Source: a virus
Direction: 5' to 3' (one strand)
DNA length: 47,308 nucleotides
IMG/VR virus record: IMGVR_UViG_3300050343_000165
Coordinates: 1 to 47,308 of that record
The notes beneath the pieces were generated by a model. The model ran no database searches and was not told the DNA's origin. It saw nothing but the letters and a program-made list of their open reading frames with translations. Made by a program: the position numbers and the translations under genes. Shown piece after piece: positions 1-47,308 of the stretch. Every line of letters starts with the position of its first letter. The first letter of the stretch is position 1.

Positions 1-3
1 GAA

Positions 4-23
4 ATTTTTGTACATACAAAAAT
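4..23. promoter_or_regulatory. Perfect 9-bp-arm palindrome upstream of the ParB-like gene
   Basis: The arms ATTTTTGTA and TACAAAAAT are exact reverse complements separated by two bases, about 50 bp before the ParB-like start codon. The AT-rich dyad could be an operator, a ParB-type binding site or a terminator stem of the preceding gene. Only the symmetry is observed; its role is not shown. Confidence 0.4.
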
Positions 24-75
24 CACGTCTAACATCGGCACGTGAACAAAGACGATGCAAACTAAAAGGAAACAC

Positions 76-864
76 ATGAGCGCAATACAAAGCGTGGGCG
101 AAATCCAAGAAACCCGTAAATACGATATATTCAAACTCGTAAAGGGCAATCGTGAGATTAATCGTTCGCATGTTAACCGTCTAAAAGAAAAAATAAGTAG
201 AAGAGATATAAAAGAAATTCCTATACTTGTTGGATCTAAAGACAAAAACGGTCAGTACCCTATTTTTGATGGACAACACCGTTTTCAAGCACGAAGTGAA
301 TTGAATAAATCAATTCGTTTTATTGAAGTAAAAAAAATGAGACCTGATGATATTAGTGAAATTAACACTGATAATTCTAACTGGGTTAGTAAAAACTTTC
401 TTAATAAATTTATTGAGAAAGGTAATGAAGACTATATTTATTATAAGTCTTTTATGGATGACTATGGCTTAAAGAATAAATTTTCTGTAGCTACTACGAT
501 TCTAAATAACTCATCTAGAAGAACAACAGCTCAAGAAGACGATTTTGATGATGGTCTTTTTAAAGTTGCTGACAAAGAGGAATCTGAACAAACTATTCAA
601 TACATCAATAAAGTCTTAACTGAAATAGACTCTAGTAAATGTAAAAATAGTTTCTTTTATTACTCTATGTTGCATGCATTAAGTCATGTTGGCTTCAATA
701 GAAATCACTTTTTAAAAAAGGTAGAGAAGTTATCTGCTAAATTTAAAGGTGCTACTAATAGTCAAGAGTGGCTAGATATTATAGATAGAGTTTATAATAA
801 ACATAACCAAGGACTAAAAAATTTTAAACCAATTGTGTTTAGAGATTTTAGAACTAATAAATAA
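76..864 (+). CDS. ParB/DGQHR-like nuclease-domain protein
   Basis: A 262-residue protein with a ParB/sulfiredoxin-type N-terminal fold: a basic region (NRSHVNRLKEKISR), then an IPILVG strand, then the DGQHRF motif at about residues 64-69. In ParB-like proteins and DndB-like relatives this motif forms the nucleotide or catalytic pocket. The second half is unassigned. An ATG exists at 55, but the ATG at 76 sits just after AAAAGGAAACAC, a good ribosome-binding site, so I prefer it. It is transcribed with the helicase that follows, separated by a hairpin. A role in replication, partition or regulation is inference. It could equally be a DNA-modification accessory protein. Confidence 0.7.
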   Translation: MSAIQSVGEIQETRKYDIFKLVKGNREINRSHVNRLKEKISRRDIKEIPILVGSKDKNGQYPIFDGQHRFQARSELNKSIRFIEVKKMRPDDISEINTDNSNWVSKNFLNKFIEKGNEDYIYYKSFMDDYGLKNKFSVATTILNNSSRRTTAQEDDFDDGLFKVADKEESEQTIQYINKVLTEIDSSKCKNSFFYYSMLHALSHVGFNRNHFLKKVEKLSAKFKGATNSQEWLDIIDRVYNKHNQGLKNFKPIVFRDFRTNK

Positions 865-870
865 AACATT

Positions 871-886
871 GGGGCCTTTGGGCCCC
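871..886 (+). terminator. GC-rich hairpin between ParB-like gene and helicase
   Basis: GGGGCC and GGCCCC form a perfect 6-bp stem around a TTTG loop just after the ParB-like stop codon. The following bases are CTACAAAAATT, without a clear T-tract, so it may only attenuate transcription or protect mRNA ends. Confidence 0.5.
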
Positions 887-896
887 TACAAAAATT

Positions 897-2377
<1,481 letters not shown>

Positions 2378-2381
<4 letters not shown>

Positions 2382-4329
2382 CAAACAAAGACTTATTTAA
2401 GAAAGCAACATACGATTCACTAGACAATCAAGTTGGTGGAAAACATTATCGCTCAATGAAAATTCAACCTGCAGAGTTTATAAACGAAAACAAATTGCTT
2501 ATATTTAAACCACAAACAGAATGGCTACCACCAGAAAATTTTCCAGACTTATCTAAGTATGATGAGATTGCAATTGACTTAGAAACTAAAGACCCAGACC
2601 TAACAAAGATGGGATCAGGATCTGTAGTTGGTAAAGGAGAAGTTGTAGGTATAGCTGTTGCTGTTGAAGGTTGGTGTGGATATTATCCTATTGCTCATGA
2701 AGGTGGTGGTAACATGGATAAAAAAAGTTTTAAAATGGTTTCAAGATGTACTAAATACATGCAGATAAAATATTTCACAATGCAATGTATGATGTATGTT
2801 GGATTAGCGCTATGGGTTTAAAAATTAGCGGTAAAATTGTAGACACGATGATTGCATCGGCCCTTGTGATGAAAATCAATTTCGTTATGATCTTAAATAG
2901 TTGTGCTAAAAGATACAGGTAAAGGAAAAAATGAAGCTGCATTATATGAAGCAGCAAAAGATTGGGGTATAGATCCTAAAGGCAGAAATGTATAAACTAC
3001 CTGCCATGTATGTAGGTGCATATGCAGAAAAAGATGCAGAATAACTTTACAGTTATGGCAAGAAATTAAAAAAGAAATACTTCATCAAGATATACAATCT
3101 ATTTTGATATGGAAACAGAATTATTTCCTTGTCTGGTTGACATGAGATTCTTAGGTGTAAGTGTACGATGTCAGAAAAGCTCATACAATTAAAAAAAGAA
3201 TTAGTTGCAAAGAACAAGAAGTTATCCAAGAAGTAAAAAAAGAAACAGGAATAGAACCTCAGATATGGGCTGCAAGATCGATTGCACAAGTGTTTGATAA
3301 ATTAAAATTACCTTATGACGAACTGAGAAAACATCTGCACCTTCCTTTACTAAAAACTTTTTACAAGAATCACCCACATCCTGGTTCAAAAGAATTGCCC
3401 AGGCTAGAGAAATAATAAAGCTCATACAACTTTTATAGATACCATACTAAAACATTCACACAAAGGTAGAATACATGCAGAGATAAACCAATTAGATCAG
3501 ATAATGGCGGAACTGTGACCGGTAGATTCTCATATTCAAACCCAAATTTACAGCAAATTCCAGCTAGAAACAAGGAACTTGGACCACGGATTAGGTCGTT
3601 ATTTATGCCCGAGGAAGGCCATACATGGGGTTGTTTTGACTATTCTCAGCAAGAGCCTAGGCTGGTAGTACATTATGCAGCTTTACAGAATCTCTATGGA
3701 GTGGATGATGTATTAGATGCGTATCGCGATGACCCAAGATGCAGACTTTCACACGATCGTTGCTGATATGGCAGAGATACCAAGATCTCAAGCTAAGACA
3801 ATAAATCTTGGTTTGTTCTATGGTATGGGTAAAAATAAATTACAAGCAGAACTAGGTGTATCTAAAGAAAATCTGAAGTTTGTTTAGACAATACCATAAT
3901 CGAGTACCATTTGTTAAACAGTTAATGGATAATGTAATGAACAGAGCACAAGACTCGTGGTCAGATTAGAACTTTACTTGGAAGACTATGTAGGTTTCAT
4001 TTATGGGAACCTAATCAGTTTGGTATACATAAAGCATTGCCACACGATGCAGCGCTCTTGGAACACGGACCAGGGATTAAACGTGCTTATACTTACAAAG
4101 CATTAAATAAATTAATACAAGGATCAGCAGCTGACATGACAAAAAAAGCTATGATAGAATTATACAAAGAAGGTATCATACCGCATATACAAGTACATGA
4201 TGAACTTGATATATCTGTTGAGAGTCTCCTGAACATGCAGAAAAAATAAAAGATATTATGGAATCTGCTGTTGACTTAGAAGTACCTAACAAAGTAGACT
4301 ATGAATCTGGTCCTAATTGGGGTAAATAA
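2378..4329 (+). CDS. DNA polymerase, family A (frameshifted in this sequence)
   Basis: The 3'-5' exonuclease domain shows AIDLETKDPD near codon 64 and FHNAMYDVCW near 133. The polymerase domain shows TGRFSYSNPNLQQIPARN near 380, motif A DYSQQEPRL near 421, the O-helix SQAKTINLGLFYG at 3786-3824 and motif C VHDELDI near 604. About ten single-base indels between 2745 and 4225 move the coding signal between all three frames, but it is continuous on the protein level, so I give one span of about 650 codons. The position equivalent to E. coli Pol I Phe762 is Leu (codon 3807-3809). The first 30 residues (VGGKHYRSMKIQPAEFI) look like the start of a DUF3310 protein joined in frame to the polymerase, which is unusual. 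The start overlaps the helicase stop. Confidence 0.88.
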
Positions 4330-4340
4330 AAGGATAAATT

Positions 4341-4988
4341 ATGGCTTACTTAAATGCAAACATACCAGCACAATACGCACAAATAAAAAGAGAGTATTTA
4401 TATGACCTTAAAAAACATCACGGAGAAGTTGAAGACTGTATTATCTTTGGCATTAGCGCTCTTACAGGTCGTGCTATATTATTTCATGCTATTATGGAAA
4501 ACGGTGCAGTATTTTATCGTCTACCAATTAGCGCGTTTATTCAAAAGGGATTTGAACCATCCAGAGTTCCCGCAAGAGACTTGATGAACTGGAGCTCTGG
4601 AATTGTTTTTCTTATTATCCTGCTGTTACCATCGTTGGGATATTTTAGACGGACAAGCCGGAAAATATATTGGTAAAGATAAAAAATGGCATCAGGTAAA
4701 TATTTATTTACCGTTGACTTTGCACATCCAGATGTAATATACTAAACTGATCATTCAGAGATTCCGCACGAACATAAGTGCGCTCACATAATTGCCTTAG
4801 ATGATGGCAATTTTGCAGCACAACCTAACAACAGATGTATATGGGACCTACCTTCTTTCACTGTGAAAGATAGTATTCCTGACTGGAAAGTGCAGACTTC
4901 TGAATGGAATGTAGAAGATAGTAGGAGCATGGCGACAGAAGATACCGACAAGTTCTTCTATGAAATTGAGGAGAAAAAAAATGATTAA
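4341..4988 (+). CDS. Conserved phage protein of unknown function (frameshifted)
   Basis: The first 85 or so codons are open from ATG 4341, 12 bp after the polymerase stop, with AAAGGA upstream. An indel near 4600 then moves the coding signal. The C-terminal part, with HSEIPHEHKCAHIIALDDGN and CIWDLPSFTVKDSIPDW, continues to TAA at 4986-4988, giving about 215 residues in total. The protein looks soluble and Trp/His-rich, with no domain I can name. It directly follows the polymerase and precedes a run of tiny membrane proteins. I recognise its type only as a recurrent marine-phage hypothetical. Confidence 0.6.
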
Positions 4989-5079
4989 TAAAATAAAAAG
5001 TAAAGCTATGCATTACTGGTCAGACCACAAGATTGAATGTCTTGTAGTTGCAGTTTTAAGTTATAGCTTACATTGTTAA
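4981..5079 (+). CDS. Small membrane peptide (32 aa)
   Basis: The start overlaps the end of the preceding gene by 8 bp. The basic N-terminus (MINKIKSKAMHYWSDHKIE) is followed by one hydrophobic stretch, CLVVAVLSYSLHC, enough for a short membrane anchor. Tiny single-pass proteins are common in this class of phage. Its function is unknown. The stop may be premature, given the frameshifts nearby. Confidence 0.45.
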   Translation: MINKIKSKAMHYWSDHKIECLVVAVLSYSLHC

Positions 5080-5082
5080 GTA

Positions 5083-5395
5083 ATGAATTTAGCAGATTTA
5101 TTAAAAAAGAATATAGTAATGGTTCCGGTTGTGGCTTCAGTCCTAGTCGGAACTTTTACTGGTGTTCGTTATATTGTAAATCTTACAGATACTATCAATC
5201 AAAACGAAGCAAGAAATTGTAGATCTTAAAAGAGATTTAAAAGTTGCTGAAGATAAAATTTACAGATCAAAATACAAGACTAACTTCTGCTGAATCTACA
5301 TGGCAGATGGCAGAAAATTTATACAGACAATTAGCAGATCAAGTTAGAGAACACACTATGATATTAAAGATTTAAACAGAGAAATAAATTATTAA
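5083..5395 (+). CDS. Membrane-anchored coiled-coil protein, spanin-like in shape (frameshifted)
   Basis: The N-terminal segment MVPVVASVLVGTFTGVRYIV is a transmembrane helix. It is followed, after an indel near 5210, by a long charged heptad-like region (EIVDLKRDLKVAEDKI, then AESTWQMAENLYRQLADQVRE). An N-terminal membrane anchor plus a periplasmic coiled coil is the shape of an i-spanin or an Rz-like protein, but no sequence family confirms this. Length is about 103 residues. It starts 4 bp after the preceding stop and ends just before a putative exported protein. Confidence 0.5.
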
Positions 5396-5416
5396 TGACC
5401 TATGGAGATAGCCAGG

Positions 5417-5767
5417 ATGAATTATTATTTTACAGGTGTATTAATTGTTTTATTTGTGTTGTTATGTTTTATAAAACCTGCACACAGTAGAAATGAGTAT
5501 CTCAATAACGGTACTAATACTTGTAGCACTGGTGATCTTAGCTTATCAATCGAACAAAGGGACTCGGAGTCTAGGTATAGACACTTTAATCCTGACAATA
5601 ATTATAATAGCCCTTCTGATGATAGGTCCTTACGTCTGACTTATAGAAAATTTTTAGGTTCAGCCTGCACTGATGAATTTAAAGCTGTTCAACAAGAAAA
5701 TATGGAGTTAAAACAACAGTTAGAACTCATGAAAATGTGCGGAAAAGTTAATAAAAACCCTACTTAA
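5417..5767 (+). CDS. Putative exported protein with signal peptide
   Basis: A protein of 116 residues. The N-terminus MNYYFTGVLIVLFVLLCFIKPAHS has a strongly hydrophobic core and an AHS-type cleavage region, so export is likely. The mature part has two Cys residues (NTCSTG and SACTDE), an Asn/Asp/Ser-rich middle and a helical C-terminus ending ELMKMCGKV. I chose the ATG at 5417 (preceded by AGG) over 5402 because it starts directly at the signal peptide. It lies in a cluster of small membrane and coiled-coil genes that may serve lysis or the host envelope. No family was recognised. Confidence 0.6.
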   Translation: MNYYFTGVLIVLFVLLCFIKPAHSRNEYLNNGTNTCSTGDLSLSIEQRDSESRYRHFNPDNNYNSPSDDRSLRLTYRKFLGSACTDEFKAVQQENMELKQQLELMKMCGKVNKNPT

Positions 5768-5911
5768 AACAACAATCCTAACTTCAAATTGTTAGTTTCT
5801 AAATGTTCTGGTATAGTTATTCCAACGATGATAAGATTATTAAACCTGATGGAAGTCTATTGGGATTCAATTAAAGATGATTACAAAAAAGAAAACCCAG
5901 ACATCAAACTT

Positions 5912-6351
5912 ATGGATAAGATCAAAATCCAGGAAAAAGCAAATTGACCAAAAGATGATAACTGCCTCTACCAAAACCATTAAGTAATAAACCATTGGTG
6001 AAGAGGCAAGCTGTACAGATGCCGATGAAGACGGTAGCTCGCCTAATAATGCTAGTCGGAATGGGCGTGTTCGCATACACAGAGCTGACGGCAAGGTTGG
6101 TATCGTTAGAGACATCACGTGAGTTGTTTGAAAATGATTTGCTTAAAAAAAGTGAACAAGTGCCCACGGACCAGGAGCAACATTTTTTAATTGAGGATTT
6201 GTATAAGACCGTAGAGAAGATGGAAGAAACTCAAGAGATGAACATGACTAACAAAGTCAACATAGAATTTTTAAGAGAACAATTAGATAAAGCATTGGAA
6301 GATATTGAAGGATTGAAAGATAAAGTAAGAGAAAACGGAAAAGCATATTAA
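5912..6351 (+). CDS. Membrane/coiled-coil protein (N-terminus broken by an indel)
   Basis: The part from about 5960 to 6351 is clearly coding: a basic lead (KPLVKRQAVQMP), a transmembrane helix (ARLIMLVGMGVFAYTEL), then a long acidic coiled coil ending LKDKVRENGKAY. No ATG precedes the helix in that frame. Coding-like sequence in another frame (MDKIKIQEKAN from 5912, possibly from about 5830) suggests the true start lies upstream, with an indel at 5945-5960. It overlaps the next gene by TAATG. It resembles an inner-membrane spanin or tail/lysis accessory in shape only. Confidence 0.5.
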
Positions 6352-6563
6352 TGACAGAGTTAATAGTAGCTTTACTTATGATTGTACACGGAGAAATTAA
6401 GGAAGCCCGTATACAACCAACAATGTCAGATTGTTTAAAAGGTAAAAGAATTGCAAAGCGTGAATCTAAGTCACACATAAAATATCAATGTATTAAATCA
6501 AAAGCAGAATTAGAGAAAAATATAGATGGATCTTTGTCGATAAAAAAGCTAATATTAGAGTAA
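6351..6563 (+). CDS. Small protein with N-terminal hydrophobic segment (70 aa)
   Basis: MTELIVALLMIVHG is a short hydrophobic or signal-like N-terminus. It is followed by a basic region with two Cys residues (MSDCLKGKRIAKRES and YQCIKSK) and an acidic end. It is coupled at both ends through TAATG overlaps, which supports it being real. Function unknown. It belongs to the same run of small envelope-type proteins. Confidence 0.6.
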   Translation: MTELIVALLMIVHGEIKEARIQPTMSDCLKGKRIAKRESKSHIKYQCIKSKAELEKNIDGSLSIKKLILE

Positions 6564-6720
6564 TGAAAGTACAGCAGAAATAGTTAATGGAAATGTCCAA
6601 CATGTGATGAGTTCACTATGTTAGTTGGTTTCTAATGAATTATATAGATGTATGAATTGTGGTTCTGATCTAGTACAACATGTCAATGGTAAGATAAGTT
6701 TACCTACCTTCAATTACTAG
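6563..6720 (+). CDS. Small zinc-ribbon protein (frameshifted)
   Basis: Read across indels near 6585 and 6632, the sequence gives WKCPTCDEF, then LYRCMNCGSDLVQHVNG. That is two CxxC knuckles about 16 residues apart, a typical zinc ribbon of about 50 residues. ATG 6563 overlaps the preceding stop. Small zinc-ribbon proteins in phages often bind nucleic acid or host RNA polymerase, but that is only an analogy here. Confidence 0.5.
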
Positions 6721-6760
6721 ACCAAAAGATGCATGAATCCTTTTGTAAAAGAATGGAAGA

Positions 6761-6896
6761 ATGGCTAGACAAAGTTTTAAATTCTTTACACCTCGTGATA
6801 AACCCAAGAAACGTGGACCACGGCAACATAAAAAAATTTAAAAATAAGCAAGAAAAGCGCCAAAAATCACAAAAAAGATATAAAGGCCAGGGTTGA
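6761..6896 (+). CDS. Very basic small protein (about 45 aa, one indel)
   Basis: ATG 6761 opens MARQSFKFFTPRDKPKKRGP, and in this frame it stops at 6839. One extra A in the run at 6830-6836 would explain the break, because the neighbouring frame continues KNKQEKRQKSQKRYKGQG to TGA 6894-6896. The composition (over one third Lys/Arg) suggests nucleic-acid binding. I recall proteins with this start in marine phages. The promoter for the next operon overlaps its end. Confidence 0.5.
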
Positions 6897-6921
6897 CAAA
6901 CATCCATTAGTATCCTATATA
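6893..6921 (+). promoter_or_regulatory. Sigma70-like promoter TTGACA-17-TATATA
   Basis: TTGACA at 6893-6898, 17-bp spacer containing TATCC, then TATATA at 6916-6921 (running into TATAAT). It lies 38 bp before the start codon of the next gene, after which a run of four overlapping small genes begins. It matches the host housekeeping consensus, so no phage RNA polymerase is needed. Confidence 0.75.
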
Positions 6922-6958
6922 TAATACAAATAACAATTAACACAGAAAGAAGAAAGTT

Positions 6959-7180
6959 ATGAAAAAGAAAAAAGCAGCAAAAGACGCTTATTACGAAGAA
7001 GAGTCTAACAGAGTATATGTATTTAATAATGTTATGTTTAACTTTAGTATGTACATAAACGCAAGCACAGCTAATGAAGCCATGGAAAAATTTGATCAAT
7101 GTGGTTTTGCACATAGAAATCATTGGAAAGTTATGGTCGAATTATCAGAGCAACCATCGGAGGGTCCTCATGGCGAATAA
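6959..7180 (+). CDS. Conserved small phage protein (73 aa)
   Basis: First gene after the promoter at 6893, with AGAAAG upstream. It has a lysine-rich start (MKKKKAAKDAYYEEE), an aromatic middle (VYVFNNVMFNFSMYI) and a helical end with FDQCGFAHRNHW. No domain recognised. It overlaps the next gene by 11 bp. Confidence 0.6.
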   Translation: MKKKKAAKDAYYEEESNRVYVFNNVMFNFSMYINASTANEAMEKFDQCGFAHRNHWKVMVELSEQPSEGPHGE

Positions 7181-7469
7181 ACTAGATTGTACTGAGAAAG
7201 CATGGCAAATGATGATGAAACATACAACTTGGAGAAAACCATTAAGGATAACTTCAAAACGTCAAAGATATATTGATATAATGTGGCCTAGGTGGAAAAA
7301 ATATAGAGATGCTATGATTAAAGCAGATTTATATCAAGGTTGCGCTTGGTCTGGTGATCGTAAATATCCTAAAGTAGATATAAATACTAAGGAGAAATTT
7401 ATTGAAAGCCTACTAACTCAACATTGTACAAGTCATACATTTAATATAACTTTGGAGAATGCAAGATGA
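7170..7469 (+). CDS. Conserved small phage protein (99 aa)
   Basis: I chose ATG 7170 because GGAGG at 7159-7163 is an almost perfect ribosome-binding site 6 bp upstream. An ATG at 7074 in the same frame has no such signal and would overlap most of the preceding gene. The protein is basic and aromatic, with YIDIMWPRWKKYRDAMIKAD, CAWSGDRKYP and a helical C-terminus. Three Cys residues do not form a recognisable zinc site. ATGA overlap with the next gene. Function unknown. Confidence 0.65.
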   Translation: MANKLDCTEKAWQMMMKHTTWRKPLRITSKRQRYIDIMWPRWKKYRDAMIKADLYQGCAWSGDRKYPKVDINTKEKFIESLLTQHCTSHTFNITLENAR

Positions 7470-7675
7470 GCAAAGAAAAAACTATAACAATAACAGTAGA
7501 TGGTACCAATCCTGGTCAATGGTCTAACCTTTTACTTGAATTAAACATTATGAAAAAAGCTTGGAGATCTTTTGGTGTAAACATGGATTTAAAAGCACCA
7601 GGTATAAAAAGTATAATCGAATGGGGAAACAGAACGGGAGATTATGTCAGACCTAATCGAAAAAAGAAAAAGTAA
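7466..7675 (+). CDS. Conserved small phage protein (69 aa)
   Basis: It starts inside the stop of the preceding gene (ATGA) and ends in a TAATG overlap. A beta-strand-like start (TITITVDGTNPGQW) is followed by a helix and a very basic tail (RPNRKKKK). Function unknown; the tail suggests contact with nucleic acid. Confidence 0.6.
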   Translation: MSKEKTITITVDGTNPGQWSNLLLELNIMKKAWRSFGVNMDLKAPGIKSIIEWGNRTGDYVRPNRKKKK

Positions 7676-7881
7676 TGGAACTAATAATACAGAACGACGG
7701 ATTGTATCAGTTAGTAGTTGTCACAAAAGAGATGACGGCACATATCTCATTATTGGCAGAAATAAACTGCATGGACGTGTGCGAGATACTAAGACTAAAA
7801 CTAACAACGTACGCCGATAGTTTAAATCTACATGTCATGAATGATGGCAGTGGAAATTTTTACGGTTGTATTTGTAAATAG
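7675..7881 (+). CDS. Small hypothetical protein (68 aa)
   Basis: Coupled to the preceding gene by TAATG and last in the small-gene run that begins at 6959. The sequence is MELIIQNDGLYQLVVVTKEM, then a mixed helical region ending NFYGCICK. No domain was recognised. A strong hairpin lies directly after its stop. Confidence 0.5.
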   Translation: MELIIQNDGLYQLVVVTKEMTAHISLLAEINCMDVCEILRLKLTTYADSLNLHVMNDGSGNFYGCICK

Positions 7882-7917
7882 ACCTATCCCTAAGAGGGGA
7901 AATATTGTGGGATAGGT
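7882..7917. terminator. Perfect 9-bp hairpin ending the small-gene run
   Basis: ACCTATCCC (7882-7890) pairs exactly with GGGATAGGT (7909-7917), loop 18 nt, followed by TTATGG. It sits between the end of the + run and the 3' end of a minus-strand gene, so it could serve both strands. Confidence 0.55.
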
Positions 7918-7949
7918 TTATGGTGAGAAGATCTAATCCGATAACATAA

Positions 7950-8168
7950 TTAAATTATCTTGTCAACTTTACACGAAAATTTTGTATATATTTCGTATTC
8001 ATCGACTGCTGCTGGAGTCATTTCTTTCAATAAAATACTTGAATAATCATAACCAAAATAAATACATTGATGGTAGGTATCAAATTCTACGATAGGGGTT
8101 GGAATTGGTTTGCAGTCATTTCCTGGAATACCACTACAAACTACCATTAATAATATAAATTTTGTCAT
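7950..8168 (-). CDS. Minus-strand exported small protein (72 aa)
   Basis: Read on the minus strand from ATG at 8168: MTKFILLMVVCSGIPGNDC is a short signal peptide, possibly with a lipidated Cys. It is followed by a compact domain with conserved-looking Cys residues (YHQCIYFGYD and KFSCKVDK). I recall a recurrent family of such small exported proteins in marine cyano- and pelagiphages with the same pattern. It is the only minus-strand gene in the first 10 kb. The promoter of the divergent gene starts at its first codon. Function unknown; an envelope location is likely. Confidence 0.65.
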   Translation of the reverse strand: MTKFILLMVVCSGIPGNDCKPIPTPIVEFDTYHQCIYFGYDYSSILLKEMTPAAVDEYEIYTKFSCKVDKII

Positions 8169-8195
8169 TGACAATCCTACATAATGCACTATATA
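8168..8195 (+). promoter_or_regulatory. Sigma70-like promoter TTGACA-16-TATATA
   Basis: TTGACA at 8168-8173, 16-bp spacer beginning ATCCTAC, TATATA at 8190-8195. It overlaps the start codon of the divergent minus-strand gene and drives the ribbon-helix-helix gene at 8223. Confidence 0.65.
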
Positions 8196-8222
8196 GTCTA
8201 TCTTAACATGAAAGGAAATAAC

Positions 8223-8396
8223 ATGACAGACATGACTAAATACAAGAACGTTTCTTTAAGTAAAGAAACATATGCTACTTTAGATAAGTTATCAAAGGTA
8301 ATATTGCCCGATGCAAAATTATCAGTAGCAAAGACAATAGAAGCAATAGCAAACGAGAAAGCGAAGAAATTAAATGGCAAGTTCAAAAAAAGTTAA
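8223..8396 (+). CDS. Ribbon-helix-helix-like DNA-binding protein (57 aa)
   Basis: The sequence TKYKNVSLSKETYATLDKL has the strand-helix pattern of MetJ/Arc-type repressors (polar N-terminal beta strand, then a helix, then a second helix AKTIEAIANEKAKKLNG). The start at 8223 is preceded by AAAGGAAATAAC, better than the ATG at 8208. First gene after its promoter and overlapping the next gene by 23 bp. A regulator, possibly of its own promoter, is the natural inference. Antitoxins share this fold, but no toxin-like partner is evident beside it. Confidence 0.6.
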   Translation: MTDMTKYKNVSLSKETYATLDKLSKVILPDAKLSVAKTIEAIANEKAKKLNGKFKKS

Positions 8397-8573
8397 GAAA
8401 GTATACATTTGTCCTACCTGTAAAGGTAATGGCTATGTAAAAGTCGCTTGCATTTATGAAAAAGAAGATATGGTTCATCAATGTTGGGACTGTGAGTCTC
8501 AAGGAGAACTTTACGATTATGAAGAGATGAAGATTTTTCAGATCTTGAGGGGGAAGGAATGTCTATACACTGA
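8374..8573 (+). CDS. DnaJ-type zinc-finger small protein (one indel)
   Basis: YICPTCKGNGYVKV and MVHQCWDCESQGEL give two CxxC pairs with the CxxCxGxG pattern of DnaJ zinc domains. The uninterrupted frame runs to 8616 through unlikely sequence. An indel near 8525-8530 would instead give an acidic tail (DEDFSDLEGEGMSIH) ending at TGA 8571-8573, which overlaps the next ATG as TGATG, the usual junction here. About 66 residues. It probably binds zinc; its partner is unknown. Confidence 0.6.
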
Positions 8574-9013
8574 TGATACCAGATACAGACAAAGCGTATA
8601 TTGCAGGACTGTTTGACGGAGAAGGGTCCATACATATAAGACGCGGCATTGAAAAGAAAAAGAAACACAAAGGTAAACCTGGATACAGACTATCTAATAG
8701 TCTGAGATTAAGCATGGAGATCACTATGACTGACCGTAGTGTTCTCATGTGGGTGCACGAAGTATTAGGTGTTGGTACACTAACACCTAAAAAAGTAAAA
8801 GGTAAACGTGTGGATGGTACACCTTATCTTAAACAATACAGATGGAGATGTACATTTAGAGATGCATACTATGTATGTTGTTTGATATGGCCATTTGCTC
8901 ATACTAAATTACCTAAAATACAACAGGTCATAGAACATTACACTTCACTTGCTTTGAAGACTAATGTAATATCACTAGACGAATATAGGATGATACAAAA
9001 AGATGTTAGATAA
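8573..9013 (+). CDS. LAGLIDADG homing endonuclease (free-standing)
   Basis: A 146-residue protein with one LAGLIDADG-type motif at residues 9-20 (YIAGLFDGEGSI), followed by RLSMEITMTDRSVLMWV and RWRCTFRDAYYVCCLIWPF, typical of single-motif enzymes that work as homodimers. The second acidic residue of the motif (DGEG) supplies the metal ligand. It is a separate gene, not inside an intron or intein that I can see. Such enzymes spread by cutting genomes that lack them. Coupled to the zinc-finger gene by TGATG. A role as an ordinary phage regulator cannot be excluded. Confidence 0.8.
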   Translation: MIPDTDKAYIAGLFDGEGSIHIRRGIEKKKKHKGKPGYRLSNSLRLSMEITMTDRSVLMWVHEVLGVGTLTPKKVKGKRVDGTPYLKQYRWRCTFRDAYYVCCLIWPFAHTKLPKIQQVIEHYTSLALKTNVISLDEYRMIQKDVR

Positions 9014-9158
9014 ATTTATATATAATGGTTTACATTTTATTATGAAATGGGCTGGTATGTTGAATGCCTGGGCTTGGCGTGAACATACAAAGATCTTACG
9101 TGATAAACAAAGAAAAGAAGATGAAGAGTATGTTAAGGAATTAAAAAATAAACTATGA
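9003..9158 (+). CDS. Small amphipathic protein (51 aa)
   Basis: Overlaps the endonuclease end by 11 bp and the next gene by ATGA. An aromatic helix (KFIYNGLHFIMKWAGMLNAWAW) is followed by a charged helix (KDEEYVKELKNKL type). It could lie on the membrane. Function unknown. Confidence 0.55.
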   Translation: MLDKFIYNGLHFIMKWAGMLNAWAWREHTKILRDKQRKEDEEYVKELKNKL

Positions 9159-9313
9159 GTAAGAAAGAAAAATGGGATGGTGTAACTAGACCATCTAATG
9201 ATTTATATCGTAAAAGATTTGATGAGATTTTTAAAAAAGAAAAAACTACTTCAGAATTACTTAGAGAAGGTTACGAGGACGAGAAGAGGATGTTAGAGAA
9301 TGAAGAAGAGTAA
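9155..9313 (+). CDS. Small charged protein (52 aa)
   Basis: Opens inside the stop of the preceding gene and overlaps the nuclease start by 14 bp. It is highly charged and helical (SNDLYRKRFDEIFKKEKTT, EDEKRMLENEEE). No domain recognised. The tight coupling on both sides is the main evidence that it is real. Confidence 0.55.
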   Translation: MSKKEKWDGVTRPSNDLYRKRFDEIFKKEKTTSELLREGYEDEKRMLENEEE

Positions 9314-10061
9314 TAAATACAACTACATAGACGGAAAACAGATCACGGATCCTGATACAGGAAAACGTGTTTATGAGATAAGTTCTTATAGACTTCCGAG
9401 TGTAACTACTATATTAGGGGCTACCAAAAATACAGAATTTTTAACCAAATGGAAGGCCAAAGTCGGTGAAGAAAACGCAGAGCGAATCAAGAATGTTTCT
9501 AGTGCACGGGGCACCAGTATGCATAAATTCCTCGAATCATTATGTCACGGGCGTTGGTTACGATGATCTTACAGAACTCGGACAGGCGCGTCCCATGGCC
9601 AAAAAAATTATGGAGATCGGTCTTGCGCCAGTGGAAGAGTATTATGGTTCCGAAGTTACGTTACACTATCCGGGCCTATACGCAGGCCAAACAGACCTTA
9701 TCTGTAATCATAATGGTATGGAAACTGTTGTTGACTTCAAGCAAGCTAACCGTCCGAAAAAGAAAGAATGGATCGAAGATTATTATCTGCAAATTGCAGC
9801 ATACGCCATGGCACACGACTATGTCTACGGCTCAAGATTAAACAAGGAGTTATCATGGTATGCACGCCTGACCTATATTACCAAGAATTTAAAGTAGAAG
9901 GATCAGAACTTAGACGCTGGAAGCACGCATTCTTGAAACGTTTAGATATGTTTCATGAACTACAACACGACGAGAAAGAAAGAACAACACCAATGAAAGC
10001 GGAGGATTTTAATGACGGATCAAACGAGATGGGGAATAGACCAAGTTCAAGTAAAGAATAA
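9300..10061 (+). CDS. RecB/Cas4-like PD-(D/E)XK nuclease (two frameshifts)
   Basis: A nuclease of about 250 residues once indels near 9545 and 9835 are bridged. The catalytic core reads GQTDLI (9687), VVDFKQAN (9727) and YYLQIAAYAMA (9781). These are the G-x-x-D, D-x-K and QxxxY motifs of RecB-family and Cas4-like exonucleases. Upstream, SYRLPSVTTILGATKN and SSARGTSMHKFLE match the start of this family. The C-terminus (IMVCTPDLYYQEFKVEGSEL, then KRLDMFHELQ) runs into the next gene. It is probably the phage exonuclease for recombination or host-DNA degradation. Confidence 0.78.
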
Positions 10062-10221
10062 GGCTATAAAATATCAAAAGGACCTTGTTTCAAGCGCCAT
10101 GGCTCATGTGGTCAAGATGGACGAATCAGGGATCACGGACCTTATGTTGCAGATTGAGGCAGAATATGAGCGTAAATATGGCGACAATGTGGCAAAGAAG
10201 TACACAAAAACCGTACTATAG
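10012..10221 (+). CDS. Conserved small phage protein (69 aa)
   Basis: ATG 10012 is preceded by GCGGAGGATTTTA, a strong ribosome-binding site lying inside the nuclease gene, and overlaps it by 50 bp. The protein is helical and charged (WGIDQVQVKNKAIKYQKDL, EAEYERKYGDNVAKKY). Its last codons form part of the left arm of the long inverted repeat. Unknown function; a recombination partner of the nuclease is possible from position only. Confidence 0.6.
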   Translation: MTDQTRWGIDQVQVKNKAIKYQKDLVSSAMAHVVKMDESGITDLMLQIEAEYERKYGDNVAKKYTKTVL

Positions 10222-10436
10222 TATTCTGTGACAGATTTTATTTTTTTTTTATTTTTTCTCTGGATAATGTGTACCAAGTGTACTTTTGGTCTAGAAGTGT
10301 TGGTATATATGACTTTAGGGTGGACACTTTTTGGTACACTTTTTATTTTATTTAGAGATAAAGTGTACTATCAAATTTCGGTCCACGCGCGCGAATGTGT
10401 TTTTTAAAATAAAAAATCTGTGGTAGAATACTATAG
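10216..10436. repeat. Long inverted repeat enclosing GTGTAC motifs (intergenic control region)
   Basis: The 24-bp arms 10216-10239 and 10413-10436 match at 21 of 24 positions; the three mismatches are adjacent. They enclose 173 bp without a gene: a run of 11 T, then at least four copies of AAGTGTAC(C/T) or its reverse complement (about 10269, 10276, 10332, 10360), a related GGACACTTTT (10321) and an alternating CGCGCGCG run at 10386. The left arm includes the stop codon of the preceding gene and the right arm ends 14 bp before the next start. Iteron-like or operator-like behaviour is inferred. Confidence 0.65.
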
Positions 10437-10450
10437 AAGGAATCAAACCT

Positions 10451-10764
10451 ATGCCTAAGAAGAAATCTAGAAGAATAAATAGTTACAACAAGCCTAAGCT
10501 GGTCAAGCAGGCTGTTAAGTTTCCATACAAGCGTGTACGTATAGATTGGATTGACATCATCACTGAAGGCGGCTGGGGTACAGAAAAGAGTTTTCTGATA
10601 TGAAACTAGCTACACCTGTAAGTGAGGGTTGGTTGTTTTCTAAAGACAAAGATACTGTAAGAATATTTGCAGGTTATGATGTAGATGATGATGGTTCTAT
10701 TACTTTTTCGGAGCGATCGGTTTTTCCAACTTCTTGTGTGAAGAAGATAACGAAGATTCATTAG
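10451..10764 (+). CDS. Conserved phage protein, about 104 aa (one frameshift)
   Basis: Very basic N-terminus (MPKKKSRRINSYNKPKLVKQ), then YKRVRIDWIDIITEGGWG. An indel near 10590 breaks the frame, after which MKLATPVSEGWLFSKDKDTV, then AGYDVDDDGSITFSERSVFP, runs to TAG 10762-10764. AGAAGGAATCAA provides the ribosome-binding site. I recognise it as a recurrent hypothetical of marine phages. The last 65 bp overlap the 3' end of the convergent terminase small-subunit gene. The basic N-terminus and beta-rich body could suit a small DNA- or RNA-binding regulator. Confidence 0.6.
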
Positions 10765-11220
10765 GTGTCACATTTATCAGAGATCCGTAATCGTCTATTA
10801 TCTGTTTCATTTTTGCTTCTAGCTCTTGTTCTGATAGGTCCTCTAGTTTTCCTGTTTTTATTATCTTTCTATCTATGTATAGTCCTGCTGCTTTTCCTCT
10901 GTTTGCTTCCGCGTTCACTGCTGAAGAGAATGATCCTTTTTTTAAAGCGGCCTCTCTGAGTCTTGCAAGCTCTGCAACATGACCTTCATAAGTCACTTCA
11001 TGTTTTTTTAATCTTTCTTCTTTGAGTTCACCAATATATTTGCAACAAGAGGAGATAGTCTAGGGTTGTTAAGTTCTGATCCTTCTTGTCTTGCACGATT
11101 AGGACTGTACCCAGCAGCGACAGCTGCCTCTGATTGTGTCATTGGTCCTTCTGGTCCACCAAATACTAAAAACTCAGCGAAGCGTTGTTGCATTTCTGTT
11201 AATCTTTTTGGAACACCCAT
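10700..11220 (-). CDS. terS: Terminase small subunit (one frameshift)
   Basis: Minus strand, about 170 residues across an indel near 11000. The N-terminal half has MTEMQQRFAEFLV-like and TQSEAAVAAGYSPNRARQEG, the helix-turn-helix of XtmA/terminase_2-type small terminases. The C-terminal half is helical (GHVAELARLREAALKKG, then ANRGKAAGLYIDRKIIKTG, LEAKMKQIIDDYG). It recognises phage DNA and recruits TerL. It is far from and opposite in strand to terL at 15976, which is unusual. Transcription probably starts at the symmetrical promoter just upstream. Confidence 0.78.
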
Positions 11221-11221
11221 G

Positions 11222-11255
11222 TTGACTTTTTAAGGTAACTATCCTATAAAGTCAA
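11222..11255. promoter_or_regulatory. Dyad-symmetric divergent promoter between terS and the gene at 11258
   Basis: Plus strand: TTGACT (11222-11227), 17 bp, TATAAA (11245-11250). Minus strand: TTGACT (11255-11250), 17 bp, TAAAAA (11232-11227). TTGACTTT and AAAGTCAA form an inverted repeat, so each -35 box lies on the other promoter's -10 element. Only one strand could be used at a time. Both transcripts would have almost no leader. Confidence 0.6.
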
Positions 11256-11257
11256 GA

Positions 11258-11443
11258 ATGAAAGTACATAGAAATTCACAAGAATTACAAGAAACTATAG
11301 AAGGATATAAAATGGTTATTGAAGAATTAAAGAAAGAAATTTGGGAATTAAAACAAATTGCATCAGAAAACGAAAAAAATAAAAACTTGTTGCAAGGTTA
11401 TAAAAACGTGATAAGTGATTTGTCATCCAGGGTGGTTAAATAA
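11258..11443 (+). CDS. Small coiled-coil protein (61 aa)
   Basis: Almost entirely a heptad-patterned helix (QELQETIEGYKMVIEELKKE, then IWELKQIASENEKN), consistent with an oligomerising coiled coil. It starts a few bases after the divergent promoter, possibly leaderless, with no clear ribosome-binding site. TAATG overlap with the next gene. Function unknown. Confidence 0.55.
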   Translation: MKVHRNSQELQETIEGYKMVIEELKKEIWELKQIASENEKNKNLLQGYKNVISDLSSRVVK

Positions 11444-11685
11444 TGTTAATCAAACATTTACAAGACTATCTAGAAAAGTTTACTGAAGGTCCAGGTGGTA
11501 CAAAAGGCAATGCGGTATCTAATGCTCGTGTCTATATCATGGACGAAAAAGGTTTCCTTGAAGAGATCAAACGTATTGAAGTACACGAAAGTACAATCAT
11601 AGGCGACAGTTCTATTAAGGTAGTTCTGAAACCACAACGTGAGAAAAAGCTTATTTTAAATCCTGGTTTAGTTAACGATCATTAG
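11443..11685 (+). CDS. Conserved small phage protein (80 aa)
   Basis: A beta-rich protein (ARVYIMDEKGFLEEIKRIEV, then IIGDSSIKVVLKPQREKK) preceded by an amphipathic helix. It is coupled by TAATG to the coiled-coil gene. No domain recognised, though it recurs in marine phages as I remember them. It precedes the VRR-NUC-like nuclease by 32 bp. Confidence 0.6.
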   Translation: MLIKHLQDYLEKFTEGPGGTKGNAVSNARVYIMDEKGFLEEIKRIEVHESTIIGDSSIKVVLKPQREKKLILNPGLVNDH

Positions 11686-11717
11686 TATTTAAACACAGGA
11701 GTAACCTTGAAAACAGC

Positions 11718-12048
11718 ATGGCGCCAGAGCGTAAATTATATCAAAAAGTTAAGAAACATTTTAAAGATTTTTCGCTTATTAGACTGGAAAATAATAGCTT
11801 ACATGGTACTCCCGATCTATTGGGCTATAATAATTCTGGGCACTTTTTCACTATAGAATTAAAAGTTACACAAGGTAAAAAATTAAAGTTTTCACCAAGC
11901 AGAGGCCCTTGGTCCAAGGTCCGAGAAACTTATTCATATGTACAGTGGTTCAAGAATCTTGGAGCTTGAAGCCTGTGGCTTGAAGCTTGATCCTTTATGC
12001 TTGGGGCTTGAAGCTTGTGGCTTGTGGCTTAATAGACTTGGTGCTTGA
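11718..12048 (+). CDS. VRR-NUC-like nuclease whose C-terminus is encoded by heptad repeats
   Basis: RLENNSLHGTPDLLGY and FFTIELKVTQGKKLKFSP supply the PD...ExK active site of virus-type replication-repair (VRR-NUC) nucleases, near residues 25-60. In the starting frame a stop occurs at 11967-11969. A second frame from about 11899 reads AEALGPRSEKL, SGSRILELEACGLKL and so on to TGA 12046-12048. That continuation fits the family better, so I infer a frameshift plus loss of some 15 codons near 11899. The last 28 or so codons coincide with the 7-bp repeat array and give a Leu/Gly/Cys-rich tail. A possible role is structure-specific DNA cleavage. Confidence 0.6.
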
Positions 12049-12091
12049 AGCTTGCGGCTTGGAGCTTGATGCTTGTGGCTTGAGGCCCGGA
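11964..12091. repeat. Degenerate 7-bp tandem repeat array 1 (GCTTGNN)x18
   Basis: Eighteen consecutive units, 13 with an exact GCTTG core followed by two variable bases (AA, TG, AT, GG, CG, GA, AG). The phase holds throughout except for one 9-bp unit at 12027-12035. It lies between the convergent VRR-NUC-like and GP88-like genes and codes for the nuclease tail. Two shorter arrays of the same unit follow at 12856 and 13195. Confidence 0.85.
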
Positions 12092-12150
12092 TCAGACGCA
12101 CGCTCGCTAGCTCCCGTCGGAGGTGTGTCGCTAATGGTCTGATCCTTTTA
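12089..12150. terminator. Long stem-loop between convergent genes
   Basis: GGATCAGAC (12089-12097) pairs exactly with GTCTGATCC (12137-12145), followed by TTTTAT on the + strand. Inside it, ACGCAC can pair with GTGTGT (one G-U) and CTCC with GGAG, giving a long branched hairpin. TCCCTAGGGA just beyond is itself palindromic. Position between two converging genes fits a bidirectional terminator. Confidence 0.6.
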
Positions 12151-12198
12151 TCCCTAGGGATTCTGTAAAATTTTGGGTGTTTAAAAACAAATGTCATT

Positions 12199-12799
12199 CT
12201 AGTGTTTACCATATTCAATATTCTTTACCAGCGGATCCCAACAAGCTCTGCAGCTGCCGCACTCGTTGTTATTGTCAGGGGCTGGACAGCTTCGACTCTT
12301 CGTCGAGACTGTCGACGTATTGGCCCAGCTCTTGACTGGTCCCTGGTCAATCATTGGTGATGAGAATCTTACAACTAAGTTTGCTGGCGCCTTGTGCATA
12401 TGGTCCTTGATCCATGCTTCACGGGTCGGCATCCAGTGTCTTTTGCTGGGTGTTAGCTCACAGACTTCAAATATCTTCTCCAGGTGCTGCACGTCCTGCA
12501 CGTCTCCTGAGTCATGCCATCTAAACACATCAGGCTTCTTGCTGTTGATTAGTGTTGCCATTGCCAGCACCCAGTCAGGGTGACTGATGGCTTCTGAGTC
12601 TTTTATACTGAGCCTCTTGTACAACTTTAAAAACATAACAACCTTTTAAGGCATAGCAGCCTTCACAAACTGAATCAGGTATGAGTCTTAGCTTCGCGCC
12701 AGTCTTGCATTCCTTCGCGGGTATACCTATTGACCAGCCCGGCATCTTTGACGGTTTACTTAACCCTCCAACCAGGGTCCATGCTTCTTTAGTATTCAT
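12199..12799 (-). CDS. GP88-family phage protein (one frameshift)
   Basis: Minus strand, about 200 residues with an indel near 12610. The N-terminal part has AWTLVGGLSKPSKMPGWS and a Cys cluster (CKTGAKL, CEGCYALKGCYVF). The middle has VFRWHDSGDVQD and HWMPTREAW; the end has CPAPDNNNECGSCRACWDP. This layout is that of the phage gene-product-88 family, whose function is not established. The paired CxxC motifs suggest a metal site. It has its own promoter (12827-12855) and is flanked by heptad arrays on both sides. The AAAGGA upstream of ATG 12799 is a good ribosome-binding site. Confidence 0.75.
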
Positions 12800-12981
12800 A
12801 TTCTTTTGTCCTTTCTTTTATAGGATACTATAACATTATAATTCTTACGTGTCAAGCTTGCGGCTTGTCGCTTGCAGCTTGAGGCTTGTTGCTTGTAGCT
12901 CGGTCCTTGTGCTTCTAACCAGCGCCAGTGGTGCAGCAGGATCTGTATACTTTCAGATCCTGCTCTGTTAGTCTTAGTCAC
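12796..12981 (-). CDS. Possible small protein running through heptad array 2 (GTG start)
   Basis: Minus strand, 61 residues. GTG at 12981 overlaps the TAG of the preceding gene (TAGTG) and the stop overlaps the GP88 start (ATGA), so it fits the operon exactly. After ESIQILLHHWRWLEAQGPS the sequence becomes KQQASSCKRQAAS, which is simply the heptad repeat translated. I remember HHWRWL-type starts before such repeats in marine phage proteins. It may be real, or an open frame produced by the repeat. Confidence 0.35.
   Translation of the reverse strand: MTKTNRAGSESIQILLHHWRWLEAQGPSYKQQASSCKRQAASLTRKNYNVIVSYKRKDKRI
12827..12855 (-). promoter_or_regulatory. Promoter of the GP88-like gene, TTGACA-17-TATAGT (minus strand)
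   Basis: Read on the minus strand: TTGACA at 12855-12850, 17-bp spacer, TATAGT at 12832-12827, about 28 bp before ATG 12799. The -35 box directly abuts heptad array 2. Confidence 0.7.
12856..12917. repeat. Degenerate 7-bp repeat array 2
   Basis: Six exact-core units in register (GCTTGCG, GCTTGTC, GCTTGCA, GCTTGAG, GCTTGTT, GCTTGTA), then decayed units GCTCGGT and CCTTGTGCTTCTA. It sits immediately upstream of the GP88 promoter. The two bases after each GCTTG are variable, as in array 1. Confidence 0.8.
12935..12964. terminator. Perfect 11-bp hairpin after the gene at 12981
   Basis: AGCAGGATCTG (12935-12945) pairs exactly with CAGATCCTGCT (12954-12964) around an 8-nt loop. No T-tract follows on either strand. 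It could be a terminator of another type, an mRNA end-protecting hairpin or a protein-binding dyad. Confidence 0.5.
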
Positions 12982-13139
12982 TACAGCCGCCCCGCAAAGG
13001 GGACGTCATCAGGAAGGTCCGGCTTAGGCTCTTCAAACCTTTTCTCCATCTTCTCCTGATCAGCCTTCACCATCTTAATGATAGTATCCAGGGCATCCGC
13101 TATTCTTTTTAATTGTTCACCTTGATCATATAGTTTCAT
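12981..13139 (-). CDS. Small minus-strand helical protein (52 aa)
   Basis: Read from ATG at 13139 on the minus strand: MKLYDQGEQLKRIADALD, then TIIKMVKADQEKMEKRFEE, then a proline-rich acidic end (PKPDLPDDVPFAGRL). AAAGGAA lies 6 bp upstream and a clear promoter lies 22 bp beyond that, so expression is well supported although no family is recognised. It resembles short helical proteins placed before recombination or single-strand-binding genes, but the context here gives no such partner. Confidence 0.6.
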   Translation of the reverse strand: MKLYDQGEQLKRIADALDTIIKMVKADQEKMEKRFEEPKPDLPDDVPFAGRL

Positions 13140-13160
13140 AGTTTATTCCTTTCTAAATAC

Positions 13161-13189
13161 ATCCTACATTATCCTTGAGCCATTGTCAA
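13161..13189 (-). promoter_or_regulatory. Minus-strand promoter TTGACA-17-TAGGAT
   Basis: On the minus strand TTGACA (13189-13184) is followed after 17 bp by TAGGAT (13166-13161). The spacer start ATGG resembles that of the promoter at 15443. It drives the gene at 13139 and probably the genes behind it. Confidence 0.7.
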
Positions 13190-13341
13190 GCGTTGCTTGC
13201 GGCTTGAGGCTTGGCGCTTTTTACTTTCTTCTTTAGAATGATTTTTAGAATCATTCTAAACTGGCAATTTACCCGTTGCGCCTCCTGATCAGGGAACTCG
13301 GCGCACCATGGTGTTACACACATTGCTAGGTTGCCCATCAT
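13186..13341 (-). CDS. Possible small minus-strand protein ending in heptad array 3
   Basis: Minus strand from ATG 13341, 51 residues: MMGNLAMCVTPWCAEFPDQE, then AQRVNCQFRMILK, then a basic stretch and AKPQAASNA, which is the heptad repeat translated. Open sequence continues upstream to about 13371 without an ATG. I recall VTPWCAEF-type starts in marine phage hypotheticals. It has no visible promoter or good ribosome-binding site, and its stop lies in the promoter of the next gene. Confidence 0.35.
   Translation of the reverse strand: MMGNLAMCVTPWCAEFPDQEAQRVNCQFRMILKIILKKKVKSAKPQAASNA
13195..13222. repeat. Degenerate 7-bp repeat array 3
   Basis: GCTTGCG, GCTTGAG, GCTTGGC and a decayed GCTTTTT, in register. 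It lies immediately upstream of the promoter at 13161-13189, the same position relative to a minus-strand promoter as array 2. Confidence 0.7.
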
Positions 13342-13413
13342 CGCTAACGTACAGGGAAATGCCAAAGGCAAGATTTGGACGCTGGTGTACTCTTACTGAT
13401 ACTATTATTAGCA

Positions 13414-13481
13414 GGACCATTCCAGTGAAGAGCCCGGTGACAATTGTTTACCGCCTAGGCAGGGCTCATATAAAATGGTCC
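13414..13481 (+). ncRNA. Nested stem structure, candidate structured RNA
   Basis: Three nested exact pairings: GGACCATT (13414-13421) with AATGGTCC (13474-13481); GAGCCC (13430-13435) with GGGCTC (13462-13467); GGT (13436-13438) with ACC (13450-13452), extended by two more pairs. A palindromic GCCTAGGC lies inside. No credible protein is encoded on the + strand here. The strand is undetermined; either strand would fold. It may be an RNA, a protein-bound cruciform or part of an origin. Confidence 0.4.
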
Positions 13482-13583
13482 AGCAAATAATGATCAGTCA
13501 CTATGCTACGCGGGGGGCCAACGCAGTGTATTTCAGTTGGCATTCGAGGATCCTTTACGCACCCACCGTGTTATAGTGTTAAG

Positions 13584-13710
13584 TCTCACAGTCAATAATG
13601 ACTGATCCCAGATCCAATTTACCAGTTCTAAAGCATAGCTGAACTTACTATCCATTGGATCAGGGATCAGTGCAGGGGAATTTTTAGGGTATCCCCTGCT
13701 CCTATTTTTT
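13584..13710 (+). ncRNA. Candidate small RNA with long hairpin and intrinsic terminator
   Basis: An extended -10 (TG at 13569-13570, then TATAGT at 13572-13577) would start transcription near 13584. The transcript would contain an 18-bp hairpin with one mismatch (13601-13618 with 13654-13671), an inner AGTTC/GAACT stem in its loop, and an intrinsic terminator. No gene lies here: the preceding minus ORF starts at 13341 and the next gene at 13823. The start site is inferred and no -35 box was found. Confidence 0.45.
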
Positions 13711-13715
13711 TATTT
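13672..13715 (+). terminator. Intrinsic terminator
   Basis: GCAGGGGA (13672-13679) pairs exactly with TCCCCTGC (13692-13699), followed by TCCTATTTTTTTATTT. This is the clearest rho-independent terminator in the window, and it has no protein gene directly before it on the + strand. Confidence 0.8.
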
Positions 13716-13744
13716 CACCTAAACAGAATAAAAAACATAATTAA

Positions 13745-13783
13745 TATATAATCCTTGACTATCCTATTGTCAAGTAGTAAAAC
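13745..13783. promoter_or_regulatory. Dyad-symmetric divergent promoter upstream of the gene at 13823
   Basis: CTTGAC (13754-13759) and GTCAAG (13769-13774) flank TATCCTATT. On the minus strand TTGACA (13773-13768) is followed after 17 bp by TATATA (13750-13745). On the plus strand TTGACT (13755-13760) has a weak TAAAAC at 13778-13783. The layout copies that at 11222-11255. The minus promoter would read into the RNA region at 13.4-13.7 kb. Confidence 0.55.
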
Positions 13784-13822
13784 AATTAAATGCAAAATAA
13801 AAATAATAACCAGAAAGGTACA

Positions 13823-14788
13823 ATGACTAAAATAAGAATGAATACAGAGTTAAGAAATAAACTCTTTAATAAAATCAAAAATGTCTTTGAGAACGAGGAC
13901 ACACAAGAGAAAGAGGCATATCTTCAATCAAGGGAAGATGTTGATAGACAATATGAACAAGCACATAGACTTGCAGTTGATGTTGTTGAAAGATCATATC
14001 CACCAGAAGATGTTTCTGTTTTAAGAACTTTCAAAAAGAAATATGGAAGTCCTTGTGATGTTGTTGCAAAAGATAAATGCTTTTACTTTGCACACAATGA
14101 GGGCGTTGATGATGAGGGCGAACCAACAGAAACAAAATCACACTTTGATTTTGGTTTGTTTGGTAATCTTAATGGTAGTGAGTATAGTGGCGACGAGGGT
14201 AAAAAGTTTGCGTTTGCATATTACCGAGAAGATTTAAAAGCTATGGATTGCAACCCAGATATATATGCTCAACAAATGAGAACAAAGATAACCCACACAA
14301 AACAAAACATGTTGACGAGTGTACTAAAGCATTGGGTGGTAGTGGTAATAGTTATAGTAGTAGTGATGATCAAGGTATGGCTAAAACTTTTAATGACCAA
14401 TACTATCTTGATGTCATTGGAACATCTTACTGTCGTTCAAGAGCAATCGCATGTACTAAAGATGAGTACGAACAATTTGAAACTTGGCGAATTGCAAAAG
14501 GTAATTTAGTTGTTAATCATCAAAAATGGATTGATACAATTATGAAACAATGCGACCAATTAAAAATTGGATTGAAAGCATACAGATATCTTTCAGAGGG
14601 TATTGAGTTGGCTACTGAAGTTAGGTATTCAAGTTGATGAGGCAGAACTAATTAGAACTAACTCAACAGGATTGACAATCTACAATCCTAGCAACTTGGC
14701 TAGTATGATTAAGGGTATGAAGAACAAAAATCAATCAAGAGAGGCGAAAATATTGGCAAGAAAAAAATATGAAGAAAGTCTAAATTAA
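13823..14788 (+). CDS. Conserved phage protein, about 320 aa (two frameshifts)
   Basis: ATG 13823 follows AGAAAGGTACA and is preferred to 13790. The N-terminal region is helical (NTELRNKLFNKIKNVFENED). The middle has KKYGSPCDVVAKDKCFYFAH and an acidic segment, HFDFGLFGNLNGSEY. After an indel near 14285 come KTKHVDECTKALGG and YYLDVIGTSYCRSRAIACT. After another near 14615 comes IQVDEAELIRTNSTGL, ending KKYEESLN. I know the type as a conserved marine-phage hypothetical and cannot name a fold. Several Cys residues (SPCD, DKCF, VDEC, TSYC, IACT) might bind metal. It is followed by three small genes with a shared leader signal. Confidence 0.7.
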
Positions 14789-14791
14789 AGT

Positions 14792-14820
14792 TTGACAAAT
14801 AGGGCTATCTGTTATAGGAT
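14792..14820 (+). promoter_or_regulatory. Promoter TTGACA-17-TAGGAT
   Basis: TTGACA 14792-14797, 17-bp spacer, TAGGAT 14815-14820, directly after the stop of the preceding gene. Downstream TAGTCCTATTAAC and AGAAAGGTATAATATG are shared almost base for base with the promoter at 15443. Confidence 0.7.
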
Positions 14821-14846
14821 AGTCCTATTAACTAGAAAGGTATAAT

Positions 14847-15035
14847 ATGACAAACAAAACATTCTACATAACTTATTGGGCTTCTAAACATAAGAAGCAC
14901 ATTACAAGAAAAGGCAAACATGACGACAAGTCAAGATATGGCACATCTAAACAGGGTGTACCTTATTATGTTTATTATGACTTAGATAGTCATGGTTACA
15001 GAACTGCAACTACATCATGGAAAGTGAGGCACTAA
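14847..15035 (+). CDS. Small basic protein (62 aa)
   Basis: Starts after AGAAAGGTATAAT, the leader seen also at 15499. The sequence is rich in His, Lys and Tyr (YWASKHKKHITRKGKHDDKS, then YYVYYDLDSHGYRTATTSW). It is probably nucleic-acid binding by composition. No family recognised. TAATG coupling with the next gene. Confidence 0.6.
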   Translation: MTNKTFYITYWASKHKKHITRKGKHDDKSRYGTSKQGVPYYVYYDLDSHGYRTATTSWKVRH

Positions 15036-15121
15036 TGGATAAGACAGAACTATTTATGATAATAACATTTTGTACTATAATATTTGGTACATTACTTATA
15101 GTTGAGAAAGGATTAGTATAA
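15035..15121 (+). CDS. Single-pass membrane peptide (28 aa)
   Basis: MDKTELFMIITFCTIIFGTL is mostly one transmembrane helix, ending LIVEKGLV. It is coupled by TAATG on both sides, which argues that this very short frame is translated. Function unknown. Confidence 0.5.
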   Translation: MDKTELFMIITFCTIIFGTLLIVEKGLV

Positions 15122-15468
15122 TGCCAAATAAACATTTTTGCCAAGGACCGAATTGCCATACTAGAGTTACATCAGATAGGTTTTTAAAATCGCGTGGTGT
15201 AATTCGTGGACGATATGCATATTTAGATATGGATAAACATAACAATGGTCATTATTATTTTAACAACTCAGATAAATATTTCTGTAGTCAAGGTTGCAAG
15301 ATTGAATGGCTATCTGAAAACATGGACCACATTGAACAAGGTCGACCGATTGAGTTTATTAGACACAGACGAGAAAGCCAAGGATATGCCAAGGTTAAGA
15401 ATGATGAGTCTAGGTGGGGTCCAGAATATTCTATTGAAAGGGTTGACAATGGTCAGCTTATAGAGTAG
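15121..15468 (+). CDS. Putative zinc-binding phage protein (115 aa)
   Basis: HFCQGPNCHTRVTSDRF near the start and YFCSQGCKIEWLSENMDH near residue 57 give two Cys pairs (CxxxxC and CxxxC), as in MYM- or treble-clef-type zinc fingers. The rest is basic and aromatic. It is coupled to the membrane peptide. The promoter for the next gene lies within its last codons. Function unknown. Confidence 0.65.
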   Translation: MPNKHFCQGPNCHTRVTSDRFLKSRGVIRGRYAYLDMDKHNNGHYYFNNSDKYFCSQGCKIEWLSENMDHIEQGRPIEFIRHRRESQGYAKVKNDESRWGPEYSIERVDNGQLIE

Positions 15469-15471
15469 GAT
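15443..15471 (+). promoter_or_regulatory. Promoter TTGACA-17-TAGGAT
   Basis: TTGACA 15443-15448, 17-bp spacer, TAGGAT 15466-15471, overlapping the end of the preceding gene. Followed by TATCCTATTAAC and AAGAAAGGTATAATATG leading to ATG 15499. Confidence 0.7.
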
Positions 15472-15498
15472 TATCCTATTAACAAAGAAAGGTATAAT

Positions 15499-15744
15499 AT
15501 GGAACTAAAAGATAACACAAACAAAACAGAAGAACGTAAGAACAGATTCAATGGAGAGTCTGTCATGCTTACAAAGGAAGAAGCAAGACGTCATGATAAT
15601 ATATTTATCAATGAAGTAGCAGCAACAATCGAAGACAAAGAAGCAGGTGTTGATGGTACGTCAAAGAAATGGGACAACGTACGTTCCGACTTGAATTGGT
15701 TTCGCAAGAATAATGCGGAAGCATACATGGTTCTACTAGACTAG
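15499..15744 (+). CDS. Conserved small phage protein (81 aa)
   Basis: Acidic helical protein: NRFNGESVMLTKEEARRHDN, then IFINEVAATIEDKEAG, and WDNVRSDLNWFRKNNAEAY. It has its own promoter and a strong AGAAAGGTATAAT leader, so it is probably expressed well. I recognise the C-terminal WFRKNNAEAYMVLLD as recurrent in marine phages but not its function. It is the last gene before the terminator region and the packaging genes. Confidence 0.65.
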   Translation: MELKDNTNKTEERKNRFNGESVMLTKEEARRHDNIFINEVAATIEDKEAGVDGTSKKWDNVRSDLNWFRKNNAEAYMVLLD

Positions 15745-15758
15745 AGCCAACCTTTCTT

Positions 15759-15804
15759 GCCATGGCCCTACGGGCCATGGCGCACACGTATCCGCTTCGC
15801 GGAT
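15759..15804. terminator. Two tandem hairpins between accessory and packaging regions
   Basis: GCCATGGCCC pairs exactly with GGGCCATGGC around a 3-nt loop (15759-15781). ATCCGC pairs with GCGGAT around TTC (15790-15804). No T-tract follows. The remaining bases to 15975 hold a CCTTT-TATATAA-AAAGG dyad near 15850, two TTTATGGTG copies and a long A/T run, but no gene. Confidence 0.55.
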
Positions 15805-15975
15805 CCCTATCCAATACCAACATTGCAACTAACGTCGACCCCATGCACCCTTTATATAAAAAGGGGTCCCACTACTCTAGGTTGTATTGCTTGATTTAGA
15901 CAGTTTATGGTGGTAAAAACATTTTCAACACTTTATGGTGCAAAAAAATTATAAAAAAATTTTTTAAAAAATTTT

Positions 15976-17459
15976 ATGAATTTGAATAACGTAGATATTA
16001 GTAAGCTACCTGCAGACGTCAGAAAGACATTTAAAAAACTGCAAGTCATGCATGCAGAAAAACAAATCCAAGGTAAAGCCAGAGATGACTTCATGTCCTT
16101 TGTCAAATGTGTGTGGCCCGATTTTATAGAAGGCTCTCACCATAGACACATAGCAAAAAAATTTAATGAACTTGCAACAGGAGAAATAAACTAGACTAAT
16201 AGTAAATATGCCTCCACGTCATACGAAATCAGAATTTGCAAGTTACTTGTTACCAGCGTGGATGGTGGGCCGTAACCCTAAGTTAAAGATAATTCAAGCA
16301 ACTCACACAGGAGAACTAGCCGTAAGATTTGGTCGTAAAGCTAAGACCTTGATTGATAGTGAAGAGTATGGAAAAATATTTGAAACAAGACTAAGAGAAG
16401 ATTCGCAAGCCGCTGGTAGGTGGGAAACAGCACAAGGTGGTGAGTATTTTGCAGCTGGTGTCGGCGGTGCAATAACCGGACGGGGTGCTGACCTTATTGA
16501 TCATTGATGATCCACATTCTGAGCAAGATGCAATGAGTCCAACTGCATGGAGTCTGCTTATGAATGGTACACATCAGGACCTAGACAACGTTTACAACCT
16601 GGTGGTAAAATTGTTTTAGTTATGACTAGTTGGTCTAATAAAGATTTAACAGGAAAATTAGTTGGTAACCAAAAAGAAGCTAAAGCTGATCAGTGGCACG
16701 TGGTCGAGTTTCCGGCAATCATGGACCACGGATCTAAAAAAGCTAAACCTGTTTGGCCTGAGTATTGGAAACTAGATGAGCTAGAAAAAGTCCAAGCAAC
16801 ACTGCCCACGGGCAAATGGAATGCACAGTGGATGCAAAACCCAACTTCTGAAGAAGGTGCAATTATAAAACGTGAATGGTGGAGAATATGGAAGCACGAT
16901 TGGATACCAGAATTACATCACGTCATACAATCTTATGATACAGCATTTTTAAAAAAAGAAACTGCAGACTATTCTGCGATTACTACTTGGGGTGTATTTT
17001 ACCCGGACCAAGACTCAGGGGCCAATCTTAATGCTCCTTGATTCTATAAAAGGTAGATATGAGTTTCCTGAATTACGTAGACTTGCATTAGAGCAATATA
17101 AGTATTGGCAACCAGAATCTGTTATAGTTGAAGCAAAAGCATCTGGTTTACCTCTAACATATGAGCTTAGACAAATGGATATACCAGTTGTAAACTTTAC
17201 ACCATCACGTGGAAACGATAAACATTCTCGTGTAAATGCGGTTGCACCTTTGTTCGAATCTGGTATGATATGGGCACCTGAACAGAAATTTGCAGATGAA
17301 GTCATTGAAGAATGTGCTGCGTTTCCGTATGGCGATCATGATGACCTTGTAGATAGTACAACACAAGCGATTATGCGATTCAGACAGGCAGGATTATTAC
17401 AACACCCTGAAGACTATGTGGATGAACCACAAGAGCAACGTAAAAGGAATTATTACTAA
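15976..17459 (+). CDS. terL: Terminase large subunit (three frameshifts)
   Basis: About 495 residues. ATPase: Walker-A-like MPPRHTKSEFAS near codon 77, FGRKAKTL, then GRGAD with a damaged Walker B (IDDPHSEQDAMSP) near 175, and a coupling motif LVMTSWSNKDL. Nuclease: SYDTAFLKKETADYSA near 318, VIVEAKASG near 382, GDHDDLVDSTTQA near 452. These are the three acidic sites of RNase-H-like terminase nucleases. Indels at about 16191, 16500 and 17035 break it. It powers DNA entry through the portal and cuts the concatemer. The stop overlaps the next gene (TAATG). terS lies 5 kb away on the other strand. Confidence 0.93.
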
Positions 17460-19141
17460 TGGCAGGCATAAATTTTGTTAGAAGATGGGTTATGGGTCAG
17501 ATGAAAAAAACAGCTGACGATGGCATCATGATAACTCTCCCTGAAAAAAACAAAGTAGATTTAAACGTTAGTATTACGATGGATAGATTAATACGTAATG
17601 GTATCGATCCAGATGCATTTACTAGTCCACAACAAGTAGATAATGCTCTTAACATGATTAATAGCAGAATGGTAAATAGAGCTATTCCTGCAGATTCTGC
17701 AGAAGGTAGAGAGATTACAGAAAAAATATTTGGCAAACAAAAAGCACCGGTGTTTGATCTTGAAGGAAATAGAATTCCAGAAGGATCAGGAATCATGGGT
17801 GGTAAAGCTATCAAAGATTTAATGGACTCTGGTCAAGTTAGTAAAGGCGCACGTGGCATGAAGAAAAGTAAAAAAGTTCAAGACAGAGAAATGTTTCAAG
17901 CAGCCAATGAAAGACTTACATCAGATGTTGATAGCATAATTAAAAATATAAAATCTATGGAACCCATGACTGCCATGAAAGAAGCAAACTCTGTAATAGG
18001 TAGAAAAGGTAAATATAAAAATTTAACACAAGAGCAATCTAAAAAAATATTACAAGACACAGAAGATCATATCTTTGAAAGAGATATACCAGAAGACCCA
18101 GAAGATTTTGCAAAAGGCGGACGTGCAGGTTTTGCAGGAGGTTCTGATATGGGAACAGTTGCTGATTCAAAAGGTAAAACCGGTCCAAGTAAAGGCGGTT
18201 ATCAAGGTGGAGGAACAGGACCTGTTGAAAGACCAAGTGGTGGCGGTGGAAATAATAATGATACAAATTATGATTACACTATTCCAAAACAAATTGTAAA
18301 ACAGACAGCTATTAATACAGCAAAAAATTTAGGACGTAGAGAATTGATGAATACTTTAGGTCTTGCTAAATTTTCTAATCCAATTGGAATAGCAATGGCA
18401 TTAAAAGGTTTATATGATCAAACTAAAAATCCTACTTTAACAGAAGAAGAAGCAATGGGAGGTGGTATAACTGGAATAGATCCTTCTATGTTAAGCGACT
18501 CACCTTATGAAAATATGGCTCCACAGTCTATGGCAACAGGTGGACGTGCAGGTTTCATGGCAGGTGGCATGGGCCGTAGAGCATTTTTAAAACTTATGGG
18601 TGGAACTGGTGCAGCAATAGGTGCAGCGAAATCTGGAATATTTTCTGGACTAGGTAAGGGTGCAGGTAAAGAAGTTGCAAAAGAAGTTGTACAGAAATCA
18701 ACAACTACACCTCCTCCATATTTCTTTAAGCTTGCAGAAAAAATTAAAAAACTTGGTAGTGATACAACTCCTACCAATGATAGAACAATAGCTAAATCTT
18801 TAAAATCTAAAGATGGTAAATCAGATTATATATTAGAAGAAGATGTCGCCACAGGAGATACAATTATTAAAAAGGTTAATAAAGAAGGTGACGAAATGAT
18901 CACTGACGTAGAAATTATGGAACTTAAAAAAGGTGAAGTTGTTCAAGGTAAAGATGGTAAAGCAATTAAAACTCCTGATCAGTATGATGAAGTTACAGAA
19001 GCTAATGCTAGAATTGAAGGAGATACATTTAATGATCCTTATTATTCAGATGGAATTGAGATAGATGATATACTAAGAGAAGTAGATGATATACCTGTAC
19101 CAAAAGCATCAGGCGGTATCGCTAGAATGTTAGGTGAGTAA
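17459..19141 (+). CDS. Large glycine-motif protein, probable virion component (560 aa)
   Basis: Intact frame. The N-terminal 210 residues are helical and charged. FAKGGRAGFAGG near residue 217 is followed by a Gly/Ser-rich linker, a hydrophobic helix (PIGIAMALKGLYDQ), a second ATGGRAGFMAGG near 358, then GRRAFLKLMGGTGAAIGAAK near 370 and a charged domain. The protein ends ASGGIARMLGE. The motif G-G-x-A recurs at domain borders and again in the next protein. It lies between terL and portal, where internal or ejected virion proteins are often found. No enzyme motif recognised. Assignment as an internal virion protein is inference. Confidence 0.6.
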   Translation: MAGINFVRRWVMGQMKKTADDGIMITLPEKNKVDLNVSITMDRLIRNGIDPDAFTSPQQVDNALNMINSRMVNRAIPADSAEGREITEKIFGKQKAPVFDLEGNRIPEGSGIMGGKAIKDLMDSGQVSKGARGMKKSKKVQDREMFQAANERLTSDVDSIIKNIKSMEPMTAMKEANSVIGRKGKYKNLTQEQSKKILQDTEDHIFERDIPEDPEDFAKGGRAGFAGGSDMGTVADSKGKTGPSKGGYQGGGTGPVERPSGGGGNNNDTNYDYTIPKQIVKQTAINTAKNLGRRELMNTLGLAKFSNPIGIAMALKGLYDQTKNPTLTEEEAMGGGITGIDPSMLSDSPYENMAPQSMATGGRAGFMAGGMGRRAFLKLMGGTGAAIGAAKSGIFSGLGKGAGKEVAKEVVQKSTTTPPPYFFKLAEKIKKLGSDTTPTNDRTIAKSLKSKDGKSDYILEEDVATGDTIIKKVNKEGDEMITDVEIMELKKGEVVQGKDGKAIKTPDQYDEVTEANARIEGDTFNDPYYSDGIEIDDILREVDDIPVPKASGGIARMLGE

Positions 19142-21459
19142 TGGATCTCTTTAAAAGAATACAAGACCTAAGCAACCTATACGATGACGATGGTCCAAGC
19201 GCCACGGTCCAAGAATCACGGCCCATGTTTGACAAAGGAGGCACAGCTAAACTTGTTTCATACGTAGAGAGCTTACCAAAAGGATCTACCGTTACTTCAA
19301 AAATGTTAGAAGAATATAAAAATAAAAATAACTTAGATGTTAATCTAAGAAATTTCTTTTCAAGAAAAGCTCCTGATATTAAAAATAAAACATTTATTAG
19401 TGATACAAGGTCAAAAGATTTAAAACTAACTTCAGAAGAAAAAACAAACATAGAAAAATATGGTCAAAAAAAATATGATAAACTAACAGATAAATCCGAT
19501 AAGCTACGTGTAAGAAGAGGACAAGATGTTGGTTCTTTGGCTTTAGAAAAACAACAAAAAGTAAAATTTAAAAAAGAGTATGACAAAGCTATTAAATATT
19601 ACAAAAGCAGAGGTATTGAAGAACCTAACATGGATTCCATTAGAAAAAATATAGCTCGTAATGATGGGAAGTTTAATGCTACTGGAAGTAAATTACAGTC
19701 TGAATCTGGCTTAACAGGTCTTTTTAAAAATTATGAAAAAGCAGATTTAATTGCAGATTTAAAAAAAGGTAAAAACTTATCTGAAATAAGTATTGAATAT
19801 TTAGATAAAAATGAAAAACAAGTTTTAAAAATGTTAGAAGGTAAACGTGACTATACCAAACCTTTAGGAAGGTTAAGCACAGATTTATCTAATATAATTT
19901 CAGGAGACGAAGAAGCTACAAAATTATATGACAAGATTAAAAAAACAAATTCTTTTAATAAACTAAAAAATAAAAGTACTTATAAAAAAGCAGTTGAAAC
20001 TCTTATACCTTTTGCACAAGAACAAAAGTTAATCCCTGATGTAAATTTAAAAGGTAAAAAAATTAATACAGCTAGTGATTATTTTAATTATGCTTACAAA
20101 GTTAAAAGAGATCCTATTGCAAAGTTATTTGGTTTTTATGAAAGAGTGGGTATTGAACATCCCGGTGGTGTAGCACGTGCTTTAATTTTTGATGATCCTG
20201 CAACTTTAAATGAAATTGTAGCAACAATGCCCGATACAAATTTTGCTGCAGGTTCAACTTATGATACTTATGCAACAGGTCAAGCAAGATTTTTTGAAAA
20301 AACAAAAGACCCAAAATATATTAAAAAAATAAATCAAATTATTTTAAACAAACAAAAAGAATATGGTAAGCCAAGAACTATATTAGATGTTGATGGTGAT
20401 AATGTTACTAGACGTGCAACTAAATTTTCTTTGACAAACCCTAATTTAATAGAAGACAGTAAATCATTTATTAATGAGTATGTTGCTGCAGGTGGTTCTC
20501 AAAGAAAAAATTTTAATAAATTAGATCCGTCTCTACAACAATCTATTTTAGCTTTTGAAGAAGGAAATAAAATAAAAGGAAATAAATTTCTAAAAACAGC
20601 TTTAAAAGACACAGGTGCTGAAGCAGATTTTAAAAAAATTACTGAAGCACAATCAAAAGGCATAGCTAAAAAATTAGCTGACTCTGGTTTTGAATGTATT
20701 CTTTCAAGAAAATCAGGTGGAACAATTAATTGTAATGACCCAAGAGCTTATACACAATCCATTAAAGAAAATATGGCCAGAGTACAACAAGGTGATAACG
20801 CCGCTGTTGCAAAAGTTAATAAACTTGGAAAAGCTATGAATGGTTTTAAAGGAGCAGCTAAATTTACAGGATGGGGTTTATTAACTGAATTGGGTTTTTC
20901 TGCACCATTAGCTGCTGTTGATTATGCAAAAGGTGCAAACAAAGATGAGATTATATCTAATGCTACTTATGGTTTGTTTGGTAAAAGTGAAGAAGAACAG
21001 TTAAAAGAAAAATATGCAGACTATGGAAAAGCACAAAAGTTTCAAGATACTTACGATAAATTATTAAAACAAGAAAGTGCTTTAGATGATCAAACAGGAT
21101 ATGGTCCAATTGTTAACCCACAAAATATAAAAAATACCGAAAAAAAATTAATAGAACAGTCTAAACCATTTAATACTATTTTACCTCCAAGTATGGGTTT
21201 TAAAGGAGATTTTGATTTAGATATGTTTTTTAATGCTCAAGCTCTTGATCAAAAAAGAAGAGAAGAGTTTGCAAAAGAAAAAGAACAACGGTCTAAAGAA
21301 ATAGGTATCTTACAACCTTCAACAGGTTTAGAAGCAGTTGAACTTGCAGGCGGTGGTATTGCTAAAATGGCAGGTGATAGATCAGGTGCAATGACAAGAT
21401 CCATGAACCCTGATTCACAGGGCTTGTCTTATTTATTTAATCGTGTTAAGAAGGTATAG
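19141..21459 (+). CDS. Large lysine-rich virion/ejection-type protein (772 aa)
   Basis: Coupled by TAATG to the preceding gene and intact. It is Lys/Asn-rich and mostly helical, with MFDKGGTAKLVSYV near residue 29. A segment near 335-390 has GIEHPGGVARALIFDDPATL. Near 515-535, GFECILSRKSGG is followed by INCNDPRAY, two Cys around a GG turn. Next comes a hydrophobic stretch (FTGWGLLTELGFSAPLAAV), then a long coiled coil. The end has LAGGGIAKMAGD. Size, composition and one membrane segment suit a protein injected with the genome. I recall related CxxGG...C proteins in pelagiphages. No enzymatic domain seen. Confidence 0.6.
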   Translation: MDLFKRIQDLSNLYDDDGPSATVQESRPMFDKGGTAKLVSYVESLPKGSTVTSKMLEEYKNKNNLDVNLRNFFSRKAPDIKNKTFISDTRSKDLKLTSEEKTNIEKYGQKKYDKLTDKSDKLRVRRGQDVGSLALEKQQKVKFKKEYDKAIKYYKSRGIEEPNMDSIRKNIARNDGKFNATGSKLQSESGLTGLFKNYEKADLIADLKKGKNLSEISIEYLDKNEKQVLKMLEGKRDYTKPLGRLSTDLSNIISGDEEATKLYDKIKKTNSFNKLKNKSTYKKAVETLIPFAQEQKLIPDVNLKGKKINTASDYFNYAYKVKRDPIAKLFGFYERVGIEHPGGVARALIFDDPATLNEIVATMPDTNFAAGSTYDTYATGQARFFEKTKDPKYIKKINQIILNKQKEYGKPRTILDVDGDNVTRRATKFSLTNPNLIEDSKSFINEYVAAGGSQRKNFNKLDPSLQQSILAFEEGNKIKGNKFLKTALKDTGAEADFKKITEAQSKGIAKKLADSGFECILSRKSGGTINCNDPRAYTQSIKENMARVQQGDNAAVAKVNKLGKAMNGFKGAAKFTGWGLLTELGFSAPLAAVDYAKGANKDEIISNATYGLFGKSEEEQLKEKYADYGKAQKFQDTYDKLLKQESALDDQTGYGPIVNPQNIKNTEKKLIEQSKPFNTILPPSMGFKGDFDLDMFFNAQALDQKRREEFAKEKEQRSKEIGILQPSTGLEAVELAGGGIAKMAGDRSGAMTRSMNPDSQGLSYLFNRVKKV

Positions 21460-21468
21460 GAGTAATAA

Positions 21469-23904
21469 ATGGCAGATATAGATAAAGGACTCCCGAACAC
21501 TAGAACTAAAATTGACATCCCTTCAGAAGAAGAGATGGCAGAAGAAGTTAATGTTCAGGAAGAAGACATTGATAAAGGACCTGTAGAGGTCATCCCAGAA
21601 GAAGACGGTGGAGTTACATTAGACTTTGAACCAGGATCAATAAATGTACCTGGAACAGAATCACACTTTGATAACTTAGCTGATATTTTACCAGAAGATA
21701 TTTTAGATCCAATTGGAAATGAAATGGTTCAAAATTACATGGACTACAAATCTTCTAGAAAAGAATGGGAGAGTGCATACACAACTGGATTAGATCTTTT
21801 AGGTTTCAAATATGAAAACAGAACAGAACCTTTCCAAGGAGCTTCAGGTGCAACACACCCAGTTCTAGCAGAAGCAGTAACACAGTTTCAAGCTCAAGCT
21901 TACAAAGAATTATTACCAAGTGATGGACCAGTTAGAACACAAGTTATAGGAGTTAAAAATCCACAAACAGAACAGCAAGCAAGTCGTGTTAAAGATTACA
22001 TGAATTATTTAATCATGGACACGATGAAAGAATATGAATCTGAATTTGATTCTATGTTATTTCATTTACCACTAGCTGGATCTACATTTAAAAAAGTTTA
22101 CTACGACGTACCACTTGGAAGAGTGGTATCGAAGTTTGTACCAGCGGATGAATTAATTGTTCCGTACACAGCTACCTCATTAGACGATGCGGAAGCAGTT
22201 ATTCATACCGTGAAAATTTCAGAAAACGAATTAAGAAAACAACAAGTATCTGGATTCTACAGAGATGTAGAGTTAAGTCCTCCCGGTACAGAGACTAATG
22301 GAGAATTAACTAAAAAAGAACGTGAGCTAGAAGGAACTAAAAAAACAGGTAAGAACGAACCTGTGTATACTTTGTTAGAGTGTCATGTTAATTTAGACTT
22401 AGAAGGTTTCGAAGATGTTGGAGCAGATGGTGAACCAACAGGAATAAAATTACCTTACCTCGTTACAGTCGAAGAAGGTAGTAGAAAGTTTTGTCTATTA
22501 GACGAAACTATGCGCCCGATGATCTAAAGAAAAGTAAAATCCAATATTTTGTCCACTTCAAATTTCTGCCAGGACTAGGATTTTATGGCTTTGGACTCAT
22601 TCATATGATTGGCGGATTGAGTCGTACGGCAACGACGGCTCTCCGTCAATTATTAGATGCTGGAACATTAGCTAACTTACCTGCTGGATTTAAACAGCGA
22701 GGTGTTAGAGTTAGAGATGAAGCATCACCAATACAACCAGGTGAATTCAAAGATGTAGATGCACCAGGTGGAAATTTAAGAGATGCATTCTTTCCATTAC
22801 CATACAAAGAACCATCCAACATTATTACAATTAATGGGTGTTGTTGTACAAGCAGGTCAAAGGTTCGCGGCTATTGCTGATATGCAAGTGGGTGATGGTA
22901 ACCAAGGCGCTGCAGTAGGAACTACAGTTGCACTTATTAGAACGTGGATCACGTGTAATGTCTGCTATTCATAAAAGATGTTACGCAGCAATGAAACAAG
23001 AATTTAAATTATTAGGTAAAATAGTTTCACAATACTTACCACCAGAATATCCTTACGATGTTGTAGGTGGTGCAAGAAATATTAAGCAAGCTGACTTTGA
23101 TGATAGAATAGATGTAGTACCAGTTGCTGATCCTAATATATTCTCAATGTCTCAAAGAATAACATTGGCTCAAACACAATTACAGATCGCAACATCGAAT
23201 CCACAATTGCATAACATGTATCAAATCTATAGAAACATGTATAATGCGATTGGTGTAAAAGATGTTGATGCAGTTCTACCACCACCAGCACCGAATGCAC
23301 CGATGGATCCAAGTTTAGAACACATAAATGCTTTGGGTGGAAAACCTTTTCAAGCTTTTCCTGGTCAAGATCACAAGCACACATCACAGCTCACTTAAAT
23401 TTCATGTCAACTAACATGGTTAGAAATAATCCTGCTGTTATGGCTGCAATACAAAAAAATATATTAGAACACATTTCAATTATGGCTCAAGAACAAGTTC
23501 AATTAGAGTTTAGAGAGCAAATGGCACAGATGATGCAGATGCAACAGATGGCTGCAATGGATCCACAGATACAACAACAGTTACAAATGTTAAATAATCA
23601 AGTTGAAGCAAGAAAAGCTGTCTTGATTGCTGAAATGACTGAAGAATTTATGAAAGAAGAGAACAAAATTACTTCACAATTTGATTCAGACCCACTATTG
23701 AAGCTAAAATCACGTGAAGTTGACCTAAGAGCGATGGAAAATGAACGAAAAAAAGAAGCTGACCAGACAAAAGCTGATTTTGATAGAGCAAAATTGATGC
23801 AAGCAAGAGAATTAGCTGAAGATAAGATGGATCAGAACGAAGAATTAGCAGAATTAAGAGCAGGAGTAAGTCTTGCAAAAAAAAATAATGCTAATATAAA
23901 CTAG
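21469..23904 (+). CDS. Portal protein (several frameshifts)
   Basis: About 810 residues. An acidic N-terminal tail (VNVQEEDIDKGPVEV) precedes the core: YKSSRKEWESAYTTGLDLLG, ASGATHPVLAEAVTQFQAQA, LLPSDGPVRTQVIG, then RNYAPDDL and LPGLGFYGFGLIHMIGGLSR, then ALRQLLDAGTLANLPAG. The C-terminal 170 residues are a Gln/Met-rich coiled coil (MAQMMQMQQMAAMDPQIQQQ). Indels at about 22490, 22820, 22940 and 23395. It forms the dodecameric ring through which TerL packages DNA and to which the adaptors bind. Preceded by TAGGAGTAATAA. Confidence 0.85.
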
Positions 23905-23918
23905 TAAAGGTAAATATT

Positions 23919-24098
23919 ATGATGAACTATAAAAAAGCAAAACAAATGGCAGTTCCAAGTCAAAATGTAGAGATAGATCCAAGATCTAAAACTACTGCTG
24001 ACAATGCTTTCAATTATCTTCCTACAGGAGACAAAGAAAAAGTTAGAGGAACTAAAAGAATGTTAGCTGACAAGAAAAAAATAGCTACTTGGTACTAA
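23919..24098 (+). CDS. Small basic protein (59 aa)
   Basis: AAAGGTAAATATT precedes ATG. The protein is basic and helical at both ends (YKKAKQMAVPSQNVEIDPRS, then YLPTGDKEKVRGTKRMLADK). Located between portal and holin. Unknown; a small virion or assembly protein is possible. Confidence 0.55.
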   Translation: MMNYKKAKQMAVPSQNVEIDPRSKTTADNAFNYLPTGDKEKVRGTKRMLADKKKIATWY

Positions 24099-24101
24099 TA
24101 T

Positions 24102-24484
24102 GTGGTTTCGGCAATTAAATTAGCCGTTTCTGCTGGAAGTAAAATTTACGCTAACAAGCAGAAGACTAAAATGGCAATGTCAGACGCACAATTAATGCAT
24201 GCTACTCGTATGGCCGAAGGAAAAGAAGCTTACCAAGGAAAACTTTTAGAAGCTAGACAATCGGACTGGAAGGACGAGGCAGTTTTGATAATTTTAAGTT
24301 TGCCCGTGTAATTTTGGCTTGGGCAGTCGTATCGGACGATCCAACAGCTATGGACAAGGTAAAATTGTTCTTCGACATGTTCTCGCAGCTCCCGTCATGG
24401 TTTACAAATTTATGGATCCTTGTCGTGGCGAGTATTTATGGTATAAAGGGTACACAAATTTTTAAAAACGGAGGAAAAAAATAA
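24102..24484 (+). CDS. Holin of the GTA 3-TM type (one frameshift)
   Basis: Helical start (VSAIKLAVSAGSKIYANKQK), then LEARQSDWKDEAVLIILSLPV, the WKDE + hydrophobic signature of the gene-transfer-agent-type three-transmembrane holin. After an indel near 24300 come ILAWAVVSDDPTAMDKVKLF and SWFTNLWILVVASIYGIKG. About 127 residues with two to three membrane helices. It would form the lesion that times lysis. The frame begins with GTG 24102; an ATG at 24100 is out of frame, so the start may be affected by another indel. Confidence 0.65.
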
Positions 24485-24559
24485 TGGCAAGATGGACCTG
24501 ATTTTAAAAAACTTAGAGCAATGAAATCACCAATGTCTAAATCAGTAAAAAAAGCATAA
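24484..24559 (+). CDS. Tiny basic peptide (about 24 aa, one indel)
   Basis: ATG 24484 overlaps the holin stop. In the given frame it stops at once, but one inserted base gives MARDGPDFKKLRAMKSPMSK, SVKKA and a stop overlapping the next ATG (TAATG). It belongs with the following three very basic proteins. Confidence 0.35.
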
Positions 24560-24795
24560 TGGCTAAACTCTGTGCAAAAGGCAAAGCAGCCGCTAAAAGA
24601 AAATTCAAAGTATATCCTTCAGCATATGCTAACATGTACGGTTCAGCCGTATGTTCAGGTAAAGTTACACCAGGTGGCAAGAAGAAAAGAAAAAAAGCTA
24701 TGGGTGGTGGAATGATGGATATGTCAAGATCAATGTACAAAGGTGGCGGTGCCTGTATTAAAGGCAAAGGAAGAGCTTACGGAAAGAATTCGTAA
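24559..24795 (+). CDS. Basic Cys/Gly-rich protein with YPSAYAN motif (78 aa)
   Basis: KGKAAAKRKFKVYPSAYANM is the signature of small basic proteins found in phages and some large viruses (DUF5872-related, from memory). Two Cys pairs of unknown role flank it (LCAKG, AVCSGK, GACIKGK). About 30 percent Lys/Arg. It overlaps the next gene by 1 bp (TAATG). It likely binds DNA or packs in the head; no enzymatic role suggested. Confidence 0.6.
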   Translation: MAKLCAKGKAAAKRKFKVYPSAYANMYGSAVCSGKVTPGGKKKRKKAMGGGMMDMSRSMYKGGGACIKGKGRAYGKNS

Positions 24796-25049
24796 TGCGT
24801 ACACACTTTTCAAAAGGTGGTTTAAGACAATGGGTAGCGGACAAATGGGTAGACATTGGAGCACCGAAGAAAGACGGCAAGTATCAACCATGCGGGAGAA
24901 GCAAAGGCTCAAAGAGGAAATATCCAAAATGCGTCCCACTTGCAAAAGCCACACGGATGTCAAAAGGGCAAAAGGCGAGTGCTGTCAAACGAAAACGAGC
25001 AGCAGGTAATCCTGGCGGTAAACCAACTAACGTAAAAACATTCGCATAA
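24795..25049 (+). CDS. DUF5872-like basic protein (84 aa)
   Basis: KGGLRQWVADKWVDIGAPKK, then GKYQPCGRSKGSKRKYPKC, matches the DUF5872 pattern as I remember it. It is very basic with a Gly/Pro-rich tail (GNPGGKPTNVKTFA). Coupled on both sides by TAATG. Together with its neighbours it forms a block of positively charged small proteins between holin and head genes, plausibly virion DNA-binding or condensation proteins. Confidence 0.68.
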   Translation: MRTHFSKGGLRQWVADKWVDIGAPKKDGKYQPCGRSKGSKRKYPKCVPLAKATRMSKGQKASAVKRKRAAGNPGGKPTNVKTFA

Positions 25050-25330
25050 TGAGAAAACAAGATAACATGCCTGCAAGAAATAAAAAAAATTTTAGATCTA
25101 CAAAGTCTGGAGCAGGTATGACACGAGCCGGTGTCGCTGCCTATAGAAGAAAAAATCCCGGTTCTAAATTAAAAACAGCTGTGACTGGTAAAGTTAAAAA
25201 AGGGTCCGCTGCCGCTAAAAGGCGAAAATCGTACTGTGCAAGAAGTGCAGGACAAATGAAAAAATTTCCTAAAGCTGCGGCCAATCCAAATTCAAGACTT
25301 CGACAGGCACGGAGAAGATGGAAATGTTAA
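25049..25330 (+). CDS. DUF6321-like basic protein (93 aa)
   Basis: GVAAYRRKNPGSKLKTAVTG, then KKGSAAAKRRKSYCARSAGQ and LRQARRRWKC at the end. The pattern is that of DUF6321 phage proteins. Nearly 40 percent basic. ATG 25049 is coupled to the preceding stop; an internal ATG at 25067 is an alternative. Same likely role as the two proteins before it. Confidence 0.65.
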   Translation: MRKQDNMPARNKKNFRSTKSGAGMTRAGVAAYRRKNPGSKLKTAVTGKVKKGSAAAKRRKSYCARSAGQMKKFPKAAANPNSRLRQARRRWKC

Positions 25331-25357
25331 CTAACCTGCTAAACGATAAGGAGCACA

Positions 25358-25771
25358 ATGAAGGAACAGTCATCGATATTAACACCAAACAATAAAATTA
25401 TTGGTGTAAAAAAATCAGAGAAAAAAGAAGAGAAAGAACCTAACTTACCAAAACCTACTGGGTGGAGGATGATAGTTTTACCTTTTAAGATGAAAGAAAA
25501 AACTAAAGGTGGATTAGTATTAGCTGAAACAACTATAGAGCGACAGCAAGTTGCATCTCAAGTTGGTTTGGTTTTAGCTATGGGCCCACAATGTTATAAG
25601 GATAAGGAGAGATATCCTGAAGGCCCGTGGTGCAAGGTCAATGATTGGGTAATGTTTGCACGTTACGCCGGATCAAGGATCAAGATAGATGGTGGGGAAA
25701 TGCGTCTGCTAAACGACGATGAAGTGTTAGCAACAATAGACAGTCCAGAAGATATATTGCATGAGTTTTAA
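25358..25771 (+). CDS. GroES-like co-chaperonin (Cpn10)
   Basis: AAGGAGCACA precedes the ATG. After a 30-residue charged extension, the Cpn10 core is clear: GWRMIVLPFKMKEKTKGGLV, LAETTIERQQVASQVGLVLA, then VNDWVMFARYAGSRIKIDGG and LLNDDEVLATID. It has the mobile loop region (KEKTKGGLVLAET) and the usual barrel strands. Total 137 residues against about 95 for bacterial GroES. No GroEL is present, so it should work with the host GroEL to fold capsid proteins, as T4 gp31 does. Its place just before scaffold and capsid fits. Confidence 0.82.
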   Translation: MKEQSSILTPNNKIIGVKKSEKKEEKEPNLPKPTGWRMIVLPFKMKEKTKGGLVLAETTIERQQVASQVGLVLAMGPQCYKDKERYPEGPWCKVNDWVMFARYAGSRIKIDGGEMRLLNDDEVLATIDSPEDILHEF

Positions 25772-25790
25772 TCATAGGAAGGAGTAAACT

Positions 25791-26744
25791 ATGCCAGACG
25801 AAGAACAAAAAAAGACAGTAGATATAGATACATCAGGACCTGATGCAACTATAGATATTGAAGAAGCAAAAGAAGAAGCCGTTGTAGAAACGGAAAGTAC
25901 GGAACAAGAAACAGGAACAGATAAATCATATGAAAATGAAAGAGAAACAAAGTTAGATGAAAAAAAATCAGATGAAACATTAGAAGACTACAGTAAAGGT
26001 GTACAATCTCGTATTGCGAAATTAACTCGTAAGATGAGGGAAGCAGAAAGAAGAGAACAAGCTGCTTTAGATTATGCCAAAGGTGTAGAAGAAAAAAGAC
26101 AAGCATTAGAAAAAAGATTTGAAAAAACTGATGCTGATTATGTTAAGAAATTTGAGACTAGTATTAGTACAGGTTTAGAAGCTGCACAAAAAGAATTGGC
26201 GTCAGCGATTGAATCTGGTGATGCTCAAGCTCAAGTTGAGGCGAACAAAAGAATTGCAACTCTTGCTTTTGAGAATGCAAAACTAGAGCAAGCCAAAGCT
26301 GGTAGAGAAGAACAACAGGAAGAGAAACCTGTGTTATCTCAACCACCCATTAAAACACAACAAATGGACGATCCTATTAATCCGGATCCTAAAGCTGAAG
26401 CATGGGCTTCTCAAAACTCATGGTTTGGTACTGATAAAGCAATGACTTATACTGCTTTTGAAATACATAAGGATTTAACGGAAAAAGAAGGATATGATCC
26501 TAACTCAAATGAGTATTATGCAGAAGTTGATAGAAGAATTAAAGTTGACTTTCCGCATAAATTTGGTACTACTGATAATAAGCAAACGGCCGCTCCTGTT
26601 CAGACAGTTGCTTCTGCTACAAGAAGCGTAAAGCCAGGTCGCAAAACTGTGAGACTCACATCTTCACAGGTAGCAATAGCTAAAAAATTAGGTGTGCCAC
26701 TCGAAGAGTACGCAAAACAATTAAAAACCACGGAAGGAGCGTAA
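25791..26744 (+). CDS. Head scaffolding protein
   Basis: A 317-residue acidic protein. A Glu/Asp/Thr-rich N-terminus is followed by a long coiled coil (about residues 65-180: RIAKLTRKMREAERREQAAL, ALEKRFEKTDADYVKKFE). The C-terminus has MDDPINPDPKAEAWASQNSW, FGTDKAMTYTAFEIH and a basic end (RSVKPGRKTVRLTSSQ) suited to bind capsid. This pattern is typical of phage scaffolds and it lies upstream of the capsid gene. GGAAGGAGTAAACT provides a strong ribosome-binding site. The frame is intact. Confidence 0.78.
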   Translation: MPDEEQKKTVDIDTSGPDATIDIEEAKEEAVVETESTEQETGTDKSYENERETKLDEKKSDETLEDYSKGVQSRIAKLTRKMREAERREQAALDYAKGVEEKRQALEKRFEKTDADYVKKFETSISTGLEAAQKELASAIESGDAQAQVEANKRIATLAFENAKLEQAKAGREEQQEEKPVLSQPPIKTQQMDDPINPDPKAEAWASQNSWFGTDKAMTYTAFEIHKDLTEKEGYDPNSNEYYAEVDRRIKVDFPHKFGTTDNKQTAAPVQTVASATRSVKPGRKTVRLTSSQVAIAKKLGVPLEEYAKQLKTTEGA

Positions 26745-26745
26745 A

Positions 26746-27207
26746 ATGGAAAACGAAAATAAAAATACTTCTCGTGCGAACCAAACACGGTCAAAGTCTG
26801 AACGACCAAAAGTGTGGGTTCCACCGTCATCTCTAGATGCACCCCCTGCACCTGATGGATTCAGGTATAGATGGATAAGATCTGAAGTCGTAGGCTTTCA
26901 GGATACTAAAAACATAACTTCACGTTTAAGAGAAGGTTATGAGTTAGTTAGATCTGAGGAAGTTGAAAATGCAAGTGACTATCCTGTTGTCGAAGACGGC
27001 AAATACAAGGGAGTGATTGGGGTTGGTGGCCTTCTACTTGCGAAGGTACCTAATGAGATCGCAGAGCAACGTCAACAGTATATGTCTGATAGACATAAAG
27101 AACGTAACGAAGCCGTAAACAACGACCTTATGAGGGAGCAGGATAATAGAATGCCTATCAATGTTGATAGACAATCTCGTGTAACCTTCGGTGGTACTAA
27201 AAAGTAA
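26746..27207 (+). CDS. Head-associated conserved protein (153 aa)
   Basis: The basic N-terminus is followed by RPKVWVPPSSLDAPPAPDGF and YRWIRSEVVGFQDTKNITSR, then a beta-rich part (YKGVIGVGGLLLAKVPNEIA) and a charged tail. I recognise the PPAPDGFRYRWIR start from marine phages, where it sits between scaffold and capsid. Starts 1 bp after the scaffold stop, with AAGGAG upstream. Probably a minor head protein; no experimental family known to me. Confidence 0.6.
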   Translation: MENENKNTSRANQTRSKSERPKVWVPPSSLDAPPAPDGFRYRWIRSEVVGFQDTKNITSRLREGYELVRSEEVENASDYPVVEDGKYKGVIGVGGLLLAKVPNEIAEQRQQYMSDRHKERNEAVNNDLMREQDNRMPINVDRQSRVTFGGTKK

Positions 27208-27277
27208 TTTTTACATCACTGAATTAAATCAATCGTACTGGAGGCCTTTCGAGGCAGGTACATAAGGAGTAATAACT
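27208..27277 (+). promoter_or_regulatory. Leader with UUCG hairpin
   Basis: GCCT-TTCG-AGGC forms a short stem with a stable TTCG loop at about 27242-27253, framed by GTAC on both sides (27235 and 27259). AAGGAG follows before ATG 27278. It could mark an mRNA processing or translation-control site for the abundant head proteins. Confidence 0.35.
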
Positions 27278-27844
27278 ATGGCAAATAGACAAACTATAGG
27301 TTTTGGTTTTACTGCGGCAGGAACGCTTGGTCAAACACCAGCGACTTCTGGTCAAGGTAAATACAAAATCGATGCGGGTTATGGTACTACTATATACAAT
27401 AGCGGAATGGTTAAATCTGCTGCTGGTTACATTGTGGACGGTCAAACGGCCGCTGCACCTGTAATTGGAGCGCTTAACGGAATTTTCTATAATGCGGCTA
27501 CAACTTTGAAGCCAACTTTTGCAAATTTCTACAAAGCATCAATTACACCAGCAAACAGTGAAGACATCACTGCTTTTGTAATGGACAACCCACACCAACA
27601 ATACGTATGCGCAACAGATGCAGCAGTAACACAAGCAGGTTTCCTAGAAACTTATGATATGAATTCATCAGCAGGTGATGATATCAATGGTAGATCTAGA
27701 GGAACTTTAGATATTGGCGTTACAGGTGCAGACAGCAAATCACTAAGACTTTTAAGAGTAGCAGAAGATCCTGAAAATGAGGATATCGGCTCTACACTAT
27801 GTTCAGTGGTTGTTTGTTTAAATCTGATTGAGCTACAATCATAA
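27278..27844 (+). CDS. Head decoration-like protein (188 aa)
   Basis: Ala/Gly/Thr-rich beta protein: MANRQTIGFGFTAAGTLGQT, then KYKIDAGYGTTIYN, MDNPHQQYVCATDAAVTQAG, and TLDIGVTGADSKSLRLLRVA near the end. Located directly before the capsid gene with AAGGAG upstream, the usual place for a decoration or cement protein. The sequence itself does not identify a family. An intact frame. Confidence 0.6.
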   Translation: MANRQTIGFGFTAAGTLGQTPATSGQGKYKIDAGYGTTIYNSGMVKSAAGYIVDGQTAAAPVIGALNGIFYNAATTLKPTFANFYKASITPANSEDITAFVMDNPHQQYVCATDAAVTQAGFLETYDMNSSAGDDINGRSRGTLDIGVTGADSKSLRLLRVAEDPENEDIGSTLCSVVVCLNLIELQS

Positions 27845-27866
27845 TAGGCAAATAGGAGAATAAACT

Positions 27867-28771
27867 ATGGCAATATCACGAGCACAACTAGTTAAAGAAC
27901 TAGAGCCAGGTTTGAATGCACTATTCGGCCTGGAATATAAACAATATGAAAATCAGCATGCTGAAATTTTTCGACACTGAATCATCTGACAGAGCTTTTG
28001 AAGAAGAAGTAATGTTATCTGGTTTCGCAAACGCAGCAGTTAAACCTGAAGGTCTGGCGTTCAGTTTGACGAAGCACAAGAAACTTTCACAGCTAGATAC
28101 ACTAACGAAACAATTGCTTTAGCGTTCGCTATCACTGAAGAAGCTATTGAAGACAACTTGTATGACAGACTTGCGTCTAGATATACAAAAGCTTTAGCAA
28201 GATCTATGGCTCAAACTAAACAAGTTAAAGGTGCAGCGGTACTTAACAATGGTTTCAGGTAACTTTGCTTGGTGGTGATGGTGTAGCTTTGCGCTACTGA
28301 CTCACCCAACATTGCTGGAACATTTTCAAATGAATTAGCAACAGCTGCTGACTTAAACGAAACTTCATTAGAGCAGTCGTTGATTGACATTGCTGCTCTT
28401 GACTGATGAAAGAGGCCTAAAAATTGCAGCGCAAGGTGTTAAAATGATAATTCCTTCAGAGCTACAATTCACTGCTGAAAGACTTATGAAGTCTCAAGGT
28501 AGAGTTGGAACTGCTGATAACGATATCAACGCAATCAGATCTATGGGAATGATTCCTCAAGGATACACAGTTAATAACTACTTAACTGATACAGATGCGT
28601 TCTTCATTAAAACTGATGTGCCTAATGGTATGAAGCATTTCAACAGATCACCTATCAAAACTTCAATGGAAGGTGACTTTGATACTGGAAACGTTAGATA
28701 CAAAGCTAGAGAAAGATATGTATTTGGCGTTCTCTGATCCTAGAGGTATCTTTGGTTCAAACCAAGCGTAA
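27867..28771 (+). CDS. Major capsid protein (several frameshifts)
   Basis: About 300 residues across indels between 27955 and 28730. Coding segments in order: ISRAQLVKELEPGLNALFGL, then FDTESSDRAFEEEVMLSGFA, YTNETIALAFAITEEAIEDN, QVKGAAVLNNGF, DERGLKIAAQGVKMIIPSEL, NDINAIRSMGMIPQGYTVNN, and VPNGMKHFNRSPIKTSMEGD. The pattern (long N-terminal helix, TDVPNGMKHFNR and a basic C-terminal strand) fits HK97-fold capsid proteins of marine podophages. GGAGAATAAACT precedes ATG; a strong terminator follows, as expected for a highly expressed gene. Confidence 0.82.
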
Positions 28772-28784
28772 TCAATAAATTTTA

Positions 28785-28806
28785 GGGGCCGACACAATTC
28801 GGCCCC
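28785..28806 (+). terminator. Terminator after the capsid gene
   Basis: GGGGCCG (28785-28791) pairs exactly with CGGCCCC (28800-28806) around an 8-nt loop, 14 bp after the capsid stop. The T-tract is weak (AATTAC), so partial readthrough is likely. Confidence 0.7.
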
Positions 28807-28854
28807 AATTACAATATAAGGTGACAAAAATGAAAAAATTCCTATAGTAAATAT

Positions 28855-29093
28855 ATGGGCTTATACGATCATCACGCTAAATTTAAAGTAGAGCAGAAGA
28901 AGATGACCCCTGTTTCACTTAGAACAATCAATAGTTGACAAACTGGGAGAAAATGAGTATAGTTTGGGAATCTCGGGAATGTTATAATGACGAGGTAAAT
29001 CGAATAACTTATGAGGAGGTTATTGATGATACAAGACCTATACAAAGCAAAAAGGTCCTTGGAGTTGAAGTGGGAACAGGAGCATCTATCTAA
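28855..29093 (+). CDS. Small phage protein after the capsid (about 80 aa, frameshifted)
   Basis: MGLYDHHAKFKVEQKKMTPV opens at ATG 28855. Indels near 28918 and 28985 shift the frame, after which IVDKLGENEYSLGISGM, VNRITYEEVIDDTRPIQSKK and LGVEVGTGASI run to TAA 29091-29093. A short frame from 28830 (MKKFL plus stop) may be a damaged upstream peptide. Function unknown. It overlaps the next gene by 68 bp in another frame and contains a promoter-like TTGACA-17-TATAGT. Confidence 0.5.
28935..28963 (+). promoter_or_regulatory. Possible internal promoter TTGACA-17-TATAGT
   Basis: TTGACA 28935-28940, 17 bp, TATAGT 28958-28963, same elements as the promoter of the GP88-like gene. It lies inside a coding sequence, so the match may be chance, but it is well placed to serve the tail genes. 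Confidence 0.45.
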
Positions 29094-29235
29094 CAATAGA
29101 TATACTCTTGAAATGGTCAGAATTGATGACAAAGTAAAACAAATCATCACTGACATTAAGCTGGAAGAAGCAGAAATTGCCCACAGACAAAATACTGTTG
29201 AAGGTTCTGCTCCACAAGTTTCTGTAGCTACTTAA
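29026..29235 (+). CDS. Small coiled-coil protein (69 aa)
   Basis: GAGGAGG at 29013-29019 precedes ATG 29026, a very strong ribosome-binding site inside the preceding gene. I prefer this start to 29011. The protein is one long helix with heptads (LYKAKRSLELKWEQEHLSNN, then YTLEMVRIDDKVKQIITDIK). Possibly a small virion or assembly protein. Confidence 0.6.
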   Translation: MIQDLYKAKRSLELKWEQEHLSNNRYTLEMVRIDDKVKQIITDIKLEEAEIAHRQNTVEGSAPQVSVAT

Positions 29236-29412
29236 TCAAAAGCTACATCGTTGAAAAATCACTCCACACTACAGGCTCTCTTGCACTCTACTAAAAACTA
29301 GTATATAAACTTTAATCACTATACAATTAATAGAACATAGACGCAGTATAGTCGACGGCCTAGAGACTAGGAGAATAATATGTACATTTTCAGTAACTAG
29401 GAGGATATAATT
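29236..29412 (+). promoter_or_regulatory. Leader region with hairpin and six-codon leader peptide before the tail genes
   Basis: No long gene. It contains a GTCGAC palindrome (29351), a CCTAG-AGA-CTAGG hairpin (29359-29371) and a leader frame ATG 29380 to TAG 29400 (MYIFSN). The TAG is part of the AGGAGG ribosome-binding site of the next gene. CTAGGAG(A/G)ATA-to-ATG appears twice, before the leader and before the gene. I recall a similar conserved stretch in other marine phages. Termination-coupled translation is inferred. Confidence 0.45.
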
Positions 29413-30061
29413 ATGGCAAATACTACATGCTTTTTCAGATGGATACTGGAAAAGATGTGATACACTTGGCATCATCATAATAAATTTCACCTTCGGGGAC
29501 CAGGTAGATTTAGATTTAATACAAGGTCAAGCTGAATATAAATTTTTTAGAGAAGCTGCGGATGGTACAAGTGCTACATCAAATCCAAATGGTGTATATG
29601 GAATATCCGATATCCTTGAAGCACAATTAAGAACTAATAGAACCGCTACAAATCAATCAGATAGTCCTATGACTAAAGTTGATAGATCAACTTATGGTGC
29701 TTTTTCTAATAAACTATCACAAGGTACACCTAATCAATATTGGGTCCAAAGATTTATAGATCATGTTAGTATAAATGTTTATCCTACACCAGATGCAACT
29801 AATGCATCTAAAGATGTTCACTTCTATTACATAAAAAGAATTCAAGATGTTGGATCTTATACCAATGCAACTGATATGCCTTTTAGATTTGTACCGTGTA
29901 TGGTTTCTGGGTTAGCTTATTATTTATCCATGAAGTATGCACCACAAATGACTCAACCAATGAAATTATATTATGAGGATGAATTAGCTAGAGCTCTTGC
30001 AGAAGATGGTTCGGCTTCAAGTACATTCATTACACCTAAAGCTTATTACCCAGGAACTTAA
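29413..30061 (+). CDS. Head-tail adaptor protein (N-terminal region damaged)
   Basis: From about 29490 the frame reads DQVDLDLIQGQAEYKFFREA, ISDILEAQLRTNRTATNQSD, then YGAFSNKLSQGTPNQYWVQR, INVYPTPDATNASKDVHFYY, IKRIQDVGSYTNATDMP and GLAYYLSMKYAPQMTQPMK. This is the fold order of phage adaptor proteins that sit under the portal. The first 25 codons after ATG 29413 contain an indel. Compared with relatives (about 210 residues, from memory) the N-terminal helical part seems shortened. Good ribosome-binding site AGGAGG. TAATG coupling to the next gene. Confidence 0.65.
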
Positions 30062-30664
30062 TGTCTAAATACGCAACAGGAAAACATTCAAAAGCGATTT
30101 CCGACAGATCAGGTATGGAATTTCCATATAAAGAAATGGTTAGAGAATGGAATGGTGCGTTTGTTCATTACACAGAGTTTGAACCTAAACAACCACAACT
30201 TGAACCAAAAGCAATTGGTGGTGATGGTATTGCATTATTACAAGTAAGACCAGATAGAACAGAACCAATTACAACTGTAATGATACCGGAAAGATGGTTT
30301 TAAAACTTATCAAGCAGGATCAGGAATTATTAATGTAAATGTTCCCGGACATGGTTTAACAAATGGTACAACATATTTATTTAGAGGTGCACCAACAATT
30401 TCACCTGGAACAGGTACTTCAACTAATCCTGTATTTGCTTATGCAACTATCCCAAACTTTGATGGTATTACAGGAGTACAAATAGGACAAGGATCAGGTT
30501 ACGCTATAACAACTGGTCTTTATGATAGTGGAGCAAGAGTTACAACAGACTATGCTCTGTCAAATTTCTTCTTCTTTACAGTTAATGCAGATACTGCTAC
30601 AACAGGAAATATTAACGGAGGAGGTTATGGTTGTTCGATAGGACCCATAACTATACAAGCATGA
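30061..30664 (+). CDS. Tail/neck beta-sandwich protein (one frameshift)
   Basis: About 200 residues. MSKYATGKHSKAISDRSGME, EFPYKEMVREWNGAFVHY, FEPKQPQLEPKAIGGDGIAL. After an indel near 30305 comes a Gly/Thr-rich beta region (NVNVPGHGLTNGTTYLFRGA, GVQIGQGSGYAITTG) that ends NINGGGYGCSIGPITIQA. It is found next to the adaptor in marine phages. The GHGLTNG phrase is common in tail proteins. Exact role unknown; neck or tail component by position. Confidence 0.6.
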
Positions 30665-30816
30665 TTAGATTTTTTTTAAACTGGATAAAAGCTGCAATTA
30701 CACCTCATAGACAAAAAGATGAGCATCTTGAGTTTTATGAAAATAAAAAAAGTCATTGTGATAACTGTCCTAAATATAAACATAGATGTTCTGATTGTAG
30801 AGAGGCAGTTAAATAA
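30661..30816 (+). CDS. Small zinc-binding protein (51 aa)
   Basis: ATGA overlap with the preceding gene and TAATG with the next. After a membrane-like or amphipathic start (MIRFFLNWIKAAI) comes CDNCPKYKHRCSDC, two CxxC motifs 6 residues apart, a compact zinc knuckle. Function unknown; an unusual occupant between two adaptor genes. Confidence 0.6.
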   Translation: MIRFFLNWIKAAITPHRQKDEHLEFYENKKSHCDNCPKYKHRCSDCREAVK

Positions 30817-31487
30817 TGGCTTACACTTTAGCTAACTTACAAGACGATATTAGAAACTACACAGAAGTAGATGATGGTGTTTTGACAACAGGTATTCTAA
30901 ATACCATGATTAAAAACTCTGAAAACAAAATATATAGAGAATCAGATTCTGATGATAATAGATTTTATGCAACATCTAATTTAGCAGCTGGAAGTCGATA
31001 TGTTACTATACCTTCAGATTTAAGATTTATAAGATATGTACAGTTGACAGATGCTGCTGGAAATCAAACTTTTTTAGAAAAAAAAGATACAAGTTATATG
31101 GCTACTTTTTACGATACACCTGGAACAGCTTCAGGTATTCCAAAGTATTATGCTAATTGGGACGCTAATTATTGGGTTGTAGCACCTACTCCAAATAGCA
31201 CTAATTTAATAACTTTAGCTTATACAAAACAACCAGATTCAATAACAGCTTCACCAGGAAGTACTCAAGGAACTTATACAAGTAATAAATATCAAGATTT
31301 ACTTTTGTATGCTTGTCTGGTAGAAGCATATGGATACTTGAAAGGTCCTGCAGATATGTTACAATACTACATGCAGGCTTATCAAAAAGCTTTACAATCG
31401 TATTCGATCGAACAACAAGGTCGTAGACGCCGAGACGAATATCAAGATGGTGTTATTCGAACTCCTTTAAAATCACCATCACCATAA
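30816..31487 (+). CDS. Head-tail connector/adaptor protein (223 aa)
   Basis: Intact frame. LANLQDDIRNYTEVDDGVLT, NTMIKNSENKIYRESDSDDN, VTIPSDLRFIRYVQL, IPKYYANWDANYWVVAPTPN and QDLLLYACLVEAYGYLKGPA follow the layout of phage connector proteins of the SU10/N4-like adaptor type. It likely forms the ring joining portal and tail hub. It pairs with the adaptor at 29413, which has the same helix-plus-beta design. Confidence 0.72.
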   Translation: MAYTLANLQDDIRNYTEVDDGVLTTGILNTMIKNSENKIYRESDSDDNRFYATSNLAAGSRYVTIPSDLRFIRYVQLTDAAGNQTFLEKKDTSYMATFYDTPGTASGIPKYYANWDANYWVVAPTPNSTNLITLAYTKQPDSITASPGSTQGTYTSNKYQDLLLYACLVEAYGYLKGPADMLQYYMQAYQKALQSYSIEQQGRRRRDEYQDGVIRTPLKSPSP

Positions 31488-31511
31488 TAATAATAATTAA
31501 GGAGATAATTA

Positions 31512-31943
31512 ATGGCAAATATAGTACCTGACTCTTTTAAAACAAACCTACTTGGTGGTACGTTTGATTTTGATTCATCTGGTGGATCAACTTTCAAATT
31601 AGCACTTTATACAACACAAGCTGGTTTTAGTACTTCGTATACTGCGTATTCTACTACTAATGAAGTTTCTTCATCTGGTACGAATTATACTGCAGGTGGA
31701 AATACTTTAACTAACAATGGTGTTGCTATAGCAAGTAATGTTGCATTCGTTGATTTTGCAGATTCTACTTTTAGTTCTGTAACGTTATCTGCAACAGGGG
31801 CATTGATTTATAAAGGTACAAGTAATGAAGCTGTATTAGTTTTAGATTTTGGCGGAACAAAAACTGCAACCAACGGTGATTTCGTTGTTCAGTTTCCAAC
31901 TGCTGATTCTTCTAATGCTATCATTAGACTTGGCGACGCGTAA
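31512..31943 (+). CDS. Virion structural protein, tail-associated (143 aa)
   Basis: MANIVPDSFKTNLLGGTFDF, then LALYTTQAGFSTSYTAYSTT, a Thr/Ser-rich beta protein ending NAIIRLGDA. I recognise the type from many phages, where it lies at the start of the fibre region. AAGGAGATAATTA precedes ATG. Probably a trimeric fibre-base or collar protein. Confidence 0.62.
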   Translation: MANIVPDSFKTNLLGGTFDFDSSGGSTFKLALYTTQAGFSTSYTAYSTTNEVSSSGTNYTAGGNTLTNNGVAIASNVAFVDFADSTFSSVTLSATGALIYKGTSNEAVLVLDFGGTKTATNGDFVVQFPTADSSNAIIRLGDA

Positions 31944-31962
31944 TAATTAAAAGGAAATAGTA

Positions 31963-32418
31963 ATGGCATTTGTACTCAACGATAGAGTTAAAGAAACATC
32001 TACTACGACAGGGACTGGTACGTTCAATTTAGCCGGAGCAGAAGTTGGTTTTGAAACTTTTGTATCTGGTATTGGAACTACTAATAGTACCTTCTATGCA
32101 ATATCAAATGATGGAACTGCAGAGTTTGAAGTTGGTACTGGAACTGTAACAGATGCATCACCTGATACTTTATCAAGAGACACTATTATTTCTTCGTCAA
32201 ACTCCGATAACAAAGTAGATTTTTCTGCAGGAACTAAAACTGTATTTTGTACATATCCTGCAAAACGTGCACCGTCAGCAAGTATGACAGCTACATCTTA
32301 TGTAACAACACATGCTTCAAATATTTCTGATGTTCAAACAATGGATTCAGGAGTATTAGCCGGACCAGTTCAAGTTTCAGGAACTGTAACAGTAACAGGT
32401 AATTTAATTATATTATAA
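31963..32418 (+). CDS. Tail fibre base protein (151 aa)
   Basis: MAFVLNDRVKETSTTTGTGT, FNLAGAEVGFETFVSGIG, and EFEVGTGTVTDASPDTLSR follow a widespread phage tail-fibre module. The C-terminus repeats QVSGTVTVTGNLIIL beta strands. Coupled by TAATG to the first IPT/TIG fibre. It probably links the tail hub to the receptor-binding modules that follow. Confidence 0.68.
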   Translation: MAFVLNDRVKETSTTTGTGTFNLAGAEVGFETFVSGIGTTNSTFYAISNDGTAEFEVGTGTVTDASPDTLSRDTIISSSNSDNKVDFSAGTKTVFCTYPAKRAPSASMTATSYVTTHASNISDVQTMDSGVLAGPVQVSGTVTVTGNLIIL

Positions 32419-33209
32419 TGAGTACAATAGAAGTAGATAAAATAATACCACAGTCAGGAACTAACTTACAAGTTGGTGAAGCTGGTGATAGTTTAACATT
32501 ACAAAATGGTGTTATACCAAACTCTGCTTTAGCAAATGGTCAAGTTACAATTAATGGTGTTGCTGTTTCACTAGGTGGATCAGCTACAATACCAACCGAA
32601 ACACAACCAACAATTACAAATATTTCACCTTCTTCAATTGATGCAGACGTTGGAGGAACAGTTACTTTAACAGGAACTAATTTTGCATCTATACCAAAAA
32701 TAGAATTGCAAAGAGCTAATGGTGCAGTTCAAACTGCAACGTCAGTTACATTTACAAGTGCTACATCAGTTGCTTTTACAACAGGTACAACAGGTTTAAC
32801 AAACGGACAAAACGTTAGAATTTTATTAACAAATCCAGATGGTAATGCAGTTAGAAGTGGTACAGATTTAGTCATTTCAGATGGTCCAGTATGGACTACA
32901 ACAAGTTTAGCAAATACAGAATCAGGAGCTTCTGTATCTTATAATTTAGATGTCGTTGGAGATAGTGCTACAACTATTGCAACGACAGTTGTTTCAGGAG
33001 CATTACCTGGAGGTGTAACAATCGGATCTACAACTAACCCTAGTGGTACTACTTACAGAGCAGTACTATCAGGAACAATGCCAACTATCTCAAGTGAGAC
33101 TGCATACAGTTTTACTGTTCGAGCAACTGATGCAGAAGGGCAAACGGCGGATCAAGCCTTTACTCTAACGTCAGAAGTTGGTATTACTAATTCAGGACAA
33201 TTTAACTAG
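32418..33209 (+). CDS. Fibre module copy 1: IPT/TIG + putative Ig protein
   Basis: A 263-residue protein. The N-terminus MSTIEVDKIIPQSGTNLQVG is a fibre attachment type shared with the copies at 35555 and 38700. An IPT/TIG-like domain follows (PTITNISPSSIDADVGGTVT, LTGTNFASIPKIEL) and then a He_PIG-like Ig domain (GALPGGVTIGS, AYSFTVRATDAEGQTADQAF). It ends in FN, as do its paralogues. It likely forms a spacer between tail and lectin. Intact, with overlapping neighbours. Confidence 0.75.
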   Translation: MSTIEVDKIIPQSGTNLQVGEAGDSLTLQNGVIPNSALANGQVTINGVAVSLGGSATIPTETQPTITNISPSSIDADVGGTVTLTGTNFASIPKIELQRANGAVQTATSVTFTSATSVAFTTGTTGLTNGQNVRILLTNPDGNAVRSGTDLVISDGPVWTTTSLANTESGASVSYNLDVVGDSATTIATTVVSGALPGGVTIGSTTNPSGTTYRAVLSGTMPTISSETAYSFTVRATDAEGQTADQAFTLTSEVGITNSGQFN

Positions 33210-33211
33210 TT

Positions 33212-34510
33212 ATGGCTTCAGCATATTTATCAAGAACACCATCATCAACAGGAAATAGAAAACTTTTTACTTTTAGTTGTTGGTTTAAAAAATATAGTAC
33301 TGGTGTTGATGCAGGAATATTTAATCAATATGAAAATGATAATAATTATTTTAGAATTAGATTTAGAAGTGATGATAAATTACAATTAGATGATAAGGAT
33401 AGTGGTTCTACTATTTTTAGCCTTATACTAAGTAGACAGCTAAGAGATACTAGTGGATTTTATCATCTTGTTGTTGCTTATGATTCTGCACAATCAACAG
33501 AAGCAGATAGAGTAAAAATATATATTAATGGAGTTTTAGAAACTGCATTAGATACATCATCATATCCATCTCAAAATGCAAACGCATTTATGAATCTTAC
33601 AGGTCATACTGTTCAAATAGCTAGAACCAGACCTTCAGGTCCACACTATTTAAATGGTTTAATGACCCATGTTCACCTTGCAGATGGAACAGCTTATGCA
33701 GCTTCAACTTTTGGAGAGTCTGATTCTAATGGTGTATGGATTCCAAAACCTTCACCTTCAGTTACATATGGTACAAATGGTTTCTTTTTAAAGATGGATA
33801 ACTCCGGAAACATGGGCCTAGATTCATCTGGTCAGTCTAATAATTTAACAACAAGTGGTACAATCACCCAAGCTAAAGACACACCTTCAAATGTTTTTAA
33901 TGTGTTAAATACTTTAGATACTTCAAGAGGATTATCTAATGGTAATACTACATATGCAGGAGCAAGTGGTGGTACAGTAGTAAAAGGAACCCTAGCTGTA
34001 AATTCTGGTAAATGGTATGCAGAATGTAAAATTGTAGATGCTAGTGAAAATATGATTGGAGTTTTAGATATAGGTCAAGCACCAACTACAAACTATGTTG
34101 GACATAGTGCTGTTGGTTGGGGTATTTACACAGGAGATGGCAACCTTTATCATAATGCTTCAGCTAGTTCTTATAGCAGTGCTTTTTCAGATAATGATAT
34201 TATGGGAATAGCTTTAGATATGGATAATAATAAATTATATTTTTCTAAAAATGGTGTATGGCAAAATAGTGGAGTACCAACATCTGGTTCTACTGGCACA
34301 GGTGCAATTAGTATTACAAGTGGTCTTACAATGACTTTTTGTGGTGGTAGGGATAATGCTAGTGACACAGCTTCATTTAACTTCGGTAACGGATATTTTG
34401 GTACAACAGCAGTAACTTCAGCAGGGACCAATGCTAGTGGTAATGGAATATTTGAATATGACGTTCCAACAGGGTATACTGCTCTATCAACAAAAGGATT
34501 AAATTTATAA
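33212..34510 (+). CDS. Fibre module copy 1: LamG + SPRY lectin-like protein
   Basis: 432 residues. The N-terminal half is a LamG/concanavalin-A-like domain (STGNRKLFTFSCWFKKYSTG, FYHLVVAYDSAQSTEADRVK, IYINGVLETALDTSS). The second half is SPRY-like (VNSGKWYAECKIVDASENMI, DIMGIALDMDNNKLYFSKNG). The end NGYFGTTAVTSAGTNASG is shared by all copies. Both domains bind glycans or proteins, so a receptor-binding role is likely. TAATG coupling to the DUF7483-like gene. Intact. Confidence 0.78.
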   Translation: MASAYLSRTPSSTGNRKLFTFSCWFKKYSTGVDAGIFNQYENDNNYFRIRFRSDDKLQLDDKDSGSTIFSLILSRQLRDTSGFYHLVVAYDSAQSTEADRVKIYINGVLETALDTSSYPSQNANAFMNLTGHTVQIARTRPSGPHYLNGLMTHVHLADGTAYAASTFGESDSNGVWIPKPSPSVTYGTNGFFLKMDNSGNMGLDSSGQSNNLTTSGTITQAKDTPSNVFNVLNTLDTSRGLSNGNTTYAGASGGTVVKGTLAVNSGKWYAECKIVDASENMIGVLDIGQAPTTNYVGHSAVGWGIYTGDGNLYHNASASSYSSAFSDNDIMGIALDMDNNKLYFSKNGVWQNSGVPTSGSTGTGAISITSGLTMTFCGGRDNASDTASFNFGNGYFGTTAVTSAGTNASGNGIFEYDVPTGYTALSTKGLNL

Positions 34511-35553
34511 TGGCTTATACTACAATTAAAAAACCTTCTGATTATTTTAATACTAAACTTTATACAGGTAATGGTTCAACAAATGCAATTACAGGTGTTG
34601 GTTTTCAACCTGATTTTATTTGGAATAAACAAAGAAATGGAACTTATGACCATTATTTATTTAATTCTTTATCAGGAACAGGAAAATATATGAAATCAAA
34701 TACTACTGGTTCTGAGGGAACAAACTCAGATACAGTTACTTCTTTTGATAGTGATGGATTTACTTTAGGAAATGCTGCTGGAAATAATGGTTCTGGTAAT
34801 ACTATGGCATCATGGAACTGGAAAGCTGGAACAACTGGCTCTGGCACAACTACTGGCTCTGGAACTGGTAAGGCATATTCCTATTCTGTAAATACAACAG
34901 CAGGTTTTTCTATTGTTAAATACAAAGGTAATGGAACAGCAGGTCATACTATTCCACATCATTTAGGTTCAGCTCCAACTTTTCGTATTAGTAAAATTTT
35001 AAGTAATTCAGGAGATAATTGGACAGTTTATTCTGAAACATTAGGTAACACAAAAGAATTAAATTTAAACACAGTTGATGCAGTTGGAACAACAACTAAC
35101 TATTGGAACTCAACTTCACCAAATGCTACTAATTTTACTTTAGGTACTAATGGAATTGCCAATGGTAATGATGTTGATATAATTTCTTATAATTTTGCAC
35201 CTAAAACTGGTTATAGCAAGTTTGGTTCTTATGTTGGTAATGGAAATGCAGATGGAACATTTGTTTATACAGGATTTAAACCTGCTTGGGTTATGGTAAA
35301 AAATGCAAACAATTCATCAGCAGATTGGACTATGTTTGATGTAAAAAGAAATACATATAATATTATGGATAAAAGATTGAGAGCAAATTTATCTAATGCT
35401 GAAGATGCTCCATTAGGTTTTATTGATTTTACATCAAATGGTTTTAAATGGAGAACTGATAGTTTTGCAGTAAATGGTGATGGTAATAATCATGTATTTA
35501 TGGCATTTGCAGACGAACCTTTAATTGGAGATAACCCAGCGACAGCGAGATAA
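34510..35553 (+). CDS. Fibre module copy 1: DUF7483-like receptor-binding protein
   Basis: 347 residues. MAYTTIKKPSDYFNTKLYTG, VGFQPDFIWNKQR, SFDSDGFTLGNAAGNN and SWNWKAGT match the DUF7483 pattern as I recall it. The second half (KTGYSKFGSYVGNGNADG, YTGFKPAWVMVK, NVMDKRL-like region) repeats the same fold idea. It ends PATAR, like the other copies. 35209-35297 is 87/89 identical to 41902-41990 in copy 3. Probably the tip of the fibre unit. Confidence 0.75.
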   Translation: MAYTTIKKPSDYFNTKLYTGNGSTNAITGVGFQPDFIWNKQRNGTYDHYLFNSLSGTGKYMKSNTTGSEGTNSDTVTSFDSDGFTLGNAAGNNGSGNTMASWNWKAGTTGSGTTTGSGTGKAYSYSVNTTAGFSIVKYKGNGTAGHTIPHHLGSAPTFRISKILSNSGDNWTVYSETLGNTKELNLNTVDAVGTTTNYWNSTSPNATNFTLGTNGIANGNDVDIISYNFAPKTGYSKFGSYVGNGNADGTFVYTGFKPAWVMVKNANNSSADWTMFDVKRNTYNIMDKRLRANLSNAEDAPLGFIDFTSNGFKWRTDSFAVNGDGNNHVFMAFADEPLIGDNPATAR

Positions 35554-35554
35554 T

Positions 35555-36316
35555 ATGAGTGAAGTAAAAGTAAATAAAATTAGTCCAAGGTCCGGGACAA
35601 CTGTTACACTAGGAGATAGTGGAGATACTTTTACAGGTGCTCAAACAGTTGCAAACGCAGCATTACAAGGTTCAGGACAAATTACAATCAATGGTCAAGC
35701 CGTAGCGCTTGGTGGATCTATTACTTTAACAACTGAGACAAGACCAACAGTATCAGGTATCAGTCCTTCAGCAATTGAAAATACTCAAACTGCAGTTGTT
35801 ATTACAGGAACTAATTTTGTATCGGTTCCATTGGTTACAGCAATCAACTCAACTACCGGTGCACAATTTATAGCGGATGAAGTATCTTTTACTTCAGCTA
35901 CAAGTATTACAGCAAAATTTACTATTTCAGTTGACGCAAGTTACAAATTATATGTAGAGAATCCAGATGGTAACGCAGTTCAAACTGGAGCTATACTAAC
36001 AGTATCAGACGCACCCGCATGGCAAACTGCAGCAGGTACACTAGGTACATTTGCAGGCGGATCAAGTATTGGAACTATTACATTAACAGCAACAAATTCT
36101 ACAGGGATGACTGTACAATCAGGATCGTTACCTGGTGGAATTACATTGAACAGTGGATCAGGATCTAGTACACTAACAGGTACAGAATCAGGCGCTTCTG
36201 CTGATACAACTTACAATTTTACAATACGTGCAACAGACGCTGAAGGTCAAACAGCAGATAGAGCATTTAGTTTAACATTTACATTTGGAGCAAACAACTC
36301 TATGAGTTTCAACTAA
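35555..36316 (+). CDS. Fibre module copy 2: IPT/TIG + putative Ig protein
   Basis: 253 residues from ATG 35555, just after the stop of copy 1; an in-frame ATG at 35525 lies inside the preceding gene and is not likely. MSEVKVNKISPRSGTTVTLG, then PTVSGISPSAIENTQTAVVI and TGTNFVSVPLVTAIN (IPT/TIG), then GSLPGGITLNSGSG and NFTIRATDAEGQTADRAF (Ig), ending in FN. Paralogue of 32418 and 38700. Confidence 0.74.
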   Translation: MSEVKVNKISPRSGTTVTLGDSGDTFTGAQTVANAALQGSGQITINGQAVALGGSITLTTETRPTVSGISPSAIENTQTAVVITGTNFVSVPLVTAINSTTGAQFIADEVSFTSATSITAKFTISVDASYKLYVENPDGNAVQTGAILTVSDAPAWQTAAGTLGTFAGGSSIGTITLTATNSTGMTVQSGSLPGGITLNSGSGSSTLTGTESGASADTTYNFTIRATDAEGQTADRAFSLTFTFGANNSMSFN

Positions 36317-36325
36317 GATAATATT

Positions 36326-37642
36326 ATGGCAAACAGTTATTTAAACAGAACAGTATCAAGTGCAGGAAATAGAAAAACTTTTACTCTTTCTGCTTGGGTT
36401 AAAAGAGGTAAGATAAGTTCAGGAGAACATAATATATTCGGAAATTCTGATAGTAGTTATGATAATGGTTTTGTAGTTAAATTTAATTCTTCAGACCAAC
36501 TAAGAATTATTATGCAAGACTCAAGTAATTATGAAAAAAAACCAAATAGACTTTTTAGAGATTGTAATGGATGGTACCATTTGGTTATTCAAGTTGATAC
36601 TACACAAGCTACAGCAACTGATAGAGTTAAACTATGGGTTAATGGTGTGCAAGAAACAAGTTTTGCTACAGACACTATGCCTGCTCAAAATTATGATACT
36701 CACTGGAATAACACTACACAAATTACCACAGTAGGTAGAGCTGGTAACTATAATGGGGATTATTATGATGGTTATATTACTCATGCTGCAAATGTAGATG
36801 GAAGTGTTGTAGCACCAACTGTATTTGGTGAAACAGATTCTACATCTGGTATTTGGAAATTTAAACAACCATCTGGTGTTACTTGGGGTACTAATGGTTT
36901 TTGGTTAAAATTTGAAAACTCTGGTGCTTTAGGTACAGATAGTTCTGGTAACTCAAACACATTCACAGTTAATGGTAATGGCAGACAGGCACTTGATACA
37001 CCTTCAAATGTTTATGCTACATTAAATAGTATAGCTAATTATAGAAACCAACCAACAATGACCAATGGAAATTTAACTTTAACAGGAACAGGAAGTAGTA
37101 CAACATGGAATAATTCAGTTGCTACTTTAGGAGCTACTCAAGGTAAATGGTATTATGAATATAAAATTACTGGTGGTACTCACTTTTTAGATATTTTGCT
37201 TGGTATTGTTAATGTTGATAAAGCAACTACCACAGCTAATAATTTATATACTCAAAATGGAAGTTGTTACTATTATGGTAATGATGGTGGAGAAATTTTA
37301 CTGGATAGCACACAAACAACTAATGATTATGGTGCGTCTGCACAAAATGATATTATCGGAATTGCTTACGATTTAGATACATATAAGTTTAATGTATATA
37401 AAAATGGAACTCAAATAGTAACAAATTTTGCATTATCTTCTAACTTTCAAGATGGTGGTTTTATTATACCATCTATTTGTGTTTATGAACAAAGTGTAGG
37501 TTCAGCAAACTTCGGCAATGGATATTTTGGCACTACTGCTATATCTTCCGCAGGATCAAATGGTAATGGATCTTTATTTGAATATGATGTACCATCAGGA
37601 TACTACGCATTAAATACAAAAAACATTAACACTTATGGATAA
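36326..37642 (+). CDS. Fibre module copy 2: LamG + SPRY lectin-like protein
   Basis: 438 residues. LamG part: SSAGNRKTFTLSAWVKRGKI, CNGWYHLVIQVDTTQATATD, KLWVNGVQETSF. SPRY part: TQGKWYYEYKITGGTHFLDI, IIGIAYDLDTYKFNVYKNGT. The shared end is ANFGNGYFGTTAISSAGSNG. It is more diverged than copies 1 and 3 are from each other. Likely binds a different glycan or surface protein from the other copies. Confidence 0.76.
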   Translation: MANSYLNRTVSSAGNRKTFTLSAWVKRGKISSGEHNIFGNSDSSYDNGFVVKFNSSDQLRIIMQDSSNYEKKPNRLFRDCNGWYHLVIQVDTTQATATDRVKLWVNGVQETSFATDTMPAQNYDTHWNNTTQITTVGRAGNYNGDYYDGYITHAANVDGSVVAPTVFGETDSTSGIWKFKQPSGVTWGTNGFWLKFENSGALGTDSSGNSNTFTVNGNGRQALDTPSNVYATLNSIANYRNQPTMTNGNLTLTGTGSSTTWNNSVATLGATQGKWYYEYKITGGTHFLDILLGIVNVDKATTTANNLYTQNGSCYYYGNDGGEILLDSTQTTNDYGASAQNDIIGIAYDLDTYKFNVYKNGTQIVTNFALSSNFQDGGFIIPSICVYEQSVGSANFGNGYFGTTAISSAGSNGNGSLFEYDVPSGYYALNTKNINTYG

Positions 37643-37647
37643 AAATT

Positions 37648-38697
37648 ATGGCTTATAGTACAATTGTAAAACCTTCTGATTATTTTGGAACTTTACTTTA
37701 CACAGGTAATAATACTAATGACAGAGATATTACTGGTTTAAATTTTACACCAGATTTTACCTGGATTAAACCTAGAGATTATTCAGGTAATCATGGTTTA
37801 TTTGATGCTGTTAGAGGTGCTGATAAATCAATAAGGTCAAATCAAACTAGAGTAGAAGATACTTCTCCTGCTAATAAAGATTTAGACAGTTTTATTTCTG
37901 GTGGTATTAGAGTTGACCAAAGTAATTATATTGACACAAATAGTGATGGAATAAGTACTGTAGCTTGGAACTGGAAAGCAAATGGTGCAGGTTCATCAAA
38001 TACAGATGGAAGTATAAGTGCAACTGTATCAGCTAATACAACAGCAGGATTTTCAATAGTTAAATGGACAGGTAATGGTTCAGCAGGTGCAACAATAGGT
38101 CATGGATTAGGAATTACTCCAAAAGTAGTTATAATAAAAAGATTAAGTGGTTCGGTTCAATCTTGGATATGTAAATTTCCTACTGCTACAGATGGTTATT
38201 TAGCATTAAATTCAACAGATGCAATAAGTGCAAGTTCTGGTTGGTTGCCTGTATCTTCATCATTAATTACTTTAGCTAATAGTTGGACAGCATATAATAA
38301 TAGTGGAAATGATTACATAGCCTACTGCTTCGCAGATAAAAAAGGTTACAGCAAGTTTGGAAGCTACATAGGTAATGGAAATGCTGATGGGCCATTTATA
38401 TACACAGGATTTAAACCTGGTTTTGTTTTACAAAAAAGATCAGATAGTACATCAAATTGGCATATTTTTGATAATAAAAGAGAACCTGAAAATGTGATGG
38501 ACAAATTTATAACACCAAATGACAGTGCTACAGAAGGTACAACTACAGGATTTGATTTTCTTTCAAATGGTTTCAAGTCAAGAACAAGTGATCATTGGAA
38601 TAATCAGTCTGGTGGAACATACATCTACATGGCATTTGCAGAACAACCTTTAGTAGCTAATTCAGGAAGTAATGGAGTACCGGCAACGGCTAGATAA
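37648..38697 (+). CDS. Fibre module copy 2: DUF7483-like receptor-binding protein
   Basis: 349 residues. MAYSTIVKPSDYFGTLLYTG, NFTPDFTWIKPRDYSGNHGL, FDAVRGADKSIRSNQT, VAWNWKANGAG; then KKGYSKFGSYIGNGNADGPF, YTGFKPGFVLQKR and GGTYIYMAFAEQPLV. It ends VPATAR. Homologous along its length to 34510 and 41200 and intact. Confidence 0.75.
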   Translation: MAYSTIVKPSDYFGTLLYTGNNTNDRDITGLNFTPDFTWIKPRDYSGNHGLFDAVRGADKSIRSNQTRVEDTSPANKDLDSFISGGIRVDQSNYIDTNSDGISTVAWNWKANGAGSSNTDGSISATVSANTTAGFSIVKWTGNGSAGATIGHGLGITPKVVIIKRLSGSVQSWICKFPTATDGYLALNSTDAISASSGWLPVSSSLITLANSWTAYNNSGNDYIAYCFADKKGYSKFGSYIGNGNADGPFIYTGFKPGFVLQKRSDSTSNWHIFDNKREPENVMDKFITPNDSATEGTTTGFDFLSNGFKSRTSDHWNNQSGGTYIYMAFAEQPLVANSGSNGVPATAR

Positions 38698-38699
38698 TT

Positions 38700-39857
38700 A
38701 TGAGTAGTATATTAAAAGTAGATACAATACAGGACCAAAACGGTAATCTGATCATCAGTAAAGATTCTGGTGGTGGAGGATTCCTTAGTCCTTATGCATC
38801 ATCATCTACTCCAATAACTTATACTGTAACGGTTGCATCAAAAACTGCAGCTCACCCTTATAATGGTGTAGGTAGTTCTAACGGTTATTTTATTAATGGT
38901 ATTGAGTCTCCTATTATTGAAATTAAAGGTAATGACACATCAAAACCTTATCACTATAAATTTGATCAATCAGATGCATCTAACTCAGGACACCCTTTAT
39001 TATTTTACAACAACGCTAGTAAGACTACAGGATTTACAACAGGTGTAACAACATCTGGTACACCAGGACAAGCTGGTGCTTATACATTAATTGCTGTTGA
39101 TAGCGATACACCAAATATTTTATACTACCAATGTTCATCACACGCGAACATGGGTAATCATACTTTTTCAACTTCACCTACAGTTAATACAGGTTTCTTT
39201 TTAAAATTACCTACAACAGATGGGACGGCAGATCAGGTATTAAAAACTAATGGATCAGGTACATTGTCTTTTGGATCAAGTGTAACTTTTCCAACTATAA
39301 GTTCTATTAGTCCAAGTGTTATTGAAAACACGCAAACAGCTGTAACGATTACAGGAACTAACTTTCAATCAATACCAACAGTTGATGCAATCAACGCTTC
39401 AACAGGTGCAATTACTACTGCAGACAGTGTTGCATTTACAAATGCAACAACGATTGTTGCAACGTTTACTTTATCTGTAGATGGTACTTATTATTTAAGA
39501 GCAGAGAATAATGATGGTTTAGCTGTAAGATCAACTAGTGCATTATTAACTGTATCCGATGCACCTGCGTGGACAACTGCGGCAGGAAGTTTAGGAACAG
39601 TTTCAAATGGCGGAACTATCAACTTTACAGTAGCTGCAACAAATGCTACAACCTTCGGAGTACAATCTGGATCACTTCCAGGAGGTGCAAGTTTAAATAC
39701 AAGTACGGGTGCAATCACTGGTACTGAATCAGGCTCAACGCAATCGACTACTTATACATTTACAATAAGAGCAACGGATGCACAGGGCCAAACAGCAGAC
39801 CGTCAGTTTACAATTACAATATCTCACGGCGCGTCGGGAGGAGCACAGTTTAACTAA
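38700..39857 (+). CDS. Fibre module copy 3: IPT/TIG fibre with a cupredoxin-like N-terminal domain
   Basis: 385 residues, about 120 more than its paralogues. The extra N-terminal domain (about residues 40-153) contains NSGHPLLF (His98) and YYQCSSHANMGN (Cys145, His148, Met151). The C-x2-H-x2-M spacing with an upstream Gly-His is the type-1 copper ligand set of amicyanin-like cupredoxins. A beta-rich sequence before it (YTVTVASKTAAHP, SPIIEIKGND) suits that fold. IPT/TIG (ISSISPSVIENTQTAVTI) and Ig (GSLPGGASLNTSTG, TFTIRATDAQGQTADRQF) domains follow, ending in FN. Copper binding is predicted, not shown. Confidence 0.72.
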   Translation: MSSILKVDTIQDQNGNLIISKDSGGGGFLSPYASSSTPITYTVTVASKTAAHPYNGVGSSNGYFINGIESPIIEIKGNDTSKPYHYKFDQSDASNSGHPLLFYNNASKTTGFTTGVTTSGTPGQAGAYTLIAVDSDTPNILYYQCSSHANMGNHTFSTSPTVNTGFFLKLPTTDGTADQVLKTNGSGTLSFGSSVTFPTISSISPSVIENTQTAVTITGTNFQSIPTVDAINASTGAITTADSVAFTNATTIVATFTLSVDGTYYLRAENNDGLAVRSTSALLTVSDAPAWTTAAGSLGTVSNGGTINFTVAATNATTFGVQSGSLPGGASLNTSTGAITGTESGSTQSTTYTFTIRATDAQGQTADRQFTITISHGASGGAQFN

Positions 39858-41200
39858 TGGCACAATCAACTACATACTTATCAAAAACATATAGTGGAAA
39901 TGGAAATAGGAATAAAGGTACTATTTCTGTTTGGTGTAAATTTGCAGATACAGACGCAAGTGCTGATAGCACAATATTCGGTGCTGGTAATATTAGCAAT
40001 GATAGTGATTGTACTTTTTTATGTATTAATCCAAATGGATTTGGGGGTACAACTACAAGAAAAATTTCATTTATAATAAGAATAGGTGGTGCAACTGTAT
40101 ATAAAGCAGAGAGTAATGCTTTACTTAGAGATGTTAATGGTTGGTATAATATAGTTGTTAGATGGGATACTACACTAGGAACACCTAATTGCGATATTTA
40201 TTTAAATGGAGAAGAAGTTTCTTATTCTTCAAATACTTGGAGTTCACTATCTCAAAACACAAACACATATATAGGTAGTTCAGCTCACCCTCACTACATT
40301 GGTAGAGGTGCTTATTGTGATGCTATGAAAAATAATTATTATGAGGGTTCTATGTCACACTTTCATTATTGTGATGGATATTATTATGACGCATCATCAT
40401 TTGGTTCAACTGATTCAACAACTGGCGAATGGAAAATAAATACTTCTCCAAGTGTATCTTATGGAACTAATGGTTTTTGGTTCTTTAAAGATGATAATGC
40501 TTTAACAGACCATTCTTCAAATTCAAATTCTTATTCTTTAACAGCAGGTACACTTACAAAAACAGAAGATTGTCCAAGCAATGTTTTTTGTACAATGAAC
40601 TCATTAAATAAAACTTCTAATATATTATTAGGTAATGGTAATTTAAATGTTGGAACTACCAATACAGGTACAGATGAAGCAGTTGTAGGAACTATTGCTT
40701 TTGGAAATGGTAAATATTATTCTGAATTTAAAAGAGAAAGTACAGGTCAACCTGCTTTTGGAATAGTAAGAACTAGTGCAGATGGTACAACTCATTCAAG
40801 AATTGAAGCTGATAGAATAATGTATCATTCAAACGGAAATATTTACACAAATGGTTTAGGTATAACTAATATTAATACAGGAGTTACTTATGCTAGTGGA
40901 GATATAATTTCAATGTCTTTTGATACAGAAAATGGAATTATAAAATGGTATAAAAACGATACTTTAGTTACCAATAGCACCATAACTAATTCACAATTAG
41001 AATTTGCAAATGATGAATGGATTCCAATGATTTATTGTGCAAATGGTAATGGTAGTTTTTCTGGAAGTGCAAACTTTGGCAATGGCTACTTCGGAACAAC
41101 AGCAGTATCTAGTGCAGGAACTAACGCTAGTAATGGAATATTTGAGTATGATGTACCAACAGGCTATACTGCTTTATCAACTAAAGGATTAAATATATAA
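39857..41200 (+). CDS. Fibre module copy 3: LamG + SPRY lectin-like protein
   Basis: 447 residues. LamG part: GNGNRNKGTISVWCKFADTD, VNGWYNIVVRWDTTLG, CDIYLNGEEVSYSSN. SPRY part: GNGKYYSEFKRESTGQPAFG, DIISMSFDTENGIIKWYKND. The C-terminus (ANFGNGYFGTTAVSSAGTNA, VPTGYTALSTKGLNI) is nearly that of copy 1. It contains more Cys and Asn than the others, which may reflect another ligand. TAATG coupling on both sides. Confidence 0.76.
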   Translation: MAQSTTYLSKTYSGNGNRNKGTISVWCKFADTDASADSTIFGAGNISNDSDCTFLCINPNGFGGTTTRKISFIIRIGGATVYKAESNALLRDVNGWYNIVVRWDTTLGTPNCDIYLNGEEVSYSSNTWSSLSQNTNTYIGSSAHPHYIGRGAYCDAMKNNYYEGSMSHFHYCDGYYYDASSFGSTDSTTGEWKINTSPSVSYGTNGFWFFKDDNALTDHSSNSNSYSLTAGTLTKTEDCPSNVFCTMNSLNKTSNILLGNGNLNVGTTNTGTDEAVVGTIAFGNGKYYSEFKRESTGQPAFGIVRTSADGTTHSRIEADRIMYHSNGNIYTNGLGITNINTGVTYASGDIISMSFDTENGIIKWYKNDTLVTNSTITNSQLEFANDEWIPMIYCANGNGSFSGSANFGNGYFGTTAVSSAGTNASNGIFEYDVPTGYTALSTKGLNI

Positions 41201-42243
41201 TGGCATACACAACTATCAATAAATCTACAGATTATTTTAATACTAAACTTATTTCAGGTAATGGTGGAACACAATCATTAACAGGTGTAGGATTTAAGCC
41301 AGATTTTACATGGATAAAATCTAGAAGTAGAGTTGACCCACATAGTATAACTGATATTGTAAGAGGTGTAGCATCACAATTAGATTCATCTTTAAATAGT
41401 GCACCGACTACTCATTCAGATGCGATTACATCATTTAATAGTGATGGGTTTTCTCTTGGTTCTCAAGCTGATGTAAATAGAAGTGGGACTACATTCGCAT
41501 CATGGAATTGGTTAGCAGGTGGTAGTCAAGGTTCATCAAATACAGATGGTACAATAAATACTACATACACTTCAGTAAACACTACAGCAGGTTTTTCTAT
41601 ATCTAAATATACAGGTACAGCTGCTAATGCTACTGTGGGCCATGGATTAGGTGCAGTTCCTAAAATGATAATAGTTAAAAATTTAATATCTTCAGGTAGT
41701 GGTGCAGAAAATTGGTATGTTTATCATGCAAGTTTAGGAAATAATAAAGATTTATTATTAAATTTAACTAATGATGCAAGTAATACAGTTACTACTTGGA
41801 ATAATACAACACCAACTTCTTCTGTTTTTTCTATAGGTAGTGGTGATGGAGTTAATAAAAGTAGTGAAGCAAATATAGCCTACTGCTTCGCAGAAAAAAC
41901 TGGTTATAGCAAGTTTGGTTCTTATGTTGGTAATGGAAATGCTGATGGAACATTTGTTTATACAGGATTTAAACCTGCCTGGGTTATGGTTAAAAGAACA
42001 GATACTGCAGATACTTGGATTATGTATGATAGTAAAAGAATTGGTTACAATCCAAATAATTACATTCTTGAAGCAAATACTACTGCTGCTGAATATAGTT
42101 CAGATAGATTTGATTTACTAAGTAATGGTTTTAAACCAAGATACGATTGGACACCTATAAACGCATCAGGTGGAACATACATCTACATGGCCTTTGGCCA
42201 AAGCATAGTTGGCAGTAATAATATTCCGGCGACGGCCAGGTAA
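41200..42243 (+). CDS. Fibre module copy 3: DUF7483-like receptor-binding protein
   Basis: 347 residues, the same length as copy 1. MAYTTINKSTDYFNTKLISG, VGFKPDFTWIKSRSRVDP, SFNSDGFSLGSQADVN, ASWNWLAGG; then KTGYSKFGSYVGNGNADGTF, YTGFKPAWVMVKRTDTADTW and GGTYIYMAFGQ. It ends IPATAR. The 89-bp near-identity with copy 1 at 41902-41990 suggests recent exchange. Confidence 0.75.
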   Translation: MAYTTINKSTDYFNTKLISGNGGTQSLTGVGFKPDFTWIKSRSRVDPHSITDIVRGVASQLDSSLNSAPTTHSDAITSFNSDGFSLGSQADVNRSGTTFASWNWLAGGSQGSSNTDGTINTTYTSVNTTAGFSISKYTGTAANATVGHGLGAVPKMIIVKNLISSGSGAENWYVYHASLGNNKDLLLNLTNDASNTVTTWNNTTPTSSVFSIGSGDGVNKSSEANIAYCFAEKTGYSKFGSYVGNGNADGTFVYTGFKPAWVMVKRTDTADTWIMYDSKRIGYNPNNYILEANTTAAEYSSDRFDLLSNGFKPRYDWTPINASGGTYIYMAFGQSIVGSNNIPATAR

Positions 42244-42249
42244 CCTGCC

Positions 42250-43257
42250 ATGTACTTTGGCGCAACACCCTTCGCCTCAGCTGCATTTTCAGATGTAGGC
42301 TTTAACCCTAATGCATTCGTCAATGTCCTTGGCTCAAGAATCAATGAGTCTACAGGCAACCCAACAATCATTGCAAACGCTTTAGTATTACCAACAGGTA
42401 GTAGATTAAATACTACAATTGGTAATGTTGAAATCAATATTAATCAAACAGTATCTCCAACAGGTCAAAGACTAAATTTCTCTACAGGTTCCGTTACTGT
42501 TACTGCAGCAGCTAACTTTGGTGTTACTGGTAATGGTTATGAAATTGATACAGGAGTTGCTAAAGGTATTGATGTAGTAGGTGTATCTGGTAACAGATTA
42601 AATTTAGATACAGGGTCCGTTGCAACTATTGGTAAAGCAACAATTATTCCAACAGGGTCAAGGATCAATACAGATACCGGTACAGTTACACTTGCATTTA
42701 AATACAATGTAACAGGATCAAGGATTAATGCAGATACTGGAACAGTTACAACAACTGCAGCAGCAGGAGTCTTGCCTCAGGGATCAAGGATCAATACAGA
42801 AACAGGTGATGTTACAATCGTTGCAGGAGCAACAATTACACCTACAGGAAGTGGTATTGAAATTGCTATTGGAAATGCTACAACCAAAGCTAACGCAACA
42901 GCTATTGTTACAACTAATAGACAAAACTTATCTACAGGAACAGTAACTATTAAAGCTAAAGCAACTGTATTACCTACAGGTGTAGGATTAGAAGTAGCGG
43001 TACCTAATGTTTTTTGGAGCAACACCTTTCGCAGCAACTACTTTTGCCGGAGTCGGTATACAGAATATTACTGTATTAGCGAATGGTAATAGATTAAACA
43101 TAGCAATAGGTAATACAGCAGTAGAATTAATTACTACAGTAAACGTTACAGGACAACAATTTAACCTTGCAACTAACCCTGTAAGTGTGATATCATGGAA
43201 CCCAATACCACCAGGAGTCCAAATCAAGTATGGGTCCCAATAGATCCAGACGCATAG
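42250..43257 (+). CDS. TG-repeat beta protein, tail-associated (one frameshift)
   Basis: About 335 residues. It begins MYFGATPFASAAFSDVG, then has about ten repeats of roughly 22 residues built on (T/S)G(S/N)R(L/I)N-x3-TG-x-V (for example PTGSRLNTTIGNV, VTGSRINADTGTV, PQGSRINTETGDV). After an indel near 43010 a second FFGATPFAATTFAGVG appears, followed by more repeats and the end VWVPIDPDA. Probably an elongated beta solenoid or stacked-strand fibre. The GATPFA start occurring twice points to internal duplication. Confidence 0.65.
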
Positions 43258-43264
43258 GAGAATT

Positions 43265-43976
43265 ATGGCATCAAGTTATTCAACAAACTCAAAATTAGAA
43301 CTAATAACTACAGGTGAAAAAGCAGGTCCTGGGGTACAATTACTAATACAAACTTACAAATTTTAGAACAAGCTAGCTACAGGTTATTTATCACTTGCAG
43401 TTGCAAGTGGAGACGTTAGCTTAGCATTAGATAATGGTGCAACATCAAACGGTAAAAATTTATACTTAAATTAACAGGACACTTTGCAAATAGAACAGTA
43501 ACTATACCAGATGGTGCTGAAAGAGTTATAGTATTTGAAGATGCAACTACTAGAGGTAGATCTGCAGTATATTATACTTTAACAGTTAAAACTGTTTCAG
43601 GAACAGGTTGTTATTACCTATAGGATCAACATCATTAGTATATTCAGATGGTACAAATGTTAGTCAGGTAAACTACAAAAAAAGGATAATTAAACTCTTC
43701 AACAATAACTGCATACACAGCAGTTAATGGTGATCAAATATTTGCAAATACAACAGCTAAGTGGTATTACAGTTACACTTACCTGCATCACCTGCCGTAG
43801 GTAATGAAGTTACATTTATTGATGCAAGAGGAACTTTTGCATCTAACAATTTAACAATTAATAGAAACAGTCAACCAATAAATACAGGTACATCAAACCT
43901 AACATTAACAACTAACGGTCAAGCTTTTACATTAGTGTATGTAGATGCAACAAGAGGTTGGGCATATAAAGACTAA
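43265..43976 (+). CDS. Tail fibre/structural protein (several frameshifts)
   Basis: About 235 residues when indels between 43330 and 43765 are bridged. SSYSTNSKLELITTGEKAG at the start is the TTGEKAGTWG-type signature of a common phage structural protein. GYLSLAVASGDVSLALDNGA, NRTVTIPDGAERVIVFEDAT, then LPASPAVGNEVTFIDARGTF, NNLTINRNSQPINTG and FTLVYVDATRGWAYKD follow. It is a beta-rich trimeric fibre or baseplate-type protein. GGAGAATT precedes ATG. Confidence 0.6.
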
Positions 43977-43998
43977 CACGGCATAAGGAGCACGGACC

Positions 43999-46217
43999 AT
44001 GGCTCTTATTGAAGTACAATTTTCTTACCAGGAATTGACAAACAAGATACAACAGTCTGGTGCAGAAAATAGATGGGTAGATTCTGATAATGTTAGATTT
44101 AGATATAACCTACCTGAAAAAGTTGGTGGTTGGTCTTCTTTAATATCAGATACTATTGTAGGTGTAGCTAGAAAACTTCACGCGTTTGTTGATCTAAATG
44201 GAAATAGATATGTTGCAATAGGAACAGATAAGTTTTTACTTTATATTTTGAAGGACAGTTATGACATAACACCTTTAAAAGCAACATTATCATCTTCTAC
44301 AATTGCAACAACTAATAATGATCCTGTTTGTACAATAACAACTTCTACTTCTCATGGTTTAGAGCCGGGAGATATTGTTTTATTAGATAGTGTAACATTA
44401 CCAAGTGGTACAGGTTTTAGTGCATCAGATTTTGAAGATAAACTATTTCAAGTAACAACAGTTCCAACACCTACAACTTTTACAATTACACAAAGTAGTA
44501 ATGCTGGTGGGTACAGTTTCAACAGGTGGTAGTATAGCAGTCAAACCTTATGAAAAAGTAGGACCTTCTGCACAAAATTATGGTTATGGTTTTGGTATAT
44601 CTCAATGGAATGGATCTGTATCGGGTGCTGCTACATCAACATTAAATGGATCATTAAGTGCAAACTCTCTGGTACAGGTGGTTCTGGTACAAATGTTACG
44701 TTAGCTGCAACAACAAACTTTAGTGCTGCAGGGTAGAATTTTAGTAGAAAGTGAATTAATATCTTATGCATCTATATCATCACCAAATTTACAAACTATT
44801 GTAAGAAATGTAAATGGTACAGATAATGCTGCACATAACATCTGGAACAGCTGTTACAGATGCAACAAATTTTACTGACTGGGGTGAAGGTGTACTTGCA
44901 TCAGAAGTAACTCTTGAACCTGGTCTATGGAGTCTTGATAACTTTGGTCAAGTATTAATTGCAACTATTGCAAACGGTAAAACATTTACATGGAATGCAG
45001 GAGCAGCATCACCTTTAACAGTTAGAGCATCAACAAGCACATCTGGTTTTTCAATCATCTGCTAATCCAACTGCATCAAGATTAACTTTAATATCACCAA
45101 CAACTAGACACTTATGTCATTTGGAACAGAAACAACTATTGGAGATACAACAACACAAGACGATATGTTTATAAGATTTTCTAATCAAGAAGATATAAAT
45201 GATATACTGCAACTGCAATTAACAGTGCCGGTGATTTTAGATTACAAGATGGTACAAAAATTGTAGGTGCAATTAAAGCAAAAGAAACAATTCTAGTTTT
45301 TACAGATAATGCACTATACACAATGAAATTTGTAGGTGCACCTTTTACATTTGGATTTGAACAAGTAGGTACAAACTGTGGATTGATAGGTAAGAATGCA
45401 GTTGTTGAAATAGATGGTGCAGCTTTCTGGTTATCACCAAATGGTTTTTTTATGTTTGATGGTACAGTTAAATCATTACCATGTAGTGTAGAAGATTTTG
45501 TATTTGATATTTTGATACTACAAAAGGTCAACAAGTTGCAGCAGGTATCAATAATTTATTTACAGAAGTTGTTTGGTATTACCCATCACAAGGATCTAGT
45601 TTAATGATAAATATGTTGTATTTAATTATGGTGAACCAGTTAATGAAAGGTGGTGTTTGGTATACAGGAACAGAAGCAAGAACATCTTGGATTGATGCAA
45701 TTGTATATCCAAAACCATATGGTACTAAATATGACGCATCACAGTAATGGTACTTTTCCAATTGTTGTAGGTCAAATGGATTAGGTCAAACTAAATTTTT
45801 TGAACATGAAGTAGGAACAGATCAAGTTAATGAAGATGGATCTACTACAACTGTTACATCTTTTGTAAAATCTTATGATATTGATTTAGAACAAAGACAA
45901 AGAAATGATGGACCTCAAGGACAAGCTGCGGTCCTAAAGTTGCTGGAGAAGTATTTCTAGCAATGAGAAGATTTGTACCTGATTTTAAAACTTTAGTTGG
46001 TAATGCTAAAGTAAGTCTATCTGAATAAAAAGATATCCTCAACAATCAGATACTACAACAGCATTAAGTCCTTTTACAATTAAACTCAACTACAATTAAA
46101 AAAGATACAAGAGCTAGAGGTAGATTTATAAATGTTAAAATAGAAAACGATGACAGTGGTGAAACATGGAGATTTGGCACACTTCGTTTAGATGTGCAAC
46201 CAGATGGACGTAGATAA
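43999..46217 (+). CDS. Tail stabilisation / tail tube B-like protein (many frameshifts)
   Basis: About 735 residues. IEVQFSYQELTNKIQQSGAE, NRWVDSDNVRFRYNLPEKVG, GVARKLHAFVDLNGNRYVAI open it, a pattern of podophage tail-needle stabilisation proteins (P22 gp10-like by layout). Later TTSTSHGLEPGDIVLLDSVT, KVGPSAQNYGYGFGISQWNG, WGEGVLASEVTLEPGLWSLD, ILVFTDNALYTMKFVGAPFT, and WLSPNGFFMFDGTVKSLPC. It ends RLDVQPDGRR. Indels recur between 44500 and 46060. GGAGCACGGACC precedes ATG. It probably closes the tail tube. Confidence 0.7.
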
Positions 46218-46375
46218 TGGCTAAAATAAATATTAGAATACCAGAACCAAAAACAGAATACGATGTATCTAACCAAAAACAAATTAACAGAGCTTTAACT
46301 ATTATGAAAGATCAATTAAATTCTACATTTTTAAATGAAGTAAAACAAGAGCACGGAAAGATTTACTTGGTTTAA
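46217..46375 (+). CDS. Small tail-associated protein (indel near its end)
   Basis: TAATG overlap with the preceding gene. MAKINIRIPEPKTEYDVSNQ, then QINRALTIMKDQLNSTFLNE is helical and likely trimeric. The given frame stops at 46375. An indel near 46352 would continue KQEQERFTWFKSGRL to about 46427. I know the IRIPEPKTEYDV start from marine phages, where it lies after the stabilisation gene. Function unknown. Confidence 0.55.
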   Translation: MAKINIRIPEPKTEYDVSNQKQINRALTIMKDQLNSTFLNEVKQEHGKIYLV

Positions 46376-46390
46376 ATCAGGAAGATTAGT

Positions 46391-46722
46391 ATGGCAAATA
46401 TATATAAAAATGCTAAGTTTGATTTAACTACAACAGATGTGACTGATATATACAAGCTCCATCTAACTCTAGAGCTATAATACAAAATATACACACAGCA
46501 AATGTTGGATCAGGTGGAAACACTGAAATTAAAGCTTTCATATATGATAATTCAGCAACAACTGCGTTTCAATTTGCAGAACATACTGTAAATCAGGTAG
46601 ATTCTAAGTCAATATCTGATGGCTCAATCGTATTAGAAGAAAATGATAAATTACAACTACAAGCAGCAAGTGCTAATATATTTGAAGGTACTTGTGCAAT
46701 ATTGGAAATAAACAGGGATTAA
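46391..46722 (+). CDS. Small beta-sandwich phage protein (one frameshift)
   Basis: MANIYKNAKFDLTTTDVTDI, then after an indel near 46455 APSNSRAIIQNIHTANVGSG, TEIKAFIYDNSATTAFQFAE and IVLEENDKLQLQAASANIFE, ending ILEINRD. About 110 residues. This layout is common among small phage virion proteins that resemble head-decoration or collar folds. Located between tail proteins, so a tail role is more likely. Confidence 0.58.
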
Positions 46723-46723
46723 T

Positions 46724-46969
46724 ATGTCATTTATTGAAACAGAAGCATCATACAGAATAGAAGTAATAAACGGTAAACCCGTTAAAATTATAACACCACA
46801 AACAGAAATTACATTAACCAATACTAAAACAGGTCAAGAATATAATTCAGATGCAGAGGCTATGCAAGATGTACAAGATTCAAATACAGAGACTGTAGCT
46901 GATGATATTAAAAGAGATGTTAAAGTAATTGTAGAAGCTTTACCACTTGGAGGAGATACAAAATTATAA
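46724..46969 (+). CDS. Conserved small phage protein (81 aa)
   Basis: MSFIETEASYRIEVINGKPV, then KIITPQTEITLTNTKTGQEY, and an acidic helical tail (SDAEAMQDVQDSNTETVADD). The TxTGxEY phrase is recurrent in T4-like and marine phage virion proteins. Starts 1 bp after the preceding stop. Intact. Exact function unknown. Confidence 0.6.
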   Translation: MSFIETEASYRIEVINGKPVKIITPQTEITLTNTKTGQEYNSDAEAMQDVQDSNTETVADDIKRDVKVIVEALPLGGDTKL

Positions 46970-46981
46970 TATAATAGTACA

Positions 46982-47308
46982 ATGGCAATAACAAACGCAC
47001 AACAATACAAACAACTATGTAAGCTAACCAGCGAATGGTAAACGTATCAGGACTTAAAGGTGGGGCTGATAGCTACAAGTAGCAGAGCTGCTACAAGTAC
47101 ATCAAATGTTTCTCCTGGTGGAGGAAATAGTAGAAGAGGAAATGAGGGTCCAGATGACAGAAGTTCAGCTATACAAACTTATAATACAGCTATAGCCACA
47201 GGTAGAAATCCAAAAGGAATTGATTTAAGTAAAGGACCACCACCATTAACTAAAAAAGAAAAACAGTTTGTAAAAAATAATCCTTCAAAATCTAATTTTT
47301 TAAAAGAT
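46982..47308 (+). CDS. 5' part of a virion protein, cut by the window end (frameshifted)
   Basis: MAITNAQQYKQL opens at ATG 46982. Indels near 47020-47070 shift the frame, after which SRAATSTSNVSPGGGNSRRG, PDDRSSAIQTYNTAIATGRN and LTKKEKQFVKNNPSKSNFLK run off the window. MAITNAQQYKQL starts are known to me from large marine-phage proteins with GGR motifs, possibly related to the proteins at 17459 and 19141. The remainder is not in the window. Confidence 0.5.

Follow-up and report, generated by a model that had tools for sequence, protein, structure and literature searches.

Organization of the repeat locus

The window, i.e. the whole stretch of 47,308 nt of viral DNA that was analysed, carries three plus-strand arrays of the heptamer GCTTGNN, set among a group of leftward genes. 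The features of the locus are as follows.

11934..12218, minus strand: small ORF of 94 aa (...VFKHPKFYRIPRDK...), ortholog of HTVC027P gp32; array 1 encodes its repetitive tail
11964..12031, plus strand: array 1, first block, nine units, seven with exact GCTTG
12043..12082, plus strand: array 1, second block, six exact units, shifted by 2 bp relative to the register of the first block
12089..12149, plus strand: hairpin GGATCAGAC...GTCTGATCC followed by TTTT, just after array 1, folded at -26.6 kcal/mol
12199..12799, minus strand: GP88-family gene (PF17338; ortholog of HTVC027P gp33), frame-broken into ORFs 12575-12799 and 12199-12636
12827..12855, minus strand: promoter of the GP88 gene, -35 TTGACA (12855-12850), 17-bp spacer, -10 TATAGT
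12856..12909, plus strand: array 2, eight units (six exact), the first touching the -35 box (gap 0)
12981..13139, minus strand: ORF of 52 aa, ortholog of HTVC027P gp34 (67% identity)
13161..13189, minus strand: promoter of the 52-aa ORF, -35 TTGACA (13189-13184), 17-bp spacer, -10 TAGGAT
13195..13220, plus strand: array 3, four units (three exact), 5 bp from the -35 box

Read from right to left on the minus strand, the module consists of an array-less promoter, a non-coding region with an RF02976 RNA, array 3 and its promoter, the 52-aa ORF, array 2 and its promoter, the GP88-family gene, the small gp32-type ORF with its array-encoded tail and, at the far end, array 1. For HTVC027P gp32, the annotated frame yields the conserved start. 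On the plus strand the two -35 boxes read TGTCAA, at 12850-12855 for array 2 and at 13184-13189 for array 3. A rightward VRR-NUC-like ORF, named by eye from the sequence with weak library matches, has its stop codon at 11969, and the hairpin at 12089-12149 appears to be the intrinsic-terminator-like end of its transcript. The first-pass annotation had placed array 1 in the gap between convergent genes. The gene ends are indeed convergent, but the array covers the 3' end of the minus-strand ORF and begins inside the last codons of the VRR-NUC-like ORF, and therefore lies in an overlap zone of the two genes rather than in a plain gap.

Some further features of the module were recorded. The GP88 gene, broken in the window contig, is intact in relatives, and the break may be either an assembly error or a real lesion. 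A GP88 structure model reached a pLDDT of 90, with invariant cysteines (L152 and 34 other GP88 loci); the best matches of a Foldseek search with this fold were all non-significant, several of them being radical-SAM-like (viperin-like). The Rfam family RF02976 (Flavobacterium-1 RNA) was matched in two SAR11 phages, at 13271-13390 of the window (minus strand, 103.5 bits), adjoining array 3, and at 7446-7566 of contig L129 (minus strand, 90.2 bits). The segment 13430-13720 is highly conserved with HTVC027P, ends in a terminator-like hairpin and perhaps encodes a second non-coding RNA. The promoter region that has no array (CTTGACTATCCTATTGTCAAG; -35 at 13773, minus strand) lies upstream of the non-coding region, forms an inverted repeat and is near-identical across diverged phages.

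The arrays are genuine and chance is excluded. The sequence GCTTGNNGCTTG was matched, with at most one mismatch, 24 times in the window compared with 2.1 expected from shuffles, and 23 of the 24 matches fell in the array region. Pairs of GCTTG exactly 7 bp apart numbered 16, with a shuffle mean of 0.002 and a shuffle maximum of 1, thus confirming the earlier description of a 7-bp repeat with a fixed GCTTG and two free bases. The single register of 18 units previously assigned to array 1 was found to hold within the blocks of nine and six units and to fail across them, because the blocks are separated by a 2-bp slip (12043-11964 = 79 = 11x7+2).

All arrays have one orientation, and the unit reads NNCAAGC on the strand that carries the leftward genes. 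As noted before, seven is not a multiple of three and translation gives periodic tails in any frame; moreover, a stop codon is impossible in every frame of the CAAGC strand, whatever the two free bases, while the GCTTG strand can hold TGA and TAG. The repeats might be kept for what they encode, a flexible C-terminal tail of the KxQASS type. This would agree with the stop-free reading and with the observation that, in those relatives that were inspected, the small gene following GP88 takes its tail from array 1. Nevertheless, arrays 2 and 3 lie outside conserved genes, the tails differ with the type of period (KxQASS or ASER) and conservation follows base position rather than codon position, because the 7-bp unit cycles through the frames. 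We consider this explanation very improbable.

Distribution in phages and hosts

Judged from its sequence, the window belongs to a pelagiphage of the HTVC023P type and is closely related to HTVC027P, which it matches at 75% over half of positions 11000-14000 and at 69% in the terminase large subunit. HTVC027P has all three arrays, at positions as in the window. A pattern scan of IMG/VR returned at least 120 stretches, the majority being contigs in which two to five arrays share a strand, and arrays occupy the same places in more than 100 marine viral contigs. A further set of 80 loci was selected by means of the GP88 protein, independently of the repeat. Upstream of the gene, 53 of 78 loci had arrays of at least three units; downstream, the count was 61 of 80. 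The motif was not found in HTVC023P, HTVC033P, three roseophages and a Caulobacter phage.

The search of pelagiphages and SAR11 genomes proposed with the first description located the arrays in HTVC027P and its relatives; among 297 SAR11 genomes the motif was absent from 296, the single exception being an apparent phage contig. Operators of a host nucleoid protein with matching arrays in the host are therefore disfavoured. The promoter-joined pattern was retrieved from genome contigs in two SAR11 single-cell or MAG contigs, one of them clearly phage (GP88 and terminase), and in one Cytophagales coding-region run.

Two viral contigs that match the pattern, L101 and L037, were set aside, being GC-rich, unrelated and devoid of the architecture. 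GCTTG heptad runs also occur in the unrelated Bacteroidota genomes G318, G339 and G003 and in L101, often with identical units (GCTTGAG or GCTTGTG). CAAGC heptads may also occur in Pseudomonas intergenic regions. Our literature search found nothing on GCTTG heptads, and the pelagiphage literature examined is silent on such repeats or promoters. As far as we could find, arrays of this kind are known from plasmids and have not been described for these phages.

Register of the arrays with promoters

Among 103 promoter-adjacent arrays, the exact join NNCAAGC/TTGACA was observed in 72, and most others have a gap of 2, 3 or 5 bp. The spacer between the -35 and -10 boxes measured 17 bp in 52 of the 68 promoters with a scorable -10. 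In the loci selected by GP88, CAAGC directly preceded TTGACA at 25 of 55 sites upstream of GP88 and at 10 of 368 elsewhere, and all ten of the latter proved to be further array promoters. The position of the repeat relative to TTGACA is thus conserved. In the window itself, the earlier statement that arrays 2 and 3 both abut a minus-strand -35 box is exact for array 2 (12850-12855 followed by 12856), while array 3 lies 5 bp away.

The orientation of the arrays might also be read as a role at the RNA level, with CAAGCNN in the leftward transcripts downstream of each gene acting in termination, processing or RNA-protein binding. The sense (transcribed) strand of every array carries CAAGC, arrays 2 and 1 are situated where leftward genes have their 3' ends, and a conserved non-coding RNA adjoins array 3. 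However, such a role does not predict abutment to the -35 box of the next gene, arrays 2 and 3 lack a following U-tract when read leftward, and the 4-bp relatives of the repeat, (GAGC)n, are G-rich, unlike Rho sites. An RNA-level function thus appears improbable.

Sequence constraint and spacing of the units

In 117 pairs of related promoter arrays, mismatches amounted to 1.9% in the core, 45% at NN and 16% in the promoter flank; as the core served to detect the arrays, its conservation is partly overestimated here. For the loci selected by protein, where the register was not imposed, the corresponding values were 21%, 36% and 16%. Within arrays, the NN of neighbouring units were less alike than in within-array shuffles (lag-1 z of -3.9 and -2.3), while units three apart, i.e. 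21 bp or two helical turns, were more alike (lag-3 z of 3.7 and 2.9), a signal that fits either helical phasing or 21-bp duplications.

These data bear on the possibility that the repeats are non-functional, having grown by replication slippage or unequal exchange and spread among the three sites by recombination. The unit number differs between relatives, the lag-3 similarity is compatible with occasional 21-bp duplications, the arrays of a phage have one period in common, and identical-unit GCTTGAG runs exist in unrelated Bacteroidota. On the other hand, neighbouring units are less alike in NN than shuffled ones, whereas slippage would give the reverse at lag 1, and no homogenisation of the free bases is seen, which disfavours slippage; moreover, GCTTG stays while NN drifts to 45% mismatch, and the arrays of diverged phages meet the -35 box precisely. 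A slippage origin without function therefore seems quite improbable.

The 7-bp spacing is not obligatory, since in relatives without 7-bp arrays the CRAGC core often recurs every 8 or 4 bp, both ahead of the promoter and behind GP88. When the period was scored separately at the two sites, 53 loci were 7/7, three 8/8, one 4/4, two 4/8 and one discordant; these loci are related by descent and the counts are not independent events. A shared period at separate sites of one genome suggests either one trans-acting factor or recombination between the sites. In the 4-bp relative 023Pt_psg01 a G-rich element is also repeated at the sites of the array. GAGC/AAGC 4-bp repeats with the G-rich element GGGAGGGTGGGCCC were likewise seen at corresponding sites of the relatives L145, L177, L180, L182, L195, L199, L203 and L212.

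A candidate DNA-binding protein

By comparing HTVC027P with the window, HTVC023P, 023Pt_psg01 and IMG/VR contigs, one small protein was singled out as a candidate ligand of the arrays.

8223..8396, plus strand: candidate ligand of 57 aa (MTDMTKYKNVSLSKETY...), ortholog of HTVC027P gp21, probable ribbon-helix-helix (RHH) protein

Members of the gp21 family (57-59 aa) have a basic N-terminal segment and two predicted helices. All 15 contigs that were picked by the RHH protein and extend at least 7 kb downstream contained arrays, which lay on a single strand 3.6-6.6 kb away; conversely, the RHH gene was present in 17 of 20 contigs picked by the arrays with at least 6.7 kb upstream. This co-occurrence may reflect shared descent.

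The assignment of the 57-aa protein to the RHH fold is probable and is based on a match of a diverged ortholog to RHH_1 over 36 of 39 positions (E 2.4e-4 and 0.0023, below the curated cut-off) and on the predicted helix layout, helices 14-27 and 35-50 following an extended N-terminus in a weak monomer model (pLDDT 67, pTM 0.40). The protein of the window itself matched no RHH family, a Foldseek search with its model returned nothing significant, and a profile comparison with two known RHH sequences gave no support either way. HTVC023P encodes a diverged homolog of the protein and is without arrays. A by-eye comparison of the RHH ribbon sequence with the array period revealed no link.

The arrays might be operators of the same kind for another ligand. 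This could be some other protein of the phage, or a nucleoid or regulatory protein of the host whose function there does not depend on such arrays. The RHH fold and the binding of the 57-aa protein are unproven, the autographivirus KT997847 has a near-identical N-terminal RHH ribbon and no arrays, and further uncharacterised small phage proteins co-occur with the arrays. Against this, arrays occur in none of 296 SAR11 genomes and, among the co-occurring phage proteins scanned, a DNA-binder layout was present only in the RHH family. We regard a different ligand as rather unlikely, yet a serious alternative.

Expression and proposed role of the arrays

In the transcriptome of HTVC027P infection, gp33 and gp34 alone make up a temporal cluster of their own, with high levels at 6-9 h after infection; the authors left this cluster unexplained (PMC12753301). 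These are the two genes with array promoters. Their shared expression is support and not proof, because both are neighbours on one strand, and the co-expression could have other causes.

On balance, we interpret the arrays, with modest confidence, as tandem operators. Their ligand would be a DNA-binding protein that the phage encodes and that acts cooperatively; the RHH protein encoded at 8223-8396 is the most likely candidate, and would time the GP88 gene and the small ORF. Protein binding, the identity of the binder as this RHH protein and the sign of the regulation are all inferred. According to this model, the candidate protein would bind NNCAAGC with one dimer per unit and polymerise cooperatively in 7-bp steps, three units corresponding to 21 bp or two helical turns, until it reached the -35 box, and the GP88 gene and the small ORF would be timed as one regulon. 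Shut-off after a mid-infection burst would be the most likely outcome, and activation from the same position would be possible. Array 1, the longest and located at the far end of the module, might be a further nucleation site, or might titrate the protein, promote looping or form a roadblock close to the convergent terminator; this is the least certain part of the model.

Among the readings originally offered for the repeats, the landing strip for a regulatory protein is best supported, by the -35 abutment, the constrained core with free NN, the positions of the arrays and the shared expression, while slippage and a host nucleoid protein with matching host arrays are disfavoured. Replication iterons are not supported, and no Rep-type gene was noticed beside the arrays.

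A broader and more tentative possibility is an operator code specific to phages. Every lineage would space the CRAGC core of all its sites in a single way (7, 8 or 4 bp), and a small RHH protein evolving together with the sites would read them and wrap the promoters of a middle-gene regulon. The lineages would then form a natural series in which one cooperative regulator varies in its spacing. If the operator interpretation is correct, the 7-, 8- and 4-bp lineages would represent a natural experiment on spacing change in cooperative operators. Pelagiphages infect the commonest bacteria of the ocean, and those of the HTVC023P type are abundant. Next to nothing has been established on pelagiphage gene timing; the arrays provide a concrete cis-element and the 57-aa protein a candidate trans-factor. 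Together, the arrays and the candidate gene are also easy metagenome markers for these phages.

Comparison with known systems

The RHH protein omega (ParB) of plasmid pSM19035 recognizes parS sites made of contiguous non-palindromic 7-bp repeats, 7-10 per site, with several sites per replicon overlapping the promoters of the genes it controls, and binds cooperatively with one RHH dimer per repeat (PMC9499535). The phage arrays similarly consist of contiguous 7-bp direct repeats at three sites, co-occur with a probable RHH protein and abut promoters, the control of the corresponding genes being inferred. Unlike pSM19035, whose consensus is WATCACW, the phage consensus is GCTTGNN/NNCAAGC with all arrays in one orientation; a search for a ParA-type ATPase (PF13614) in five phage records gave no match; the probable ligand is encoded kilobases from the arrays, by a gene whose own promoter lacks an array; relatives switch to 8- or 4-bp spacing; and the carrier is a lytic phage rather than a plasmid. 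In view of the different consensus, of the ParA search without a match and of an RHH fold that is no more than probable, we do not class the arrays with the omega/heptad system.

MetJ is an RHH repressor with a metabolite corepressor that binds cooperatively to tandem short boxes near promoters, the met boxes being palindromic 8-mers in two to five copies. By analogy, the 8-bp spacing of some phage relatives and a cooperative RHH protein on tandem boxes near promoters would resemble this system, although the phage CAAGC core is non-palindromic and spaced at 7 bp in the window, and a sequence relation to MetJ is not shown. The heptamers recognized by SARPs, which are actinobacterial winged-helix activators, lie next to the -35 region, are used for activation and are spaced by 4 bp, giving an 11-bp period. 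Heptameric direct repeats for SARPs are present at promoters in Streptomyces (PMC5930380); the phage repeats share with them the heptameric unit and the location beside the -35 box, and differ in being contiguous at 7 bp. Finally, slippage-type heptameric repeats of bacteria consist of near-identical, G-rich 7-nt units (PMC4692102), unlike the phage unit, in which two of the seven positions are free and neighbours avoid identity.
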